NCBI GenBank assembly: GCA_028279545.1
Contig: JANQNN010000018.1
Span: 1 to 52,542 of the forward strand
Reading direction: 5' to 3'
Source of the DNA: Nitrosopumilaceae archaeon
GTDB lineage: Archaea > Thermoproteota > Nitrososphaeria > Nitrososphaerales > Nitrosopumilaceae
DNA: 52,542 bases
The notes beneath the pieces were generated by a model that ran no database searches, had not been told where the DNA came from, and was given only the letters and a program-made list of their open reading frames with translations. The translations under genes and the position numbers were made by a program. Below, piece by piece: positions 1 through 52,542 of this stretch. Position 1 is the stretch's first letter. Each line of letters opens with the position of its first letter.

Positions 1-1
1 C

Positions 2-94
2 TCCCCAGGAAAATGGAAAGATAACTTTAACGAAAAGGAAATTCAATTAATGAATGAGATTATGGGTGAAACCCTGAAACGTGTGGGATATTGA
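2..94 (+). CDS. Sulfotransferase, C-terminal fragment (5' end outside window)
   Basis: An open frame enters from the left edge and stops at a TGA at 92-94, giving 30 residues. The visible tail (WKDNF, then MNEIMGETLKRVGY) has the layout typical of sulfotransferase C-termini, where a W-K-x-x-F element is followed by an amphipathic helix ending near a G-Y. It closely parallels the tail of the complete sulfotransferase at 901-1737 (DWKDRF...METMNKIM-like), so the two may be paralogues. Only the end is visible, so substrate and full domain structure are unknown. Confidence 0.55.
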   Translation, partial: SPGKWKDNFNEKEIQLMNEIMGETLKRVGY

Positions 95-143
95 GAATAA
101 TTTTAGATGAGTATATTCCATATTAAAAAAATAAATTTTTTTT

Positions 144-806
144 CTATAAATTTGGAATATTTTCTTTGTTTTCAGGTTTAGTAATTACCAACCAAGTCTG
201 GCCATTTGGATGTTCCCATTTTAGAGGTCTTCCAAAAAGTCCTTGATCTTCAATTAAATTTAAAAAAAATTCTAAAGTAAAAGTACCGCTTTCAGGATAT
301 AGCCATTTTTCAGATGTGTTATTGGTATCACCTTTTAGAAAAGTAGCTGCAAAAAAAGAATTTTCTTTCATTACTTTTTTTGCAGACTGAAGACATGTCT
401 CTATTTGTTTTTTTGAGGCATGTGAAAAAATGGATTGTGCAAGAATAAAATCAAATTTTTTATCAAAAACATCAAATTGAAAATTTTTTTCAAAGCTAAA
501 TTGAGGTGATTTTATTTTAAGAATGTCATTTCCAAGATTTTGATTTATTCCTTCTTGTACTAACCATTCTTCGGGTTCAATTCCAAAATAATGATTTGAT
601 AAAAGGTATGGAATAAAAAGTCGACCACCTCTAAGAGAACCACATCCAATATCTAGTAAAAAATGATTTTCCCTTAGACCAAGAGAAGTCATTAAATTAA
701 ATTGACTAGCCCCGATTAAATCATATTTTTCAGGGGGCCCAACAAATGCTCTATAATGGTGGCTTCCAATAGGGTGATTCGTTCCGAGATCGTGATTAGC
801 TTCCAA
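144..806 (-). CDS. Class I SAM-dependent methyltransferase
   Basis: A 220-residue protein with a Rossmann-type SAM-binding motif I (LLDIGCGSLRGG, about residues 50-61) and an acidic residue after strand 2 (YFGIEPEEW), as expected for ribose binding. A later FDFILAQSIFSHAS segment matches motif IV/post-IV of class I methyltransferases. There are no signal peptide or membrane segments, so it should act in the cytoplasm. It sits between two sulfotransferase genes in a surface-glycan region, so the likely substrate is a sugar or sugar-lipid intermediate, but this is inference from neighbours. A second methyltransferase lies at 4659-5408. Confidence 0.8.
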   Translation of the reverse strand: MEANHDLGTNHPIGSHHYRAFVGPPEKYDLIGASQFNLMTSLGLRENHFLLDIGCGSLRGGRLFIPYLLSNHYFGIEPEEWLVQEGINQNLGNDILKIKSPQFSFEKNFQFDVFDKKFDFILAQSIFSHASKKQIETCLQSAKKVMKENSFFAATFLKGDTNNTSEKWLYPESGTFTLEFFLNLIEDQGLFGRPLKWEHPNGQTWLVITKPENKENIPNL

Positions 807-900
807 ACTGAATTAAAAAACCATTTTTAGGATTTAAAGCGTGTGATCTTCAAATCATTTTAATGTATATTAAAAATATACAAGGTGGGTTAACAACATA

Positions 901-1737
901 TTGGATTTACTTATGCACGAAAATGAAAAGAATATTTTTGAAAAAAATTTAGTTTGGGTGTTTGGAACCATTGGAAGTGGAAAAAATTGGTTAGCATCAA
1001 ATCTTTCCCAAGAAATGAATGTGTTATACGATACATATGTTTCTGACCATATTGGAGTTTCTGCAGGACAAATAAAGAATCATTTTGTTAGACGTAAAGA
1101 TTTGAGGAAATCTGCAAATAGCTATTTTTTTTCTGACCCTTACAAGAAAACCTGGCAATTTTATCTAAAAGAGTTAATTCTAAACAGAATTTTTGCAGAA
1201 ATAAAAGATTGTAATTCCAAGGTTTTGATAAAGGAACCTGCAACTTTGGGTGCCTCAGACGTAATTTCTGAATGTATGCCAAATTCTAAAATTATTATTA
1301 TGCTTAGAGATGGACGACATACCATTGATTTTCTTTCTGAATCTAGACAATCAGATGGTTTTGTTTCAAGAATATGGGAGGAATTTCCAACCGAGCCCAA
1401 AAAACGATTAGATTTTATTGAAAAAAGGGCAAAACTATGGACTGATCATGTTTTAATTTTACAAAAAACATTTGAAAACCATCCAAAAGAAAATAGACTC
1501 GTAATAGAATATGAAGATCTAGTTCATAATACGTTGGAAATTTTAGAAAGAGTATGTGATTTTATTCAAATTGAGGTTAGTAAAGAACACCTAGAGTCAT
1601 TTGTAAATAATTTCAAGAATGAATATCATTCCAAAAAGGATTGGAAAGATAGATTTTCTCCTTTGGAAATAGAAACGATGAATAAAATAATGAAAAATAT
1701 AATTGAAAATAATTTTAAAGAATTTAAGAATATATAG
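901..1737 (+). CDS. Sulfotransferase family protein
   Basis: A 278-residue protein with an N-terminal P-loop-like PAPS 5'-phosphosulfate site (FGTIGSGKNW, residues 21-30) and a downstream 3'-phosphate-binding element (IIIMLRDGRHTIDFLSES, R136/R139 and S146). The C-terminal DWKDRFSPLE segment is also family-typical. It would transfer sulfate from PAPS to an acceptor, probably a glycan given the neighbouring genes. The TTG at 901 gives the longest frame; an in-frame ATG lies at 913. An AT-rich TATA-like stretch at about 866-878 sits some 25-30 nt ahead of 901, which favours the TTG as a leaderless or short-leader start. Confidence 0.8.
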   Translation: MDLLMHENEKNIFEKNLVWVFGTIGSGKNWLASNLSQEMNVLYDTYVSDHIGVSAGQIKNHFVRRKDLRKSANSYFFSDPYKKTWQFYLKELILNRIFAEIKDCNSKVLIKEPATLGASDVISECMPNSKIIIMLRDGRHTIDFLSESRQSDGFVSRIWEEFPTEPKKRLDFIEKRAKLWTDHVLILQKTFENHPKENRLVIEYEDLVHNTLEILERVCDFIQIEVSKEHLESFVNNFKNEYHSKKDWKDRFSPLEIETMNKIMKNIIENNFKEFKNI

Positions 1738-1759
1738 ATCAATTTTGTTCCAACATTAA

Positions 1760-1990
1760 TTGAATGAATTATTAATTACATTTGGTTTATTGTTAAACAT
1801 TATAGGAGTAATAATTATCGTAGCTAGTATTTCCAAAATGATGAAAAAAATTTTTGGCTCAATTGGGGCTTACTCGGTAGATTGGTTAATTTTAGAAGAT
1901 TTTTGGAAGGATGCAAAGAAGTATTCTATGATTGGAATGGCCCTTCTAATAATTGGCTTTGTTTCCCATATTATTGGAATTTTATTATAA
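1760..1990 (+). CDS. Small two-helix membrane protein, unknown function
   Basis: A 76-residue frame starting at TTG 1760, 22 nt after the sulfotransferase stop. Two hydrophobic segments are clear: residues about 4-24 (LLITFGLLLNIIGVIIIVAS) and about 57-75 (MIGMALLIIGFVSHIIGIL), joined by a loop containing the basic stretch KMMKKIF. I do not recognise a family. Its position between a sulfotransferase and an O-acylation gene pair on the same strand suggests co-transcription with glycan-modifying genes, but nothing in the sequence shows a role. The non-ATG start lowers confidence in the exact 5' end. Confidence 0.5.
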   Translation: MNELLITFGLLLNIIGVIIIVASISKMMKKIFGSIGAYSVDWLILEDFWKDAKKYSMIGMALLIIGFVSHIIGILL

Positions 1991-2045
1991 GGAAAAAGGA
2001 TTCTAATTCAAAAAGTATTTAGAAATTATGAGATTAGAAAGTTAA

Positions 2046-3014
2046 GTGAATAAAAAAATTCCTTTTGTGGTGTTTACTAGTATTGCAATTAGCTTTCTTT
2101 TAGTATATTTAGTAAATGACAATTATCGTTCTAATTCAGATATCGAAAAATGGGAATACTTGTTTTATTCTCAAGATTTTGATGAAAAAGAAAGGGGATA
2201 TCTTATCGGATCTAGTATGACAGTTAGGATAAATCAAACACATATTGAGAAAGTTTTACAAGAAAATGGACAAAATATAGAAATCTACAATTTAGGAAAA
2301 CCTCAAGATTTTCCATCTGAAAGGATACAATCTTTAGATTCGATAATTAATTCCAAACCAAAATTTGTTGTTTATACAATAGGATATAGAGATCTAAAAT
2401 TAGTAGACGAGATGCCTGAAGGAGAAGGTCCTAGAGTAATTCCAACGGGTAAATTTACAGAGTTAAATAATTTCAAGTTGGGAGACTGGTCATTAAATAA
2501 ATTAAATTTTGGTGTTGATCTTGATAATTTTAAGAATCCAAAATTAACTACCTTACAAATAATTGATCAAGTTGGCAAAAAAAAGATTGATCCTCCAATA
2601 ATTAAAGATCCCAAACATCCTTTTCAGTATCAAATTGGAAAGCCCATATTATCAGAAAAAGAAATGAACGAAAAATATCACAAAATCAACTATCGAAAAA
2701 ATATGTTTCCTGAAGGTAAAAATGGTGTTGCATTAGAAAAAATCGTTTCAGAATTAACATCGAATGAGATCAAAGTTTTTCTCCATTTAGCGCCCTATCA
2801 TGAATTGTATAGAAATGTAATACCCGAAGAAGATGAAAAAAAGTATATTACCTATACGAATAATCTATCAAAAAAATATGGAGTAATAATAATTGATCAT
2901 CATTTAAAATACTCTGACCTAGAAATTTGGAATGATTTTCGTCATATTGCCTTTCATGAGAAATCTATCCAATATTATGAAGACATTGCAAATGAAATAC
3001 TAAAGGGAATTTAA
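2046..3014 (+). CDS. Membrane-anchored SGNH/AlgJ-X-like O-acetylation protein
   Basis: 322 residues beginning at GTG 2046. An N-terminal membrane helix (residues 4-23) is followed by a domain with SGNH-type marks: a GSS element after a hydrophobic strand (YLIGSSMT, S56/S57, candidate nucleophile), a YNLG segment (block with Asn/Gly) and a C-terminal D-x-x-H (DFRH, D297 and H300). This organisation resembles the AlgJ/AlgX/DHHW proteins that work with MBOAT acyltransferases. The MBOAT gene follows after 5 nt, which strongly supports a pair in which this protein finishes acyl transfer to a polysaccharide outside the membrane. The acceptor is unknown. Confidence 0.65.
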   Translation: MNKKIPFVVFTSIAISFLLVYLVNDNYRSNSDIEKWEYLFYSQDFDEKERGYLIGSSMTVRINQTHIEKVLQENGQNIEIYNLGKPQDFPSERIQSLDSIINSKPKFVVYTIGYRDLKLVDEMPEGEGPRVIPTGKFTELNNFKLGDWSLNKLNFGVDLDNFKNPKLTTLQIIDQVGKKKIDPPIIKDPKHPFQYQIGKPILSEKEMNEKYHKINYRKNMFPEGKNGVALEKIVSELTSNEIKVFLHLAPYHELYRNVIPEEDEKKYITYTNNLSKKYGVIIIDHHLKYSDLEIWNDFRHIAFHEKSIQYYEDIANEILKGI

Positions 3015-3019
3015 AATTA

Positions 3020-4492
3020 ATGCTTTTCAATACCATTGAATTTATTATTTTTTTCACACTGGTAGTTGGAATTATAACAGTAGTAAGGTACAAAAATTTT
3101 CAACATGTCTTACTTTTAGGAGCGAGTTATTTTTTCTTCTTTTTTTCAAGTAACTATCTTATTGGATTGCTAATTTTTTCGACCTTACTCGATTATTATA
3201 TCGGAAAAGAAATTTGGAAGGCAAAAAGCATTAAAAGAAAAAAGATTTTGCTGATTACAAGCCTTACAGGGAATCTTGGATTATTAGGATTTTTCAAATA
3301 TGCGGATTTTGCCATTTTACAGTTTAATTTCCTAGGATCAACCTTTAATTTCGCCAACGAAATTCCAATTTTAAATATTATACTTCCTATTGGAATTTCG
3401 TTCTATACATTTCAAACAATTAGCTATACTGTAGATATTTACAGAGGTATCTTAAAACCATCAAAAACCCTAAGAGAATTTGCATTATTCGTAGCCTTTT
3501 TCCCTCAATTAGTTGCTGGACCAATTGTTAGAGCAAAGGATTTTTTGCCACAATTAAGGGAAAAATTAGAAAATGCCAGAGATAATGCTTCTTTGAGACT
3601 AATTCTAGTTGAGGATTCAAAGCTCAAATTTGGCATCACTTTAATGGCCTTTGGATTTCTCAAAAAGATGTTTTTTGCTGACAACATAGCTCCTCTAGTA
3701 AATGAGATTTTTTCATCCCCACTTGGAGAAGAATCCTTCACTATTATTTTAGGAGCAATAGCCTTTGGCATTCAAATTTATGGTGACTTTTCTGGGTATT
3801 CTGATATTGCAATAGGTGCTGCCATGGTTTTGGGTTTTAAATTTCCAGTAAATTTTAACAAACCCTATTTTGCAACTTCACCATCTGATTTTTGGAGAAG
3901 ATGGCACATTTCATTGTCAAGTTGGTTGAGAGATTATCTTTACATTCCTCTTGGAGGAAATAAAAAATCTCAAGGAAGAACATATCTAAACTTAGGAATT
4001 GTAATGTTTTTGGGAGGTTTATGGCATGGCGCGTCATGGAATTTTGTAATTTGGGGATTGCTTCATGGAAGTTATTTAGCACTTCACAAGTTTATTTTAG
4101 ATAAAGTTCCAGTATTAAAAAATAATTTATTTTTCAAAACCAAGATAGGTAAAATTATTTCTATTATTATTACACAATATCTTGTTTTCTTAACTTGGAT
4201 TGCCTTTAGAGTTCAGGATTATGAATCTTTAATGTATTCGATGGAAAAATATGTTTTAATTGATTTTGCAACCGAAAAAACTATAGAAATTATTTCTACA
4301 AATAAATTTGCGGTTTTTCTTATTGGGTTATTTTTCTTTTTACATTTTATTTCCTATAGGAATCCAAATTTAGTGGAGAAAATATCAGGTTTCAAATTAT
4401 CCTATTGGTTTATTTTTCTTTTATCGACAGTATTACTTATACTATTTTTTTATAGCGGTAATCCGGAGGATTTTATTTATTTCCAATTTTAA
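3020..4492 (+). CDS. MBOAT family O-acyltransferase (AlgI-like)
   Basis: A 490-residue polytopic membrane protein. The MBOAT/AlgI core is recognisable: FFPQLVAGPIVR at about residues 157-168, FAFGIQIYGDFSGYSDIA-like region at about 250-263, PSDFWRRWHISLSSWLRDYLY at about 288-308, and the catalytic-histidine motif GLWHGASWNF with H336. Family members pass acetyl groups across the membrane onto alginate, peptidoglycan, teichoic acid or other glycans. It lies 5 nt after the SGNH-like gene, the usual two-gene layout for exported glycan acetylation. Archaeal substrates are not established; an S-layer glycan or exopolysaccharide is the plausible target. Confidence 0.88.
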   Translation: MLFNTIEFIIFFTLVVGIITVVRYKNFQHVLLLGASYFFFFFSSNYLIGLLIFSTLLDYYIGKEIWKAKSIKRKKILLITSLTGNLGLLGFFKYADFAILQFNFLGSTFNFANEIPILNIILPIGISFYTFQTISYTVDIYRGILKPSKTLREFALFVAFFPQLVAGPIVRAKDFLPQLREKLENARDNASLRLILVEDSKLKFGITLMAFGFLKKMFFADNIAPLVNEIFSSPLGEESFTIILGAIAFGIQIYGDFSGYSDIAIGAAMVLGFKFPVNFNKPYFATSPSDFWRRWHISLSSWLRDYLYIPLGGNKKSQGRTYLNLGIVMFLGGLWHGASWNFVIWGLLHGSYLALHKFILDKVPVLKNNLFFKTKIGKIISIIITQYLVFLTWIAFRVQDYESLMYSMEKYVLIDFATEKTIEIISTNKFAVFLIGLFFFLHFISYRNPNLVEKISGFKLSYWFIFLLSTVLLILFFYSGNPEDFIYFQF

Positions 4493-4658
4493 TATATATT
4501 CCAAATTGATAAAAAGTTTAGAAATAAATTAAAACAATTTTAAATATATCAATTTCCAAATTTGTCAATACGGTTCATAATTTTTAGAAGTATTTTTTGT
4601 GAATAACTAAAAAATTAAATTTCACATTTTCAGAAAATTAAAAAATTATTTAACCAAA

Positions 4659-5408
4659 TTAAATTTTTTGCACTATGAAAACATCTTGTCGTATATCTCT
4701 TTTTGCAAACTCTAATAGTCGAAAGCCAATTTTATTTAATATCGTTCTAACAAATGATTCAGAAACATTCATGAACCCATAATCTGCTGGTGATAATCTT
4801 CCACTGGTTTCATTTTTCAAATCTGAAAAATTATATCCTTTTTCAAGTGAAATGCCTTTTTTTATTGCAACTTGTTCATTTGTTACCGAGAATAAGAGTA
4901 ATCCATCTTTGTCTAGTATAGTCCATAACTGCCTTAGATTTTCTTCAAAGCTAGCAGGAGGTAGATGACTAAACACTGAATAGGACAAAATCAAATCAAA
5001 TTTTGTTTTTATCTGTGAAATAGGGTTTTTCTTTGAAATAAGAAAGGGAATCGCATTAAATTCATCTGCGCAAAAATTTACTGCACTGTCAAATAGATCT
5101 GCTACATAGAATTGAGACGGATTTAGTAAATATCTTAGATGCCTAGCGACCCTCCCATGTCCACAACCAAATTCAAGTAATTTTTTATCTTTAAGTAAAT
5201 CAGGTCGATGTCGTTTTATCCCATCCCGAAAAAAAAAGGCATCTCTTTTTCCTTGCCTAAAATATCCTACCTCAGGTTTATTCCTTCTTTTCCTATTATT
5301 CATCATTTCATCATCTGGATGAACTTTTATGTTAATGGATAAATTTTCAGAAAAGTCATAGTTTTTAGAATTATTTTTAGAGTTGTTAATACTGATATAT
5401 TTACTCAT
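4659..5408 (-). CDS. Class I SAM-dependent methyltransferase
   Basis: 249 residues. SAM motif I is KLLEFGCGHGRVARHL (about residues 77-92), preceded by RHRPDLLKDK; motif IV is FDLILSYSVFSHLPP. The N-terminal 60 residues are polar and Asn/Ser/Lys-rich, with no fold I can name. The SYSVFSHL segment is shared in style with the methyltransferase at 144-806 (AQSIFSHAS), suggesting related enzymes. It faces the MBOAT gene tail to tail and likely belongs to the same glycan-decoration region. The substrate is not predictable from sequence. Confidence 0.78.
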   Translation of the reverse strand: MSKYISINNSKNNSKNYDFSENLSINIKVHPDDEMMNNRKRRNKPEVGYFRQGKRDAFFFRDGIKRHRPDLLKDKKLLEFGCGHGRVARHLRYLLNPSQFYVADLFDSAVNFCADEFNAIPFLISKKNPISQIKTKFDLILSYSVFSHLPPASFEENLRQLWTILDKDGLLLFSVTNEQVAIKKGISLEKGYNFSDLKNETSGRLSPADYGFMNVSESFVRTILNKIGFRLLEFAKRDIRQDVFIVQKI

Positions 5409-5681
5409 ACGATTTTGTGATTGGTGCCTGTAAATAAGTTATTTTTTTTTTGATTTCAATGTTTTTTTATGATATTTCATAATTAACCTTGAATCTTTTG
5501 TTAAATTCTGTTACATGTTATCTATTAAATCCAAATGTTTTTGCATTTTTTAATTAAAATAAAAAAATTAAAAATGAATTGAAAAATACTGTTTAAAAAA
5601 TGTAGATATAGAAAAGTTATATCTTTTACAGATTAATAATTTCTAAAAATTTTTAAAATAAGTTTTGATGGGCTTTACAGG

Positions 5682-6128
5682 TTACGTACAAGCACCTATG
5701 CAAATATCACCATTTGATAAAATATTACCAGCTAGTTTGATATTTCCATTTACATCAAGTTGCTCTGTTGGGTTTCCTGTTCCGATTCCAACATTACCAG
5801 ATGATCTTTCAATTGCAAGATCAATTCTTGCTGTTGGGGATGCCCCTGAAAAGTCCAGAAACTCCAAGTTTCCTGCTACACCTGGTGTACTTCTCATAAG
5901 GTATTTTTGTAATTCAGTAGGATCTTCGAATTGAAATACTGTTTGTTTATCGTCATTAATCAACCTCATGGTAGTCTGAACATTGTCAGTTCTTTCGAAC
6001 TGGAAACCTGCATCATTCGTTGTTAGCTTTCCATTAATAACCACATTTTCGTTAAAAGTTGCAGCCATTGCTGTACCCACGGAAACTCCTGCAGCAATTA
6101 TAATAATGGAAAGATACAGAAATTTCAT
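5682..6128 (-). CDS. Small secreted protein with tail-fibre/S74-stalk-like motif
   Basis: 148 residues with a Sec-type signal peptide (MKFLYLSIIIIAAGVSVGTA, cleavage likely after about A22). The mature part holds a VVINGKLTT strand and a GNVGIGTGNPTEQLDVNG element. The latter is the repeat common in phage tail-fibre and bacterial adhesin stalks, often found just before S74 chaperone domains, but no S74 peptidase domain follows; the protein ends after SNGDICIGACT with two cysteines. It is probably an extracellular fibrous or trimeric beta protein. The function is unknown, and the motif assignment is by eye. Confidence 0.65.
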   Translation of the reverse strand: MKFLYLSIIIIAAGVSVGTAMAATFNENVVINGKLTTNDAGFQFERTDNVQTTMRLINDDKQTVFQFEDPTELQKYLMRSTPGVAGNLEFLDFSGASPTARIDLAIERSSGNVGIGTGNPTEQLDVNGNIKLAGNILSNGDICIGACT

Positions 6129-6245
6129 ATTATTACGTAAGATATTTAGAATTTAAATCTTTTTGTCATATCCAAATTATTACAAAACTTTGAAGGTTAT
6201 TTTACCCTCTTTTTAAGGTCATTTCCGTATTTTACAGCTTTTTAC

Positions 6246-7133
6246 CTATCTTGTTTTTCTCATTTTATTTAGGTAAAAAACAAGCATGCGATCAGTAGTT
6301 GAATTGGGAAGCAAGGCTGTACTTAATTTTAATCCGCTTTCTAGTAATTTTTTAGAAAATGATTTTTTCTTTCTAAAAATTTTCAAGTTTTTTAAATAAT
6401 TATTTTTTGTTTTTTCATCAAAATTGGATAGAATATCATCTCTAGTTTTTTCTAAATTTTTTAAACTCTCTGTAATTTTTTTATGAGATAATTGACCTTC
6501 ATGAACACGAAATTGTATTAATGATTTTTCAAGAAGATGAAATTTTACTTGGTGTAAAAGCCCAGCTCTTAGAAAAAAATCATAGTCAACTAGGATTGGG
6601 TCGATTAAAGTATTCATTCGTAAACCGGTTGAAAAAATTGAGGAGGGGATTAAAGTCGTATTTACATTGATTTGTTGCCCATCAAGTAATCTAATGTTAA
6701 AATTAAAAATATCTAAGTCGTTATAGTTTGATTCAGAGAAACTTCTAAGCTTTTTTCCTTTTTCATCAATTATATCCCAATTTGAATAAATTATAGTATT
6801 GTCCGGTTGAGTTTTAATTTCCTTTACAAGGTTTTCTATATTTTCAGGATACATAATATCATCTGGGGAAAACCATTTGAACCATTTTCCAGTCACAGAG
6901 TCAATTCCTGCATTTAACGCCGAGGCAAGTCCTTGATTTTTCTGGTCAATTATGTTAATTTGATCTGCAAAGCTTTCTAAAATGTTCAAGGAATCATCTG
7001 TAGAGCCGTCATTTATGCAGAAAACTTCAATGTCGGTATAAGTCTGGTTTAGAACTGAATTTAGGGATTTCTCTAAAAAATTTTGAGAATTGAAAACAGG
7101 AATTATAATGGAGACTTTATTGTTTGACCTCAA
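6246..7133 (-). CDS. Family 2 glycosyltransferase
   Basis: 295 residues. The N-terminus has the GT2 nucleotide-binding strand and loop (VSIIIPVFNSQNFLEKSLNS, residues 7-26), then NDGSTDDS with the first acidic pair, and a D-x-D-like SPDD at about residues 88-91 following a GKWFKWF strand. The GT-A domain covers about residues 1-210; the tail is basic and amphipathic and could touch the membrane. It would transfer a sugar from a nucleotide donor to a growing glycan. Downstream of the phosphoglucose/phosphomannose isomerase gene on the same strand (35 nt gap), so the two may be co-transcribed. Confidence 0.9.
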   Translation of the reverse strand: MRSNNKVSIIIPVFNSQNFLEKSLNSVLNQTYTDIEVFCINDGSTDDSLNILESFADQINIIDQKNQGLASALNAGIDSVTGKWFKWFSPDDIMYPENIENLVKEIKTQPDNTIIYSNWDIIDEKGKKLRSFSESNYNDLDIFNFNIRLLDGQQINVNTTLIPSSIFSTGLRMNTLIDPILVDYDFFLRAGLLHQVKFHLLEKSLIQFRVHEGQLSHKKITESLKNLEKTRDDILSNFDEKTKNNYLKNLKIFRKKKSFSKKLLESGLKLSTALLPNSTTDRMLVFYLNKMRKTR

Positions 7134-7168
7134 TAAAATTTAAAAAATATCATAAAATTATAATCTTG

Positions 7169-8179
7169 CTAAAGATGATCCTTTATGTAATCAATAGACT
7201 TTACCGGAAATGGGTCTATCCTATTCATTACAGCTCTATATATTGTTGAAAAATCCAAAAGATAAATCAAATTAATTATCTTAGATAAAACATCTCCTTG
7301 AATTGTGTTTATTTCCCAAAATTTTATTCCTTTTTCATTAAAATAATTTTTTAAAATAATCCACCTCTCTTTTGTTTTAACATAATCTTCACTTCCCTGA
7401 ATTAAAATGGGTTTAACATTGGAAGTTTTTTCCCAAGAAACAATTCCATTATGGCAAGCTTCAATGACATCTTCTGTCATTGCATGATTTTTCATATTTT
7501 CTTGGATTGAATTTTTGAATCTAATAGCTGCTGCTTGAAGACCCCAGGGATAATAGATTAATGGTATGCCGTCTAACCAATAAGCCAGATTTAGTGACGG
7601 ATTACTGGAAGTTAAATTTTTAGTTGATATTTTTTTAGATAGGATTTCTAATTGGGTAATAGATTCTTCAATATTTGATTGGTCGATTGGAATAATTGAG
7701 TTTAATGTTTTAAGAATGGAATAAACATATGCAGGAAAAGAAGCACGAGGGTTATTATGAATTGGAATTTTTCTATGTAAAATATTATTTTTCTTGCAAA
7801 TTTCTTCCAATTTTCCCCCTGAAGAAAAACAAACTACTTTACATCTAAGATCTTTAGCTGATTCAACTGCAGTAATAGTCTCAATGGTATTTCCTGAAAC
7901 ACTGGTCGCAACAATTAACGTATTAGAATCTACAGTTTTAGGAAGCACATATCCCTTTACTACTGATACATGAATAGGTGTTTTTGAAAGTACAGATAAA
8001 AACAAATCTCCGATTGCTCCTGATCCTCCCATTCCAGAAAATACAATATGATCAATATCTTTGAATTCTAATGGCTCGAGTTCAGATTCATAGGATTGTT
8101 TAGCTATCTGTGGCCAGTTATCATAAACCTTGTACATTCCAATTGAATCGTATTTTTCTAATTGTGAAAACTCAAGCAT
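7169..8179 (-). CDS. Bifunctional phosphoglucose/phosphomannose isomerase
   Basis: 336 residues with two SIS domains. The first carries IVFSGMGGSGAIGDLF and TLIVATSVSGNTIETI, the sugar-phosphate-binding Ser/Thr loops of the archaeal PGI/PMI family; the C-terminal half has QENMKNHAMTEDVIEACHN, matching the region around the catalytic Glu. It interconverts fructose 6-phosphate with glucose 6-phosphate and with mannose 6-phosphate. That feeds gluconeogenesis-derived hexose into nucleotide sugars, consistent with the adjacent glycosyltransferase gene. Length is normal for the family (about 300-340). The start ATG at 8177-8179 lies just before MLEFSQLEKYDSIGMY, a family-like N-terminus. Confidence 0.88.
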   Translation of the reverse strand: MLEFSQLEKYDSIGMYKVYDNWPQIAKQSYESELEPLEFKDIDHIVFSGMGGSGAIGDLFLSVLSKTPIHVSVVKGYVLPKTVDSNTLIVATSVSGNTIETITAVESAKDLRCKVVCFSSGGKLEEICKKNNILHRKIPIHNNPRASFPAYVYSILKTLNSIIPIDQSNIEESITQLEILSKKISTKNLTSSNPSLNLAYWLDGIPLIYYPWGLQAAAIRFKNSIQENMKNHAMTEDVIEACHNGIVSWEKTSNVKPILIQGSEDYVKTKERWIILKNYFNEKGIKFWEINTIQGDVLSKIINLIYLLDFSTIYRAVMNRIDPFPVKSIDYIKDHL

Positions 8180-8357
8180 GGTATAATTAATCCCAAATTA
8201 CGTTATATGAATTTGCAAAACGATAATTTCCAAGTTTTGTCATATTTATTCTCAAGATAAATTAATTTGAAAGGTTCCCCTTTTGATTTTGTCGTTTTTG
8301 ATTTACCTTTGTCTGTAAACATAAAATAACAAATACTTCGCAATTTTAGAAAATTCA

Positions 8358-9629
8358 GTGAAAAAAAAGCCCAAGAAGAATTTCAAAACCGTTGATGAGG
8401 TAAAAGAAAATGATCTTAATCCAATTAAAAAGAAAAATAATCAAATAATTCCCTGGATTGTCTTTTTATTCTCGATTAGTATTGTTTTGATTAGTTTTGT
8501 TTCTGTAATTTTTCCTGCTTTGATTTTGGTTTCAGGCACTACAGTTATTCCAGGAATTAATCCTGTAACGCCTGATCCTTTTGAGCCCGGGGTATGGTCA
8601 TTTGGTGTAGTTATTTCAGGAGTAATTACCTTAGGTTTAGCGTTTTTGTATTTCAAGCAAAAACTTCCAAATTTTCTCTCAGTTTTATTTTTAAAAATAT
8701 TTACTTTCGAAATATCAAAAAAAACAGCATTTGTAATACTATTAGTATTATTGATCATTTATCTTTCTGCGAGTTCTGTAGAATTATCTTCTCAAGAAAG
8801 CTTCGAAGATTATGCTGGTGTAAAAAATCGTGTAGATTCTTGGCCCCCAAACAAAATTAGTTCATTTGAACCTCATGTAAAATATTTTTTCCTCAAGGCA
8901 TCTACTGTTTTATTTGGAAATGATAGAGTTATTCCACTCCTGGCTTCAGCAGCTTTGCTGATTGTAACCTATTTTTTAACCAAGACAATTACTCAAAAAA
9001 GATTTGCAGGTATTATTTCAGTAGTAATCCTACTACAAAGTAACTTATTTTTGGTTTTTGATACTACTGCATCTTACACAAATTTTTGGATTTTATTTTA
9101 TGTTTTATCTTTGTATTTTGTTTACAAATTTTGGCCTTTGTCTCCCGTTTCATACTTATTATCAATTCCCTCAAAAGCATTAACGGCAGTTTTTTTACCC
9201 ATGTCGATTTATTTTATTTTAAGAAGTGATATTTCTAGAAAACAAAAAATAATAATTGCGGGTATAACTACCGGAATAATTTGTGCAGGAGGTATTGCAT
9301 CTATTGGTGGTTTTTCTACAACTTCAGGGACCAACGAAGAATTTGATGCCAAAGAGTTTTGGATGGGTTTTACTTCTTTTTCCTATCAATTGAGATTTGA
9401 TGGATTGGTTATCCTCTTTATGATTCCATTAATGGTAGGATTATTCCTAGTTTCTAGAAGTGGTATAAAACATGGTGAATCAATAATGGTATTCTTGGCT
9501 GGAATGCTTCTAATTGCTCCAATTCTAACTGGTTTTACAAACCAGACAAACCAACCCTACAGATTTGTTCCGTTGGTGGTATTTTTTGCCATTGGAGTGG
9601 GAGTCTTATTGTCTAAGAGACCGGCCTGA
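8358..9629 (+). CDS. GT-C type membrane glycosyltransferase-like protein (PMT/ArnT-like)
   Basis: 423 residues from GTG 8358, with a lysine-rich cytosolic N-terminus (residues 1-30) and about ten hydrophobic segments. After the third helix comes an extracytoplasmic loop containing acidic residues (SSQESFEDYAGV) and then EPHVKYFFLKAST, an arrangement typical of dolichyl-phosphate-mannose mannosyltransferase and ArnT families. It would use a lipid-linked sugar to glycosylate an exported acceptor. It is short for the family and lacks a large C-terminal domain. Its 3' end overlaps the convergent gene at 9613-10059 by 17 nt. The family call is moderate; a generic polytopic membrane protein is the alternative. 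Confidence 0.6.
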   Translation: MKKKPKKNFKTVDEVKENDLNPIKKKNNQIIPWIVFLFSISIVLISFVSVIFPALILVSGTTVIPGINPVTPDPFEPGVWSFGVVISGVITLGLAFLYFKQKLPNFLSVLFLKIFTFEISKKTAFVILLVLLIIYLSASSVELSSQESFEDYAGVKNRVDSWPPNKISSFEPHVKYFFLKASTVLFGNDRVIPLLASAALLIVTYFLTKTITQKRFAGIISVVILLQSNLFLVFDTTASYTNFWILFYVLSLYFVYKFWPLSPVSYLLSIPSKALTAVFLPMSIYFILRSDISRKQKIIIAGITTGIICAGGIASIGGFSTTSGTNEEFDAKEFWMGFTSFSYQLRFDGLVILFMIPLMVGLFLVSRSGIKHGESIMVFLAGMLLIAPILTGFTNQTNQPYRFVPLVVFFAIGVGVLLSKRPA

Positions 9630-10059
9630 TAAAGGTCCACATCGAATCTAGAGTGTCACCTGGAGAAACAGAATAACCATCATGGGCAAAACGTGCAAGC
9701 TGAATAATGTTCCCCTGGAAATTATCAGACAAAATTGTGCTTGCCACAAGGTCTTCTGAAGAAAATACCTTTGATTGGACCCTCCTAATTACCTCATATT
9801 CCCTTCCCTCAATTGTAACTATAGGATCATCTCCCCGAGAAGATTCAAAGTCTAAAAATGTCCCTAAAGCTCCCAGATCAAGGTCAGTAAATTTTGAAGA
9901 TTCAAGGTATGCAATCAATTGACCATCTGAATTTCTAACTGTGGTTTGAACAAAAATGAAAATACCCTCTCCAATTTCAGTTTGAATTGCTTGGGTGTAA
10001 TTTGTTAGAGATATTGCCATCAGGAAAATTAAACTTGTTATGATTATTGTTGATCTCAT
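9613..10059 (-). CDS. Small secreted protein, unknown function
   Basis: A longer open frame extends upstream to 10164, but it runs into the 3' end of the MoaD-E1 gene; the ATG at 10057-10059 gives a proper signal peptide (RSTIIITSLIFLMAISL, cleavage near QA at residues 23-24), so I take that start. The mature 124 residues form a beta-rich domain with IFIFVQTTVRNSDGQLIAY and ending SMWTFIRPV. Several charged positions and no cysteines are present. No family recognised. Its 3' end overlaps the convergent membrane protein gene by 17 nt. Confidence 0.65.
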   Translation of the reverse strand: MRSTIIITSLIFLMAISLTNYTQAIQTEIGEGIFIFVQTTVRNSDGQLIAYLESSKFTDLDLGALGTFLDFESSRGDDPIVTIEGREYEVIRRVQSKVFSSEDLVASTILSDNFQGNIIQLARFAHDGYSVSPGDTLDSMWTFIRPVS

Positions 10060-10084
10060 AAAAACAACTGGTTTTTGATGATAT

Positions 10085-11425
10085 TTAATTTGCCGGTTTT
10101 GATAGAGTTTTGCCCAACAACTCATTGTAAAGTGACACGGCTTCTTTTTCATCTTTTGGTCCAACTATTACGGCAGATCCCTTTTTCATGAAATTAACTG
10201 AAATTTCATTTGTCCTTAAAGACAAGCCCAACTGACCTTGATTATCAATTAGAAATCCCTTTTCGTTTGCAACTTTAGTTACCGAATCAACATCTAGATC
10301 AAATGTACTAGTTGGGGTAATTGAGAAGGTTCTCTTACCTCGATTTCTACCACATAATTCCTCAAGGATTAATTCTTCTTTTACAACGGTTTCTGGTTTT
10401 CCTGTTCCACATACAGGACATTCTTCTGCTCTAAATGTTCTTGTGGTAGTAAAGTCAAGATTTTCAATATCAACATGAAGAATTTTTTCTGAAAGACTTG
10501 GTTTTTTACCTAAAATCACTTTTACTGCTTCGGCCACTTCTATTCCCCCAATAATTGAAAGTATCGAGGGGTGAACACCTTCAATACTACAGGTAGGCAT
10601 TGAATCTTCATCTAGTGAGGGAAACATGCAGTAATAACATGCAGTAGTTTTTGGAAGAATTGTAAATGCCTGTCCAGATACACCTACTGCCGCACCTGTA
10701 ATAAATGGAATATTGAGTTTAACACATGCATTGTTTAATGCATATCTGGCATTGACACTGTCAAGTGCATCAACCACAATATCACATCCCTCAATTACTT
10801 CAAGTGCAGTATAATCATTTACTGAAACTGCTAGAGATTCAATTTTGCAATCGGGATTTAGTTTCTGTAATTTTTTTGCAGCTACTTCAACTTTGATTTG
10901 CCCAACATCATCCTCATTAAACATAGTCTGACGATGTAAATTAGATAGTTCAATTACATCTCGGTCCACAATCCGCAATGAACCAATTCCCATGGAAACA
11001 AGACGTGAGGTTATGGGATTTCCAAGCCCACCAACACCTACTACGCAAACTTTGCTATTTTTGAGTTTTAGTTGTCCTTGATATCCAATCTCTTCAAGCA
11101 TTACCTGTCGGGAAAATCTATCAAGTTCCTTCGAGGATAATTCTCCTGACCCACCAGCTACTGCAGGCAAAATGTAAACCTCATCGCCATCTTTTAGGGG
11201 TGTATCCATTCCACTTGAAAATTTGGCATTTTTTCCATTAATGTAAATATTAATCAAAGAACGTGGTGCTCCGTCATTTTCTAGTACTCTACGCCTAAAA
11301 TCCTCACCCATAACATCTGAGATTTTTGCAAAAGCCTCGCTTAATGAGTTAGCTGTAATTTCCGTCTTTTTCTCTCCCGCTCCCTGATTTAATACTGAAG
11401 GGATTGTAAATGTGATATCTGCCAT
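10085..11425 (-). CDS. MoaD-like sulfur carrier fused to ThiF/MoeB-type E1 enzyme
   Basis: 446 residues in three parts. Residues 1-92 are a ubiquitin-fold MoaD/ThiS domain ending in PAVAGG (G91-G92) that runs straight on into SGELSS. Residues 97-345 are an adenylating E1 domain: ERFSRQ-type start (LDRFSRQVMLEEIG), nucleotide loop GVGGLGNP at 130-137, DRDVIELSNLHRQ at 154-166, a cysteine in MPTCSIEGVHPS (C279), and two CxxC zinc pairs (C263/C266 and C336/C339). Residues 350-446 are a C-terminal domain I do not recognise. E1 proteins adenylate the carrier's terminal glycine for thiocarboxylate formation in molybdopterin, thiamine, thiouridine or cysteine/homocysteine synthesis. The gene starts 1 nt after thrC ends, so they are almost certainly co-transcribed. 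Confidence 0.85.
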   Translation of the reverse strand: MADITFTIPSVLNQGAGEKKTEITANSLSEAFAKISDVMGEDFRRRVLENDGAPRSLINIYINGKNAKFSSGMDTPLKDGDEVYILPAVAGGSGELSSKELDRFSRQVMLEEIGYQGQLKLKNSKVCVVGVGGLGNPITSRLVSMGIGSLRIVDRDVIELSNLHRQTMFNEDDVGQIKVEVAAKKLQKLNPDCKIESLAVSVNDYTALEVIEGCDIVVDALDSVNARYALNNACVKLNIPFITGAAVGVSGQAFTILPKTTACYYCMFPSLDEDSMPTCSIEGVHPSILSIIGGIEVAEAVKVILGKKPSLSEKILHVDIENLDFTTTRTFRAEECPVCGTGKPETVVKEELILEELCGRNRGKRTFSITPTSTFDLDVDSVTKVANEKGFLIDNQGQLGLSLRTNEISVNFMKKGSAVIVGPKDEKEAVSLYNELLGKTLSKPAN

Positions 11426-11426
11426 C

Positions 11427-12641
11427 TCAGTTTACTACTGCTGACACCTCAGCTACATTTGCCTTGAGTACTTTGGGTTTTTGTAGTCCTTCCATAATAG
11501 ATTCAGTTGCTTTAAGTCCATTTCCAGTAACATAACACACTACTTTATCATTTGTATCAATTTTACCTTGCTCCACCATCTTTTGTAAAACAGAGATTGA
11601 AACTCCTCCTGCAGGTTCTGTAAAGATACCTTCAGTCTGTGCCAAAAGTAGTATAGCATCTAAAATTTCTTCATTATTACATTCTTCAGCAAATCCATTG
11701 TATTGTTGTAGTCTCTTGAGAACATATCTACCATCACCTGGATCTCCAATAGCTAAGCTCTTTGCAATTGTGTCAGGATTTTCAACTGGAGTTACGTCTT
11801 TACTTTTTTTCTTAAACGCATCAACTATGGGTGCACAACCATGTGGTTGCGCTGCTATCATATGCATGTTGGTTACGTTACCCAATAATGACACTGTTTG
11901 TAACTCTTCAAATCCCTTACAAATAGCATTAAGCATTGCCCCACTTCCAACAGGAACAATAAGTTGATCAGGTACTTGCCAATCAAGTTGTTCTGCAACT
12001 TCAAATGCTAAAGTTTTTGAACCCTCAACGTAATGAGAGCGCATATTAATATTTACAATTCCAATTCCTTTACTATCACCTATTTGTGCAGCTATTCTAT
12101 TTGCATCATCATATGTTCCATCAACTGCAATGTAATTTGCACCATATGACAAAGCTTGAGTAATTTTTGCCATTTCAATATCACTAGGTGCAAAAATGTG
12201 ACATGGGAATCCACCCTTTGCAGCATGAGCTGCAGTTGCTGATGCTAAATTACCCGTAGATGCACATCCAACTGCAGACAATCCAAATTCTTTGGCTTTT
12301 GATATTGCTACCCCAGCAGGTCTATCCTTAAATGAAAACGTTGGATTTACAGAATCGTTTTTTATGTATAGATTCTTGAGGCCTAATTTCTTTCCAAGTT
12401 TATCTGCTTTGATAAGTGGTGTCATTCCTGCTCCAATACTAACAATATTGGATTTATCCTCAATTGGGAGAAATTCAAAATATCTCCAGTAATTATGTTC
12501 ACGATTAGAAAATGCTTCTTTGGAAACCCTACTAAAATTATATTTTACATCAAGGGGCCCAAAACAATCTTCACAGATGTATTTGAAGGCAGTTTCATAC
12601 TCCTTTTTACATTCTCTACACTGTAAACTAGTTCTACTCAA
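11427..12641 (-). CDS. thrC: Threonine synthase
   Basis: 404 residues from TTG at 12641, with a GAGG-like ribosome-binding site about 10 nt upstream. An N-terminal zinc ribbon (C8, C11 and a second pair in YICEDC) precedes the PLP fold-type II core; the PLP lysine is in NPTFSFKDRPAG, and the phosphate loop is in ASTGNLASATAAHAAKGG. It converts O-phosphohomoserine to threonine. It is co-transcribed with the MoaD-E1 fusion gene downstream (1 nt gap), which is unusual for a pure threonine pathway and raises the possibility of a sulfur-carrier-dependent PLP reaction. asd, for an earlier step of the same pathway, is at 48443 in this window. Confidence 0.9.
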   Translation of the reverse strand: MSRTSLQCRECKKEYETAFKYICEDCFGPLDVKYNFSRVSKEAFSNREHNYWRYFEFLPIEDKSNIVSIGAGMTPLIKADKLGKKLGLKNLYIKNDSVNPTFSFKDRPAGVAISKAKEFGLSAVGCASTGNLASATAAHAAKGGFPCHIFAPSDIEMAKITQALSYGANYIAVDGTYDDANRIAAQIGDSKGIGIVNINMRSHYVEGSKTLAFEVAEQLDWQVPDQLIVPVGSGAMLNAICKGFEELQTVSLLGNVTNMHMIAAQPHGCAPIVDAFKKKSKDVTPVENPDTIAKSLAIGDPGDGRYVLKRLQQYNGFAEECNNEEILDAILLLAQTEGIFTEPAGGVSISVLQKMVEQGKIDTNDKVVCYVTGNGLKATESIMEGLQKPKVLKANVAEVSAVVN

Positions 12642-12821
12642 GATCTTTTTTTCCTCTTAATCCATACATAAAAAATCCTAATATCAAGTTAAGTAATACT
12701 TAATCAATTCTTAATAAAAATTTAATGATATTAATACTAAATTTTGGCAAAAAACCCCTTTGAAAGATTACTTTTTTGGAAAAATTTCATGTAAGGTGGG
12801 TTTTTTTTAAATTTTTTAATT

Positions 12822-13430
12822 GTGAGTAAGGTTTTTAGAGATTTTTCAAAAAATATTTTTGTGAATAAAGGGATTTTGGTTGGAATTCCAATAGCAGTTG
12901 TAATAGTTGCAGTCATTATTGTAATATCTATGGCAACAAAAGATGAACCAAAAGAAATTGAAATGAAAGAGATTTTTGATATAGAAAATAAAACAGAAAA
13001 TAATGATGAAATTTCTGATAAATTAAATGAAATAGAAAAAATTGCTGACGATAATGAATATGAGGTTAAGCCACGAATTTGGCAAACATCAGGTCCATTT
13101 CAAATAGACAGAAATGAATATGCTTTGGGCGAAAAAATTTTCATAAGAATTGGAGGGTTAAGTTTGCAAGAAAAAGGAGACATTACGGTTATGAGACCAT
13201 TAAATAGTACACATTATTCGGTATATCTGACAATTCCATTTGATGGAACAAACAAAGCTGCCTTTAACTATTATGTGGATCCTCAATTATCTAAAACACG
13301 TGGATTATGTTCAATTGATGATGTACTTGGAAAATGGGCTTTGGTTTTTAGAGGAACACATTATCCAAATCTTAATTTTGAAATAGTAAACCAAACTGTT
13401 CCAGGAACAAGTTGGGAACCAGTTTGTTAA
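12822..13430 (+). CDS. Membrane-anchored extracellular protein, unknown function
   Basis: 202 residues from GTG 12822. A single N-terminal membrane helix (about residues 17-40, LVGIPIAVVIVAVIIVISMA) is followed by an acidic, Glu/Asn/Lys-rich linker (about 41-82) and a beta domain from about residue 85 (GPFQIDRNEYALGEKIFIR) to the end, which contains two cysteines (in RGLCSIDD and at the very C-terminus) that could pair outside the cell. The GPF-ID-EY-LGEKI start looks like a recurring thaumarchaeal extracellular module, but I cannot name it. It ends 1 nt before the convergent hisI stop. Confidence 0.7.
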   Translation: MSKVFRDFSKNIFVNKGILVGIPIAVVIVAVIIVISMATKDEPKEIEMKEIFDIENKTENNDEISDKLNEIEKIADDNEYEVKPRIWQTSGPFQIDRNEYALGEKIFIRIGGLSLQEKGDITVMRPLNSTHYSVYLTIPFDGTNKAAFNYYVDPQLSKTRGLCSIDDVLGKWALVFRGTHYPNLNFEIVNQTVPGTSWEPVC

Positions 13431-13431
13431 A

Positions 13432-13761
13432 TTAATTTTCTAAATTATTATGGAAACACACTTTTTCGCCTGTATGACAAGCTGGTCCTGATGGTTCAAC
13501 AAGATAAATTATAGCATCTGAATCACAATCGACAAGAATTTCTTTGACCTTTTGTGTATTTCCTGATTCTTCGCCTTTCATCCATAGTTTATTTCTTGAT
13601 CTACTCCAAAACCAAGAGTTTCCTGTTTTTTTTGTTAATTCTAATGATTCTTCATTTGAATAAGCAAGGGTGAGTACGTCTTTGGTATTGGCATCTTGAA
13701 CAATAATCGGAATTAACCCTCCTCCTTTTTTAAAATCTATATCTTTAATCGATTTTTTCAT
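13432..13761 (-). CDS. hisI: Phosphoribosyl-AMP cyclohydrolase
   Basis: 109 residues, the usual size for a stand-alone HisI. Family motifs: VQDANTKDVLTLAYSN, SWFWSRSRNKLWMKGEESGN, the metal-binding DCDSDA (about residues 76-81) and GPACHTGEKVCF with the zinc cysteine. It opens the purine ring of phosphoribosyl-AMP in histidine synthesis. There is no HisE (phosphoribosyl-ATP pyrophosphatase) domain attached, so that step must be encoded elsewhere. Last gene of the his operon, 22 nt after hisF. Confidence 0.95.
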   Translation of the reverse strand: MKKSIKDIDFKKGGGLIPIIVQDANTKDVLTLAYSNEESLELTKKTGNSWFWSRSRNKLWMKGEESGNTQKVKEILVDCDSDAIIYLVEPSGPACHTGEKVCFHNNLEN

Positions 13762-13783
13762 AATAAGTTTCTCTCCTAATGAT

Positions 13784-14587
13784 TTATAATCTTACAGGAA
13801 TTTGTTTGTTTTTTAAATGCATTTTTACGCTTTTTACTCCGTGAGTTTGAAAGTGAAAAATTGAGGCAGCCAATGCAGCATCAACATCTGTTTCTTTGAA
13901 AACTTTTACCATATCTTCAGGTTTTCCACACCCCCCTGAGGCAATAACTGGAATTGTTGTCGATTCAACAATTTTTTTTGTAAGCAAAATATCATATCCA
14001 TCTTTAGTCCCGTCTTTATCAATACTAGTTAGAAGAATCTCTCCTGCTCCCAACTTTTGTGCCTGTTTTGCCCAATTTATGGCATCTAATCCAGTTTCTT
14101 GTTTTCCACCATAAATGAAAACTTCAAACCAAAATTTTTTGCCATTTTCATCTAAAGCATTAACGTTTTCTTTTAATTCATAGTTTCTTTTAGCATCAAG
14201 TGCAAGAACAACACACTGTCGTCCAAAAATGTTCATTAATTCTTCAAGAATTTTAGGATTTTTTACTGCGCCAGTATTTATCCCAACTTTATCTGCACCA
14301 TTTAGTAAAATATTTCGAGCGTCTTCAACGGTTTTTACTCCTCCTCCAACTGTAAAAGGGATATTGATAACAGACGCTACCTTTTTTACCAAATTTTTTA
14401 TTGTTTCGCGTTGCTCCTCAGATGCAGTGATATCTAAAAAAACTAATTCATCTGCTCCTTCATCACTATATTGTTTTGCAAGTTCTACTGGATCGCCCGC
14501 ATCTTTAATTGATTTAAAATGAAGCCCTTTTACTACCCGTCCATTTTTTACATCAAGACAAGGAATTACTCTTTTTGTTAGGGTCAT
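13784..14587 (-). CDS. hisF: Imidazole glycerol phosphate synthase, cyclase subunit
   Basis: 267 residues, a (beta/alpha)8 barrel. Diagnostic segments are RVIPCLDVKNGRVVKGLHF at the N-terminus with catalytic Asp at D11, ADELVFLDITAS, FTVGGGVKTVEDA and LTSIDKDGTKDGYD with the second catalytic Asp, and ASGGCGKPEDM. With HisH it makes imidazole glycerol phosphate and AICAR. Its ATG overlaps the hisA stop by 4 nt (translational coupling). Confidence 0.96.
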   Translation of the reverse strand: MTLTKRVIPCLDVKNGRVVKGLHFKSIKDAGDPVELAKQYSDEGADELVFLDITASEEQRETIKNLVKKVASVINIPFTVGGGVKTVEDARNILLNGADKVGINTGAVKNPKILEELMNIFGRQCVVLALDAKRNYELKENVNALDENGKKFWFEVFIYGGKQETGLDAINWAKQAQKLGAGEILLTSIDKDGTKDGYDILLTKKIVESTTIPVIASGGCGKPEDMVKVFKETDVDAALAASIFHFQTHGVKSVKMHLKNKQIPVRL

Positions 14588-15291
14588 GAAAGTTTTTTTG
14601 CCTCCTGAATGGAAATTCTATTTTCATAAAGAGCTTTTCCCAAAATTACACCAAATGGATTTCTCTCCTTTACATCCTGAATGTCTTTAATGTTAGATAT
14701 TCCTCCACTTGCAATTACATTTGAGTTTTCCAAATTACATGCTTGTTCTAAAAAGTCTAAATCTGGTCCAGAAAGTGTACCATCACGATTTACATTTGTT
14801 AGTAAAAATTCAGAAAATCCCAAATTAAGAAAATTTTTAATTGCATCAGTAAGTTTTATTCCAGCTCTTTTTTGCCAACCATCTATTACAATTTCTCCAT
14901 CTTCGTGATCAACTGATATTACAATTTTTTTAGGGCCTAAATTTTCAAATAACTTTTTCAATAGATTAGAATCCTTGAATGCAAGTGTCCCCAACACAAC
15001 TCTATTTGAAATTTCTGCCATATCCATTACTTTTGGTTCATCCCTAAGACCTCCAGCTACTTCAATGGGAATTGATACATTTTCAATAATTTTTTTTATA
15101 ATTGAGAAATTTGAACCCATACTTAGTGTTGCATCAAGATCCACAAGGTGAAGCATATCAGCTCCATTTTTTTCCCATTTTTTTGCAATCTCTACTGGCT
15201 TATCACTATAGATTGTTTTTTGTTTAGGATCACCCTTGAACAACCGTACTACCTTCCCATCCATTAAGTCAATTGCAGGAATAATTTTCAT
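14584..15291 (-). CDS. hisA: ProFAR isomerase
   Basis: 235 residues, a HisA/HisF barrel. The N-terminus is MKIIPAIDLMDGKVVRLFKG, with the catalytic aspartate in AIDL; further motifs are LHLVDLDATL, EVAGGLRD, LLTNVNRDGTLSGPD and IASGGISNIKD. It isomerises ProFAR to PRFAR. It overlaps hisH upstream by 4 nt and hisF downstream by 4 nt. The phylogenetically related TrpF activity is possible in some actinobacterial PriA enzymes, but nothing here suggests it. Confidence 0.95.
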   Translation of the reverse strand: MKIIPAIDLMDGKVVRLFKGDPKQKTIYSDKPVEIAKKWEKNGADMLHLVDLDATLSMGSNFSIIKKIIENVSIPIEVAGGLRDEPKVMDMAEISNRVVLGTLAFKDSNLLKKLFENLGPKKIVISVDHEDGEIVIDGWQKRAGIKLTDAIKNFLNLGFSEFLLTNVNRDGTLSGPDLDFLEQACNLENSNVIASGGISNIKDIQDVKERNPFGVILGKALYENRISIQEAKKLS

Positions 15292-15896
15292 TTCTTACAC
15301 TCATCAATGAAATTTTGAATGATTTTAGCCCCAATTTCTCCAGATTTTTCCGGATGAAATTGAGTTCCAAAAAAGTTATTTTTTTCTATTACTGCTGGTA
15401 CTTTTATTCCATAATCAGATTCTGCTGTAATTATTTCTAGAGATGTAGGTTGTACTCTATAGGAATGAACAAAATAAACCCAAGAATCATTTTCTATTCC
15501 ATCAAGTAATATACCTGAATTTTTTATTTCTAAATTATTCCAACCCATATGAGGAATCTTCATAGATGTAGGAAGTTCGACTACCTCTCCATCAATTACA
15601 TGTAAACCTGGTTCCTTTCCTTCTTCACTTTTTTCGAAGAACATTTCCATACCGAGACAAATTCCTAAAACAGGCATTTCATTTTTTATAAAATCTATGA
15701 ATTTTGTTTTGGATTCTGAATTAATACTTCTTATGGCGGGGTCAAAATTTCCCACTCCGGGTAACAAAAGACCTGAAATATTTTTGGGTTTATCAAAATT
15801 AGTAATTACTTCAACTAAAGCCCCTTTTTTTTCTAAAGAATTTTTTAAACTGAAAATATTTCCAGCTCCGTAATCAAATATTGCCACATTTACCAT
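15288..15896 (-). CDS. hisH: Imidazole glycerol phosphate synthase, glutaminase subunit
   Basis: 202 residues, class I glutamine amidotransferase. The start is VAIFDYGAGNIFSLKNSLEK; the nucleophile elbow is VLGICLGMEMFFEKSEEG with the catalytic Cys; the His-Glu pair is FGTQFHPEKSG. It supplies ammonia to HisF through the enzyme tunnel. One-nucleotide overlap with hisB upstream and 4 nt overlap with hisA downstream. Confidence 0.95.
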   Translation of the reverse strand: MVNVAIFDYGAGNIFSLKNSLEKKGALVEVITNFDKPKNISGLLLPGVGNFDPAIRSINSESKTKFIDFIKNEMPVLGICLGMEMFFEKSEEGKEPGLHVIDGEVVELPTSMKIPHMGWNNLEIKNSGILLDGIENDSWVYFVHSYRVQPTSLEIITAESDYGIKVPAVIEKNNFFGTQFHPEKSGEIGAKIIQNFIDECKK

Positions 15897-16492
15897 TACA
15901 TTGAACCTTTTGTGCTTGGGATGCCTTTTTGTTTTTTATCGTATGATGATGCTGTTCTAAAGGCTACTGCCAATGATTTTATGGCTGATTCGACTTTGTG
16001 GTGATCATTTTCGCCATACTTTACAGTAAGATGAATACAACAATTTAGATTTTGAAGTAGAGATTGGAAAAAATGTTCTAAATCTTCTTTTGAAACATCT
16101 TCAATTTTATTTCTTTTAATCGACAAATTTAATTTCCAAAATGGTCGTTTTACTAAATCAATTGATGCTTCTGCTAAAGATTCATCCATTGGTACTGATG
16201 CATAACTAAATCTCGTTATTCCAGTTCTATTACCCAAGGCTTTGTCAATTGCCAATCCAATCGTAATAGCAGTATCTTCAATCAAATGATGTTCAATTTT
16301 ATCATTTGATTTTGCATTTACCTTAAGATCCATCATAGAGTGTTTTCCAAAGGATACAATTAGATGATCTAAAAAGTTGACTCCAGTTTTTACAATGGTT
16401 TTACCTGCCCCATCTAGGTTTACTGAAACGGAAATATTGGTTTCTTTTGTTTTTCGATTAAGGGTTGTTTTTCTTGATTTCATACTTACCAC
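15896..16492 (-). CDS. hisB: Imidazoleglycerol-phosphate dehydratase
   Basis: 198 residues, monofunctional HisB. Metal-binding repeats are visible as [10 protein letters not shown] (about residues 42-51), [11 protein letters not shown] (about 66-76), and the duplicated partner [15 protein letters not shown] near the C-terminus. It dehydrates IGP to imidazole acetol phosphate. There is no N-terminal phosphatase domain, so the histidinol-phosphatase step is not fused here; a separate HAD gene lies 11 nt upstream. The start could be the ATG at 16492 or the in-frame ATG at 16483. Confidence 0.95.
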
Positions 16493-16503
16493 AGAAAATT
16501 AAC

Positions 16504-17484
16504 TCACTCTTTTTCTAGATTTAATGCCTTCGGTAGTAAATTTATTGATTCTAATATTAGCAAAGTTCCATTTTTTTTAAAAAATTCTAACTTTTCCTTT
16601 GGATATTTGCTGGTTCCAATTATTCCACAAAATATTGTCTTATAGCCTTGTTTAGAGGCTTTTTTAGCCATTATGAGGTCCTCCATAGAATCTCCTACAT
16701 AAATAGCATTTTTGATATTCATTCCTTTTATTGCTTCAATTAGTGAGGAGGGATTAGGTTTTGCCAAATTTCGGGGTTCATCCTCTAAAAATTTTGAACT
16801 AGGTAAATCAAATTGGCCAAGCAGATTTTTTAATGAATATCTAACTGATTCAAGGCCTCTACCCGTTACAATAGATATTTTAGAATTGAACTTTGTTTTG
16901 AGTTGAGAAATTAAAGTGTCATTAACAATAATAATATCATTTTCTATTAAACCTGATTCAAAAAAATTTGAATCTTTTTTAAAGATTTTTTGGTAAAGAC
17001 CTGAACCATAAAAAAATTGATCAAATGTTTTGTATAATTGATTATCGTGGGAATTTTCTGGATAATTTAATTGATTTTTTATATCTCTAATTTCTGTAAG
17101 AGTTTCAATGTATTTTTCTGCTGAAATAATTCCAGAAGTATCACAATTTTTTATTACTTCAAAAATAAATTCTCTTTGATCTCTTTGAAGTTTTTTGGCA
17201 GCAACAATAGAAATGATTGAAGCATAAGTCAAATCTACCTCATCATTAAAACCACCAGTTGATTTGAATCCCTCAATAATTTTGGAATCAATATCAATTG
17301 AATCATTAATTTGAGAAAGATTTTCTAATACATATTTTGTAGTTTTTTTTATGGTTAAGTCGTAAGATTTTGTAATATCAATTAAAACTCCATCACAATC
17401 GAAAATTATTCCATCACTTCTGGTTAAATCATCAACTATCGAATCGTCGATATAGATTCCTTCCTGCATTTTTAAAAGTGTCAT
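16504..17484 (-). CDS. HAD-superfamily hydrolase inside the his operon, candidate histidinol-phosphatase
   Basis: 326 residues. HAD motif I is IIFDCDGVLID (nucleophile D29, acid/base D31); motif II is SIVTGRGLESV; the Lys-containing region is LAKPNPSSL; motif IV is AIYVGDSMEDLIMAKKA. About 150 residues of helical cap lie between motifs I and II, typical of subfamily I. The gene overlaps the hisC stop by 4 nt and is followed by hisB, so it is transcribed within the his operon. No other histidinol-phosphatase is present among these genes, and this protein is the natural candidate for dephosphorylating histidinol phosphate. The enzyme assignment is inference from position; the HAD family call is secure. 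Confidence 0.85.
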   Translation of the reverse strand: MTLLKMQEGIYIDDSIVDDLTRSDGIIFDCDGVLIDITKSYDLTIKKTTKYVLENLSQINDSIDIDSKIIEGFKSTGGFNDEVDLTYASIISIVAAKKLQRDQREFIFEVIKNCDTSGIISAEKYIETLTEIRDIKNQLNYPENSHDNQLYKTFDQFFYGSGLYQKIFKKDSNFFESGLIENDIIIVNDTLISQLKTKFNSKISIVTGRGLESVRYSLKNLLGQFDLPSSKFLEDEPRNLAKPNPSSLIEAIKGMNIKNAIYVGDSMEDLIMAKKASKQGYKTIFCGIIGTSKYPKEKLEFFKKNGTLLILESINLLPKALNLEKE

Positions 17485-18551
17485 AATAATAAATCACGAA
17501 TTGCCAGTAAGAATCTTGAATTCATTTCCTTTGTTCCAATTGTAACTCGTAAGCATCCGTCATGATTCCCAATTTTCCCAAGTTTTCTTACTGAAATTCC
17601 CTGCTCAGACAATGCAGTATATACTCTAGAATAAGAACCATGAGCATCAAAAAGAACAAAATTAGCTTGAGATTCAAAAACCTCAAAAGTGTTGTATTTT
17701 TTCAGATTTTCAATTATTCTTGTTCTTTCTTTTTTAATGACTTTAGCTGCATTTTTCATTTGTAGAGGTTTTTCTAATGCCAAGATTCCTGATTCTATTG
17801 TTAGAGTACTTAGTGGATATGGATATTGTAAAACTTTGTTAAATACTTCAGTAAATTGTTTATTTGCAAAAAAATATCCCAATCTTAACCCAGCCAATCC
17901 AAAAGATTTTGAAACCGTTTGAACAACAACTAAATTTTTTTGAGTTTTTACCATATTTGCTAAAGAATAATTACTAAATTCTCCGTAGGCCTCGTCAATA
18001 ATTACCAGCCCATCAAAGTTTTTTATCAATTTTTGTAAATCTTTTTTGGAGAATTGAAATCCTGTAGGGTTGTTTGGCGAATCAAGGTACAAAATATCTG
18101 CATTTTTAGATTGTTTTAAAAAATCTTTAATGTCTAGTTTCATATTATTTGAAAAAGGTAATGAGATCATAGGGATAGAATATAATTTACACCTTTCTTC
18201 AAAAAATCCAAAAGTTGGATTTGATGTAAGGATTTTTGTTTTTTTATTAGCAACATTGGAAAGTATTAAATCCAAAATTTGATCAGAACCATTCCCCACT
18301 CCAATAAATGAGGGAGGTATTTTAGAAAATTTTGAAATTGCTTGAATAAGGCGTTCTGTTCCACCTAAAGGATACTCCCTAACGTCAGAGTTTTTCTTGG
18401 CACCTGAGAAAAGATCACTTTGAAACTGTTTTGAAATTACGTAATTTTCATTTGAATCAAGCTTCAACGAGTCTGTTTGTAATTCAGGTTTCTGATATCC
18501 GCCAATAGAGGATAGTTCCCTAACTTTTTTTTCAAACCATCCTTTTTTCAT
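17481..18551 (-). CDS. hisC: Histidinol-phosphate aminotransferase
   Basis: 356 residues, PLP fold-type I. Visible marks: LDSNENYV near the N-terminus, GVGNGSDQILDLI, LDSPNNPTG, VIIDEAYGEFS with the PLP-pyridine Asp, and TVSKSFGLAGLRLGY with the Schiff-base lysine. Converts imidazole acetol phosphate to histidinol phosphate using glutamate. It overlaps hisD by 4 nt. A paralogue of the same fold serves cobalamin synthesis at 44740-45813; this one is assigned to histidine by operon position. Confidence 0.94.
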   Translation of the reverse strand: MKKGWFEKKVRELSSIGGYQKPELQTDSLKLDSNENYVISKQFQSDLFSGAKKNSDVREYPLGGTERLIQAISKFSKIPPSFIGVGNGSDQILDLILSNVANKKTKILTSNPTFGFFEERCKLYSIPMISLPFSNNMKLDIKDFLKQSKNADILYLDSPNNPTGFQFSKKDLQKLIKNFDGLVIIDEAYGEFSNYSLANMVKTQKNLVVVQTVSKSFGLAGLRLGYFFANKQFTEVFNKVLQYPYPLSTLTIESGILALEKPLQMKNAAKVIKKERTRIIENLKKYNTFEVFESQANFVLFDAHGSYSRVYTALSEQGISVRKLGKIGNHDGCLRVTIGTKEMNSRFLLAIRDLLL

Positions 18552-19822
18552 TCCAGCCTACCTCTTACTGCTTCAAAGTGATTTGGCAAGCCCTCTGCTT
18601 GAGTAAATACCTCAAGATATTCCGAAATTTTTGACAAAGATCTCCTTGTTGAAGTAACCTGGGTATTAATTTTGATAAAATCTAAGACAGAAAGAGAACC
18701 CCTCGTTTTACCAAATCTATTTGTGGGTAAAATGTGATTTGATCCTAAAATGTAGTCACTTGCAGAAGAGGGAGTATTATTTCCAATCAAAGTTAACCCT
18801 GAAGATGTAATTTTTGAAGCCCAATCCTTTGGATTTTTCGTCATTATTTCCAAGTGCTCTGGGGCCAATTCATTTGCAAGTTCAATCATATCTGATTTGT
18901 TGCGACAAATAGCTATGAATCCATTTTGTTTTAGGCTTGTTTTTACTAAATCAGCCCTCTTTATTGTTTTAATTAAATCACCAATTACTTGATTCACCGA
19001 ATTTGCTAATTTTTCTGAATTTGTTATTAGGAAACAAAAAGTATCTCTACTGTGTTCTGATTGGGAAATAATATCCAAAGCCACATACTTGGGATTTGCG
19101 GTGCTATCGGCAATAATTCCTAATTCAGTTGGGCCTGCTAGCATATCAATTGAAGTACGATCACTAACCAATGATTTAGCAGTAGTTACAAATGGCCCAC
19201 CTGGTCCAACAATTTTATCTACTTTTTCAATTGATTTTGTTCCAAATGATAAAGCTGCAATTGCTTGAGCTCCACCTATCTTGTAAATTTCATTAACCTT
19301 ACAAATGTTAGCTGCAACAATGGTTAAAGGATCAATAGTTCCGTCAGGATTTGATGGACTTGAAACAACTACTCTTCTTACCCCTGCTATTTTTGCAGGA
19401 ATTACTGACATTAGGACAGAGCTTGGATATTTTGCTAACCCACCTGGAATGTAACAACCAACACTTTCAATAGGAATAAAATTTTTTGAAATTTTTGTCC
19501 CATCTAAGAAAATATTTTTATTTTTTAAAATTGATTTTATCGCACATTCAGTTTTTTCTAATTTTTTTTTTGCTAATTTAATTGCTGTAATTTCTTTTTT
19601 TGAAACTTTTTTGTATGCATTTTTTATTTCGTTTTTTGATATTTTTAATGAAACAAGGTTTACCTTATTGAATTTTTTTTCGTATTTTTTTATAGCTGAA
19701 TCTCCTTCTTTTTGTACTTTTTTTAGTATAATTTCTACTATCTCTTTGTTTTTTTTAGATGATTTCAGAGTTAGATCAGAGGCCAGATTTTCAACATTTT
19801 TAACTTGCAGTATTTTCATCAA
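18548..19822 (-). CDS. hisD: Histidinol dehydrogenase
   Basis: 424 residues, near the family norm. Motifs include YIPGGLAKYPSSVLM, KIGGAQAIAALSFGT, DKIVGPGGPFVTTAK, DMLAGPTELGIIAD, SQSEHSRD with the zinc-binding His, and APEHLEIM. It oxidises histidinol to histidine in two NAD-dependent steps. The N-terminus is very lysine-rich. It overlaps hisG upstream and hisC downstream by 4 nt each. Confidence 0.96.
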   Translation of the reverse strand: MMKILQVKNVENLASDLTLKSSKKNKEIVEIILKKVQKEGDSAIKKYEKKFNKVNLVSLKISKNEIKNAYKKVSKKEITAIKLAKKKLEKTECAIKSILKNKNIFLDGTKISKNFIPIESVGCYIPGGLAKYPSSVLMSVIPAKIAGVRRVVVSSPSNPDGTIDPLTIVAANICKVNEIYKIGGAQAIAALSFGTKSIEKVDKIVGPGGPFVTTAKSLVSDRTSIDMLAGPTELGIIADSTANPKYVALDIISQSEHSRDTFCFLITNSEKLANSVNQVIGDLIKTIKRADLVKTSLKQNGFIAICRNKSDMIELANELAPEHLEIMTKNPKDWASKITSSGLTLIGNNTPSSASDYILGSNHILPTNRFGKTRGSLSVLDFIKINTQVTSTRRSLSKISEYLEVFTQAEGLPNHFEAVRGRLE

Positions 19823-20796
19823 TTCTCTTCATCACGTTTAATCTCCTCAAGTTCCAATATTTGTCTTGGTTCATGAACCACAAGTCCTTGAGCAATTTTT
19901 CTTAACTTGGGGATTAGTTTGTGAAATTCTTCTTTTTTTATTACTGTGTTTACTCCATACCAACCAGCTTCACTAAGGGGGCTTACGGTTGGTCTTTTTA
20001 ATGAGGGCATTTGAGAAATTAATTTGTTAAGATTTTTTTCTTCTACGTTTAGGTAAATGTGCAAATATTTCCTACCTCTCACGGCTCCTTTCATTAGTGT
20101 TACAATATCAAAGATTTTTTCACGCTTCTTGGGATCTTTAAGTGATTTTTTATTTACAATTAAATGAGCTGTAGAAGTTAAAACTTCATCAACAATTTTT
20201 AATTTATTTTGTTTCAATGTTGTACCTGTTTCAGTAACATCCATTATTGCATCTACATCTTCTGGAGGCTTTGCCTCGGTAGCACCAAACGATAAATGAA
20301 TCTGAACATTTTTGTTTGTGCCTAAGCGAACCCATGGAGTTACTATTGATGGTTCTTTTGATCCATAATATTTTTTGTAAGATTTACATTCTTTAAGAAA
20401 TTTGGCAGCGGTAGTAAGGTACTCTGATGAAATTCGAAGGATTTTTTTCTTTTTTGCATAATCTGCTATCATAGAATCCAGGTTTTTGTAAAAATATTTT
20501 TCAGGGAATGCTACGACCAATCTGATTTTTCCATATTCTAGATCAAGTATTGATTCAACATCTGATTTTGTTTCTCCCACCCAATCTTTACCGGTAATTC
20601 CCACATCATACAACCCTTCATAAACTAATGTAGGGATTTCCTGTGGTCTAAGCATTTTTACTATAATATTTGGATCATCTAAAAATACTCGATATGTTCT
20701 GTTTTTTCGATTAACCTTGGTCCAGGATTTTTCAAGTAGTTTAAAAGTTGCCTCTTCCAGACTGCCTTTTGGTATGGCAAATTTTACCTGAGACAT
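19819..20796 (-). CDS. hisG: ATP phosphoribosyltransferase, long form
   Basis: 325 residues. The catalytic part (1-220) has FAIPKGSLEEATFKLL, YDVGITGKDWVGE, and the PRPP loop in DAIMDVTETGTTLKQN. The C-terminal part from about 240 (LMKGAVRGRKYLHIYLNVEE, TVSPLSEAGWYGVNTVI) is the ACT-like regulatory domain, so this is the long HisG form that works without HisZ and is normally feedback-inhibited by histidine. It is the first gene of the his operon. A TATA-like element at 20821-20830 lies about 25-34 nt upstream of the ATG, suggesting a leaderless transcript separate from the HMG-CoA reductase gene upstream. Confidence 0.95.
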   Translation of the reverse strand: MSQVKFAIPKGSLEEATFKLLEKSWTKVNRKNRTYRVFLDDPNIIVKMLRPQEIPTLVYEGLYDVGITGKDWVGETKSDVESILDLEYGKIRLVVAFPEKYFYKNLDSMIADYAKKKKILRISSEYLTTAAKFLKECKSYKKYYGSKEPSIVTPWVRLGTNKNVQIHLSFGATEAKPPEDVDAIMDVTETGTTLKQNKLKIVDEVLTSTAHLIVNKKSLKDPKKREKIFDIVTLMKGAVRGRKYLHIYLNVEEKNLNKLISQMPSLKRPTVSPLSEAGWYGVNTVIKKEEFHKLIPKLRKIAQGLVVHEPRQILELEEIKRDEEN

Positions 20797-20820
20797 TATT
20801 AATTTTTTAAAATAGGTTAG

Positions 20821-20830
20821 CCATATAATA
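20821..20830 (-). promoter_or_regulatory. Putative TATA box for the his operon
   Basis: On the minus strand the sequence reads TATTATATGG, centred about 29 nt ahead of the hisG ATG (20794-20796). This is the expected TATA-to-start distance for a leaderless archaeal transcript. It lies in the 39-nt gap between the HMG-CoA reductase stop and hisG. Assigned by position and composition only. Confidence 0.4.
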
Positions 20831-20835
20831 GGATT

Positions 20836-22092
20836 TTAAATATTTTCTACTAGTTCTTTTGCTTTATCAAGAGAAATGTTATTTTCATTGATCATTTTTT
20901 GAACAATTTCATCTATTTGATCATTTTTTGCTCCAGCTGCAGATGCTAAATTCCGAGCATGTAATCTCATGTGTCCTTTTTGAATTCCTTCAGTAGCTAA
21001 CGCTCTAATTGCACTATAATTTTGTGCCAATCCCACAGCAGTCATTATTGACGCTAGTTCTTGAGCCGAGGAAACTCCCAGAATTTTATTACAAAGTTTT
21101 GCAATAGGATGAACATTTGCAATTCCTCCTACTATTCCTACTGCTAATGGTAATTCCAAATACCCAATTAAATTTCCATTTTCATCTTTTGTCCATTTAC
21201 TAAGAGATCTGTATTTTCCAGATCTAGCTGCATAAGCATTTGCTGAAGCTTCGATTGCTCTACTATCTTGGCCAGTTGCATTTGCAACTGCAATAGTTCC
21301 ATTCATTATTCCTTTATTGTGGGTGACTGCTCTAAAAATATCATTATCTGCAAAATGATAGGCCAAAAGAATATTATCAACTATTTTATCCCCGCCCACT
21401 GACTGTTTATCAAATACTGCTGTAGCCCTTGTAATTCTTCTTGTAGAATAATTTGATAAAATTCTAAGAAGTGATTTTCCTCCTATTATTTTTTCTAAAA
21501 AAGGAGATACTGCTTCACACATTGTATTTGTAATGTTAGCTCCCATAGCATCACCAACATCAATCAACAGTTCTACGATTAACATTTTTCCAAGGGGGGT
21601 ATCGATTTCTTTACATGAAATTTCCTTTGCTCCTTTGCCTATTTTTGATAATGTATTACTCTTTGAATTTGCGATAGACAGGATTTCATTTGCTGATTTT
21701 TGGATTTTTGGAATTGCAGTGGAAATATCCACATCTAGCATTTGAATTTGTCCAATGCTGTAAGATTCTTCTGATTCCACCTTAAACCCACCCAGAACTC
21801 TAGCAATTTTTGCTCCTTTTGATGCAGCTGCAATAACAGAGGGTTCTTCTATTACCATTGGAATAACATAATCTTTACCATTTATCTTAAAGTTCGTTCC
21901 TAAACCAAGTGGTAACGAAAAGGTACCAATTGCATTTTCAACCATCTTATCTGCTTTTTCATATGAAATTCCCCCATCAGGATTTTCTAATAATTTTATT
22001 TCCTCATCAGACAAGTCCGAAAAAAATTTTATAAAATCTAAACGCTCCTTCCTTGATTTTTCAAAAAATTTTGAAATAGACGAGTCTTTCAT
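20836..22092 (-). CDS. Hydroxymethylglutaryl-CoA reductase, class II-like
   Basis: 418 residues. The order of motifs is that of HMG-CoA reductase: ENAIGTFSLPLGLGTNF (about 51-67), the catalytic Glu in MVIEEPSVIAAASKGAKIAR, GDAMGANITNTMCEAV with the catalytic Asp/Asn region, DKQSVGGDKI and NATGQDSRAIEASANAYA. The EEPSVIAAAS and LPLGLGTNF wording is that of the class II (Pseudomonas mevalonii-like) form rather than the class I form with ENVIGY/PVGVAGP. It reduces HMG-CoA to mevalonate for archaeal isoprenoid lipids. The start codon overlaps the stop of the upstream sugar-dehydrogenase homologue by 4 nt. Confidence 0.9.
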   Translation of the reverse strand: MKDSSISKFFEKSRKERLDFIKFFSDLSDEEIKLLENPDGGISYEKADKMVENAIGTFSLPLGLGTNFKINGKDYVIPMVIEEPSVIAAASKGAKIARVLGGFKVESEESYSIGQIQMLDVDISTAIPKIQKSANEILSIANSKSNTLSKIGKGAKEISCKEIDTPLGKMLIVELLIDVGDAMGANITNTMCEAVSPFLEKIIGGKSLLRILSNYSTRRITRATAVFDKQSVGGDKIVDNILLAYHFADNDIFRAVTHNKGIMNGTIAVANATGQDSRAIEASANAYAARSGKYRSLSKWTKDENGNLIGYLELPLAVGIVGGIANVHPIAKLCNKILGVSSAQELASIMTAVGLAQNYSAIRALATEGIQKGHMRLHARNLASAAGAKNDQIDEIVQKMINENNISLDKAKELVENI

Positions 22093-23183
22093 TTTAATAT
22101 CCTAATTAATTTATCATCTTTCCCATCAGGAAAACCTTTTCCATCAGTATTTGAAGTAATAATATATAGACTACCATCATTTCCCTGCCCCACGTCTCGA
22201 ACTCGTCCCACTCCACTTAAAATACTCTTTTGGGATTTTAGTCCTTCATCTAGATCTAGTTGATACAAATTTGAGGCTCTAAGAGAGGCCATAATAAACG
22301 CATGATCAAGCTTTACTGAATTTCCTTTGTAAAAGAGAATTCCTCCAGGTTCTATTCCTGGATCATAACACATTACAGCACCTTCAAATTTTTCATTGCC
22401 AATGCATTCTCGTTCGGGCCAACCAAAATTTTTTCCAGGCTTGATTAAATTGATTTCATCATTTTGTTCAGGTCCAAGATCAACAGCATACATGTTTCCC
22501 ATCGAATCCCATGAAATTCCTTGGGGATTTCTAAATCCAAGTGAGAATATTGGTGAGTTTGAAAATGGATTATCTTCAGGAATCGTTCCATCGGAATTTA
22601 ATCTCAATATTTTACCTGATAAGGAATTTTTATCCTGTGGGAGATGAGAGGCATCAGATACTGTTCCAGTTCCAACATATAATTTTCCATCTGGGCCAAA
22701 TTTCAAAAATCCACCATTTGTAAATACAGAACCTGGAATTTTATCTAAAATAGTTTCAGCATCTTCTAGTTTGTTATTTGATTCAGTAATTTTGATAATT
22801 TTATTCCATAATTTTTCATCGTTCTTGTAAGTTAAAAAAACATAGATAAAGTGATTCTCCTTAAAATTTGGATGAGTGGTAATTCCTAATAGACCTCCAT
22901 CAAAAACATTAGCAGAGCGAAATGTAGCTAATGGTTCATCTAAAAGTTCTTCTTGAAAAATAACTCTGATTGTACCTTTTTTTTCAGTAATGAAAATTTT
23001 TTCATCTGTTATTGCAATGGATCTAGGATTTTCAAGATTTTCTGCTAAAATTTTAATTGATTTATTTTCAAAATTTTCTGTTGGTAATTCTGGAAGAGGA
23101 ATTGGATCATCAGGTGAAGTTAAAACAAAAAATGAAAATGCTATTGCACCAGCAATTCCAATAATTCTTAGCCTCTTATCCAT
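22089..23183 (-). CDS. PQQ-type glucose/sorbosone dehydrogenase homologue, secreted or membrane-anchored
   Basis: 364 residues. A hydrophobic N-terminal segment (about residues 6-24) acts as signal or anchor. The rest is a six-bladed beta-propeller of the soluble aldose sugar dehydrogenase family: NPRSIAI, LLGITTHPNFKENHFIYVFL, GGFLKFGPDGKLYVGTG, SGKILRLNSDGTIPEDNPF, LGFRNPQGISWD, DLGPEQNDEINLI, and NFGWPE. Family members oxidise sugars with PQQ and calcium, though many archaeal homologues have untested activity. It is translationally coupled (4-nt overlap) to the HMG-CoA reductase gene, with no obvious metabolic link. Confidence 0.85.
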   Translation of the reverse strand: MDKRLRIIGIAGAIAFSFFVLTSPDDPIPLPELPTENFENKSIKILAENLENPRSIAITDEKIFITEKKGTIRVIFQEELLDEPLATFRSANVFDGGLLGITTHPNFKENHFIYVFLTYKNDEKLWNKIIKITESNNKLEDAETILDKIPGSVFTNGGFLKFGPDGKLYVGTGTVSDASHLPQDKNSLSGKILRLNSDGTIPEDNPFSNSPIFSLGFRNPQGISWDSMGNMYAVDLGPEQNDEINLIKPGKNFGWPERECIGNEKFEGAVMCYDPGIEPGGILFYKGNSVKLDHAFIMASLRASNLYQLDLDEGLKSQKSILSGVGRVRDVGQGNDGSLYIITSNTDGKGFPDGKDDKLIRILK

Positions 23184-23237
23184 AAAAAAATAATTTTTTC
23201 AAATCCTATTAATTACTTTCAAAAATTTGATAACGCG

Positions 23238-23243
23238 TATATA
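23238..23243 (+). promoter_or_regulatory. TATA box of the initiator tRNA gene
   Basis: TATATA sits 24-29 nt upstream of the tRNA 5' end at 23267, the expected archaeal TATA position if transcription starts at or near the mature 5' end. The flanking GC-containing island (aacgcg) stands out in an AT-rich intergenic region. Confidence 0.6.
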
Positions 23244-23266
23244 CCGCTCCTTCTCACTTACGAATC

Positions 23267-23356
23267 AGCGGGGTGGGGAAGTCAGACTATTTAGGGCTAG
23301 GTCATCCCGGCGGGCTCATAACCCGCAAATCAGTAGTTCAAATCTACTCCCCGCTA
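23267..23356 (+). tRNA. Initiator tRNA-Met (CAU) with putative D-loop intron
   Basis: Acceptor stem AGCGGGG (23267-23273) pairs with CCCCGCT (23349-23355), discriminator A at 23356, no encoded CCA. D stem GGGA/TCCC (23276-23279 / 23305-23308); anticodon stem GCGGG/CCCGC with loop CTCATAA and anticodon CAT at 23317-23319; variable loop AAATC; T arm AGTAG-TTCAAAT-CTACT. The A1:U72 pair and three consecutive G:C pairs next to the anticodon loop are initiator hallmarks, so this is not elongator Met or tRNA-Ile2. The D-loop as encoded is 25 nt, far too long; removing 23286-23300 restores a normal 10-nt loop with G18-G19. The mature tRNA would be 75 nt before CCA addition. Confidence 0.92.
23286..23300 (+). 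other. Putative 15-nt non-canonical tRNA intron in the D-loop
   Basis: The inserted sequence is ACTATTTAGGGCTAG. A relaxed bulge-helix-bulge can be drawn: exon AGTC (23280-23283) pairs with intron GGCT (23295-23298; A-T, G-C, T-G, C-G), flanked by three-base bulges AGA (23284-23286) and AGG (23299-23301), with a small CT/AG intron hairpin. Cutting after the second base of each bulge gives the D-loop AGTCAGGTCA with the conserved A14, G15, G18-G19 and A21. Because both bulges begin AG, the exact junction is ambiguous by up to two bases. The exon-side helix is separated from the second bulge by three unpaired bases, so the motif is relaxed. Confidence 0.7.
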
Positions 23357-23357
23357 C

Positions 23358-24686
23358 TTAATTCTTATAAATCGAAAACCAAGAACTAGATTCGTCAAAA
23401 TAGGATTTTTTATTCAATTTTCCCAATCTAATCAACGGTCTACTTAGATGCCTATGGGCTCCAACATCGGGAAGGTATATTTTTTTTTCAATTTTTCTGG
23501 GAATTTCGATGTTGTTTTTGTTTATTGAGCGACTTCCACATTTTACGCATTGAAATCCTTGTTTTGTTCCCTTTGATTTCATAGATTTTTTGCATCTGTT
23601 ACAGATTGGATTGGATTTAATAATTTGTTTTTTTATGCTAATTATCTCTATAAATTCGATATTAAGAACTCTAGGAAAATTTTTGGAAGCCTTTCTTATT
23701 CCCCCACCTACAGATATTTTATCTTCTTTTATTAGGCCCAAAGCAACATGGGTTATTCCTGTTTCCTTGTACACTGCACAGTTAATTTTCTCTCCATTAC
23801 AATCCAAAGAAAAAAACACATGTCCACCTTTCGTTATTTGTGGTTTATCTAAAACCGATCCTGAAACTATTCCCGAAGCGAATGGTTTCATTGTTGATTT
23901 AGTAAAGGTATTTTTTAAATGGTCATTTGTTCCTTGATTAGATTTAAAAATTAAATGACCTGCTAATTTCTCCTCTGTTTCTAAAATTTTTGTGGCATTC
24001 AATAAAACATCAATTTTTTCACCTCTTACCCCATAAAATACAGGATCGGGACTATGGGGCATTATCAAAACCTTGGATTTTTTATTGTCATAGCTATTAA
24101 AGGTGTAAGGAAATGTTCTTTTTTGCATTGCTTTAACACTTTGATGAGAAATTTTTCTTTGTGTTCCAAACTTTGACGACTTTCTGTAACACAACAATTC
24201 AAAAGTGTGATCTTGAAATTTGTATCCAATTGCTCCTATAGCCCCGATTAATCCCTGTCCATTTCCAATGTAAAATATTTCCAAATTATTTTTTTTAGCA
24301 AAAGTTTTTGCTTGTTCTCTATTAATTAATTGCCACAAAGCCAATTCACTAAATTGTGTAAAGCTAGATGGAATATCATGCTGTTCATAAAAAACTAAAC
24401 CAGGGTTGGCTCCATTCAAAGTATCAGAATATTTTGAAACAAATTTTTTGATTTTATTTTTTATTTTTGAGGGATTTTTGGTTTTAATTTTGAGAGAAAC
24501 AGCTCCATTTCCCCTAGTTTTCCATGGGATGTTTGGATTAAACCTAATTAATCTAGGGAAATCAAGAAATTCTGATTTTTGTTTTTTTAGATAATTTACT
24601 ATCTTATAGGCTAAAAAAGTGGTACACATTCCCTTGGGGGAATCTGTATCATCAAAGCCAATATGCAAAGTACAGTAAGTGTCCAA
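23358..24686 (-). CDS. tiaS: tRNA(Ile2) 2-agmatinylcytidine synthetase
   Basis: 442 residues. The N-terminus LHIGFDDTDSPKGMCTTFLA is the TiaS signature (Asp-rich kinase-like motif); then IRFNPNIPWKTRGNGAVS, GLIGAIGAIGY, MPHSPDPVFYGVRGE, an OB-fold region (GSVLDKPQITKGGHVFFSL) and a C-terminal zinc ribbon with CNRCKK and CVKCGS. TiaS attaches agmatine to C34 of tRNA-Ile(CAU), so that it reads AUA rather than AUG. The stop codon lies 1 nt from the 3' end of the convergent CAU initiator tRNA gene, which must itself escape this modification. Confidence 0.94.
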   Translation of the reverse strand: MDTYCTLHIGFDDTDSPKGMCTTFLAYKIVNYLKKQKSEFLDFPRLIRFNPNIPWKTRGNGAVSLKIKTKNPSKIKNKIKKFVSKYSDTLNGANPGLVFYEQHDIPSSFTQFSELALWQLINREQAKTFAKKNNLEIFYIGNGQGLIGAIGAIGYKFQDHTFELLCYRKSSKFGTQRKISHQSVKAMQKRTFPYTFNSYDNKKSKVLIMPHSPDPVFYGVRGEKIDVLLNATKILETEEKLAGHLIFKSNQGTNDHLKNTFTKSTMKPFASGIVSGSVLDKPQITKGGHVFFSLDCNGEKINCAVYKETGITHVALGLIKEDKISVGGGIRKASKNFPRVLNIEFIEIISIKKQIIKSNPICNRCKKSMKSKGTKQGFQCVKCGSRSINKNNIEIPRKIEKKIYLPDVGAHRHLSRPLIRLGKLNKKSYFDESSSWFSIYKN

Positions 24687-24769
24687 TAATTTATTATCAA
24701 ATCCCGGGCATTTTTAGTTGTCGTGTTCTACACTTGGTTTAAATTAAAATCACTTCATTTGTAATTAAG

Positions 24770-25765
24770 TTGATAATAGTTGATGAAGAAAAAATTTTCA
24801 AAGAAATTCGATTAAAAAAACCAGCCTCGGTATCTCTAAATGGACCGGATGGAATTTTACCTCAAATTCAACAGACTGCATTAAATATTACCAAAGAATT
24901 CGGAATACCTGCCTATGTTTTGGCAGATACAACTTGGGGAACCTGCGATTTAAATTCAAATGCGGGAAAAATTTTAGGTACTGGAATTCAATTCAATATT
25001 GGTCACACCATCAACACTGATTCAATCGAAAAAAATGTAGTTTTGATAGATGCTTTTGACGATATTAAATTCGATGATATCGCAAAAAAATTTGGGAAAA
25101 TGTTTGTTGGAAAGACTATTGGTCTAGTAACAGACAGCCAACATCTAAATCAAATGAAAAAAGTTGAAGAAATTCTAAAAAATAATGGGGTAAAGGTAAA
25201 AATCGGAAAAGGGGGAGGTCAATTAAATGACGGTCAGGTTTTTGGTTGCGAGTTTTATCCTGCAACAAAGCTCAAAGAAGAAGTAAGTGCATACGTTTTC
25301 TTGGGACAAAGTAATTTTCATGCATCAGGAATTGCTTTATCTACCAATTTACCAACTTATGTTCTAGATCCATATTTTAATGAAATTAGAGAAGTAACAG
25401 AATTTTCTCAGAAATTAAAAAAGAAAGCAACCCTTGCGATTTACAAAGCTGCAGAAGCCAATTCTTTTGGAATTATCGTTGGCCTTAAGGAGGGACAGTT
25501 ATCAAAATTGTTCGGTTTAAAATTCAAAAAAGAATTAGAAAAGGAAGGAAAAACAGTTCAATTATTTGCTTTGACTGACATTACAAATGAGAGGTTAAAC
25601 AATCTAAAAGGTATTGATGCTTTTATTCAAGTAGCGTGTCCGAGAATATCCACAGATAATCAATTTGATAAACCTGTATTATCATCACCCCAAGCTAATG
25701 CTCTTTTGAAGGTACTAAGAAATGAAAATATCGAAGAATATCTAGAGATTCCCCATTGGTTATAA
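24770..25765 (+). CDS. dph2: Diphthamide biosynthesis radical enzyme Dph2
   Basis: 331 residues from TTG 24770. Three cysteines, one per repeated domain, are where the archaeal 4Fe-4S Dph2 needs them: C59 in TTWGTCDLN, C160 in QVFGCEFYP and C290 in IQVACPRIS. NIGHTINTD corresponds to the conserved His segment after the first domain. The protein transfers the 3-amino-3-carboxypropyl group of SAM to a histidine of elongation factor 2. It is divergent from tiaS and abuts the convergent TPR gene without a gap. Confidence 0.93.
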   Translation: MIIVDEEKIFKEIRLKKPASVSLNGPDGILPQIQQTALNITKEFGIPAYVLADTTWGTCDLNSNAGKILGTGIQFNIGHTINTDSIEKNVVLIDAFDDIKFDDIAKKFGKMFVGKTIGLVTDSQHLNQMKKVEEILKNNGVKVKIGKGGGQLNDGQVFGCEFYPATKLKEEVSAYVFLGQSNFHASGIALSTNLPTYVLDPYFNEIREVTEFSQKLKKKATLAIYKAAEANSFGIIVGLKEGQLSKLFGLKFKKELEKEGKTVQLFALTDITNERLNNLKGIDAFIQVACPRISTDNQFDKPVLSSPQANALLKVLRNENIEEYLEIPHWL

Positions 25766-26368
25766 TTAAAAAATAATAGTCTGAAATCTTTTGTTATCCT
25801 TTAGTTTCTCAAAAAATTTTGATTTTTTTGCCTTAGATTTATTTTGAGGTCTATGGATTATGGAAGTTTCAAGATTATCTAGTGCTTCATTTACTTTAGA
25901 TAACATTATGAGATTACAAGATTTGTCAAAAAGAACTTCGCCATTATTTGGATAATCTTCTAAAATTTGATCGCAACAAATTATGGAATCGTTAAATTCT
26001 CCTAATGAAAGCAAAATTCTTTCTTTGTGATATAAAGCAATTTTATACTTTGGATTTTTTTGTAAAATTACATCACAGATTTTTAGTGATTCCCTAAAAT
26101 TTCCTTTTTTGCGTAAGGAAGAAATTTTATTCACCAAGACAGAAAGATCATTGGGATTTAATTTTAGGGCAGCATCGTAACATTTTATTGCAGAATCATA
26201 ATCCTTCATTTTACTACAAGCATATCCCTTATTGTTTAAACATCCTAGATGGGTAGGAATTTGTTCTAAAATTTTATCATAATATGAAATTGCTTTTTGA
26301 AAATTACCTAACAAAAATAATCTATTTGCTTCATCTAAAATCGAGTTGATTTTTGGATTTGAAGTCAT
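25766..26368 (-). CDS. Tetratricopeptide-repeat protein
   Basis: 200 residues composed of about five 34-residue TPR units: LFLLGNFQKAISYYDKIL, KMKDYDSAIKCYDAALKLNP, KKGNFRESLKICDVILQKNP, SLGEFNDSIICCDQILEDYP and SKVNEALDNLETSII. No signal peptide or membrane helix. TPR arrays bind other proteins; the partner is unknown. It lies between dph2 (convergent, no gap) and the dehydrogenase gene (same strand, 11 nt gap), so it may be the second gene of an operon with the latter. Confidence 0.9.
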   Translation of the reverse strand: MTSNPKINSILDEANRLFLLGNFQKAISYYDKILEQIPTHLGCLNNKGYACSKMKDYDSAIKCYDAALKLNPNDLSVLVNKISSLRKKGNFRESLKICDVILQKNPKYKIALYHKERILLSLGEFNDSIICCDQILEDYPNNGEVLFDKSCNLIMLSKVNEALDNLETSIIHRPQNKSKAKKSKFFEKLKDNKRFQTIIF

Positions 26369-26379
26369 TTCTTTGAAAT

Positions 26380-27450
26380 TTAGGGTTTCATTAAGATTTT
26401 TCCAAAAAGATCCTTGCCTCTAAGCATCTTGTTATGCGCTTCTGCTGCTTGCTCTAAAGAATAAGTAGAATCAATTATAGATTTGATTTTGCCCTTAGAC
26501 ATCCAATACAATCCTTGTTCAAGTTCAGCGCGGGTTCCTTGTGTTGAACCTAAAATGTCAATACCCTTAAAGAAAATATGGCGTAAATCAGTTTTGGAGT
26601 TATATCCTGTAGTTGCACCCGTAGTTACAATTGTAGTTCCATATTTTAGTAAGGATAGTTCTTTATTCCAGTGAGAACCTCCAATATGCTCAAAAATAAC
26701 ATCTAAACCTGGTTTTTCTCCAAAAGGTTTAGGAATTTTTTTTGCAATTTCACGAACTTCTTTATCCCAAAAATCACTCCTATGATCTACTGCATAGTCA
26801 GCCCCTAATTCTAACAATTTTTCAAGTTTACCAGGACTTCCAGTTGCAATAACTGTACATCCAAATAATTTGGCAATTTGTATTCCATATGTTCCAATAC
26901 CTGAGCCGCCCCCCATCACTAACACCAATTGTCCAGGTTGAATTTTTGCTCTACCTACTAACATATGCCAAGATGTTAACAAAGTCATTGAAGCAGCGGC
27001 TGCTTCATCATAGGTTACATTTTCAGGAATTTTTACAACATTCTCTTCTGGAAGATGTGTAATTTCACAATACCCTCCCCAAAGTGGTCCAGTTTCAAAT
27101 CCCCATATCTTTCTTTTTTTGCAATCATATTCTCGTCCGCTAGTACACAACTTACATGAACGGCAAGACATATTTCCATGAGAAACTATTCTGTCTCCTA
27201 TTTTGATATTCTTAACTTCACTTCCTATTGCAATCACTTCGCCAGCAGCATCTGTTCCTGAAATATGTGGTAAAGGAATGGCTAGGGGTTTTCCTCTCAT
27301 TCCCCAAATATCATCATAATTTAGCGCAGCAGCCTTTACCTTAAAAATAACTTCGTTGGATTTTGGTTTGGGTTCAGGAATATCTTTAATTTTTAAAATT
27401 TTTGAAAAATCATCATCTGTAGTATACTCTTCATATACTAATGCCTTCAT
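26380..27450 (-). CDS. Zinc-binding medium-chain dehydrogenase/reductase
   Basis: 356 residues, MDR fold. A GroES-like domain (1-130) contains the structural zinc site C96, C99, C102, C110 (SCRSCKLCTSGREYDC) and PHISGTDAAGEV with H62. The Rossmann domain starts at VMGGGSGIGTYGIQIAK, followed by ATGSPGKLEKLLELGAD. At the position where zinc alcohol dehydrogenases carry their first catalytic cysteine, this protein reads ALNYDDIW, as in quinone-oxidoreductase and enoyl-reductase branches; it may therefore reduce an enone or enoyl-CoA rather than oxidise an alcohol. The substrate is not known. Confidence 0.85.
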   Translation of the reverse strand: MKALVYEEYTTDDDFSKILKIKDIPEPKPKSNEVIFKVKAAALNYDDIWGMRGKPLAIPLPHISGTDAAGEVIAIGSEVKNIKIGDRIVSHGNMSCRSCKLCTSGREYDCKKRKIWGFETGPLWGGYCEITHLPEENVVKIPENVTYDEAAAASMTLLTSWHMLVGRAKIQPGQLVLVMGGGSGIGTYGIQIAKLFGCTVIATGSPGKLEKLLELGADYAVDHRSDFWDKEVREIAKKIPKPFGEKPGLDVIFEHIGGSHWNKELSLLKYGTTIVTTGATTGYNSKTDLRHIFFKGIDILGSTQGTRAELEQGLYWMSKGKIKSIIDSTYSLEQAAEAHNKMLRGKDLFGKILMKP

Positions 27451-27533
27451 AACTTTAAGAATTTTTTAAGTTATATGAATTACCCGGAAAAAGAACCACA
27501 AACAATTATAATCATTAAACAAAGAAATTCAAC

Positions 27534-28079
27534 ATGTCTGAATCAACTACTTTTCCTGGTGATGAAATAGCATCAATTGAAGAATTTGAGGCTGGAAATA
27601 ATACCTTTGATGATGGAGACATGGTTCGTGCAGCTACTGTAGGAGAAAAATTCCTTGATAGAAAAACAAGAATTGCCAGTATAAAGCATCCAAAAACACT
27701 ATCCATTCCAAAAGTTGGAGATATAATTATTGGAAGCGTGGCTGCTGCAATGTCATCAATGATTGCAGTAACAGTGGAGTACATTAACGGAAAACCAACC
27801 ACATCCAAAGTGGAATGTGTTTGCTCAACCAGGAATCTTAGGAAAAAAAATGTAGCTTTGATAAATGATATTGTTACTCTAAAAATTGTAAATCATCTAA
27901 ATGGTACAATTCATGCTACTATAGATGAACCAAATTTGGGGGTTTTATTCACAAAATGTAGAAAATGTGGCGGTAAAGTAGTCCAAATGCGAGATGCTAT
28001 TAAATGCACAGAATGTTCGTGGATTGATGAAAGAAAATTATCAACCAGTTTTGGTTCCAGTGATTTTGTCCGCTTGTGA
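27534..28079 (+). CDS. csl4: Exosome RNA-binding subunit Csl4
   Basis: 181 residues. N-terminal segment FPGDEIASIEEFEAGNNTF matches the Csl4 opening; residues about 60-140 form the S1 RNA-binding domain (VGDIIIGSVAAAMSSMIAV); the C-terminal zinc ribbon has KCRKCGG and CTECSW. Csl4 forms the cap of the archaeal exosome together with Rrp41/42 and helps recruit RNA. Its TGA overlaps the start region of pheA, so the genes are coupled; this pairing of an RNA-decay subunit with an amino acid gene probably reflects compaction only. Confidence 0.93.
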   Translation: MSESTTFPGDEIASIEEFEAGNNTFDDGDMVRAATVGEKFLDRKTRIASIKHPKTLSIPKVGDIIIGSVAAAMSSMIAVTVEYINGKPTTSKVECVCSTRNLRKKNVALINDIVTLKIVNHLNGTIHATIDEPNLGVLFTKCRKCGGKVVQMRDAIKCTECSWIDERKLSTSFGSSDFVRL

Positions 28080-28903
28080 GAAAAAAAATGATTAAGGTAT
28101 CGTTCCAAGGGGAGCGAGGAGCATATAGTGAAGCAGCAGCTAAGGCGTTTTTTTCCAAAGAAATAGAGACTGTTCCTTTCCCTACATTTGCAAAGGTATT
28201 AGAAAGTACGATTTCCAATCAAACTGATTTTTCAGTTTTGCCTGTTGAAAATTCTTTGGAAGGAAGTGTAGGGGAAGCCTATGATTTGTTATACTCTACA
28301 TCACTAAATGCAGTAGGGGAAATTTATTTTAGAATTGAACATTGCTTAATTGGAAATGGAAAATTAGAAGAAATTGACACGGTTTATTCCCACCCTCAAG
28401 CATTGGGACAGTGTAGAGATTTCATACAAAAAAACAAAATTAAAACAGTGCCAACTTATGATACTGCAGGAAGTGTAAAAATAATCAAAGAGTTAAACAA
28501 AAAAAATATTTCCTGTATTGCTAGTAAAAATGCATCTCAAATCTATCAAATGCCAATTATTGCCAAAAAGATTGCAAATAATTTTAATAATTATACACGA
28601 TTTCTGGTATTATCAAAACAAACTAGTAACGAAACAGGAGCTGATAAAACCTCAATTATTTTCTCAATTGCACATAAACCAGGATCTCTTTTCCGGATTA
28701 TTGAAAAATTTCAAAAATATAACATTAATCTAACAAAAATTGAGTCAAGACCTACAAAATTAATAAATTGGGAATATTATTTTTATGTAGACTTTGAAGG
28801 GTATACGAAAAATCCTGAGATTTTAAAAATGTTGGATGAAATAAAAAATGAAACTTTGTTTTTGAAAAACTTAGGATCATATCCTTCTGCCAAATTAAAT
28901 TAG
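28076..28903 (+). CDS. pheA: Prephenate dehydratase
   Basis: 275 residues if started at GTG 28076, which overlaps the csl4 stop; the ATG at 28088 gives the more typical MIKVSFQGERGAYSEAA start. The catalytic domain has VLPVENSLEGSVGEAYDLL and the Thr motif region (NNYTRFLVLSK); a C-terminal ACT domain (TSIIFSIAHKPGSLFRIIEK, KIESRPTK) carries the G-S-L-F and E-S-R-P elements that bind phenylalanine. It converts prephenate to phenylpyruvate and is likely feedback-controlled. Overlaps the convergent membrane-protein gene by 4 nt. Confidence 0.94.
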   Translation: MRKKMIKVSFQGERGAYSEAAAKAFFSKEIETVPFPTFAKVLESTISNQTDFSVLPVENSLEGSVGEAYDLLYSTSLNAVGEIYFRIEHCLIGNGKLEEIDTVYSHPQALGQCRDFIQKNKIKTVPTYDTAGSVKIIKELNKKNISCIASKNASQIYQMPIIAKKIANNFNNYTRFLVLSKQTSNETGADKTSIIFSIAHKPGSLFRIIEKFQKYNINLTKIESRPTKLINWEYYFYVDFEGYTKNPEILKMLDEIKNETLFLKNLGSYPSAKLN

Positions 28904-29367
28904 AATCCTTTCGGTTTTCTTAGAGTGAATCCCATACTAAAACCAATAATTACTACACCTGAAGTTATTACAATCAAATGAAAAGTAAACATTATTGGAT
29001 CTGAAGATACATTTAGTGTGGCAAGAATCTGTAATTCAGAAGAACCAGTATTTTGAATTTCAATTAGTGTTACACCATCTTCTTCATGGGTCCAGTTTAG
29101 AATAGTTTCTTTTGTATAGGAAGTTAATGGAATTTCAGGATTATTTCCTGGGGCACGTAATTCAAGGTCAAATTTTTCACCTATTATTTTCATTTCTTGT
29201 TGAGCACCTTTATTCGCACTAATTTGGTAAGAAGTGGATTCACCAAATTCAAAAGTTTCATCCACGTCAACTGTATAAAATCCAAAAGCGGAGATTAAAG
29301 AATAGACTCCAATTCCAATTATTGCGGCTCCTACTAAAAATCCAATTATTGTTATTCTGGCAAGCAT
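28900..29367 (-). CDS. Two-helix membrane protein with extracytoplasmic beta domain
   Basis: 155 residues. Membrane helices at about residues 5-30 (IIGFLVGAAIIGIGVYSLI) and 125-148 (FHLIVITSGVVIIGFSMGF) enclose a domain of about 90 residues with FEFGESTSYQISANKG, MKIIGEKFDLELRAPG and LIEIQNTGSSELQIL, likely a beta sandwich outside the membrane. The C-terminus is short and basic (LRKPKGF). I recognise no named family. It is alone on its strand between pheA (convergent) and the zinc-ribbon membrane protein gene. Confidence 0.7.
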   Translation of the reverse strand: MLARITIIGFLVGAAIIGIGVYSLISAFGFYTVDVDETFEFGESTSYQISANKGAQQEMKIIGEKFDLELRAPGNNPEIPLTSYTKETILNWTHEEDGVTLIEIQNTGSSELQILATLNVSSDPIMFTFHLIVITSGVVIIGFSMGFTLRKPKGF

Positions 29368-29514
29368 AAAGGAATTCTTCTAATACTGAATAAAAAATTA
29401 GCGAAATTTTACTTCTCCAAAGGAAGTTTTTTGCCCTTTTTCAAATATGTTTTCATATACGAAAAAGATTTTTCAAATTGATACTGAAAAAATTGAAGTT
29501 TATTTGGGGTAGGT

Positions 29515-30207
29515 CTACTTTTTGATAATGGTTTTTTTCATAACCAAGCCTATGATAATTAAAATTATTCCCAAAGTTCCAAAAAAACTAGCCAAAATCA
29601 TAATTTGAGAAATTAGCGAGCAATTTTCTTTGCTTTGTTCTTCAGAGAAAATTTGACCATTAATTTCTAAGTCACTTTTACATAAAACATTTTGTTCATT
29701 TATTGTAAGCCCACTTTCTCCCAAAGGGACAATAAATGCTGCACTTCCAAAAATCATTAGAGCAAGTCCGATTATTACAATTTCTTTTCTAATCTTTTTT
29801 TTGGAAATTACTTTGTCCACATTATCTTCTTTAGTGGCTTTAACAGTATGAATTTCCCAATCGCAATTAATACAAAACTTTAGAGATCTTTTATTTTTTG
29901 TTCCACAATTCCAACAATAGATAGAATCTGAATCCTCCTCTGAAGAATTTGCTGATTCTTGTTTAGGTTCTTGCTGCAGCTCTCTTTGTTTAATCTCTTG
30001 GTTTTTGTTTTTTTGTTTTATCTTTTGTTGTTGTCCATCTTCTTCGGCATTTTGAATATAGCGATCTAATAAACTCTTAAGATATTTCCTATCAGAGTTT
30101 CTAAGAGTTTTATTTTGTTTCAAACGGAATTTTATATGTTCTAATCTATAGGGTTCTCCTACCCTCATTTTGATTAAAGTATTAACATTTTCTAATAACG
30201 AATCCAC
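29515..30207 (-). CDS. Zinc-ribbon membrane protein
   Basis: 230 residues. Residues 1-55 form a basic helical region (YRLEHIKFRLKQNKTL, RKYLKSLLDRYIQ). A Gln/Lys/Glu-rich coiled segment follows (about 56-90), then a zinc ribbon YCWNCGTKNKRSLKFCINC (about 97-115). Two membrane helices are at about 144-165 (IVIIGLALMIFGSAAFIVPL) and 200-224. The loop between them holds two cysteines (VLCKSDLE, KENCSLI), possibly disulfide-linked outside. Domain order suggests a cytosolic nucleic-acid or protein-binding head anchored to the membrane. Function unknown. Confidence 0.7.
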   Translation of the reverse strand: MDSLLENVNTLIKMRVGEPYRLEHIKFRLKQNKTLRNSDRKYLKSLLDRYIQNAEEDGQQQKIKQKNKNQEIKQRELQQEPKQESANSSEEDSDSIYCWNCGTKNKRSLKFCINCDWEIHTVKATKEDNVDKVISKKKIRKEIVIIGLALMIFGSAAFIVPLGESGLTINEQNVLCKSDLEINGQIFSEEQSKENCSLISQIMILASFFGTLGIILIIIGLVMKKTIIKK

Positions 30208-30332
30208 TAGATTGGTAATCTAAAAAGCTCTATTTATGATGTTTTAATTTTCTTTCTCAATCAATATTTTTAAAAAAATTACATTTGTTACTTTTCTCAA
30301 GTTACAAAATTAATGAAAAATAAATTTGAAAG

Positions 30333-30965
30333 TTAAGATAATGGTAAAATATCACAAATAGGATTTCCTAAACATTTTGGATCAGCAAACGCTTCAGAAA
30401 AATCCGTATTGGTAAGATCAGCATTAGTGAAATCAGCATTACTGAGATCAGCATATGAAAGGTTTGCATTTGTGAGATTGGATATGTTGAGATTTGCATT
30501 GGTAAGGTTTACGTCAAATAGGTCTGCATTGGTAAGATCGGCATTGGTAAGATCGGCATTGGTAAGATCGGCATTGGCAAAGTCTGCATTGGCAAGGTTG
30601 GCATTGGTGAAGTTGGCATTGGTAAGAATAAATCCACTGAAACTTGCGTTTCCTAAATTACAATCATGAAAATCAATATTGCCTAGGAAATCATTACAAC
30701 GAATTTCTAAGGCTATGTTGTCAATTGAAGATTGTAATTCTGAAATATCTTCATCGACATATCCTTTGGTAGCAGTATCAGTTGAAATTGTGGGAGTTCC
30801 AACGTTTGTAATTTTATCACCAGTCATATCAAGAAAGCCAGTAATTATCACATTTCCTGATAAAGTGATTGTTATCAATGCCGAAGCTGTTCCGACACCT
30901 ACAGAAATTAAAACGATAAAAAGAATAAGGACAGGTGTTTTGCTTAATTCATTTTTCCAGTTCAT
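30333..30965 (-). CDS. Membrane-anchored pentapeptide-repeat protein with fibre-like stalk motif
   Basis: 210 residues. One N-terminal membrane helix (about 11-34) leads to ITLSGNVIITGFLD and DKITNVGTPTISTDTATKGY, a segment resembling phage tail-fibre repeats (K-I-x-N-V-x-x-P...ATKGYVD), then a short helical stretch (ISELQSSIDNIALEI). From about residue 106 to 195 there are some seventeen pentapeptide repeats of the A(N/D)L/F form (NANFTNANLANADF...), expected to fold as a right-handed quadrilateral beta-helix. The tail has two cysteines (PKCLGNPICD). Likely displayed on the cell surface; no enzymatic part. The gene carries 15-bp micro-repeats. Confidence 0.8.
   Translation of the reverse strand: MNWKNELSKTPVLILFIVLISVGVGTASALITITLSGNVIITGFLDMTGDKITNVGTPTISTDTATKGYVDEDISELQSSIDNIALEIRCNDFLGNIDFHDCNLGNASFSGFILTNANFTNANLANADFANADLTNADLTNADLTNADLFDVNLTNANLNISNLTNANLSYADLSNADFTNADLTNTDFSEAFADPKCLGNPICDILPLS
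30518..30625. repeat. 15-bp tandem micro-repeats in the pentapeptide gene
   Basis: The unit gcattggtaagatcg and close variants recur in phase every 15 bp, three copies being almost perfect at about 30525-30570. Each unit encodes one pentapeptide on the minus strand. Such runs can gain or lose units by slippage, changing the length of the beta-helix without a frameshift. Confidence 0.8.
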
Positions 30966-31115
30966 GACCTGTCTTTATCTATTCAAACCATAGTTTAAAG
31001 ATTAACAGTGTATTTTCCAATAGTTACAATCATGGTTTGAAAGTTAGATTTATCACAGGAGAAATGATTTTTAATTTTTTATTAAAAATTTGTGTTTTAA
31101 ATTAAATCTTAAAAC

Positions 31116-32549
31116 CTACATTACTGAGACATCGTGAGGTTGGCTCTCTGCAAAACCAGCTCTAGACATTTTTACGAATTCTGCATTATCTTGCATTTGA
31201 GGAATATTATGTGCACCACAATAGCTTAAACCCGAGCGCACACCTCCAGTTAATTGTTTAAGGATATCTGTAACGGTTCCTTTGTAAGGCACCATGGCCT
31301 CAACTCCTTCAGCAACATAATCATTAAGATCATCATCAAAAGAAATTGATCCTGTCTCTTTTGATTTTCTTCCTAGAGAAGCACCAAGTGAAGCCATTCC
31401 TCTGTAAACTTTGAAGCGTTTACCATTTTTGGTAAGTACTGTGCCAGGGGATTCATCTGTACCTCCCAACATACTTCCAATCATTACAGAAGAAGCTCCT
31501 GCAGCTAAAGCTTTTGTTGCATCTCCAGACGTTCTGGTTCCACCATCTGAAATAATAGGAATTCCCGAATCGCGACCGACTTTAGCACAGTCCATTACAG
31601 CTGTAAGTTGTGGTACTCCAGACCCAGTGATTACTCGAGTAATACAGATTGATCCTGATCCTACACCAACTTTAACAGCATCGACACCGGCTTTGATAAG
31701 ATCTTCAGCCCCTTGGGCAGTTGCAACGTTTCCGGCAACCAATTCACAATCCGGATAAGCTTTTTTGATATTTCTTACAGTAGTTATCGCATTTTCGCTG
31801 TGACCATGAGCTATATCCACAACTAGGACATCAGTACCTGCTTCCAATAGAGCCTCTGTTCTTTCCAAAAAGTCTCCCTTTACCCCCACTGCTGCTCCAA
31901 CCAAAGGTCTGCCTTTTTTGTCCTTAGATGCCAAAGGATAATCAGAGATATTTTTAATATCTTTACTTGTGATTAGGCCACTAATTGAACCATTTTCATC
32001 GACTATTGGTAATTTTTCAATCCTGTTATCGTGCAAAATTTCTTTAGCTTCTTCGGGATTTGTCCCAGGTTTAGCAGTAACAACATCTTTTGTCATTACA
32101 TTTTTGATAAGATTGTTGCTGTTTTTTTCAAATAATAAATCCCGGTCAGTTACAATGCCTACAAGTTTAGTATCTGAATCTACAACCAAAAGGCCAGATA
32201 CTTTTTTTTCATCTGCATAATCCACTGCATCTTGTACGGTTTTGTCTTGATGGATTGTATATGGATTTTCAATAATGACGCTACCAGATCTTTTTACTTT
32301 GAGTACTTCATTGGCCTGATCCTGAATTGATAAAAATCTGTGGATAAATCCGATTCCCCCTGCACGAGCCATAACTACAGCCATTGCAGATTCAGTAACG
32401 GTATCCATATTTGCACTAGTAAATGGAATGTTCAGGGATATGTTTCGAGATAATTTCGTACTTAAATTAGTTTGAGATCGACTTGTAATATTAGAAAATT
32501 TGGGTACCAGAAGAACATCATCAAAAGTTAATCCTTCTTTGAATTCCAA
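31116..32549 (-). CDS. guaB: Inosine-5'-monophosphate dehydrogenase
   Basis: 477 residues. N-terminal FDDVLLVPKFS; paired CBS domains at about 90-205 (ENPYTIHQDKTVQDAVDYA, VMTKDVVTAKPG); catalytic loop GVGSGSICITRVITGSGVPQ with the nucleophilic Cys; DGGTRTSGDATKALAAGA; mobile flap region YRGMASLGAS. It oxidises IMP to XMP, and guaA in this window performs the next step. The ATG lies 30 nt after the folP-like start on the same strand's upstream side, so the two genes may form one transcript. Confidence 0.95.
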   Translation of the reverse strand: MEFKEGLTFDDVLLVPKFSNITSRSQTNLSTKLSRNISLNIPFTSANMDTVTESAMAVVMARAGGIGFIHRFLSIQDQANEVLKVKRSGSVIIENPYTIHQDKTVQDAVDYADEKKVSGLLVVDSDTKLVGIVTDRDLLFEKNSNNLIKNVMTKDVVTAKPGTNPEEAKEILHDNRIEKLPIVDENGSISGLITSKDIKNISDYPLASKDKKGRPLVGAAVGVKGDFLERTEALLEAGTDVLVVDIAHGHSENAITTVRNIKKAYPDCELVAGNVATAQGAEDLIKAGVDAVKVGVGSGSICITRVITGSGVPQLTAVMDCAKVGRDSGIPIISDGGTRTSGDATKALAAGASSVMIGSMLGGTDESPGTVLTKNGKRFKVYRGMASLGASLGRKSKETGSISFDDDLNDYVAEGVEAMVPYKGTVTDILKQLTGGVRSGLSYCGAHNIPQMQDNAEFVKMSRAGFAESQPHDVSVM

Positions 32550-32579
32550 CTAAACCTTGTATCAATAGTAAAATATTGA

Positions 32580-33446
32580 TTATAAGCCTTTGTTTCTTCT
32601 AGACAGTTTTGATGCTACCCTTAAAGCATCTTTGGTCTCTAAAACGTTGTGAGTGCGTATAATGTCTGCACCATTTTGGACCGAAATAATCTCAGCAGCA
32701 ATTGATCCAAAAAGTCGATCTGATGGATTTTTTTTTCTTAGTATTTCTCCAATAAAGGATTTATTTGAAACCGAGATGAGAAGTGGATATTTTTCTTTAA
32801 TGGAATTTAGGTTTTGTATAATTTGAATATCTCTTTTAACCCAATCGGAATTAATTTTTGTAAAAAACTGTCCAGATCCAGAATTTCGAAAAAATCCAAT
32901 TGCAGGATCTACCACTATTTTGTCAGAAGGGAACTTATTTTTTTTTAAAATGGTTATACTTTGTTTAATAAGATTTTTTACTAAACTTATTTGGTTACCA
33001 GATTTCTCTTTGGGACTAAAGGCAGATACAATCAGGGAAGGTTGGTACTTTGAAATAACTTCAATCATTTCACTATCGTGTTTTAATCCTGAAATATCAT
33101 TAATGATTTCAACTCCTAGATCTAGCGACGATTTTGCTACGCTTGCTCTGCAAGTGTCCACAGAAATCGGGAGGTTTGAAACATTTTGAATAATCTTTAT
33201 TGCAGTTGAAACTCTCCTAAATTCTACTTTTTCTGAAACTAATGTAGATAAATAAGGGGCAGTAGACATTCCACCAACATCAATAAAATCAGCTCCATCT
33301 ATTTCAATACTCTTAATGAAATTAGAAATATCTTGTTTTGTTGTTTTTACGGATTTTTTATGAAAAGATTCAGGGCTAGTGTTTAAAATGCCCATTATAC
33401 GAACTGGGTTATTGCCTCCAACACCAACATTTCCAAGTTTAGTCAT
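32580..33446 (-). CDS. Dihydropteroate synthase family protein
   Basis: 288 residues, TIM barrel. Pterin-binding family motifs: RIMGILNTSPESFHKKS (bacterial equivalent M-G-V-L-N-x-T-P-D-S-F), DFIDVGGMSTAP, PISVDTCRASVAKSSLDLG, IINDISGLKHDSEM and, near the end, DIIRTHNVLETKDAL with R-x-H. DHPS joins a pterin pyrophosphate with an aminobenzoate. The head-to-head neighbour is an MptE-like pterin pyrophosphokinase, which supports a real pterin/folate role. Its start is only 7 nt from that gene's longest start. Confidence 0.85.
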   Translation of the reverse strand: MTKLGNVGVGGNNPVRIMGILNTSPESFHKKSVKTTKQDISNFIKSIEIDGADFIDVGGMSTAPYLSTLVSEKVEFRRVSTAIKIIQNVSNLPISVDTCRASVAKSSLDLGVEIINDISGLKHDSEMIEVISKYQPSLIVSAFSPKEKSGNQISLVKNLIKQSITILKKNKFPSDKIVVDPAIGFFRNSGSGQFFTKINSDWVKRDIQIIQNLNSIKEKYPLLISVSNKSFIGEILRKKNPSDRLFGSIAAEIISVQNGADIIRTHNVLETKDALRVASKLSRRNKGL

Positions 33447-33453
33447 ATGATTT

Positions 33454-34218
33454 ATGACGAACCTTTCTAATTTGAGTTATATGATAATTTCAGGATGGAA
33501 TGCAAGATACGGAGAAATCCTAAAAGAATTTAACTATAAAAGAAAAGAAGACATAGCCTCAGCAAAAGTGTTAGACTCGCTTTTAGGAAAAAGAGACCAA
33601 ATTAAAAAAATTCAAAAAAAAATTAGTAATCAAAATATATTTGTGGTAGGATCGGGTCCTTCTTTACCCAAAGCTGTTCCTATTTTAAAATCCTTTAAAA
33701 AAACTGTAAAAATTGCCGCAGATAGCTCAGTAAAATATCTTGTTGAAAATGGAATTACCCCTGACATTATCGTGACTGATCTAGATGGTGACGAAGAAAT
33801 TTTAAGAAAAATAGGCAAATCAAATACAATTTTTGTGGTTCACGCTCATGGAGATAATATTTCCAAACTTAAACAAAGTAAAAATTTTAAACATTGTATT
33901 GGAACTACTCAAACTAAACCCTTTGGAAAGATACAAAATTTTGGTGGATTTACAGATGGAGATAGGGCAGTTTTCCTTGCAAGTTATTTTAATGCAAAAA
34001 AAATTATTTTATTTGGCATGGATTTTGGAAAAAAAATTGGAAAATTTTCAAATACCAAACAATCAGAACGAATAATAAAAATTAAAAAACTAAAAAAAGG
34101 AAAATATTTGCTAGAATGGTTGTCAAAAAAAACAAAATCAGAATTATTTACGACCTCAAGTTCCATCACTGGTTTTAAAAAGATTTCATTTCAAAATATT
34201 AATAATATAATTACCTAG
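33454..34218 (+). CDS. MptE-like 6-hydroxymethyl-dihydropterin pyrophosphokinase
   Basis: 254 residues of the archaeal DUF115/MptE family, unrelated to bacterial FolK. Visible: VVGSGPSLPKAVPIL (about 64-78), KIAADSSVKYLVENGITPDI, IVTDLDGDEEIL with the metal-binding Asp cluster, FVVHAHGDNI, NFGGFTDGDRAVFLA and ILFGMDFGKKIG. It would transfer pyrophosphate from ATP to 6-hydroxymethyl-dihydropterin, giving the substrate of DHPS. The ATG at 33454 is so close to the divergent folP start that the in-frame ATG at 33481 (IISGWNARYGEILKEF) is the more likely start. Confidence 0.82.
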   Translation: MTNLSNLSYMIISGWNARYGEILKEFNYKRKEDIASAKVLDSLLGKRDQIKKIQKKISNQNIFVVGSGPSLPKAVPILKSFKKTVKIAADSSVKYLVENGITPDIIVTDLDGDEEILRKIGKSNTIFVVHAHGDNISKLKQSKNFKHCIGTTQTKPFGKIQNFGGFTDGDRAVFLASYFNAKKIILFGMDFGKKIGKFSNTKQSERIIKIKKLKKGKYLLEWLSKKTKSELFTTSSSITGFKKISFQNINNIIT

Positions 34219-34254
34219 AATGCATTTAATAGACATATCTACTGGAAGTAAAAC

Positions 34255-34812
34255 ATGAAGCCCTCAGAAGAGCAAATTAAAGAAATTGCAAGTTGGAGAG
34301 AAGATTTAGTAAAACAAATTGAAAAACATACGAAAGCTATTGAAATTTTGGAAAAAAGGCTTTTGGTTTTAAACTCCATTTTAAAAGAATCAAGCTTTAC
34401 CAAGGCATCCTTTTTAGATGATCCTAAACCCTCTGAAAACAAAATAACTAAAGAAAATAAATCGATTCCAATTACCAGTGGAAATGATGGTAAGGTTATT
34501 GCAAATGCCTTTGTAACACCTGAGCAAGTGGAAATTATTTTAGAAAATAATATAGGAATTGCTGCAGACATTCCCCCATTCAAGTCTTTTTTTATCGATA
34601 GAATTATTGGAGAAATGAAACGGAAAGATTCAGAGGATGCAGATAAAGGAAAAATAGAAAAAGATTCCATAATTAATTATATTATTAATAAAAACGGGCC
34701 AAACATACGAGAAATAATCATTAAAAACTATAAAGAAAAAGAAAGAGTAAAGGAAATCATTAATACTGCTGGATGGTCCTTCACGCGAATGTTAGAAAAT
34801 ATCCAAAAGTGA
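34255..34812 (+). CDS. Conserved helical protein, unknown function, upstream of guaA
   Basis: 185 residues. Residues 3-48 are a predicted coiled coil (EEQIKEIASWREDLVKQIEK, KAIEILEKRLLVLNSIL). A low-complexity linker follows, then a globular region of about residues 75-185 (GKVIANAFVTPEQVEIILEN, PPFKSFFIDRIIGEM, GWSFTRMLEN) with alternating charge. No cysteines, membrane helices or catalytic signature. It ends 4 nt before the guaA ATG, so it is co-transcribed with guaA and its translation may be coupled. I do not recognise the family. Confidence 0.75.
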   Translation: MKPSEEQIKEIASWREDLVKQIEKHTKAIEILEKRLLVLNSILKESSFTKASFLDDPKPSENKITKENKSIPITSGNDGKVIANAFVTPEQVEIILENNIGIAADIPPFKSFFIDRIIGEMKRKDSEDADKGKIEKDSIINYIINKNGPNIREIIIKNYKEKERVKEIINTAGWSFTRMLENIQK

Positions 34813-34816
34813 TCAA

Positions 34817-36340
34817 ATGGATAAAATTGTAGTATTAGATTTTGGTTCTCAGTATAGTCATCTTATTTGTAGAAGAATTAGAGATTTTTCAGTTTATGCT
34901 GAACTTGTTCCATTTAGTATTTCCTTTGAAGAATTAAAAAATCTCAATCCTAAAGGAATTATTTTTTCAGGAGGTCCATCAAGTGTGTATAATCCCGATG
35001 CGCCAATTCCCGATGAAAAGATTTTTGATTTAGGATTACCACTTCTTGGAATTTGCTATGGACATCAATTAATTGTCAACAAATATGGAGGGAAGGTAAA
35101 AAGAGCAAATAAAGAGTATGGATCATCCCTCCTAACGATTGAAAATGATAAAGATCTTCTAAATGGAATTGGCGAATCTGTCAGAGCATGGATGAGTCAT
35201 GGGGATGAAGCAGAAGAAATCCCACCTGGATTTAAAATTATAGGCCATACAGAAAGTGCACGAGCAGCTGCAATAGCTTCTGATGAAAAACCTATATTTG
35301 GAATTCAATTCCATCCTGAAGTAGTTCATACAGAACAAGGAAATGAAATTCTAAAAAACTTCGTTCTAAAAGTTTGTAAAGCAAAACAAGATTGGACCAT
35401 GGCAGAATTCATAAAAAATGAAGTTGAAAAAATTTCAAAAATCGAGGGTAATGTTTTATGTGGAGTAAGTGGAGGAATTGATTCAACTGTTGCCGCTTTG
35501 TTAATACATAAAGCAATAGGCAATAGATTAAAGTGTGTTTTTGTAAATAATGGACTTTTGCGACAAGATGAAGAAAACGAAATTGAGGATATTTTTAAAA
35601 ATAATTTTAAATTGAATTTCTCGGGAGTAGATGCTTCCAATAATTTTTTGAGTAAATTAAAAGGTGTGGAAGACCCAGAACAAAAAAGAAAAATTGTTGG
35701 TGAACAATTTATTTCAGTTTTTACCGATTTTGCAGAACAAAATGGACCTTTCAAATGGCTCGCTCAAGGAACTTTGTATCCAGATGTTATAGAGAGTGGA
35801 GTTTCCAAAGGACCTGCTTCTGTAATAAAATCACATCATAATGTAGGAGGTTTACCTGAATGGCTAGATCTCGAAATTTTAGAGCCTTTAAAAGAATTAT
35901 ACAAAGATGAAGTAAGAGAAATCGCTAAAATCTTAGGAGTTCCAGAAAAATTATTTATGCGTCATCCATTTCCTGGACCTGGGTTAGCAGTTAGAATAAT
36001 CGGAGAAATAACGCCTGAAAAATTGAAAATTTGTAAACTTGCAAGTAAGATTGTTGAAGACGAATTGATAGAAGCAAAAATTTACGAAAATGTTTGGCAA
36101 GCTTATGCGGCAGTAGGAGATGATAAAGCAGTAGGAGTAGTGGGAGATGAGAGGAAATATGGAAATATTGTAATGATTAGAGTTGTAGATTCAATTGATG
36201 CAATGACTGCAGATTGGACTAGACTACCGCATGGATTATTAGAAAAAATGAGTAATAGAATAACAAATGAAATTGAAAATGTTACGTGGGTTACCTATTC
36301 AATATCTAGTAAACCCCCAGCAACAATAGAGCCTCAGTAA
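34817..36340 (+). CDS. guaA: GMP synthase (glutamine-hydrolysing)
   Basis: 507 residues with both halves fused. The glutaminase domain has VVLDFGSQYSHLICRRIRD, IIFSGGPSSVY, the nucleophile in LLGICYGHQLI, and GIQFHPEVVHTE. The ATP-pyrophosphatase domain has the PP-loop NVLCGVSGGIDSTVAALL, then AQGTLYPDVIES, and the dimerisation domain with HPFPGPGLAVRIIGEI, ending in ISSKPPATIEPQ. It aminates XMP to GMP. Several archaea split this enzyme into two subunits; here it is the single-chain form. Confidence 0.96.
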   Translation: MDKIVVLDFGSQYSHLICRRIRDFSVYAELVPFSISFEELKNLNPKGIIFSGGPSSVYNPDAPIPDEKIFDLGLPLLGICYGHQLIVNKYGGKVKRANKEYGSSLLTIENDKDLLNGIGESVRAWMSHGDEAEEIPPGFKIIGHTESARAAAIASDEKPIFGIQFHPEVVHTEQGNEILKNFVLKVCKAKQDWTMAEFIKNEVEKISKIEGNVLCGVSGGIDSTVAALLIHKAIGNRLKCVFVNNGLLRQDEENEIEDIFKNNFKLNFSGVDASNNFLSKLKGVEDPEQKRKIVGEQFISVFTDFAEQNGPFKWLAQGTLYPDVIESGVSKGPASVIKSHHNVGGLPEWLDLEILEPLKELYKDEVREIAKILGVPEKLFMRHPFPGPGLAVRIIGEITPEKLKICKLASKIVEDELIEAKIYENVWQAYAAVGDDKAVGVVGDERKYGNIVMIRVVDSIDAMTADWTRLPHGLLEKMSNRITNEIENVTWVTYSISSKPPATIEPQ

Positions 36341-36401
36341 CAATGAAAAAATTCCATTTTATGAAATAATTTTTATTATTTGAGTAGGCAATTAAATTGA
36401 C

Positions 36402-36758
36402 ATGAATTATGAAAAGATTTGTGATGAAATCCTAAATTGCGATGATAAAATAAGATATGTTGGAATTTATGATTTTGGCGAATTATATGACAAGATGAAG
36501 CCTGGGACTTCAAATTATCTATCCAAGGAAGAAACAGAATTATCATTGTCTCAAGCAGTTTATCGGTGGGCTACTAGAAAAAAAACGGTTTCTAAAATTG
36601 GAAAACCGATTTTTGCAATGGCAAAATATGAGAAAATATATCGAATTACTTTACCTATAGGAGGGGCAGGATTAATTTTGATTAGTACTGAATTGAATGC
36701 AAATGTAAATGAAATAGTTGACAAGATTCTTGAAATCCAAAAAAACAATTCTGATTAA
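36402..36758 (+). CDS. Small conserved protein (roadblock/DUF6659-like), unknown role
   Basis: 118 residues, no signal peptide. An N-terminal helix (YEKICDEILNCDDKIRYVG) precedes YDFGELYDKMKPG, a helix (TELSLSQAVYRWATRKKT), and a beta hairpin (IFAMAKYEKIYRITLPIGG followed by LILISTELNANVNEIVDKI). The arrangement of strands and helices resembles small roadblock/longin-like sensors found in many copies in thaumarchaeal genomes, but the assignment is by impression. It stands alone between guaA and the convergent ROK gene. Confidence 0.65.
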   Translation: MNYEKICDEILNCDDKIRYVGIYDFGELYDKMKPGTSNYLSKEETELSLSQAVYRWATRKKTVSKIGKPIFAMAKYEKIYRITLPIGGAGLILISTELNANVNEIVDKILEIQKNNSD

Positions 36759-36788
36759 ATCTTCGAAATCTAAAATTTTCAAAAAAAT

Positions 36789-37655
36789 TTAATTTAATAA
36801 GGCTGCTCCAAATACTCCTGCAGAGTCTCCAAGACTGTTTTTCAAGATAGGAGTATCTACAAAATCACTGAAAACTTTTTCATGAACCCTTTTAATTCCA
36901 TCAGAATACAAAAATTCTATATTTGAGAGCCCTCCCCCAAGTACGATAACATCAGGATCAATTACATCAATTACATTTGCAAGAGATGTACTAAAATTTT
37001 CTAAAAAGGTATTTTTCCAATTATTGAATTGAAGATCTTCTGGGTTTTTTACTATCTCTGATAAGGTTTGGTTTTTTCCAGTCATTTTTTTCCATTCTTG
37101 TTCTAAAGCAGGTCCACTGATGTAAGATTCTACACATCCTTTTTTACCACAATAGCAATTTTTTCCATTTTGATGCAAAGTTTGATGTCCCCATTCTCCA
37201 GCTATATTAGTTCGACCATGATGTATTTTACCATCAATTACAATTCCTCCCCCAACACCAGTTCCCATAATTACACCAAAAACAAATGAATGGTTTTTGG
37301 CAATTCCCAAGGTTGCTTCAGATATTGCAAAACAGTTTGCATCATTTTCAATTGAAATTTTTTTACCCAATACAGTTTCTAAATCTTCTTTTAATGGTTT
37401 TCCAATCAGACATTGAGTATTACTATTTTTTATCAAACCTGTTTTTTTAGATAATGTACCAGGGGTACAGATTCCCAAAGAATAATCTTTATGATCTTTA
37501 GAAAGTTCGTTGACAAGATTTTGAATATTTTTTAGGATTTCATTATAACTATGTCTTGGAGTAGGTAATCTTTTTCTTTCCTGTGTTTTTAATGAATTAT
37601 CTAGCAAAATTCCTTCAGTTTTTGTTCCACCTAGATCTATTCCAATTCTATACAC
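36789..37655 (-). CDS. ROK-family sugar kinase
   Basis: 288 residues. ATP motif IGIDLGGTKTEGILLD at residues 4-19; the catalytic region IENDANCFAISEA; MGTGVGGGIVIDGKIHHG; and the ROK zinc site GHQTLHQNGKNCYCGKKGCVE (H and three Cys). It lacks the winged-helix DNA-binding domain of ROK repressors, so it should be an enzyme, probably a glucokinase or a related hexose/N-acetylhexosamine kinase. Its product could feed the PGI/PMI enzyme encoded at 7169. Sugar specificity cannot be read with confidence. Confidence 0.9.
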   Translation of the reverse strand: MYRIGIDLGGTKTEGILLDNSLKTQERKRLPTPRHSYNEILKNIQNLVNELSKDHKDYSLGICTPGTLSKKTGLIKNSNTQCLIGKPLKEDLETVLGKKISIENDANCFAISEATLGIAKNHSFVFGVIMGTGVGGGIVIDGKIHHGRTNIAGEWGHQTLHQNGKNCYCGKKGCVESYISGPALEQEWKKMTGKNQTLSEIVKNPEDLQFNNWKNTFLENFSTSLANVIDVIDPDVIVLGGGLSNIEFLYSDGIKRVHEKVFSDFVDTPILKNSLGDSAGVFGAALLN

Positions 37656-37699
37656 AACAAAATGATGGAAATGAAATTCTTAAGTTTTAAGAGGAATAT

Positions 37700-39304
37700 T
37701 TAGGAAGGGCCAGGTGCACCTGAGGAAGAAATTACATCATCAATTCGAAGAATCATACAAGCTGCTTCAGTTGCCGATTTAATGATTTGTTCTTTTACTT
37801 TGATTGGTTCTACAACATCAATGGTTAGCATATCTGCAATTTTTGTGCCTCTTGCGTCAATTCCTGTCCACTTTCTTCCTTGACTTTGTTTTGCTCTTAG
37901 TTTTGCCATGGTATCAATTGGATCCATTCCTGCATTTTCGGCTATTGTAAGTGGAATAATTTCAAGAGCTTCTGCATACTTTTTTATTGCAAGTTGCTCT
38001 CGTCCATCAAAGTTATCTGCCCAGTCTTTAAGTTGGGATGCAGCATATGATTCGGGTGCTCCTCCTCCAGCGACAATTTCTGGTTTTTCGATTACATCTT
38101 TTACTACCATTAAAGCATCGTGAATAGAACGGTCAACTTCATCAATTACTCTTTGAGAACCTCCTCTAATGAGCATAGTTACAGATTGAGGATTTCTACA
38201 ACCTTCAACGAAAACCCATTTATCGGATTCAACCTTCTTTTGATGTACCAAATTTGCAAATCCTAGATCTTTTTCTGAAAGATCATCTATATTAGCTGAA
38301 ACACGACCTCCAGTAGCTTTTCCGAGTTTTGTCATATCACTTTCTTTAACTCGTCGAACGGCTAAAATTCCATATTTTGATAAATAGTGCTGAGCGATAT
38401 CATCAATTCCTTTCTGGCAAATTAGCACATTACAACCAATATCATGGAGTTTATCGACCATTGTTTTGAGCATTCTATTCTCTTCTTCTAGAAACATTTG
38501 CATTTGTGTTGGATCTGTTATTCGAATTTCAGAACTTAGTTCAGTTTTTTCAATTTCAAGAGCACTATTAATTAAAGCAATTTTGGCATTTTCAATTCTC
38601 GTAGGCATACCGCTATGGACAATTTCTTTGTCTAAAACGATTCCTTTGACTATTTGGGTATCTTGTATTGAACCTCCAGTCTTCTTTTCTACTTTAATAT
38701 TATCAAGATCAACTGAATATGTTTCACCTTTTTTTGTGACAACATTTAACAAACCATCTACAACCACCTTTGAAAGTACACCGCTATCTTCAGAGATTAA
38801 TTTAGATTGCATACTAGTAGTTGCAATTTTCAAAAGAGATTCTTTATCATCAGGCCTAATCTTCTTTGCCATCTCTGAATAAATTTCTAAAGTCTTTTCA
38901 GCAGCTGTTTGATAACCATCAATAATGACTGAAGCATGAACATCTTTTTTTAGAAGGTCTTCTGCTTTCGCTAAAAGAGTACCACCAAAAACTACTGAAG
39001 AAGTGGTTCCGTCTCCAACCTCATTATCAACAGTCTTTGATATTTCAACCATCATTTTGGCTGCTGGATGTTGAACATCGATTTCTTTAAGAATGGTTGC
39101 ACCATCATTTGTAATTGTAACATCGCCTAAGGAATCCACTAACATTTTATCTAAACCTCTAGGCCCTAAACTACTTTTGACTAAAGATGCCACCAGTTTT
39201 GCAGCGGCTATGTTATTTTGTTGAGCATCTTTTCCTTTTTGCTGTAAAGCACTTTCTTTAAGAACTAATACAGGTCCATTTGGTCCTTGTTGAATTGATG
39301 CCAT
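37700..39304 (-). CDS. Thermosome subunit (group II chaperonin)
   Basis: 534 residues. Equatorial ATP-binding motifs: [42 protein letters not shown] with the catalytic Asp; apical domain with [17 protein letters not shown]-terminal equatorial part [12 protein letters not shown] and [11 protein letters not shown]. The C-terminus (SSGAPGPS) lacks the long GGM tail of some subunits. It folds proteins in an eight- or nine-membered ring. Other subunits may be encoded elsewhere. Confidence 0.96.
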
Positions 39305-39348
39305 TAAGATTCAGCTTCAATCCCCTAAATCCCCCTTTTTAACATTAC

Positions 39349-41112
39349 TTAGTTAATCGGATCGATTAATAATCTCTTTTTAACATCCACTATTCCACTC
39401 GAAAGGATTCGTACTGACGGCAAAGCTAAGAACGGTAGAAATAGAGGTATTAAATGAGGTCTAGAAAATTTACAACCTGCATCGATTAATGTAGTATTGA
39501 TTTTTTCAAAATTTATGGAAACTTTTTCAAACGAATCTGTAGATATTATTCCTCCAAATTTTAAGGGTAATGATGCTTTTATTTCTCCTGATTTCACCAC
39601 CACGATACCCCCTTGATTTTTTCTAAGGAAATTTGCTGCTATAGTCATGTCTGAATCATTTGAACCTATTACAATCAAATCATTTTCATGAAAGCTCCAA
39701 GTTGAGGCAAATGCCCCAATTTCTGCCCCAAAATTTTCTAGAAAACCAATTACATGCTTATTTGTATTGTAAATCCTATCAAATGCAGCTACTTTCCACA
39801 CATCCTTTTCAATTGAACTTAAAATATCTCCATCAGATGTGCTTAATTGGGCAGAACCTAATTTGGTAATAATCTCAGTTTGCATAAAAATTGTATTAAC
39901 TTGAACTTCATCCTTTTTGGATTTGATCTGAAAATCTTTATCGGAAAATTTCTTAGTTTTTACTGTGTTTTTAATCCAGGAAGGAGAAACCTTCTTTTTT
40001 ATGGGTTTTACTATACTTCCATTTGAGACCACCAATTTGCCTCCAACAAATACTTTGGATGGTTTAAATGATTTTAAATCATTGAAAATAAGAATATCTG
40101 CTAACTTTCCTGGAGCAATACCTCCCAAATCTTTACCTAGATTATAATAATCAAAACAATTCTTTGATGCTAAGGTAATTGAATCGATAGGTTCCATTCC
40201 AAGCTTTATTGATTCTCTTATACAATGATCAATATGACCGTACTTGACAATATCTAAAGGATCAATTCCATCAGAACAAAACATTAAACGATCCAAATAA
40301 GTTTCATTTGAAAGAATTTTTGGAATAATTTCTTTTAGGTCACGTCTTATTGATCCTTCTCTAATCATTATCCACATTCCTAAACGTAGTCTTTCAAGAA
40401 CTTGATCAAAATTAGTAGGTTCATGACAAGATAAAATCCCAGAAGAAACATATGCGTTTAATTTTTTTCCACTAACCCCCGCTGTATGTCCATTAATTAT
40501 ACATCCATTATCCAACATTGTAGATAAAGACTTCATGGTTTTAGAATCTTGAAGAGTAACTTTTGTCCACGAAAAAACTTCACCCATTCCAAGAACATTA
40601 GGATCTTTAATCGCTTTTTTTTCTTCTAATAATGAAAGGCTCTTACTTTTACTAAACTTCCTGTCAACTGGAAGACCACCAGGAATAACTTGAAAAATTC
40701 TAATGGGTAATTGTTGTCCTTGTTTTAAAAATTCTTCAAATCCTTTGTAACCAGCTACACTTACAATATCTATAGGATCAGAGAAAAGAGAAGTAACTCC
40801 ACATAAAAGAGATTTTTTTGCAAGTTCTGATGGTAAAATAAATTGGTCAATGTGGGTATGCGGGTCAGCCAACCCAGGGCAAACATACTTATCTTTTACA
40901 TCAAACACCACCGTCTTTGGACAAATGGAATGACTAGCATCATCCCCCACGTATGCAACTCTATCTCCCAAGATTGCAATTTGCATTTTTGGAATAATTT
41001 CTCTGGTGTATACCGAAACCAAGGAACAGTTTTTTAAGACTAGATCGGCTTTTTTGTTACCTAACGCTACTGAATTCAAAGTGATAATTGAATTAGCTAG
41101 GCTTCCAACCAC
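39349..41112 (-). CDS. Adenine deaminase
   Basis: 587 residues, amidohydrolase superfamily. The N-terminal metal motif is YVCPGLADPHTHIDQF; further elements include LGMGEVFSWTK (E in the adenine deaminase order), INGHTAGVSGKKLNAY, SGILSCHEPT, FCSDGIDPLD with the metal Asp, and GLGGIAPGKLADI-type KDLGGIAPGKLADILIF. The C-terminal domain (about 400-587) with KNQGGIVVVKSGE and LPLPFGG-like ASLPLKFGG is that of Ade. It converts adenine to hypoxanthine for purine salvage, fitting guaB and guaA nearby. Related amidohydrolase specificity cannot be excluded. Confidence 0.87.
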   Translation of the reverse strand: MVGSLANSIITLNSVALGNKKADLVLKNCSLVSVYTREIIPKMQIAILGDRVAYVGDDASHSICPKTVVFDVKDKYVCPGLADPHTHIDQFILPSELAKKSLLCGVTSLFSDPIDIVSVAGYKGFEEFLKQGQQLPIRIFQVIPGGLPVDRKFSKSKSLSLLEEKKAIKDPNVLGMGEVFSWTKVTLQDSKTMKSLSTMLDNGCIINGHTAGVSGKKLNAYVSSGILSCHEPTNFDQVLERLRLGMWIMIREGSIRRDLKEIIPKILSNETYLDRLMFCSDGIDPLDIVKYGHIDHCIRESIKLGMEPIDSITLASKNCFDYYNLGKDLGGIAPGKLADILIFNDLKSFKPSKVFVGGKLVVSNGSIVKPIKKKVSPSWIKNTVKTKKFSDKDFQIKSKKDEVQVNTIFMQTEIITKLGSAQLSTSDGDILSSIEKDVWKVAAFDRIYNTNKHVIGFLENFGAEIGAFASTWSFHENDLIVIGSNDSDMTIAANFLRKNQGGIVVVKSGEIKASLPLKFGGIISTDSFEKVSINFEKINTTLIDAGCKFSRPHLIPLFLPFLALPSVRILSSGIVDVKKRLLIDPIN

Positions 41113-41181
41113 GAATTTTCCTGCATCTTGGGCCTATTATAGATTCAATGCTTAAATTACCGGGAATTCGATTTTTTTGAT

Positions 41182-41463
41182 ATGAACATTCCCAAGACCA
41201 TGCGAAAGTACTGTCCAAAGTGCAAGGTGCATACTGAACAGAAAATATCAATATACAAAGCTGGAAAAAGAAGAGGCTCTGCGCGTGGTGAGCGAAGGCA
41301 TGCGGAACGAAAACAAGGATATGGTGGACAAAAATTCCCCAAACTTGCTAAACCGGCAAAGGTGACAAAAAAGGTAACTCCATTAATTACTTGTACTGTT
41401 TGTAAAAAGAAATATAATAAAAAAGGCATTAGAATTAAGAAATTTGAGTTGGTGGCTGCATGA
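41182..41463 (+). CDS. rpl44e: Large-subunit ribosomal protein L44e
   Basis: 93 residues. YCPKCKVHTEQKISIYKAGK and RRGSARGERRHAERKQGYGG are diagnostic; the second zinc pair is CTVCKKKY near the C-terminus, with KFELVAA ending. The zinc ribbon binds 23S rRNA near the E site. ATG 41182 is right for family length; a CGAAA-rich region overlaps nothing. Translationally coupled to rps27e (4-nt overlap, ATGA). Confidence 0.97.
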   Translation: MNIPKTMRKYCPKCKVHTEQKISIYKAGKRRGSARGERRHAERKQGYGGQKFPKLAKPAKVTKKVTPLITCTVCKKKYNKKGIRIKKFELVAA

Positions 41464-41657
41464 AAAAAGATCATATTGAAATTCCAAAACCGGCAAGTAA
41501 ATTCCAAAAAGTGGATTGTAGTGAATGTGGAGAACAACAAATAGTATATTCTCACGCATCAACAACTGTTGCATGCAATTCTTGTGGTAATACAATTGCA
41601 GAAGCTACAGGATCAAAGGCAATAATTAATGGAAAAATTTCAGGTAGTGCTGAATAA
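41460..41657 (+). CDS. rps27e: Small-subunit ribosomal protein S27e
   Basis: 65 residues. The four zinc cysteines are in VDCSECGEQQIVYSHAST and VACNSCGNTIAEATGSKA, the classic S27e pattern. It follows rpl44e with a 4-nt overlap, the usual archaeal pairing. Its last 18 bases overlap the convergent cobY gene, so the operon has no room for an intergenic terminator. Confidence 0.97.
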   Translation: MKKDHIEIPKPASKFQKVDCSECGEQQIVYSHASTTVACNSCGNTIAEATGSKAIINGKISGSAE

Positions 41658-42224
41658 ATTATAATCCTGTGTGGTATTTACATTAAACCCAATTCTTTTG
41701 TCATCGATAATAATATAATTTTCCTTAATGTTTTCAAGAGATGAAATTTTTTTAGAATTTATCAATGAAATACCCGAAAAATTACAAATTTGATTTTTGA
41801 AAACAATTTTGTAATCTGAAAAAATACCTAAAGTTTCTAAAAAATTTTTTGTAACGAGAACGGTGGTCCAAATATTTTTTGGTTGATAAGCCTTTACAAT
41901 TTCTTTTATTATTTTACTATCTAAAAGAGGTAAATCAGCTGAGGTTACAAAAACAGAATCATTAAAAGATTTTAGAACACAGTTTAAATCTTCTGCATAG
42001 CCATTTCCTGGTGTTTCAAATGTCTCAAAATTATTTTTTTTTAAAAATTCCTTTGTTTTTGGGGAATTTTTACTAGTGACAAAAATAATTTTAGAAAAGC
42101 AATTGGATTCTTTTAAGGCATCAGCTACTAGTAGAACTAGTGGTTTATTGAATTTTAACAATAGTTTTTCTTGCGATTGTTTCATCCTACTGCCCTTTCC
42201 TCCAGCCATGATAATTCCAATCAT
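41640..42224 (-). CDS. cobY: GTP:adenosylcobinamide-phosphate guanylyltransferase, archaeal CobY type
   Basis: 194 residues. Nucleotidyltransferase fold with the GTP loop IIMAGGKGSRM at residues 3-13, then EKLLLKFNKPLVLLVADAL, and an acidic metal site in FVTSADLPLLDSKII. Such MobA-like proteins also make molybdenum cofactor, but the operon with cobS, cbiB, cbiP and cobD identifies this as CobY, the archaeal non-homologous replacement for CobU. It transfers GMP to adenosylcobinamide phosphate. The last gene of the operon, coupled to cobS by a 4-nt overlap. Confidence 0.9.
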   Translation of the reverse strand: MIGIIMAGGKGSRMKQSQEKLLLKFNKPLVLLVADALKESNCFSKIIFVTSKNSPKTKEFLKKNNFETFETPGNGYAEDLNCVLKSFNDSVFVTSADLPLLDSKIIKEIVKAYQPKNIWTTVLVTKNFLETLGIFSDYKIVFKNQICNFSGISLINSKKISSLENIKENYIIIDDKRIGFNVNTTQDYNLFSTT

Positions 42225-42946
42225 ATTGAAACAAATACCAGCAGAGAAGCAAGTCGAGTTAGTTCATTGGTAGAGCCTAATACATCACCTGTTATTCCGC
42301 CAAAACTTCGAGTTGCAATTGCAACTAAAAATAAAGTTAAAGTTGTGGCTATGGCAAAAATAAGCAAACCTGAAAATCCTCCTAATGCAATTAATGGAAT
42401 TAAAGTTATAATTGTGGTAACCACGAGTTTTTTTCTATTTTTCATTAGTTCAACAAAAGGTGAATTCGATCCTAAAGATGCGGATTGTCCAATACTTGCC
42501 ATTAAAACCATTGAAAATTTGGCAACAATTTCACTCAACAGTAGTGCTAAAAATAGTTGATAACCAGTGGAAAGAGACAATACTATAATCAAACCTACTA
42601 AATACAAAACAACTGCAACAATACCTGCTGAACCAGTTGCAAGGTCTTTCATTGCAGAAAGTTTTTTTTCTTTTGAACCTCTGGCCATCAAACCATCTGC
42701 AAAATCTGCTAAACCATCAGTATGATGTATTCCTGTAACCAAAGTTATAGAAGCAACTACCAATAAACTTACAATCAAAGGATCTAAAAAGAAAGATAAA
42801 CCAAATCCAATGGATCCAACAAGTAAACCTATTGTAATCCCAACAATTGGAAAGAGATACATGTATTTTGCAACAGTTTCAATACTGGCATTTTTTGTTG
42901 GAATTATTGTTAAAAATGAAAATAGGGAGCCTATTTCTTTAAGCAT
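42221..42946 (-). CDS. cobS: Adenosylcobinamide-GDP ribazoletransferase
   Basis: 241 residues, integral membrane enzyme. Family signature GIHHTDGLADFADGLMARGS (about 71-90) contains the catalytic Asp/Asn-like metal residues; AMKDLATGSAGIVAVVLYLV and FGGITGDVLGSTNELTRL follow the family order. It joins adenosylcobinamide-GDP with the lower-ligand base riboside to form adenosylcobalamin (phosphate). Overlaps cbiB by 8 nt and cobY by 4 nt. Confidence 0.95.
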   Translation of the reverse strand: MLKEIGSLFSFLTIIPTKNASIETVAKYMYLFPIVGITIGLLVGSIGFGLSFFLDPLIVSLLVVASITLVTGIHHTDGLADFADGLMARGSKEKKLSAMKDLATGSAGIVAVVLYLVGLIIVLSLSTGYQLFLALLLSEIVAKFSMVLMASIGQSASLGSNSPFVELMKNRKKLVVTTIITLIPLIALGGFSGLLIFAIATTLTLFLVAIATRSFGGITGDVLGSTNELTRLASLLVFVSI

Positions 42947-43907
42947 GTACCCACCACCCTAATATCGATAAAAATACAATAATTGGAACTACCACCATCC
43001 CACAAAAAATGACTGAGGTAATTTTCATAATAGAAATAGTAGACTTTACATGTTCTTTTGAAAGCAAAACCTTGCCATTTCCAAGTGAATAATAACCAAT
43101 TTTTTCAAATCTTGTATCTAAAGCTCCAGCTATGGCTGCCATTGGAAAACCAGCATTTGGACTCTCAGTCTTTCTTCCATCTTGCATCATTATTTTATAA
43201 GAACCTCTCCAATCTTTTCCAAGAATCATTACGCAAAAAATCATAACCAAACCCGTAAGCCTAGATGGAATAAAATTTAAAATTTTATCACAATTTGCAG
43301 CAAACCATCCAAAATTTTTGAAAATATTTGTTTTGTATCCAATCATGGAATCTGCTGTATTTACCACACGGTAAACAAAGGCTCCTGGTAAGCCAAATAG
43401 CCCAAAATAAAAAAGTGGTCCCGTAATTCCATCGACGGTGTTTTCGCTAATGCTTTCAACCACGCCTGATAAAACGTGTTTCTCATCCAAATTTTTTGTG
43501 TTTCTCTTAACAATCATGGCTAAATTCTTTCGTGCCAAATCAATATCATTTTTTTCTAATGAATCTACAACCGCCAAAGCATGTTTTTCCATACCTTTTA
43601 CCGCGAGGGTAGTTTTTAGAAGAATTCCTCCTACAATAATTGAAATAATTATTGAAAGATATTCTATTGAAATCCAACTAATTATTAATTCTAAAAATAG
43701 AACTAATGAAACTATTATTGTAGCTGATATTACAACTAAAATTATTCCTCCTAGTTTTTCATTATTTGAAAAGTTTTTCAAAGGTGGAGTAAATTTGGCT
43801 ATCAAGTTTCCCATCCATGCCGTGGGGTGAAATCTATTTTTGGGATCACCCAAAAGAAAATCAATAGAAATTGCAACAAATACAATTAATATTGATTCTA
43901 TAATCAT
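42939..43907 (-). CDS. cbiB: Adenosylcobinamide-phosphate synthase
   Basis: 322 residues, polytopic membrane protein. Diagnostic: FLLGDPKNRFHPTAWMGNLI near the N-terminus, VESISENTVDGITGPLFYF, YRVVNTADSMIGYKT, DGRKTESPNAGFPMAAIAGAL. It attaches (R)-1-amino-2-propanol phosphate to adenosylcobyric acid, using the product of the CobD enzyme encoded two genes upstream. Its start overlaps the shortened cbiP stop by 4 nt, so the truncation upstream is not a sequencing gap. Confidence 0.95.
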   Translation of the reverse strand: MIIESILIVFVAISIDFLLGDPKNRFHPTAWMGNLIAKFTPPLKNFSNNEKLGGIILVVISATIIVSLVLFLELIISWISIEYLSIIISIIVGGILLKTTLAVKGMEKHALAVVDSLEKNDIDLARKNLAMIVKRNTKNLDEKHVLSGVVESISENTVDGITGPLFYFGLFGLPGAFVYRVVNTADSMIGYKTNIFKNFGWFAANCDKILNFIPSRLTGLVMIFCVMILGKDWRGSYKIMMQDGRKTESPNAGFPMAAIAGALDTRFEKIGYYSLGNGKVLLSKEHVKSTISIMKITSVIFCGMVVVPIIVFLSILGWWVHA

Positions 43908-44743
43908 TCTAACATTCTCTCAATTTTTCTAATATTCAAATTTGACTCTACCAAACTGCTAAGTTTGTCAATCTCTAAGTTTAGTTTACCCACATTTTTT
44001 TTATTCCAAACAAATTTCTTTGCTTTTACATTCAATGAATCTTCTTCTGGAAGATTAAAATCTGACATTGGGATAACTCCAAAAACAGGTTTTTTGGTTT
44101 TTTCTTTAATTTTTCTAATACCGGGTTTTAGAATTTTTACTTCTCCTCTAAATTTGTTAATTACAAATCCTTTGATTAAGCGTTGGTATTTTTTATCTAA
44201 TAATTCCAATGTTCCTACAATACTTGCAAAGGATCCTCCTCTATCAATATCAGTGATGAGAAGTACCAATGAATTTGCTTTTTTTGCCATCTTCATATTT
44301 GCAATATCAAATTTTTCTAAATTGATCTCTGCTGGGGAACCTGCTCCCTCTAAAATTACAAAATCATGTTTTCTTTGAAGTTTTTTAAAAGATTCCACAG
44401 CAATTTTTAATCCCTTTGTTCGAACAAATTTTTCATAATACTCTGTAGCATGTATTTTTTTGAAATTTTTACCCTGAAGATATACTTGACTATAATAGTC
44501 TCCAAGTGGTTTTAGTAAAATTGGGTTAAGATCAGGCGTAACTTTACATCTTGCGGCAATTGCTTGAATAGCCTGAGCACGAGAAATCTCAAATCCGTCT
44601 CCTTGATAGCTAAAATTTGACATATTTTGCGACTTGAATGGTGCGACTGAAAATCCCTTATTGGAAAATATCCTGCACAAAGCCGTTACTAAAATTGATT
44701 TTCCCGCTCCTGATGATGTTCCCTGAATCATTAAAGGTTTCAT
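43904..44743 (-). CDS. cbiP: Cobyric acid synthase-like protein lacking the glutaminase domain
   Basis: 279 residues, whereas CbiP/CobQ is usually near 490. Residues 1-235 are the dethiobiotin-synthetase-like ATP domain: LMIQGTSSGAGKSILVTALCR (P-loop), FKSQNMSNFS, ISRAQAIQA, LNPILLKPLGDYYSQVYLQGK, FVILEGAGSPAEINL, DIDRGGSFASIVGT and VIPMSDFNLPEEDS. After a short linker the protein ends in IDKLSSLVESNLNIRKIERM, which resembles the C-terminal helix of full CobQ. The GATase_3 domain with its Cys/His is absent. The stop overlaps cbiB by 4 nt, so it is a real short gene. It would amidate adenosylcobyrinic diamide side chains with ammonia from another source. Confidence 0.88.
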   Translation of the reverse strand: MKPLMIQGTSSGAGKSILVTALCRIFSNKGFSVAPFKSQNMSNFSYQGDGFEISRAQAIQAIAARCKVTPDLNPILLKPLGDYYSQVYLQGKNFKKIHATEYYEKFVRTKGLKIAVESFKKLQRKHDFVILEGAGSPAEINLEKFDIANMKMAKKANSLVLLITDIDRGGSFASIVGTLELLDKKYQRLIKGFVINKFRGEVKILKPGIRKIKEKTKKPVFGVIPMSDFNLPEEDSLNVKAKKFVWNKKNVGKLNLEIDKLSSLVESNLNIRKIERMLE

Positions 44744-45813
44744 AGTTTCTCCAATTCTTTTACAAGCTTTTTATTTTCTTTTCTAGTTTTAACAGCAATT
44801 CGAATATAGTTTTCATTTAGGCCTCGAAAATTACTACAATCACGAATCAGAATATTTTTCTCAATTAATTTTTTTTTCAATTTTTTTGACTTTAATTTTG
44901 ATTTAATTAAAATAAAATTCGTTACAGAATCATAACAATCAAAAATTTCCAATTTAGAAATATTTTTTTTTAAATAATTTAACTCTCCTCGAATTATCTT
45001 ATTTGTCCTATCCAAATATTTTGGCTCTGAAATTGCCTCTATTGCTGCACTTTGAGCTAAGCTAGAGACATTCCAAGGAATTTTTATATTATTTAAAATT
45101 GAAATTATTTTTTTATTTCCCAGACCATATCCTATTCGAATTCCTGCTAACCCAAATGATTTGGTTAGTGATCTTAAAATAAACAAATTTTCATCTTTCT
45201 TTACCATAGAAATTATTGATTCTTTATAATTTGGAACCAATTCAATAAAACATTCATCTAAGAAAACTAAGGTGTTTTTCTTTTTTGCATTAACAATTAT
45301 TTTTTTTAAAAAATGTTTAGAAAGTAAAAAACCAGTTGGATTATTTGGATTGCAAAGAAATATGCATCCATTTTTTGGAATTTTGGTAAGGAAGTCTTCT
45401 ATGTCATGTTTCAAATCCATTGTTTTATAAAAATCAATTTTAGCACCTGCTAAAGCTGCGGCGGTTTCATATTCGCTAAAAGTTGGGACGGGGATTAACA
45501 CACATGATTTTTCAGAAAGAAAAGCACGACAAAAATTATAGATAATCTCGGTTGCACCATTGCCAACCACAATTTGAGAGGACGAAATTCCTGTATAACT
45601 TTGGAGTTTTTTTCTGAGTTTTTGGGATTGAGAATCTGGATAAATTTTTACTGTATTTAGTTCATTTTTTATTTTTTTTAGAACCTTTGGACTTGGACCA
45701 AGAGGATTTATGTTTGAGCTAAAATCTAAAATATTCAATTGAGGGTGGGGGATCGAATAAATTCCTCCGTGAGATACCGGTTTATGTGATTTTATGCCTA
45801 AATTTGCTTTCAC
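44740..45813 (-). CDS. cobD: L-threonine-O-3-phosphate decarboxylase
   Basis: 357 residues, PLP fold-type I related to HisC. HGGIYSIPHPQLNILDFSSNINPLGPS is represented by the motifs HGG and DFSSNINPLGP typical of CobD; others are VGNGATEIIYNF, CNPNNPTGF, FLDECFIELVP and RSLTKSFGLAGIRIGYGLG with the Schiff-base Lys. It makes (R)-1-amino-2-propanol phosphate for the nucleotide loop of cobalamin. First gene of the cobalamin operon, overlapping cbiP by 4 nt. A histidinol-phosphate aminotransferase role is less likely because hisC is in the his operon. Confidence 0.9.
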   Translation of the reverse strand: MKANLGIKSHKPVSHGGIYSIPHPQLNILDFSSNINPLGPSPKVLKKIKNELNTVKIYPDSQSQKLRKKLQSYTGISSSQIVVGNGATEIIYNFCRAFLSEKSCVLIPVPTFSEYETAAALAGAKIDFYKTMDLKHDIEDFLTKIPKNGCIFLCNPNNPTGFLLSKHFLKKIIVNAKKKNTLVFLDECFIELVPNYKESIISMVKKDENLFILRSLTKSFGLAGIRIGYGLGNKKIISILNNIKIPWNVSSLAQSAAIEAISEPKYLDRTNKIIRGELNYLKKNISKLEIFDCYDSVTNFILIKSKLKSKKLKKKLIEKNILIRDCSNFRGLNENYIRIAVKTRKENKKLVKELEKL

Positions 45814-45945
45814 GCTTGAGAATAACGTTTCCTAATATAGTATGTTTTGGTTTTTTTAGATCCAATCCAATGAGTTTTTTCATTTATTAAAAAATATTTT
45901 TTTCTAAAAATTGTAAATTTAATTTGAAAATATTTTTTTAAAAAA

Positions 45946-48102
45946 TTAACTAAGTACTACAAGAGAGCCACCAAATTCAATCAAAGCTCCACTTCCAGAT
46001 CGAATGGTAAGATTACTTTCAGACGGAATTGTCACCGTAACACCATTTGGAATTGTGAGAACTGAATTTGATTTTACCAGTATGGTACCAAGTGAGTTAA
46101 GATCACCAGGAACGGTAGTATCTGTAGTTATTACATGTAATAAATCGCATGCATCACCCTTGTCATCCGAATCTAAGTCTTCTTGACCTGGATTTGGAAT
46201 TGGGCAATTATCATCTCCATCAGTAATTCCATCTCCATCAGTATCAATTTCTAAGCTAATCACAGAAACTGTATTACTGTTCAAATTTGCAACAAAAGCA
46301 CGGACAATTGTTTCGTTTACTGCAATACCTGCTGGGAATGTTCCCACTGTTATAGAGTCAACCACCGTGTTGGTATCTGTATTAATTACAGAAACTGTAT
46401 TACTGTTCAAATTTGTGGCATAAACTCTGTTAATGGATTCATCTATAGCTATTCCACGTGGATTTAATCCAACTGGTACGGTGGCAATAACTGAATTTGT
46501 GTTAGTATTAATTACTGAGACAGAATTACTGACAGAATTTGCAACATAGACTCTATCTGTGGTCTCATTAACTGCTACCCCTATAGGATCTTGTCCTACA
46601 GCGATTGTATCAATTACAGTATTTGTTAAAGTGTTAATCACAGATAAATTATCCCCAGCCACGTTTGATACGTATGCCCTGTTTGTTGATTCATTTATTC
46701 CAATACGAGTAGGATTTGCTCCAACTGTTATAGTATCAATTACAGTGTTTGTTCCCGTGTTTATTACAGATACAGTATTGCTATTCTGATTTGCAACATA
46801 GGCCCTTCCAGCTGATTGATCAACTGCTACTCCCAAAGGACCTTGTCCTACTGCGATTGTATCAATTATAGTATTTGTTACAGTGTTAAGTATTGAAACA
46901 GTATTATCAATTGAATTAGAAACAAATGCTTTTGCTGTAGGCTCGTTTAATCCTATTCCCAAGGGAGCAAATCCAACACCAACAGTATCTACTACTGTGT
47001 TGGTATCGGTATTAATTATTGAGACACTATTTCCCGCAGAATTTGTAACATAGGCCCTTTCAGTAGTCTCATTCAACGCAATAGCAGCAGGGTTTGAACC
47101 AACTGCTATAGTGTCAATTTCAGAACTTGGCAGCTCTGGGGGTTCTAATTCGATAACTGAAACGGAATTACTGCTAGAATTTGCAACATAAGCTCTTTCA
47201 TTTGTTTCATTTACTACAATTCCTCGAGGAACAGAACCAACAGAAATCGTATCAATTACGGTATTGGTATCAGTATCAATAACAGAAACTGTATCATCAG
47301 AAAAATTTGCGACATAAGCTCTTTCATTAGATTCATTTACTGATACAGCAAAAGGAGCTAATCCAACTGGAATCGTATCAATTACGGTATTGGTATCAGT
47401 GTTAATTACTGACACAGTATTTCCTGCTAAATTGGTAACATAAGCTCTATTGGTGTTTTCGTCTACTGCAACTGCATTGGGGCTTAATCCAACTGGAATA
47501 GTGGCAATTACTGTATGTAGTCCAGTATTAATTACAGAAACTGTATTGCTTGCAAAATTAGTAACATAAGCTCTATTGGTAGACTCATTTACTGCAACTC
47601 CTAAAGGAGCTGATCCAACTGGAATCGTACCAATTACGGTATTGGTATCAGTGTTAATTATTGACACATTATTACTTGCAAAATTTGCAACAAAAGTTCT
47701 ATCAATAGATTCGTTTACTGCTATTCCTCTAGGAACTGATCCAACTGGAATCGTACCAATTAGAAGATTGTTTACTGTATTGACTATTGAAACTGTATTG
47801 CTATCAGAATTTGTAACATAAGCTCTATTATTAAATTCATTAACACCTATTCCCGCTGGATTAATTCCAACTCCAGTGGTTGTAATCACTGTGTTTGTGA
47901 TAGAATTTATCACAGTAATTGTATTATCATCAGCATTTGCAACATATGTTCTATCATCTGACTCACTTACATCTATGCCAACAGGTCCTGCTCCAACACC
48001 AATGGTAGCAATGACTGTATTAGGCACAGCAAGTGCCTGTTGAGCACCAAATATACAAAATATCAAAAATGAAGAAAAAAGGAAAAATTCTTTTTTATGC
48101 AA
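45946..48102 (-). CDS. Secreted protein with fourteen YVTN beta-propeller repeats
   Basis: 718 residues. A signal peptide covers about residues 1-25. Residues 26-617 hold fourteen 42-residue repeats of the type NTVIDTIPVG..P.GVAVNE...RAYVTN..SNTVSVINT. Repeat 8 begins with a 4-residue-longer, proline-rich segment (EPPELPSSE), splitting the array into 7+7, as expected for two seven-bladed propellers. Residues 618-656 are a calcium-binding Asp-rich segment (DTDGDGITDGDDNCP, EDLDSDDKGDACD) like thrombospondin type 3 repeats, and a beta-rich tail of about 60 residues follows (VLTIPNGVTVTIPSESNLTI). No transmembrane anchor or LPXTG-like motif. Probably cell-surface or S-layer associated. Confidence 0.88.
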   Translation of the reverse strand: MHKKEFFLFSSFLIFCIFGAQQALAVPNTVIATIGVGAGPVGIDVSESDDRTYVANADDNTITVINSITNTVITTTGVGINPAGIGVNEFNNRAYVTNSDSNTVSIVNTVNNLLIGTIPVGSVPRGIAVNESIDRTFVANFASNNVSIINTDTNTVIGTIPVGSAPLGVAVNESTNRAYVTNFASNTVSVINTGLHTVIATIPVGLSPNAVAVDENTNRAYVTNLAGNTVSVINTDTNTVIDTIPVGLAPFAVSVNESNERAYVANFSDDTVSVIDTDTNTVIDTISVGSVPRGIVVNETNERAYVANSSSNSVSVIELEPPELPSSEIDTIAVGSNPAAIALNETTERAYVTNSAGNSVSIINTDTNTVVDTVGVGFAPLGIGLNEPTAKAFVSNSIDNTVSILNTVTNTIIDTIAVGQGPLGVAVDQSAGRAYVANQNSNTVSVINTGTNTVIDTITVGANPTRIGINESTNRAYVSNVAGDNLSVINTLTNTVIDTIAVGQDPIGVAVNETTDRVYVANSVSNSVSVINTNTNSVIATVPVGLNPRGIAIDESINRVYATNLNSNTVSVINTDTNTVVDSITVGTFPAGIAVNETIVRAFVANLNSNTVSVISLEIDTDGDGITDGDDNCPIPNPGQEDLDSDDKGDACDLLHVITTDTTVPGDLNSLGTILVKSNSVLTIPNGVTVTIPSESNLTIRSGSGALIEFGGSLVVLS
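46252..48027. repeat. Fourteen in-phase 126-bp coding repeats
   Basis: The DNA encoding residues 26-617 of the YVTN protein repeats with a period of 126 bp, plus one 12-bp insertion at the start of the eighth unit. Units are diverged but share stretches such as the segments coding for NTVSVINT and GIAVNE. They are protein-coding repeats, not a CRISPR array: there are no unique spacers and no conserved palindrome. Confidence 0.9.
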
Positions 48103-48442
48103 CCTATTTTTTTTTGAAAAAAATAATAATTAAGCGTTTTAGCACAGTTTTTAATTACTCTTAAAACAGGTATTTATAGACAAACTTATTAAATCTGCAA
48201 ACTCGGATAAGTGGATTTTTTAAAAATTTCTCATGCGTAAATTTTTCTTTGTATAATTTTTTTAAATTTTGAATCTTGTTTTGAATAGAAAATAATTTTG
48301 GTTTTTTACACAATTTCTATGCAGGTGAAAAACAATGTTTTTTCAGAGTAGAAAACCTAGGCAAAGTATCTGATTTTGACCGTTAGAGATTGGATTGGAG
48401 CGTTTTTCAGGTTGAATAAAATTAATAACGATTATTAATTGA
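48103..48442. other. 340-nt intergenic region with no recognised gene
   Basis: This separates the divergent YVTN protein gene and asd. It is AT-rich, with T and A tracts at about 48215-48275. No tRNA, rRNA or clear structured RNA is visible. A 20-codon TTG-started frame at 48376-48438 has no supporting feature. The asd promoter should lie near 48410-48420 (gaataaaatta), about 25-30 nt ahead of the ATG at 48443. The long spacing is unusual in this compact window, so a regulatory region or small RNA is possible. Confidence 0.5.
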
Positions 48443-49537
48443 ATGGCTGAATTAATTGATATGGATAAAAAGCGTGTAGCAATAATTGGGGTTACAGGTT
48501 CTGTCGGTCAGGAATTTGTTCAGTCCTTGAATAATCACCCTTGGTTTGAAGTTACACAAATTGCAGCATCTGAACGTTCTGCGGGAAAAAAATACTTAGA
48601 TGCAATTAGAGCACCAAGTGGAATTATTGCATGGGATGTTGGAGGAGAAATACCAGAATACATTAAGGAAATGCAAGTAAGAAGAATAGATGAGATAGAT
48701 ACTTCTCAATTAGATCTAGTATTTTCCGCTGTAGAATCAGAAGCGGCACGTGATATAGAAACTAAAATGGCCGCCGAAATTCCAGTTATCTCAACGAGTT
48801 CTGCTTATAGATACGAAGAAGATGTTCCTATTCTTATCCCCGGAGTAAATGATGAACATGCAGAACTACTTGAAACTCAGAAAAAAAATAGAAACTGGAA
48901 AGGATGGGTTGCACCATTACCAAATTGCACAACAACGGGTCTTGTTATTACACTAAAACCATTACTTGAAGAATATGGCGCCAAAAAGGTTATGATGACT
49001 TCAATGCAGGCAATTTCAGGTGGAGGTAAATCTGGAGTTACTGCAATGGGAATTACAGATAATATCTTACCATATATTCCAAAAGAAGAAGGAAAGGTAA
49101 GAAAGGAGACAAGGAAAATTTTAGGAAAACTAAAAGATGGATCTATTGAAGAGGCAGAAATTAAAGTTAGTTCCACTTGTACACGTGTCCCCGTAATTGA
49201 TGGTCACACTGAATCCGTTTTTGTAGAAACAGAAAAGGATATTGATCCACAATCGGCCAAAGTTACTTATGATGAATACAACAAGTCAATTTCAGTATCG
49301 GGTTTACCTTCTGCACCAAAAGATTACTATGCTTTCCATGAAGATCCAACTCGCCCTCAACCAAGAATGGAAAGAGAAGTTGGAGATGGAATGACCACAA
49401 CAATTGGAAGAGTCGAAAAAGAGGAATTATTTGATCATGGTTTAAAGTACATGTTATTCTCCCACAATAAGAAAATGGGATCTGCCAAAGGAGCAGTTTT
49501 GTTAGGAGAAATGCTTTACAAAAAAGGAAAAATTTAG
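48443..49537 (+). CDS. asd: Aspartate-semialdehyde dehydrogenase
   Basis: 364 residues. NADP loop VAIIGVTGSVGQEFVQSL; IAASERSAGKKYLDA; catalytic Cys in APLPNCTTTGLVI; MQAISGGGKSGV; and the active-site His/Arg region STCTRVPVIDGHTESVF. The fungal/archaeal-type variant is suggested by the DYYAFHEDPTRPQPRMER segment. It reduces aspartyl phosphate to the semialdehyde, the branch point to lysine, threonine and methionine; thrC lies at 11427. ATG 48443 is the longest start; an in-frame ATG at 48461 (DKKRVAIIG) gives a more family-like N-terminus. Confidence 0.95.
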   Translation: MAELIDMDKKRVAIIGVTGSVGQEFVQSLNNHPWFEVTQIAASERSAGKKYLDAIRAPSGIIAWDVGGEIPEYIKEMQVRRIDEIDTSQLDLVFSAVESEAARDIETKMAAEIPVISTSSAYRYEEDVPILIPGVNDEHAELLETQKKNRNWKGWVAPLPNCTTTGLVITLKPLLEEYGAKKVMMTSMQAISGGGKSGVTAMGITDNILPYIPKEEGKVRKETRKILGKLKDGSIEEAEIKVSSTCTRVPVIDGHTESVFVETEKDIDPQSAKVTYDEYNKSISVSGLPSAPKDYYAFHEDPTRPQPRMEREVGDGMTTTIGRVEKEELFDHGLKYMLFSHNKKMGSAKGAVLLGEMLYKKGKI

Positions 49538-49539
49538 AG

Positions 49540-49556
49540 TTTTTTTGCAATTTTTT
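49540..49556 (+). terminator. Oligo-T archaeal terminator after asd
   Basis: Three nucleotides after the asd stop are a run of seven T (49540-49546) and a second of six T (49551-49556). Archaeal RNA polymerase terminates at such T tracts without a hairpin. The next promoter, ahead of the Lrp gene, follows at about 49566. Confidence 0.5.
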
Positions 49557-49565
49557 CAATAATAA

Positions 49566-49573
49566 CTTTATAA
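49566..49573 (+). promoter_or_regulatory. Putative TATA box for the Lrp/ctaB operon
   Basis: The sequence ctttataa lies about 35-42 nt before the ATG of the Lrp-type regulator, giving a short leader of roughly ten to fifteen bases. Assigned by position and composition. Confidence 0.4.
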
Positions 49574-49607
49574 GAAGTTGAAATCTATATCGGTTCAGGT
49601 GTTTTAG

Positions 49608-50075
49608 ATGGCAAAAGTTGATGATCTTGATTTGGAGATTTTATCCGAATTATCAAATGATGCTTCAATTTCAATTCCTAGATTATCAAAAAAGATTGAT
49701 GTAAATTCTTCAGTTGTTTATTCTAGGATAAAAAGACTAGTTAAACGAAAATTAATTGAGCGTTTTACAATTGTTGTTAATGACTCTGAACTTGGGTACA
49801 ATGTAAAAGCATTAACAGGGATTAATATGGATACAAAAAAACGCGATCATATTATCAAAGAACTTTTCAAAATTGAAGGGGTTAGAGAAGTAGCAGAAGT
49901 AACGGGACGATTTGATATTTTAGTTACTATGTATTCAAAATCTCTAGATCAAATGCATAAAATGGTATCAGAACAAATTGGAAGGATAGACGGAATTCAA
50001 TCATCGGAATCATTTATCGAAATGAAATCTAGGCAAAAGGCAATGCCATATATGCCAACAAAGGATAAGGAATAG
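49608..50075 (+). CDS. Lrp/AsnC-family transcriptional regulator
   Basis: 155 residues. N-terminal winged helix: DLDLEILSELSNDASISIPR, then the recognition helix with VNSSVVYSRIKRLVKRKLIE. The C-terminal RAM/ACT-like ligand domain contains FKIEGVREVAEVTGRFDILV, with the conserved G-x-x-D. Family members bind amino acids or act constitutively and form octamers on DNA. It precedes ctaB by 2 nt, so the two are one transcript; whether it regulates respiration genes or its neighbour asd is not evident. Confidence 0.93.
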   Translation: MAKVDDLDLEILSELSNDASISIPRLSKKIDVNSSVVYSRIKRLVKRKLIERFTIVVNDSELGYNVKALTGINMDTKKRDHIIKELFKIEGVREVAEVTGRFDILVTMYSKSLDQMHKMVSEQIGRIDGIQSSESFIEMKSRQKAMPYMPTKDKE

Positions 50076-50077
50076 TA

Positions 50078-51007
50078 TTGCAGAAACAAAAATCTGAATC
50101 TCGTGTAGCAGTATACTATGAATTAACCAAGCCGAAAATTTGGTATTTGCTTGTATTTACAGCCTTTGCTACGGTTTTAACGGCTTCAAATATCTATAAC
50201 GTCGAGGTTTCACCTGCCACCTGGGCATTGGTTCTATTCTCAGTTGCCGCCGGATCTGCAGCTGCCAACACGCTTACCAATTATCATGATAGAGATATTG
50301 ATGCAATAATGGAAAGAACAAAAGATAGACCGCTACCTTCTAAAAGAATTCATCCTGCAGAAAAAGCAAGAAATTTTGGTTTGGTTTTAGCTGGAATCTC
50401 ACTTGTCCTTGCATTTACGATTTCCTTTACTACTACATTAGAACAGGGCCTGTGGGCTACGGGGTTTATTGCGTTTGGTTTGATAAACAATGTTCTAATC
50501 TACTCCTATGCACTAAAAAGAAATTCTAGAACAAATATTATTTTAGGAGGATTGTGTGGAGGTGCTCCTCCAATGATTGGATGGGCAGCAGTTACCATGT
50601 CGGATTTATGGACCATGGGTCTTGCAATGGCCGGTTTAGTGTTTATTTGGATCCCTATGCATATTTGGGCTTTAACTTTACATTTCAAAGAAGATTACAA
50701 TAAGGTAGATGTTCCAATGTTAACTGCAGTTCAATCAGAAAAAACAGCTTCTAGGGTAATTGCCATTTCTACTTTTGTAATGGTGATATTTTCAATAACT
50801 CCATTCTTCATGTTAACTGAAAATAATGAATCGATGGTAGGTCCAGTGTATTTGTGGACTGCAATTGCTTCAGGTGTTGTAATGGTTGCCTTATCTTCTT
50901 GGGTAATTGCCAAACCAAAAGAAAAGGCTGCATGGACATTGTTCAAATTTTCTAGTCCCTACTTAGCAGTATTGTTTATTGCCCTGATGGTAGATTCTGC
51001 TTTATAA
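50078..51007 (+). CDS. ctaB: Protoheme IX farnesyltransferase (heme O synthase)
   Basis: 309 residues from TTG 50078. UbiA prenyltransferase fold with about nine membrane helices. The first Asp-rich motif is NTLTNYHDRDIDAIMERTKD (about 68-87) followed by RPLPSKRI; NNVLIYSYALKRNSRTNII and GGLCGGAPPMIGWAA follow; the second acidic motif is LHFKEDYNKVDVPML. It farnesylates heme B to heme O for the haem-copper terminal oxidase. Overlaps the convergent small gene by 6 nt. Confidence 0.93.
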   Translation: MQKQKSESRVAVYYELTKPKIWYLLVFTAFATVLTASNIYNVEVSPATWALVLFSVAAGSAAANTLTNYHDRDIDAIMERTKDRPLPSKRIHPAEKARNFGLVLAGISLVLAFTISFTTTLEQGLWATGFIAFGLINNVLIYSYALKRNSRTNIILGGLCGGAPPMIGWAAVTMSDLWTMGLAMAGLVFIWIPMHIWALTLHFKEDYNKVDVPMLTAVQSEKTASRVIAISTFVMVIFSITPFFMLTENNESMVGPVYLWTAIASGVVMVALSSWVIAKPKEKAAWTLFKFSSPYLAVLFIALMVDSAL

Positions 51008-51211
51008 AACACTATTATTTTCATCCAAACTGTTTAGTTCTTTTGTAATTGAAGAGTAGTTTTTTGCAAGTATTTCAAGCTCATTTTTTATTTCTGAAGA
51101 AGTCCAATTCATATCAATTAAAAGAATCAGTTTTTCAATAATTTTCCATTGTAAATTATTTTGCTTATCAATCAAGTCAAGGAATTTTTTTCCTTTATCG
51201 TCCTCAGACAT
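51002..51211 (-). CDS. Small helical protein, unknown function
   Basis: 69 residues, highly charged and helical (DLIDKQNNLQWKIIEKLILL, EIKNELEILAKNYSSITKEL), with no cysteines and no signal. A single tryptophan-rich patch (DMNWTSSE) divides two helices. Codon composition and the ATG followed by Ser-Glu-Asp-Asp look genuine; it ends inside the convergent ctaB stop region (6 nt overlap). No recognised family; a coiled-coil homodimer is plausible. Confidence 0.6.
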   Translation of the reverse strand: MSEDDKGKKFLDLIDKQNNLQWKIIEKLILLIDMNWTSSEIKNELEILAKNYSSITKELNSLDENNSVL

Positions 51212-51276
51212 ATTTTTTTAAAAATAAACAATCATAAAAATTTAGCAATGTTGGTTATAATATAATTTCAAATTTT

Positions 51277-51280
51277 TATA
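51277..51280 (+). promoter_or_regulatory. Putative TATA box for the small zinc-finger gene
   Basis: The stretch aatttttataagc is centred about 26-28 nt ahead of the TTG at 51305, consistent with a leaderless transcript beginning at the start codon. It lies in the non-coding strip between two genes. Confidence 0.4.
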
Positions 51281-51304
51281 AGCAAAAATAAAAGATTGTT
51301 ATTA

Positions 51305-51460
51305 TTGCAATGTAGCATTTCAGAGTGTAAATCAAAGGCTTTTCAAATGGTTAGTATTGGGTTTAAAGAAAAACGTAACCTTTGCAAACACCATTATAAT
51401 TTATTTAAAAACAAAGATAAAGTTCATTCTCCAAATTTTTGTACCGCATCAAAGCTCTAG
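51305..51460 (+). CDS. Small zinc-finger protein (51 residues)
   Basis: An open frame from TTG 51305 to TAG 51458-51460, short enough to be missed. It has a C-x4-C pair near the N-terminus (QCSISECKSKAF) and LCKHHYNLFKNK about 20 residues later, giving Cys-Cys...Cys-x2-His, a pattern typical of tiny archaeal zinc-finger proteins; a fourth Cys is near the end (NFCTAS). A TATA-like element is well placed for a leaderless message. An in-frame upstream TTG exists at 51296. Function unknown, perhaps nucleic-acid binding. Confidence 0.55.
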   Translation: MQCSISECKSKAFQMVSIGFKEKRNLCKHHYNLFKNKDKVHSPNFCTASKL

Positions 51461-51525
51461 TCATATTGAATTCAAAATCCCAAATTTGTTGAAAGATTTA
51501 ACATCTACTATTTTTATTCTAATTT

Positions 51526-52032
51526 ATGGCTGAGAAGGAAAAAGTAGAACCAAAAAAGAAAACTGTTAAAAAAACACCTTCCAAACCCAAAAAGAAAACC
51601 GCTAAAAAAACAGGAACCAAACCCAAAAAACAATCTAGTGCACCAAAAGCCACTGAATTTGATAAGGCTTGGAAAGAATACAATTCCTCTTTAAGCATGT
51701 GGAAAGAATCGTTAGCCAAATGGCAAAAAGCAACAAATGATACCTTGATGACCTATCATGAGGCCTGTCAAAGAGCTTTGGAATCTGATTCTGAATTACT
51801 GAAAAAAGTTTCCTCTAGTTGGGAACAAACATGGAAAGAAATTGGGCCTGAATACATTAAACAGCAAAATAAGCTTATTGAAAATATTTTCAAGGAAACA
51901 AATATCGATACAATAAAAAATTTCAATGAACAATGGGAAAAATTTTTGAGTACCTCTGGAGATGATTCAATAAAAGCCTATCAAGAGGCCATAAAACGAT
52001 TTAATGAAACCTGGAAATCAGAAAATGTTTAG
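51526..52032 (+). CDS. Lysine-rich-tailed helical protein, possibly phasin-like or nucleoid-associated
   Basis: 168 residues. Residues 1-45 are very basic and low in complexity (VEPKKKTVKKTPSKPKKKTA and continuing), like histone H1 tails. Residues 48-168 are helical and contain seven tryptophans spaced like a bundle protein (AWKEYNSSLSMWKESLAKWQ, SSWEQTWKEIGPEY, NEQWEKFL, NETWKSENV). The helical part resembles PhaE/phasin-type proteins, but no phaC is in the window. No membrane helix. It could bind DNA through the tail or coat a granule; I cannot choose. The neighbour at 52064 has a similar Lys/Thr/Pro segment. Confidence 0.7.
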   Translation: MAEKEKVEPKKKTVKKTPSKPKKKTAKKTGTKPKKQSSAPKATEFDKAWKEYNSSLSMWKESLAKWQKATNDTLMTYHEACQRALESDSELLKKVSSSWEQTWKEIGPEYIKQQNKLIENIFKETNIDTIKNFNEQWEKFLSTSGDDSIKAYQEAIKRFNETWKSENV

Positions 52033-52063
52033 ATTTTTGTGACTGCGTTTATTTATTTTAAAA

Positions 52064-52542
52064 TTAATCATTTGTTTTAGAATTTTCTCGAGTTTCAAGG
52101 TCAGTAATTTGTTTTTCTAATTTCTCTAGTCTGGCCAGTTGTTCTGGTGAGGGTTCAGACTCTGAAACAGTTCTTGATGTTTTACTTTGCTTTTTTGAGG
52201 TTTTTTTCTTAGGCTTTTTGGACTTTTTTGTTGTTTTTGGTTTCTTTTTAGTTTGGGATTCTAGTTCTTCAATTTGTTTTCCTAGTTGTTCTAGTCTGGC
52301 TATTTGTTCAGGTGTAGCTTCTTCTGGTTCTGGCGTAGCATCTGGTTCTACAACTGGTTCTTCTTTGCTAGATTGAGATTCTAGTTCTTCAATTTGTTTT
52401 TCTAGTTGTTCTAGTCTGGCTATTTGTTCAGGTGTAGCTTCTTCTGGTTCTGGCGTAGCTTCTGGTTCTACAACTGGTTCTGGTGCAAGATCAAGCTCTT
52501 GAGGAAGTTCTGCTGCATTTTCTTTGGGTAAAGTTCCTCTTG
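52064..52542 (-). CDS. Pro/Glu-repeat coiled-coil protein with lysine-rich segment (5' end outside window)
   Basis: The minus-strand frame runs from the right edge to a TAA at 52064-52066, giving 158 visible residues. It contains two 40-residue repeats made of EPVVEP-x-ATPEPEEATPEQ and ARLEQLEKQIEELES-type helices, then a lysine-rich patch (KKKPKTTKKSKKPKKKTSKK) and a third, diverged copy (PSPEQLARLEKLEKQITDLE) at the C-terminus. The helices should form short coiled coils joined by extended Pro/Glu linkers. The N-terminus is missing, so a signal peptide or other domains cannot be excluded. Confidence 0.75.
   Translation of the reverse strand, partial: RGTLPKENAAELPQELDLAPEPVVEPEATPEPEEATPEQIARLEQLEKQIEELESQSSKEEPVVEPDATPEPEEATPEQIARLEQLGKQIEELESQTKKKPKTTKKSKKPKKKTSKKQSKTSRTVSESEPSPEQLARLEKLEKQITDLETRENSKTND
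52257..52481. repeat. Near-identical 120-bp tandem duplication
   Basis: Bases 52257-52360 recur at 52377-52480 with a fixed period of 120 bp; I see two differences (52281 C against 52401 T, and 52340 A against 52460 T). The unit codes for 40 residues in phase. A diverged third copy of its helix-coding half lies at about 52095-52150. Near identity suggests a recent duplication or gene conversion. Confidence 0.9.

Follow-up and report, generated by a model that had tools for sequence, protein, structure and literature searches.

A probable 15-nt bulge-helix-bulge intron at position 18/19 of the sole initiator tRNA gene of a Nitrosopumilaceae archaeon

Described systems and the initiator locus

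A separate thaumarchaeal intron model was trained for the tRNAscan-SE 2.0 survey and, in the passages drawn on here, 107 noncanonical introns are reported (PMC8450103), so that thaumarchaeal tRNA introns outside the usual site, to which the original prediction for this locus had appealed, are published. These introns are like the one described below in phylum, bulge-helix-bulge (BHB) motif type and noncanonical position; however, the same passages name no initiator D-loop case. BHB introns of the D-arm are known from tRNA-Glu of Sulfolobus tokodaii, for which EndA cut synthetic precursors at the predicted sites (PMC4307357), but these belong to elongator tRNAs of Crenarchaeota and not to an initiator. 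The initiator tRNA is split in Nanoarchaeum equitans and permuted in Thermofilum pendens, where it is single-copy, and both also need EndA-type processing, making initiation splicing-dependent (PMC3218864, PMC4390854). However, the split lies at 37/38 and the permutation at 59/60, whereas the gene analysed here is contiguous, with a predicted intron at 18/19. Noncanonical thaumarchaeal BHB introns, D-arm introns and initiators dependent on splicing or permutation are thereby known already. A literature search of incomplete coverage, carried out without tRNA databases, returned no paper naming an initiator 18/19 intron, which may already be catalogued.

The window, i.e. the whole 52,542-nt stretch of DNA that was analysed, contains a 90-nt initiator tRNA(CAU) gene, identified by direct reading of the sequence (Table 1) and laid out as AGCGGGG-TG-GGGA-AGTCAGACTATTTAGGGCTAGGTCA-TCCC-G-GCGGGCTCATAACCCGC-AAATC-AGTAGTTCAAATCTACT-CCCCGCT-A. 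The acceptor stem (AGCGGGG/CCCCGCT) is paired at 7/7 positions, the D-stem is formed by GGGA/TCCC, the anticodon arm by GCGGG-CTCATAA-CCCGC and the T-arm by AGTAG/CTACT, all arms being intact save for the enlarged D-loop. The pair A1:U72 and three G:C pairs at 29-31:39-41, which are customary marks of initiator tRNAs, are present together with the CAU anticodon. The D-loop measures 25 nt, as originally described, and deletion of 23286-23300 restores A14 G15 U16 C17 A17a G18 G19 U20 C20a A21, the spliced product being a 75-nt cloverleaf of normal archaeal initiator form that folds well (z -3.4). ARAGORN run on the window called no tRNA at this locus, and the Rfam match covers 23292-23348 only, with a score of 31.7 bits that is one of the two lowest among the 42 tRNA matches of the genome; simple tRNA finders miss the initiator gene or misplace its bounds. 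The gene lying one base from it encodes TiaS, which modifies the CAU anticodon of tRNA-Ile2, and this adjacency is kept in relatives.

Table 1. Features of the initiator tRNA locus, in window coordinates
Feature	Position	Strand	Basis or remark
Initiator tRNA(CAU) gene, 90-nt precursor, CCA not encoded	23267..23356	+	Sequence, Rfam, folding, relatives
5' exon, positions 1-18	23267..23285	+	Agrees with intronless orthologues
Predicted 15-nt intron ACTATTTAGGGCTAG, junction 18/19	23286..23300	+	Relatives and structure comparison
3' exon, positions 19-73	23301..23356	+	Agrees with intronless relatives
Anticodon CAU	23317..23319	+	Sequence
Central BHB helix, exon side AGTC	23280..23283	+	Three inner pairs in 93/93 distinct relatives
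Central BHB helix, intron side GGCT	23295..23298	+	Comparison of relatives
5' bulge AG|A, expected cut follows G	23284..23286	+	AG invariant, third base A/T, 93/93
3' bulge AG|G, expected cut precedes last G	23299..23301	+	A and last G invariant; middle A/G/T/C
Intron-internal hairpin h' CT-ATTT-AG	23287..23294	+	Covarying outer pairs
TATA-box-like element GCGTATATAC	23235..23244	+	About 26 nt upstream of the tRNA; kept in relatives
TiaS (tRNA-Ile2 agmatidine synthetase) gene	23358..24686	-	Tail-to-tail with the tRNA; synteny marker
Glucose/sorbosone dehydrogenase-family (GSDH) gene	22089..23183	-	Divergent neighbour of the tRNA; synteny marker

The bulge-helix-bulge and the splice register

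Structure comparison was carried out on 98 representative insert-bearing sequences listed by hand, two loci of family f8 among them, of which 93 were distinct. In one genome the D-loop insert at this site is long (G320:C51:64636-64691); it departs from the conserved BHB pattern and was excluded from the structure counts for this mismatch. The original prediction had drawn a BHB in which exon AGTC pairs with intron GGCT between bulges starting with AG. In the window this helix is paired at 4/4 positions, one of them G.U, with 3-nt bulges AGA and AGG, and its three inner pairs are kept throughout the relatives (C17-G in 93/93, G15-C/U in 93/93). Position 16 is engaged in C-G in 42, U-G in 36 and U-A in 15 of the 93, C.A never being found, and its association with its partner gives a Fisher p of 8e-5 with kinship ignored. 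The outermost pair is more variable, A-U in 64/93 relatives and A.A, A.C or A.G in 29/93, and the bulges follow the patterns AG|W and A-N|G in 93/93, the first intron base being A or T. The outer pairs of the intron-internal hairpin h' number 154 bp in 73 distinct interiors as against 40.5 +/- 6.6 in shuffled controls, 154 being reached in 0/5000 shuffles; the relatives are not independent, so that both statistics, shuffle and Fisher, make the result look more significant than it is. The second pair of h' is exchanged among relatives between UA, CG, AU, UG and GC, and the shortest inserts (11 nt, genus g5) are without the inner hairpin.

The window precursor has a fold of lower energy than the BHB (-32.2 vs -30.2 to -31.4 kcal/mol), and folding energy was dropped as evidence because single-precursor folding did not favour the BHB. 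The case for the predicted BHB is built on comparison of relatives, not on thermodynamics. The locus presents what is looked for in a BHB tRNA intron, namely a central helix of about 4 bp, two 3-nt bulges and a normal tRNA on excision. The motif is nevertheless relaxed and not of the textbook form, h' having 2 bp and UCA being placed between the 3' bulge and the D-stem.

The splice register can be read from the 3' bulge, whose final G is preceded by A, T or C in 51/93 relatives. With a non-G at this place, G18 is available from the 5' exon only, which fixes the 18/19 register provided that G18 and G19 are kept; relatives with an AA|G, AT|G or AC|G bulge consequently demand the register 23286-23300 that had been proposed. 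Registers 23284-23298 and 23285-23299 were rejected, as they would give an identical product in the window but a non-G at position 18 in those 51 relatives. At the predicted 18/19 junction the intron parts the invariant G18 from G19.

The spliced 75-mer was also searched against 60 relatives. Uninterrupted full-length tRNA matches were obtained in genomes G027 (97%) and G020 (93%), most others being interrupted, and the D-loops of these two, GTCAGGTCA and GCCAGGTCA respectively, are identical to the joined exons. The G027 gene is flanked by GSDH and TiaS (L042), as in the window, and on the GSDH side the same neighbour was seen in G020 (L043), so that the insert-less relative suggested as a check on the junction exists at the same locus.

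A single gene, its processing enzymes and competing readings

The genome, that of an archaeon of the ammonia-oxidiser type, comprises 1.92 Mb in 57 contigs and is 99% complete. A second initiator gene, which the original prediction had named as evidence against it, was looked for with the anticodon arm GGGCTCATAACCC, and no second copy was found in this genome at one mismatch or fewer; the GGG/CCC anticodon stem is missing from both remaining CAU tRNAs, L013 and L031, of which L031 bears an intron. The broad-specificity endonuclease that had been postulated has its counterpart in two encoded EndA paralogues, L093 (178 aa) and L094 (187 aa), and RtcB is encoded as well. L093 resembles the catalytic subunits of crenarchaeal enzymes (3p1z_B, E 2e-40; closest 3p1z_B/3ajv_B and 2cv8), its Y, H and K positions looking intact on inspection of the alignment by eye, and L094 is a second, divergent paralogue. 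The two together suggest an (alpha-beta)2 assembly, i.e. an EndA of the two-subunit type that is associated with noncanonical introns, and a review assigns thaumarchaeotal EndA to the alpha2-beta2 type (PMC4090602).

Judged from sequence comparison, this is almost certainly the sole initiator gene of the cell, carrying a 15-nt BHB intron at 18/19 that is removed by splicing. What the genomes present is one gene, an exact predicted exon junction, a conserved and covarying putative BHB and the encoded enzymes, and the original prediction is supported at every step that could be tested. Transcription probably proceeds from the TATA element at 23238-23243, and pairing of exon AGTC with intron GGCT in the precursor would leave AGA and AGG as 3-nt bulges. 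By analogy with known archaeal tRNA splicing, (alpha-beta)2 EndA would cleave each bulge between its second and third bases and RtcB would ligate G18 to G19, freeing the 15-mer. Translation initiation would then depend on splicing.

Retention of the insert, with a mature tRNA of enlarged D-loop that still initiates, is very unlikely. The acceptor, anticodon and T arms could fold even in the unspliced RNA, but the insert varies in length and sequence while the pairs and bulges of the splice motif are kept, exact intronless orthologues exist, and retention would leave G18 and G19, both required for the contact between D-loop and T-loop, 15 nt apart. It is less probable still that this copy has decayed or been disrupted, initiation being served by another tRNA. 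The Rfam score and the silence of ARAGORN could be read in this way, but every arm is intact, the TATA element is kept in relatives and the same structure is found in nine genomes of the window's genus, and against a substitute stand the failed search for another such anticodon arm and the differing stems of L013 and L031. An assembly error or recent random insertion, conceivable in a draft of 57 contigs, is the least probable reading of all and is refuted by recurrence, since like inserts of conserved structure lie at the same place in many independent assemblies, single-contig genomes included.

Distribution, history and meaning of the intron

A D-arm pattern was applied to 250 genomes of the window's family and the gene was recognised in 204, of which 130 carry the insert (11-18 nt) and 74 do not, as counted by hand. 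The 74 insert-less genomes are confined to two genera (g19, 22/22; g12, 52/76), the insert being absent throughout the one, a small-genome genus, and its presence changing repeatedly within the other. Every other matched genus of the family carries it, including that of the window (9/9). At least six further families of the order (f5, f8, f10, f12, f16 and f17) have inserts at the same site, reaching 26 nt, and the pattern search saw none at the site in other families such as f2, f3, f7, f9 and f13. Genera named for insert-bearing loci are Nitrosopumilus, Nitrosarchaeum, Nitrosotalea, Nitrosotenuis, Nitrosocosmicus and Cenarchaeum. The inserts vary in sequence between relatives with the BHB kept, and a D-loop intron in the initiator gene is not unusual in this group.

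Further insertions were observed alongside. Many initiator genes of relatives have a second intron at the canonical anticodon-loop site, genes with further introns including L088 (G021), L089 (G045), L066, L070, L071 and others. T-loop inserts of about 20 nt are present in L086, L088, L089 and L069, the last from the window's genus, and appear to be a third intron in L088 and L089. The D-loop insert is missing from L084 and L085 (G053, G037) and L082 (G038), which have insertions in the anticodon loop and within or adjoining the 5' strand of the acceptor stem. Across the order, the initiator gene seems to be a hotspot for introns. Elsewhere in the window's genome, a tRNA with a CCT anticodon loop (L041, G000:C22:1-160) has an apparent D-arm insert of about 20 nt, is missed by ARAGORN and scores 30.1 bits with Rfam, and a tRNA-Val(CAC) (L032, G000:C37:27879-27971) has an insert near the variable loop that is likely another noncanonical intron.

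A TiaS and GSDH tree of 57 loci calls for six or more changes of intron presence, mostly within g12; this tree represents two neighbour genes and not genomes, has several weak branches and some long rows, and its change count does not separate gain from loss. The identical predicted junction across families would fit an old intron that was exactly removed time and again; a possible alternative history is that introns were gained more than once at a favoured site. It seems rather doubtful that the 18/19 intron is ancient in Nitrososphaerales, with most lineages actively maintaining it, for instance as a checkpoint on the supply of initiator, and some marine lineages having deleted it precisely on several occasions, as opposed to a neutral relic that comes and goes.

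What is added here to the described systems is depth, with one junction kept across much of an order, the intron being absent throughout one genus and changing repeatedly within another. The natural variants, comprising introns of 11-26 nt, helices with and without the outer pair and intronless sisters, form a ready series of EndA substrates and a test bed for the gain and loss of tRNA introns. The sole tRNA that starts translation would routinely be made via a splicing step, at a junction that splits the invariant G18-G19 pair, throughout a large group of archaea of environmental importance.
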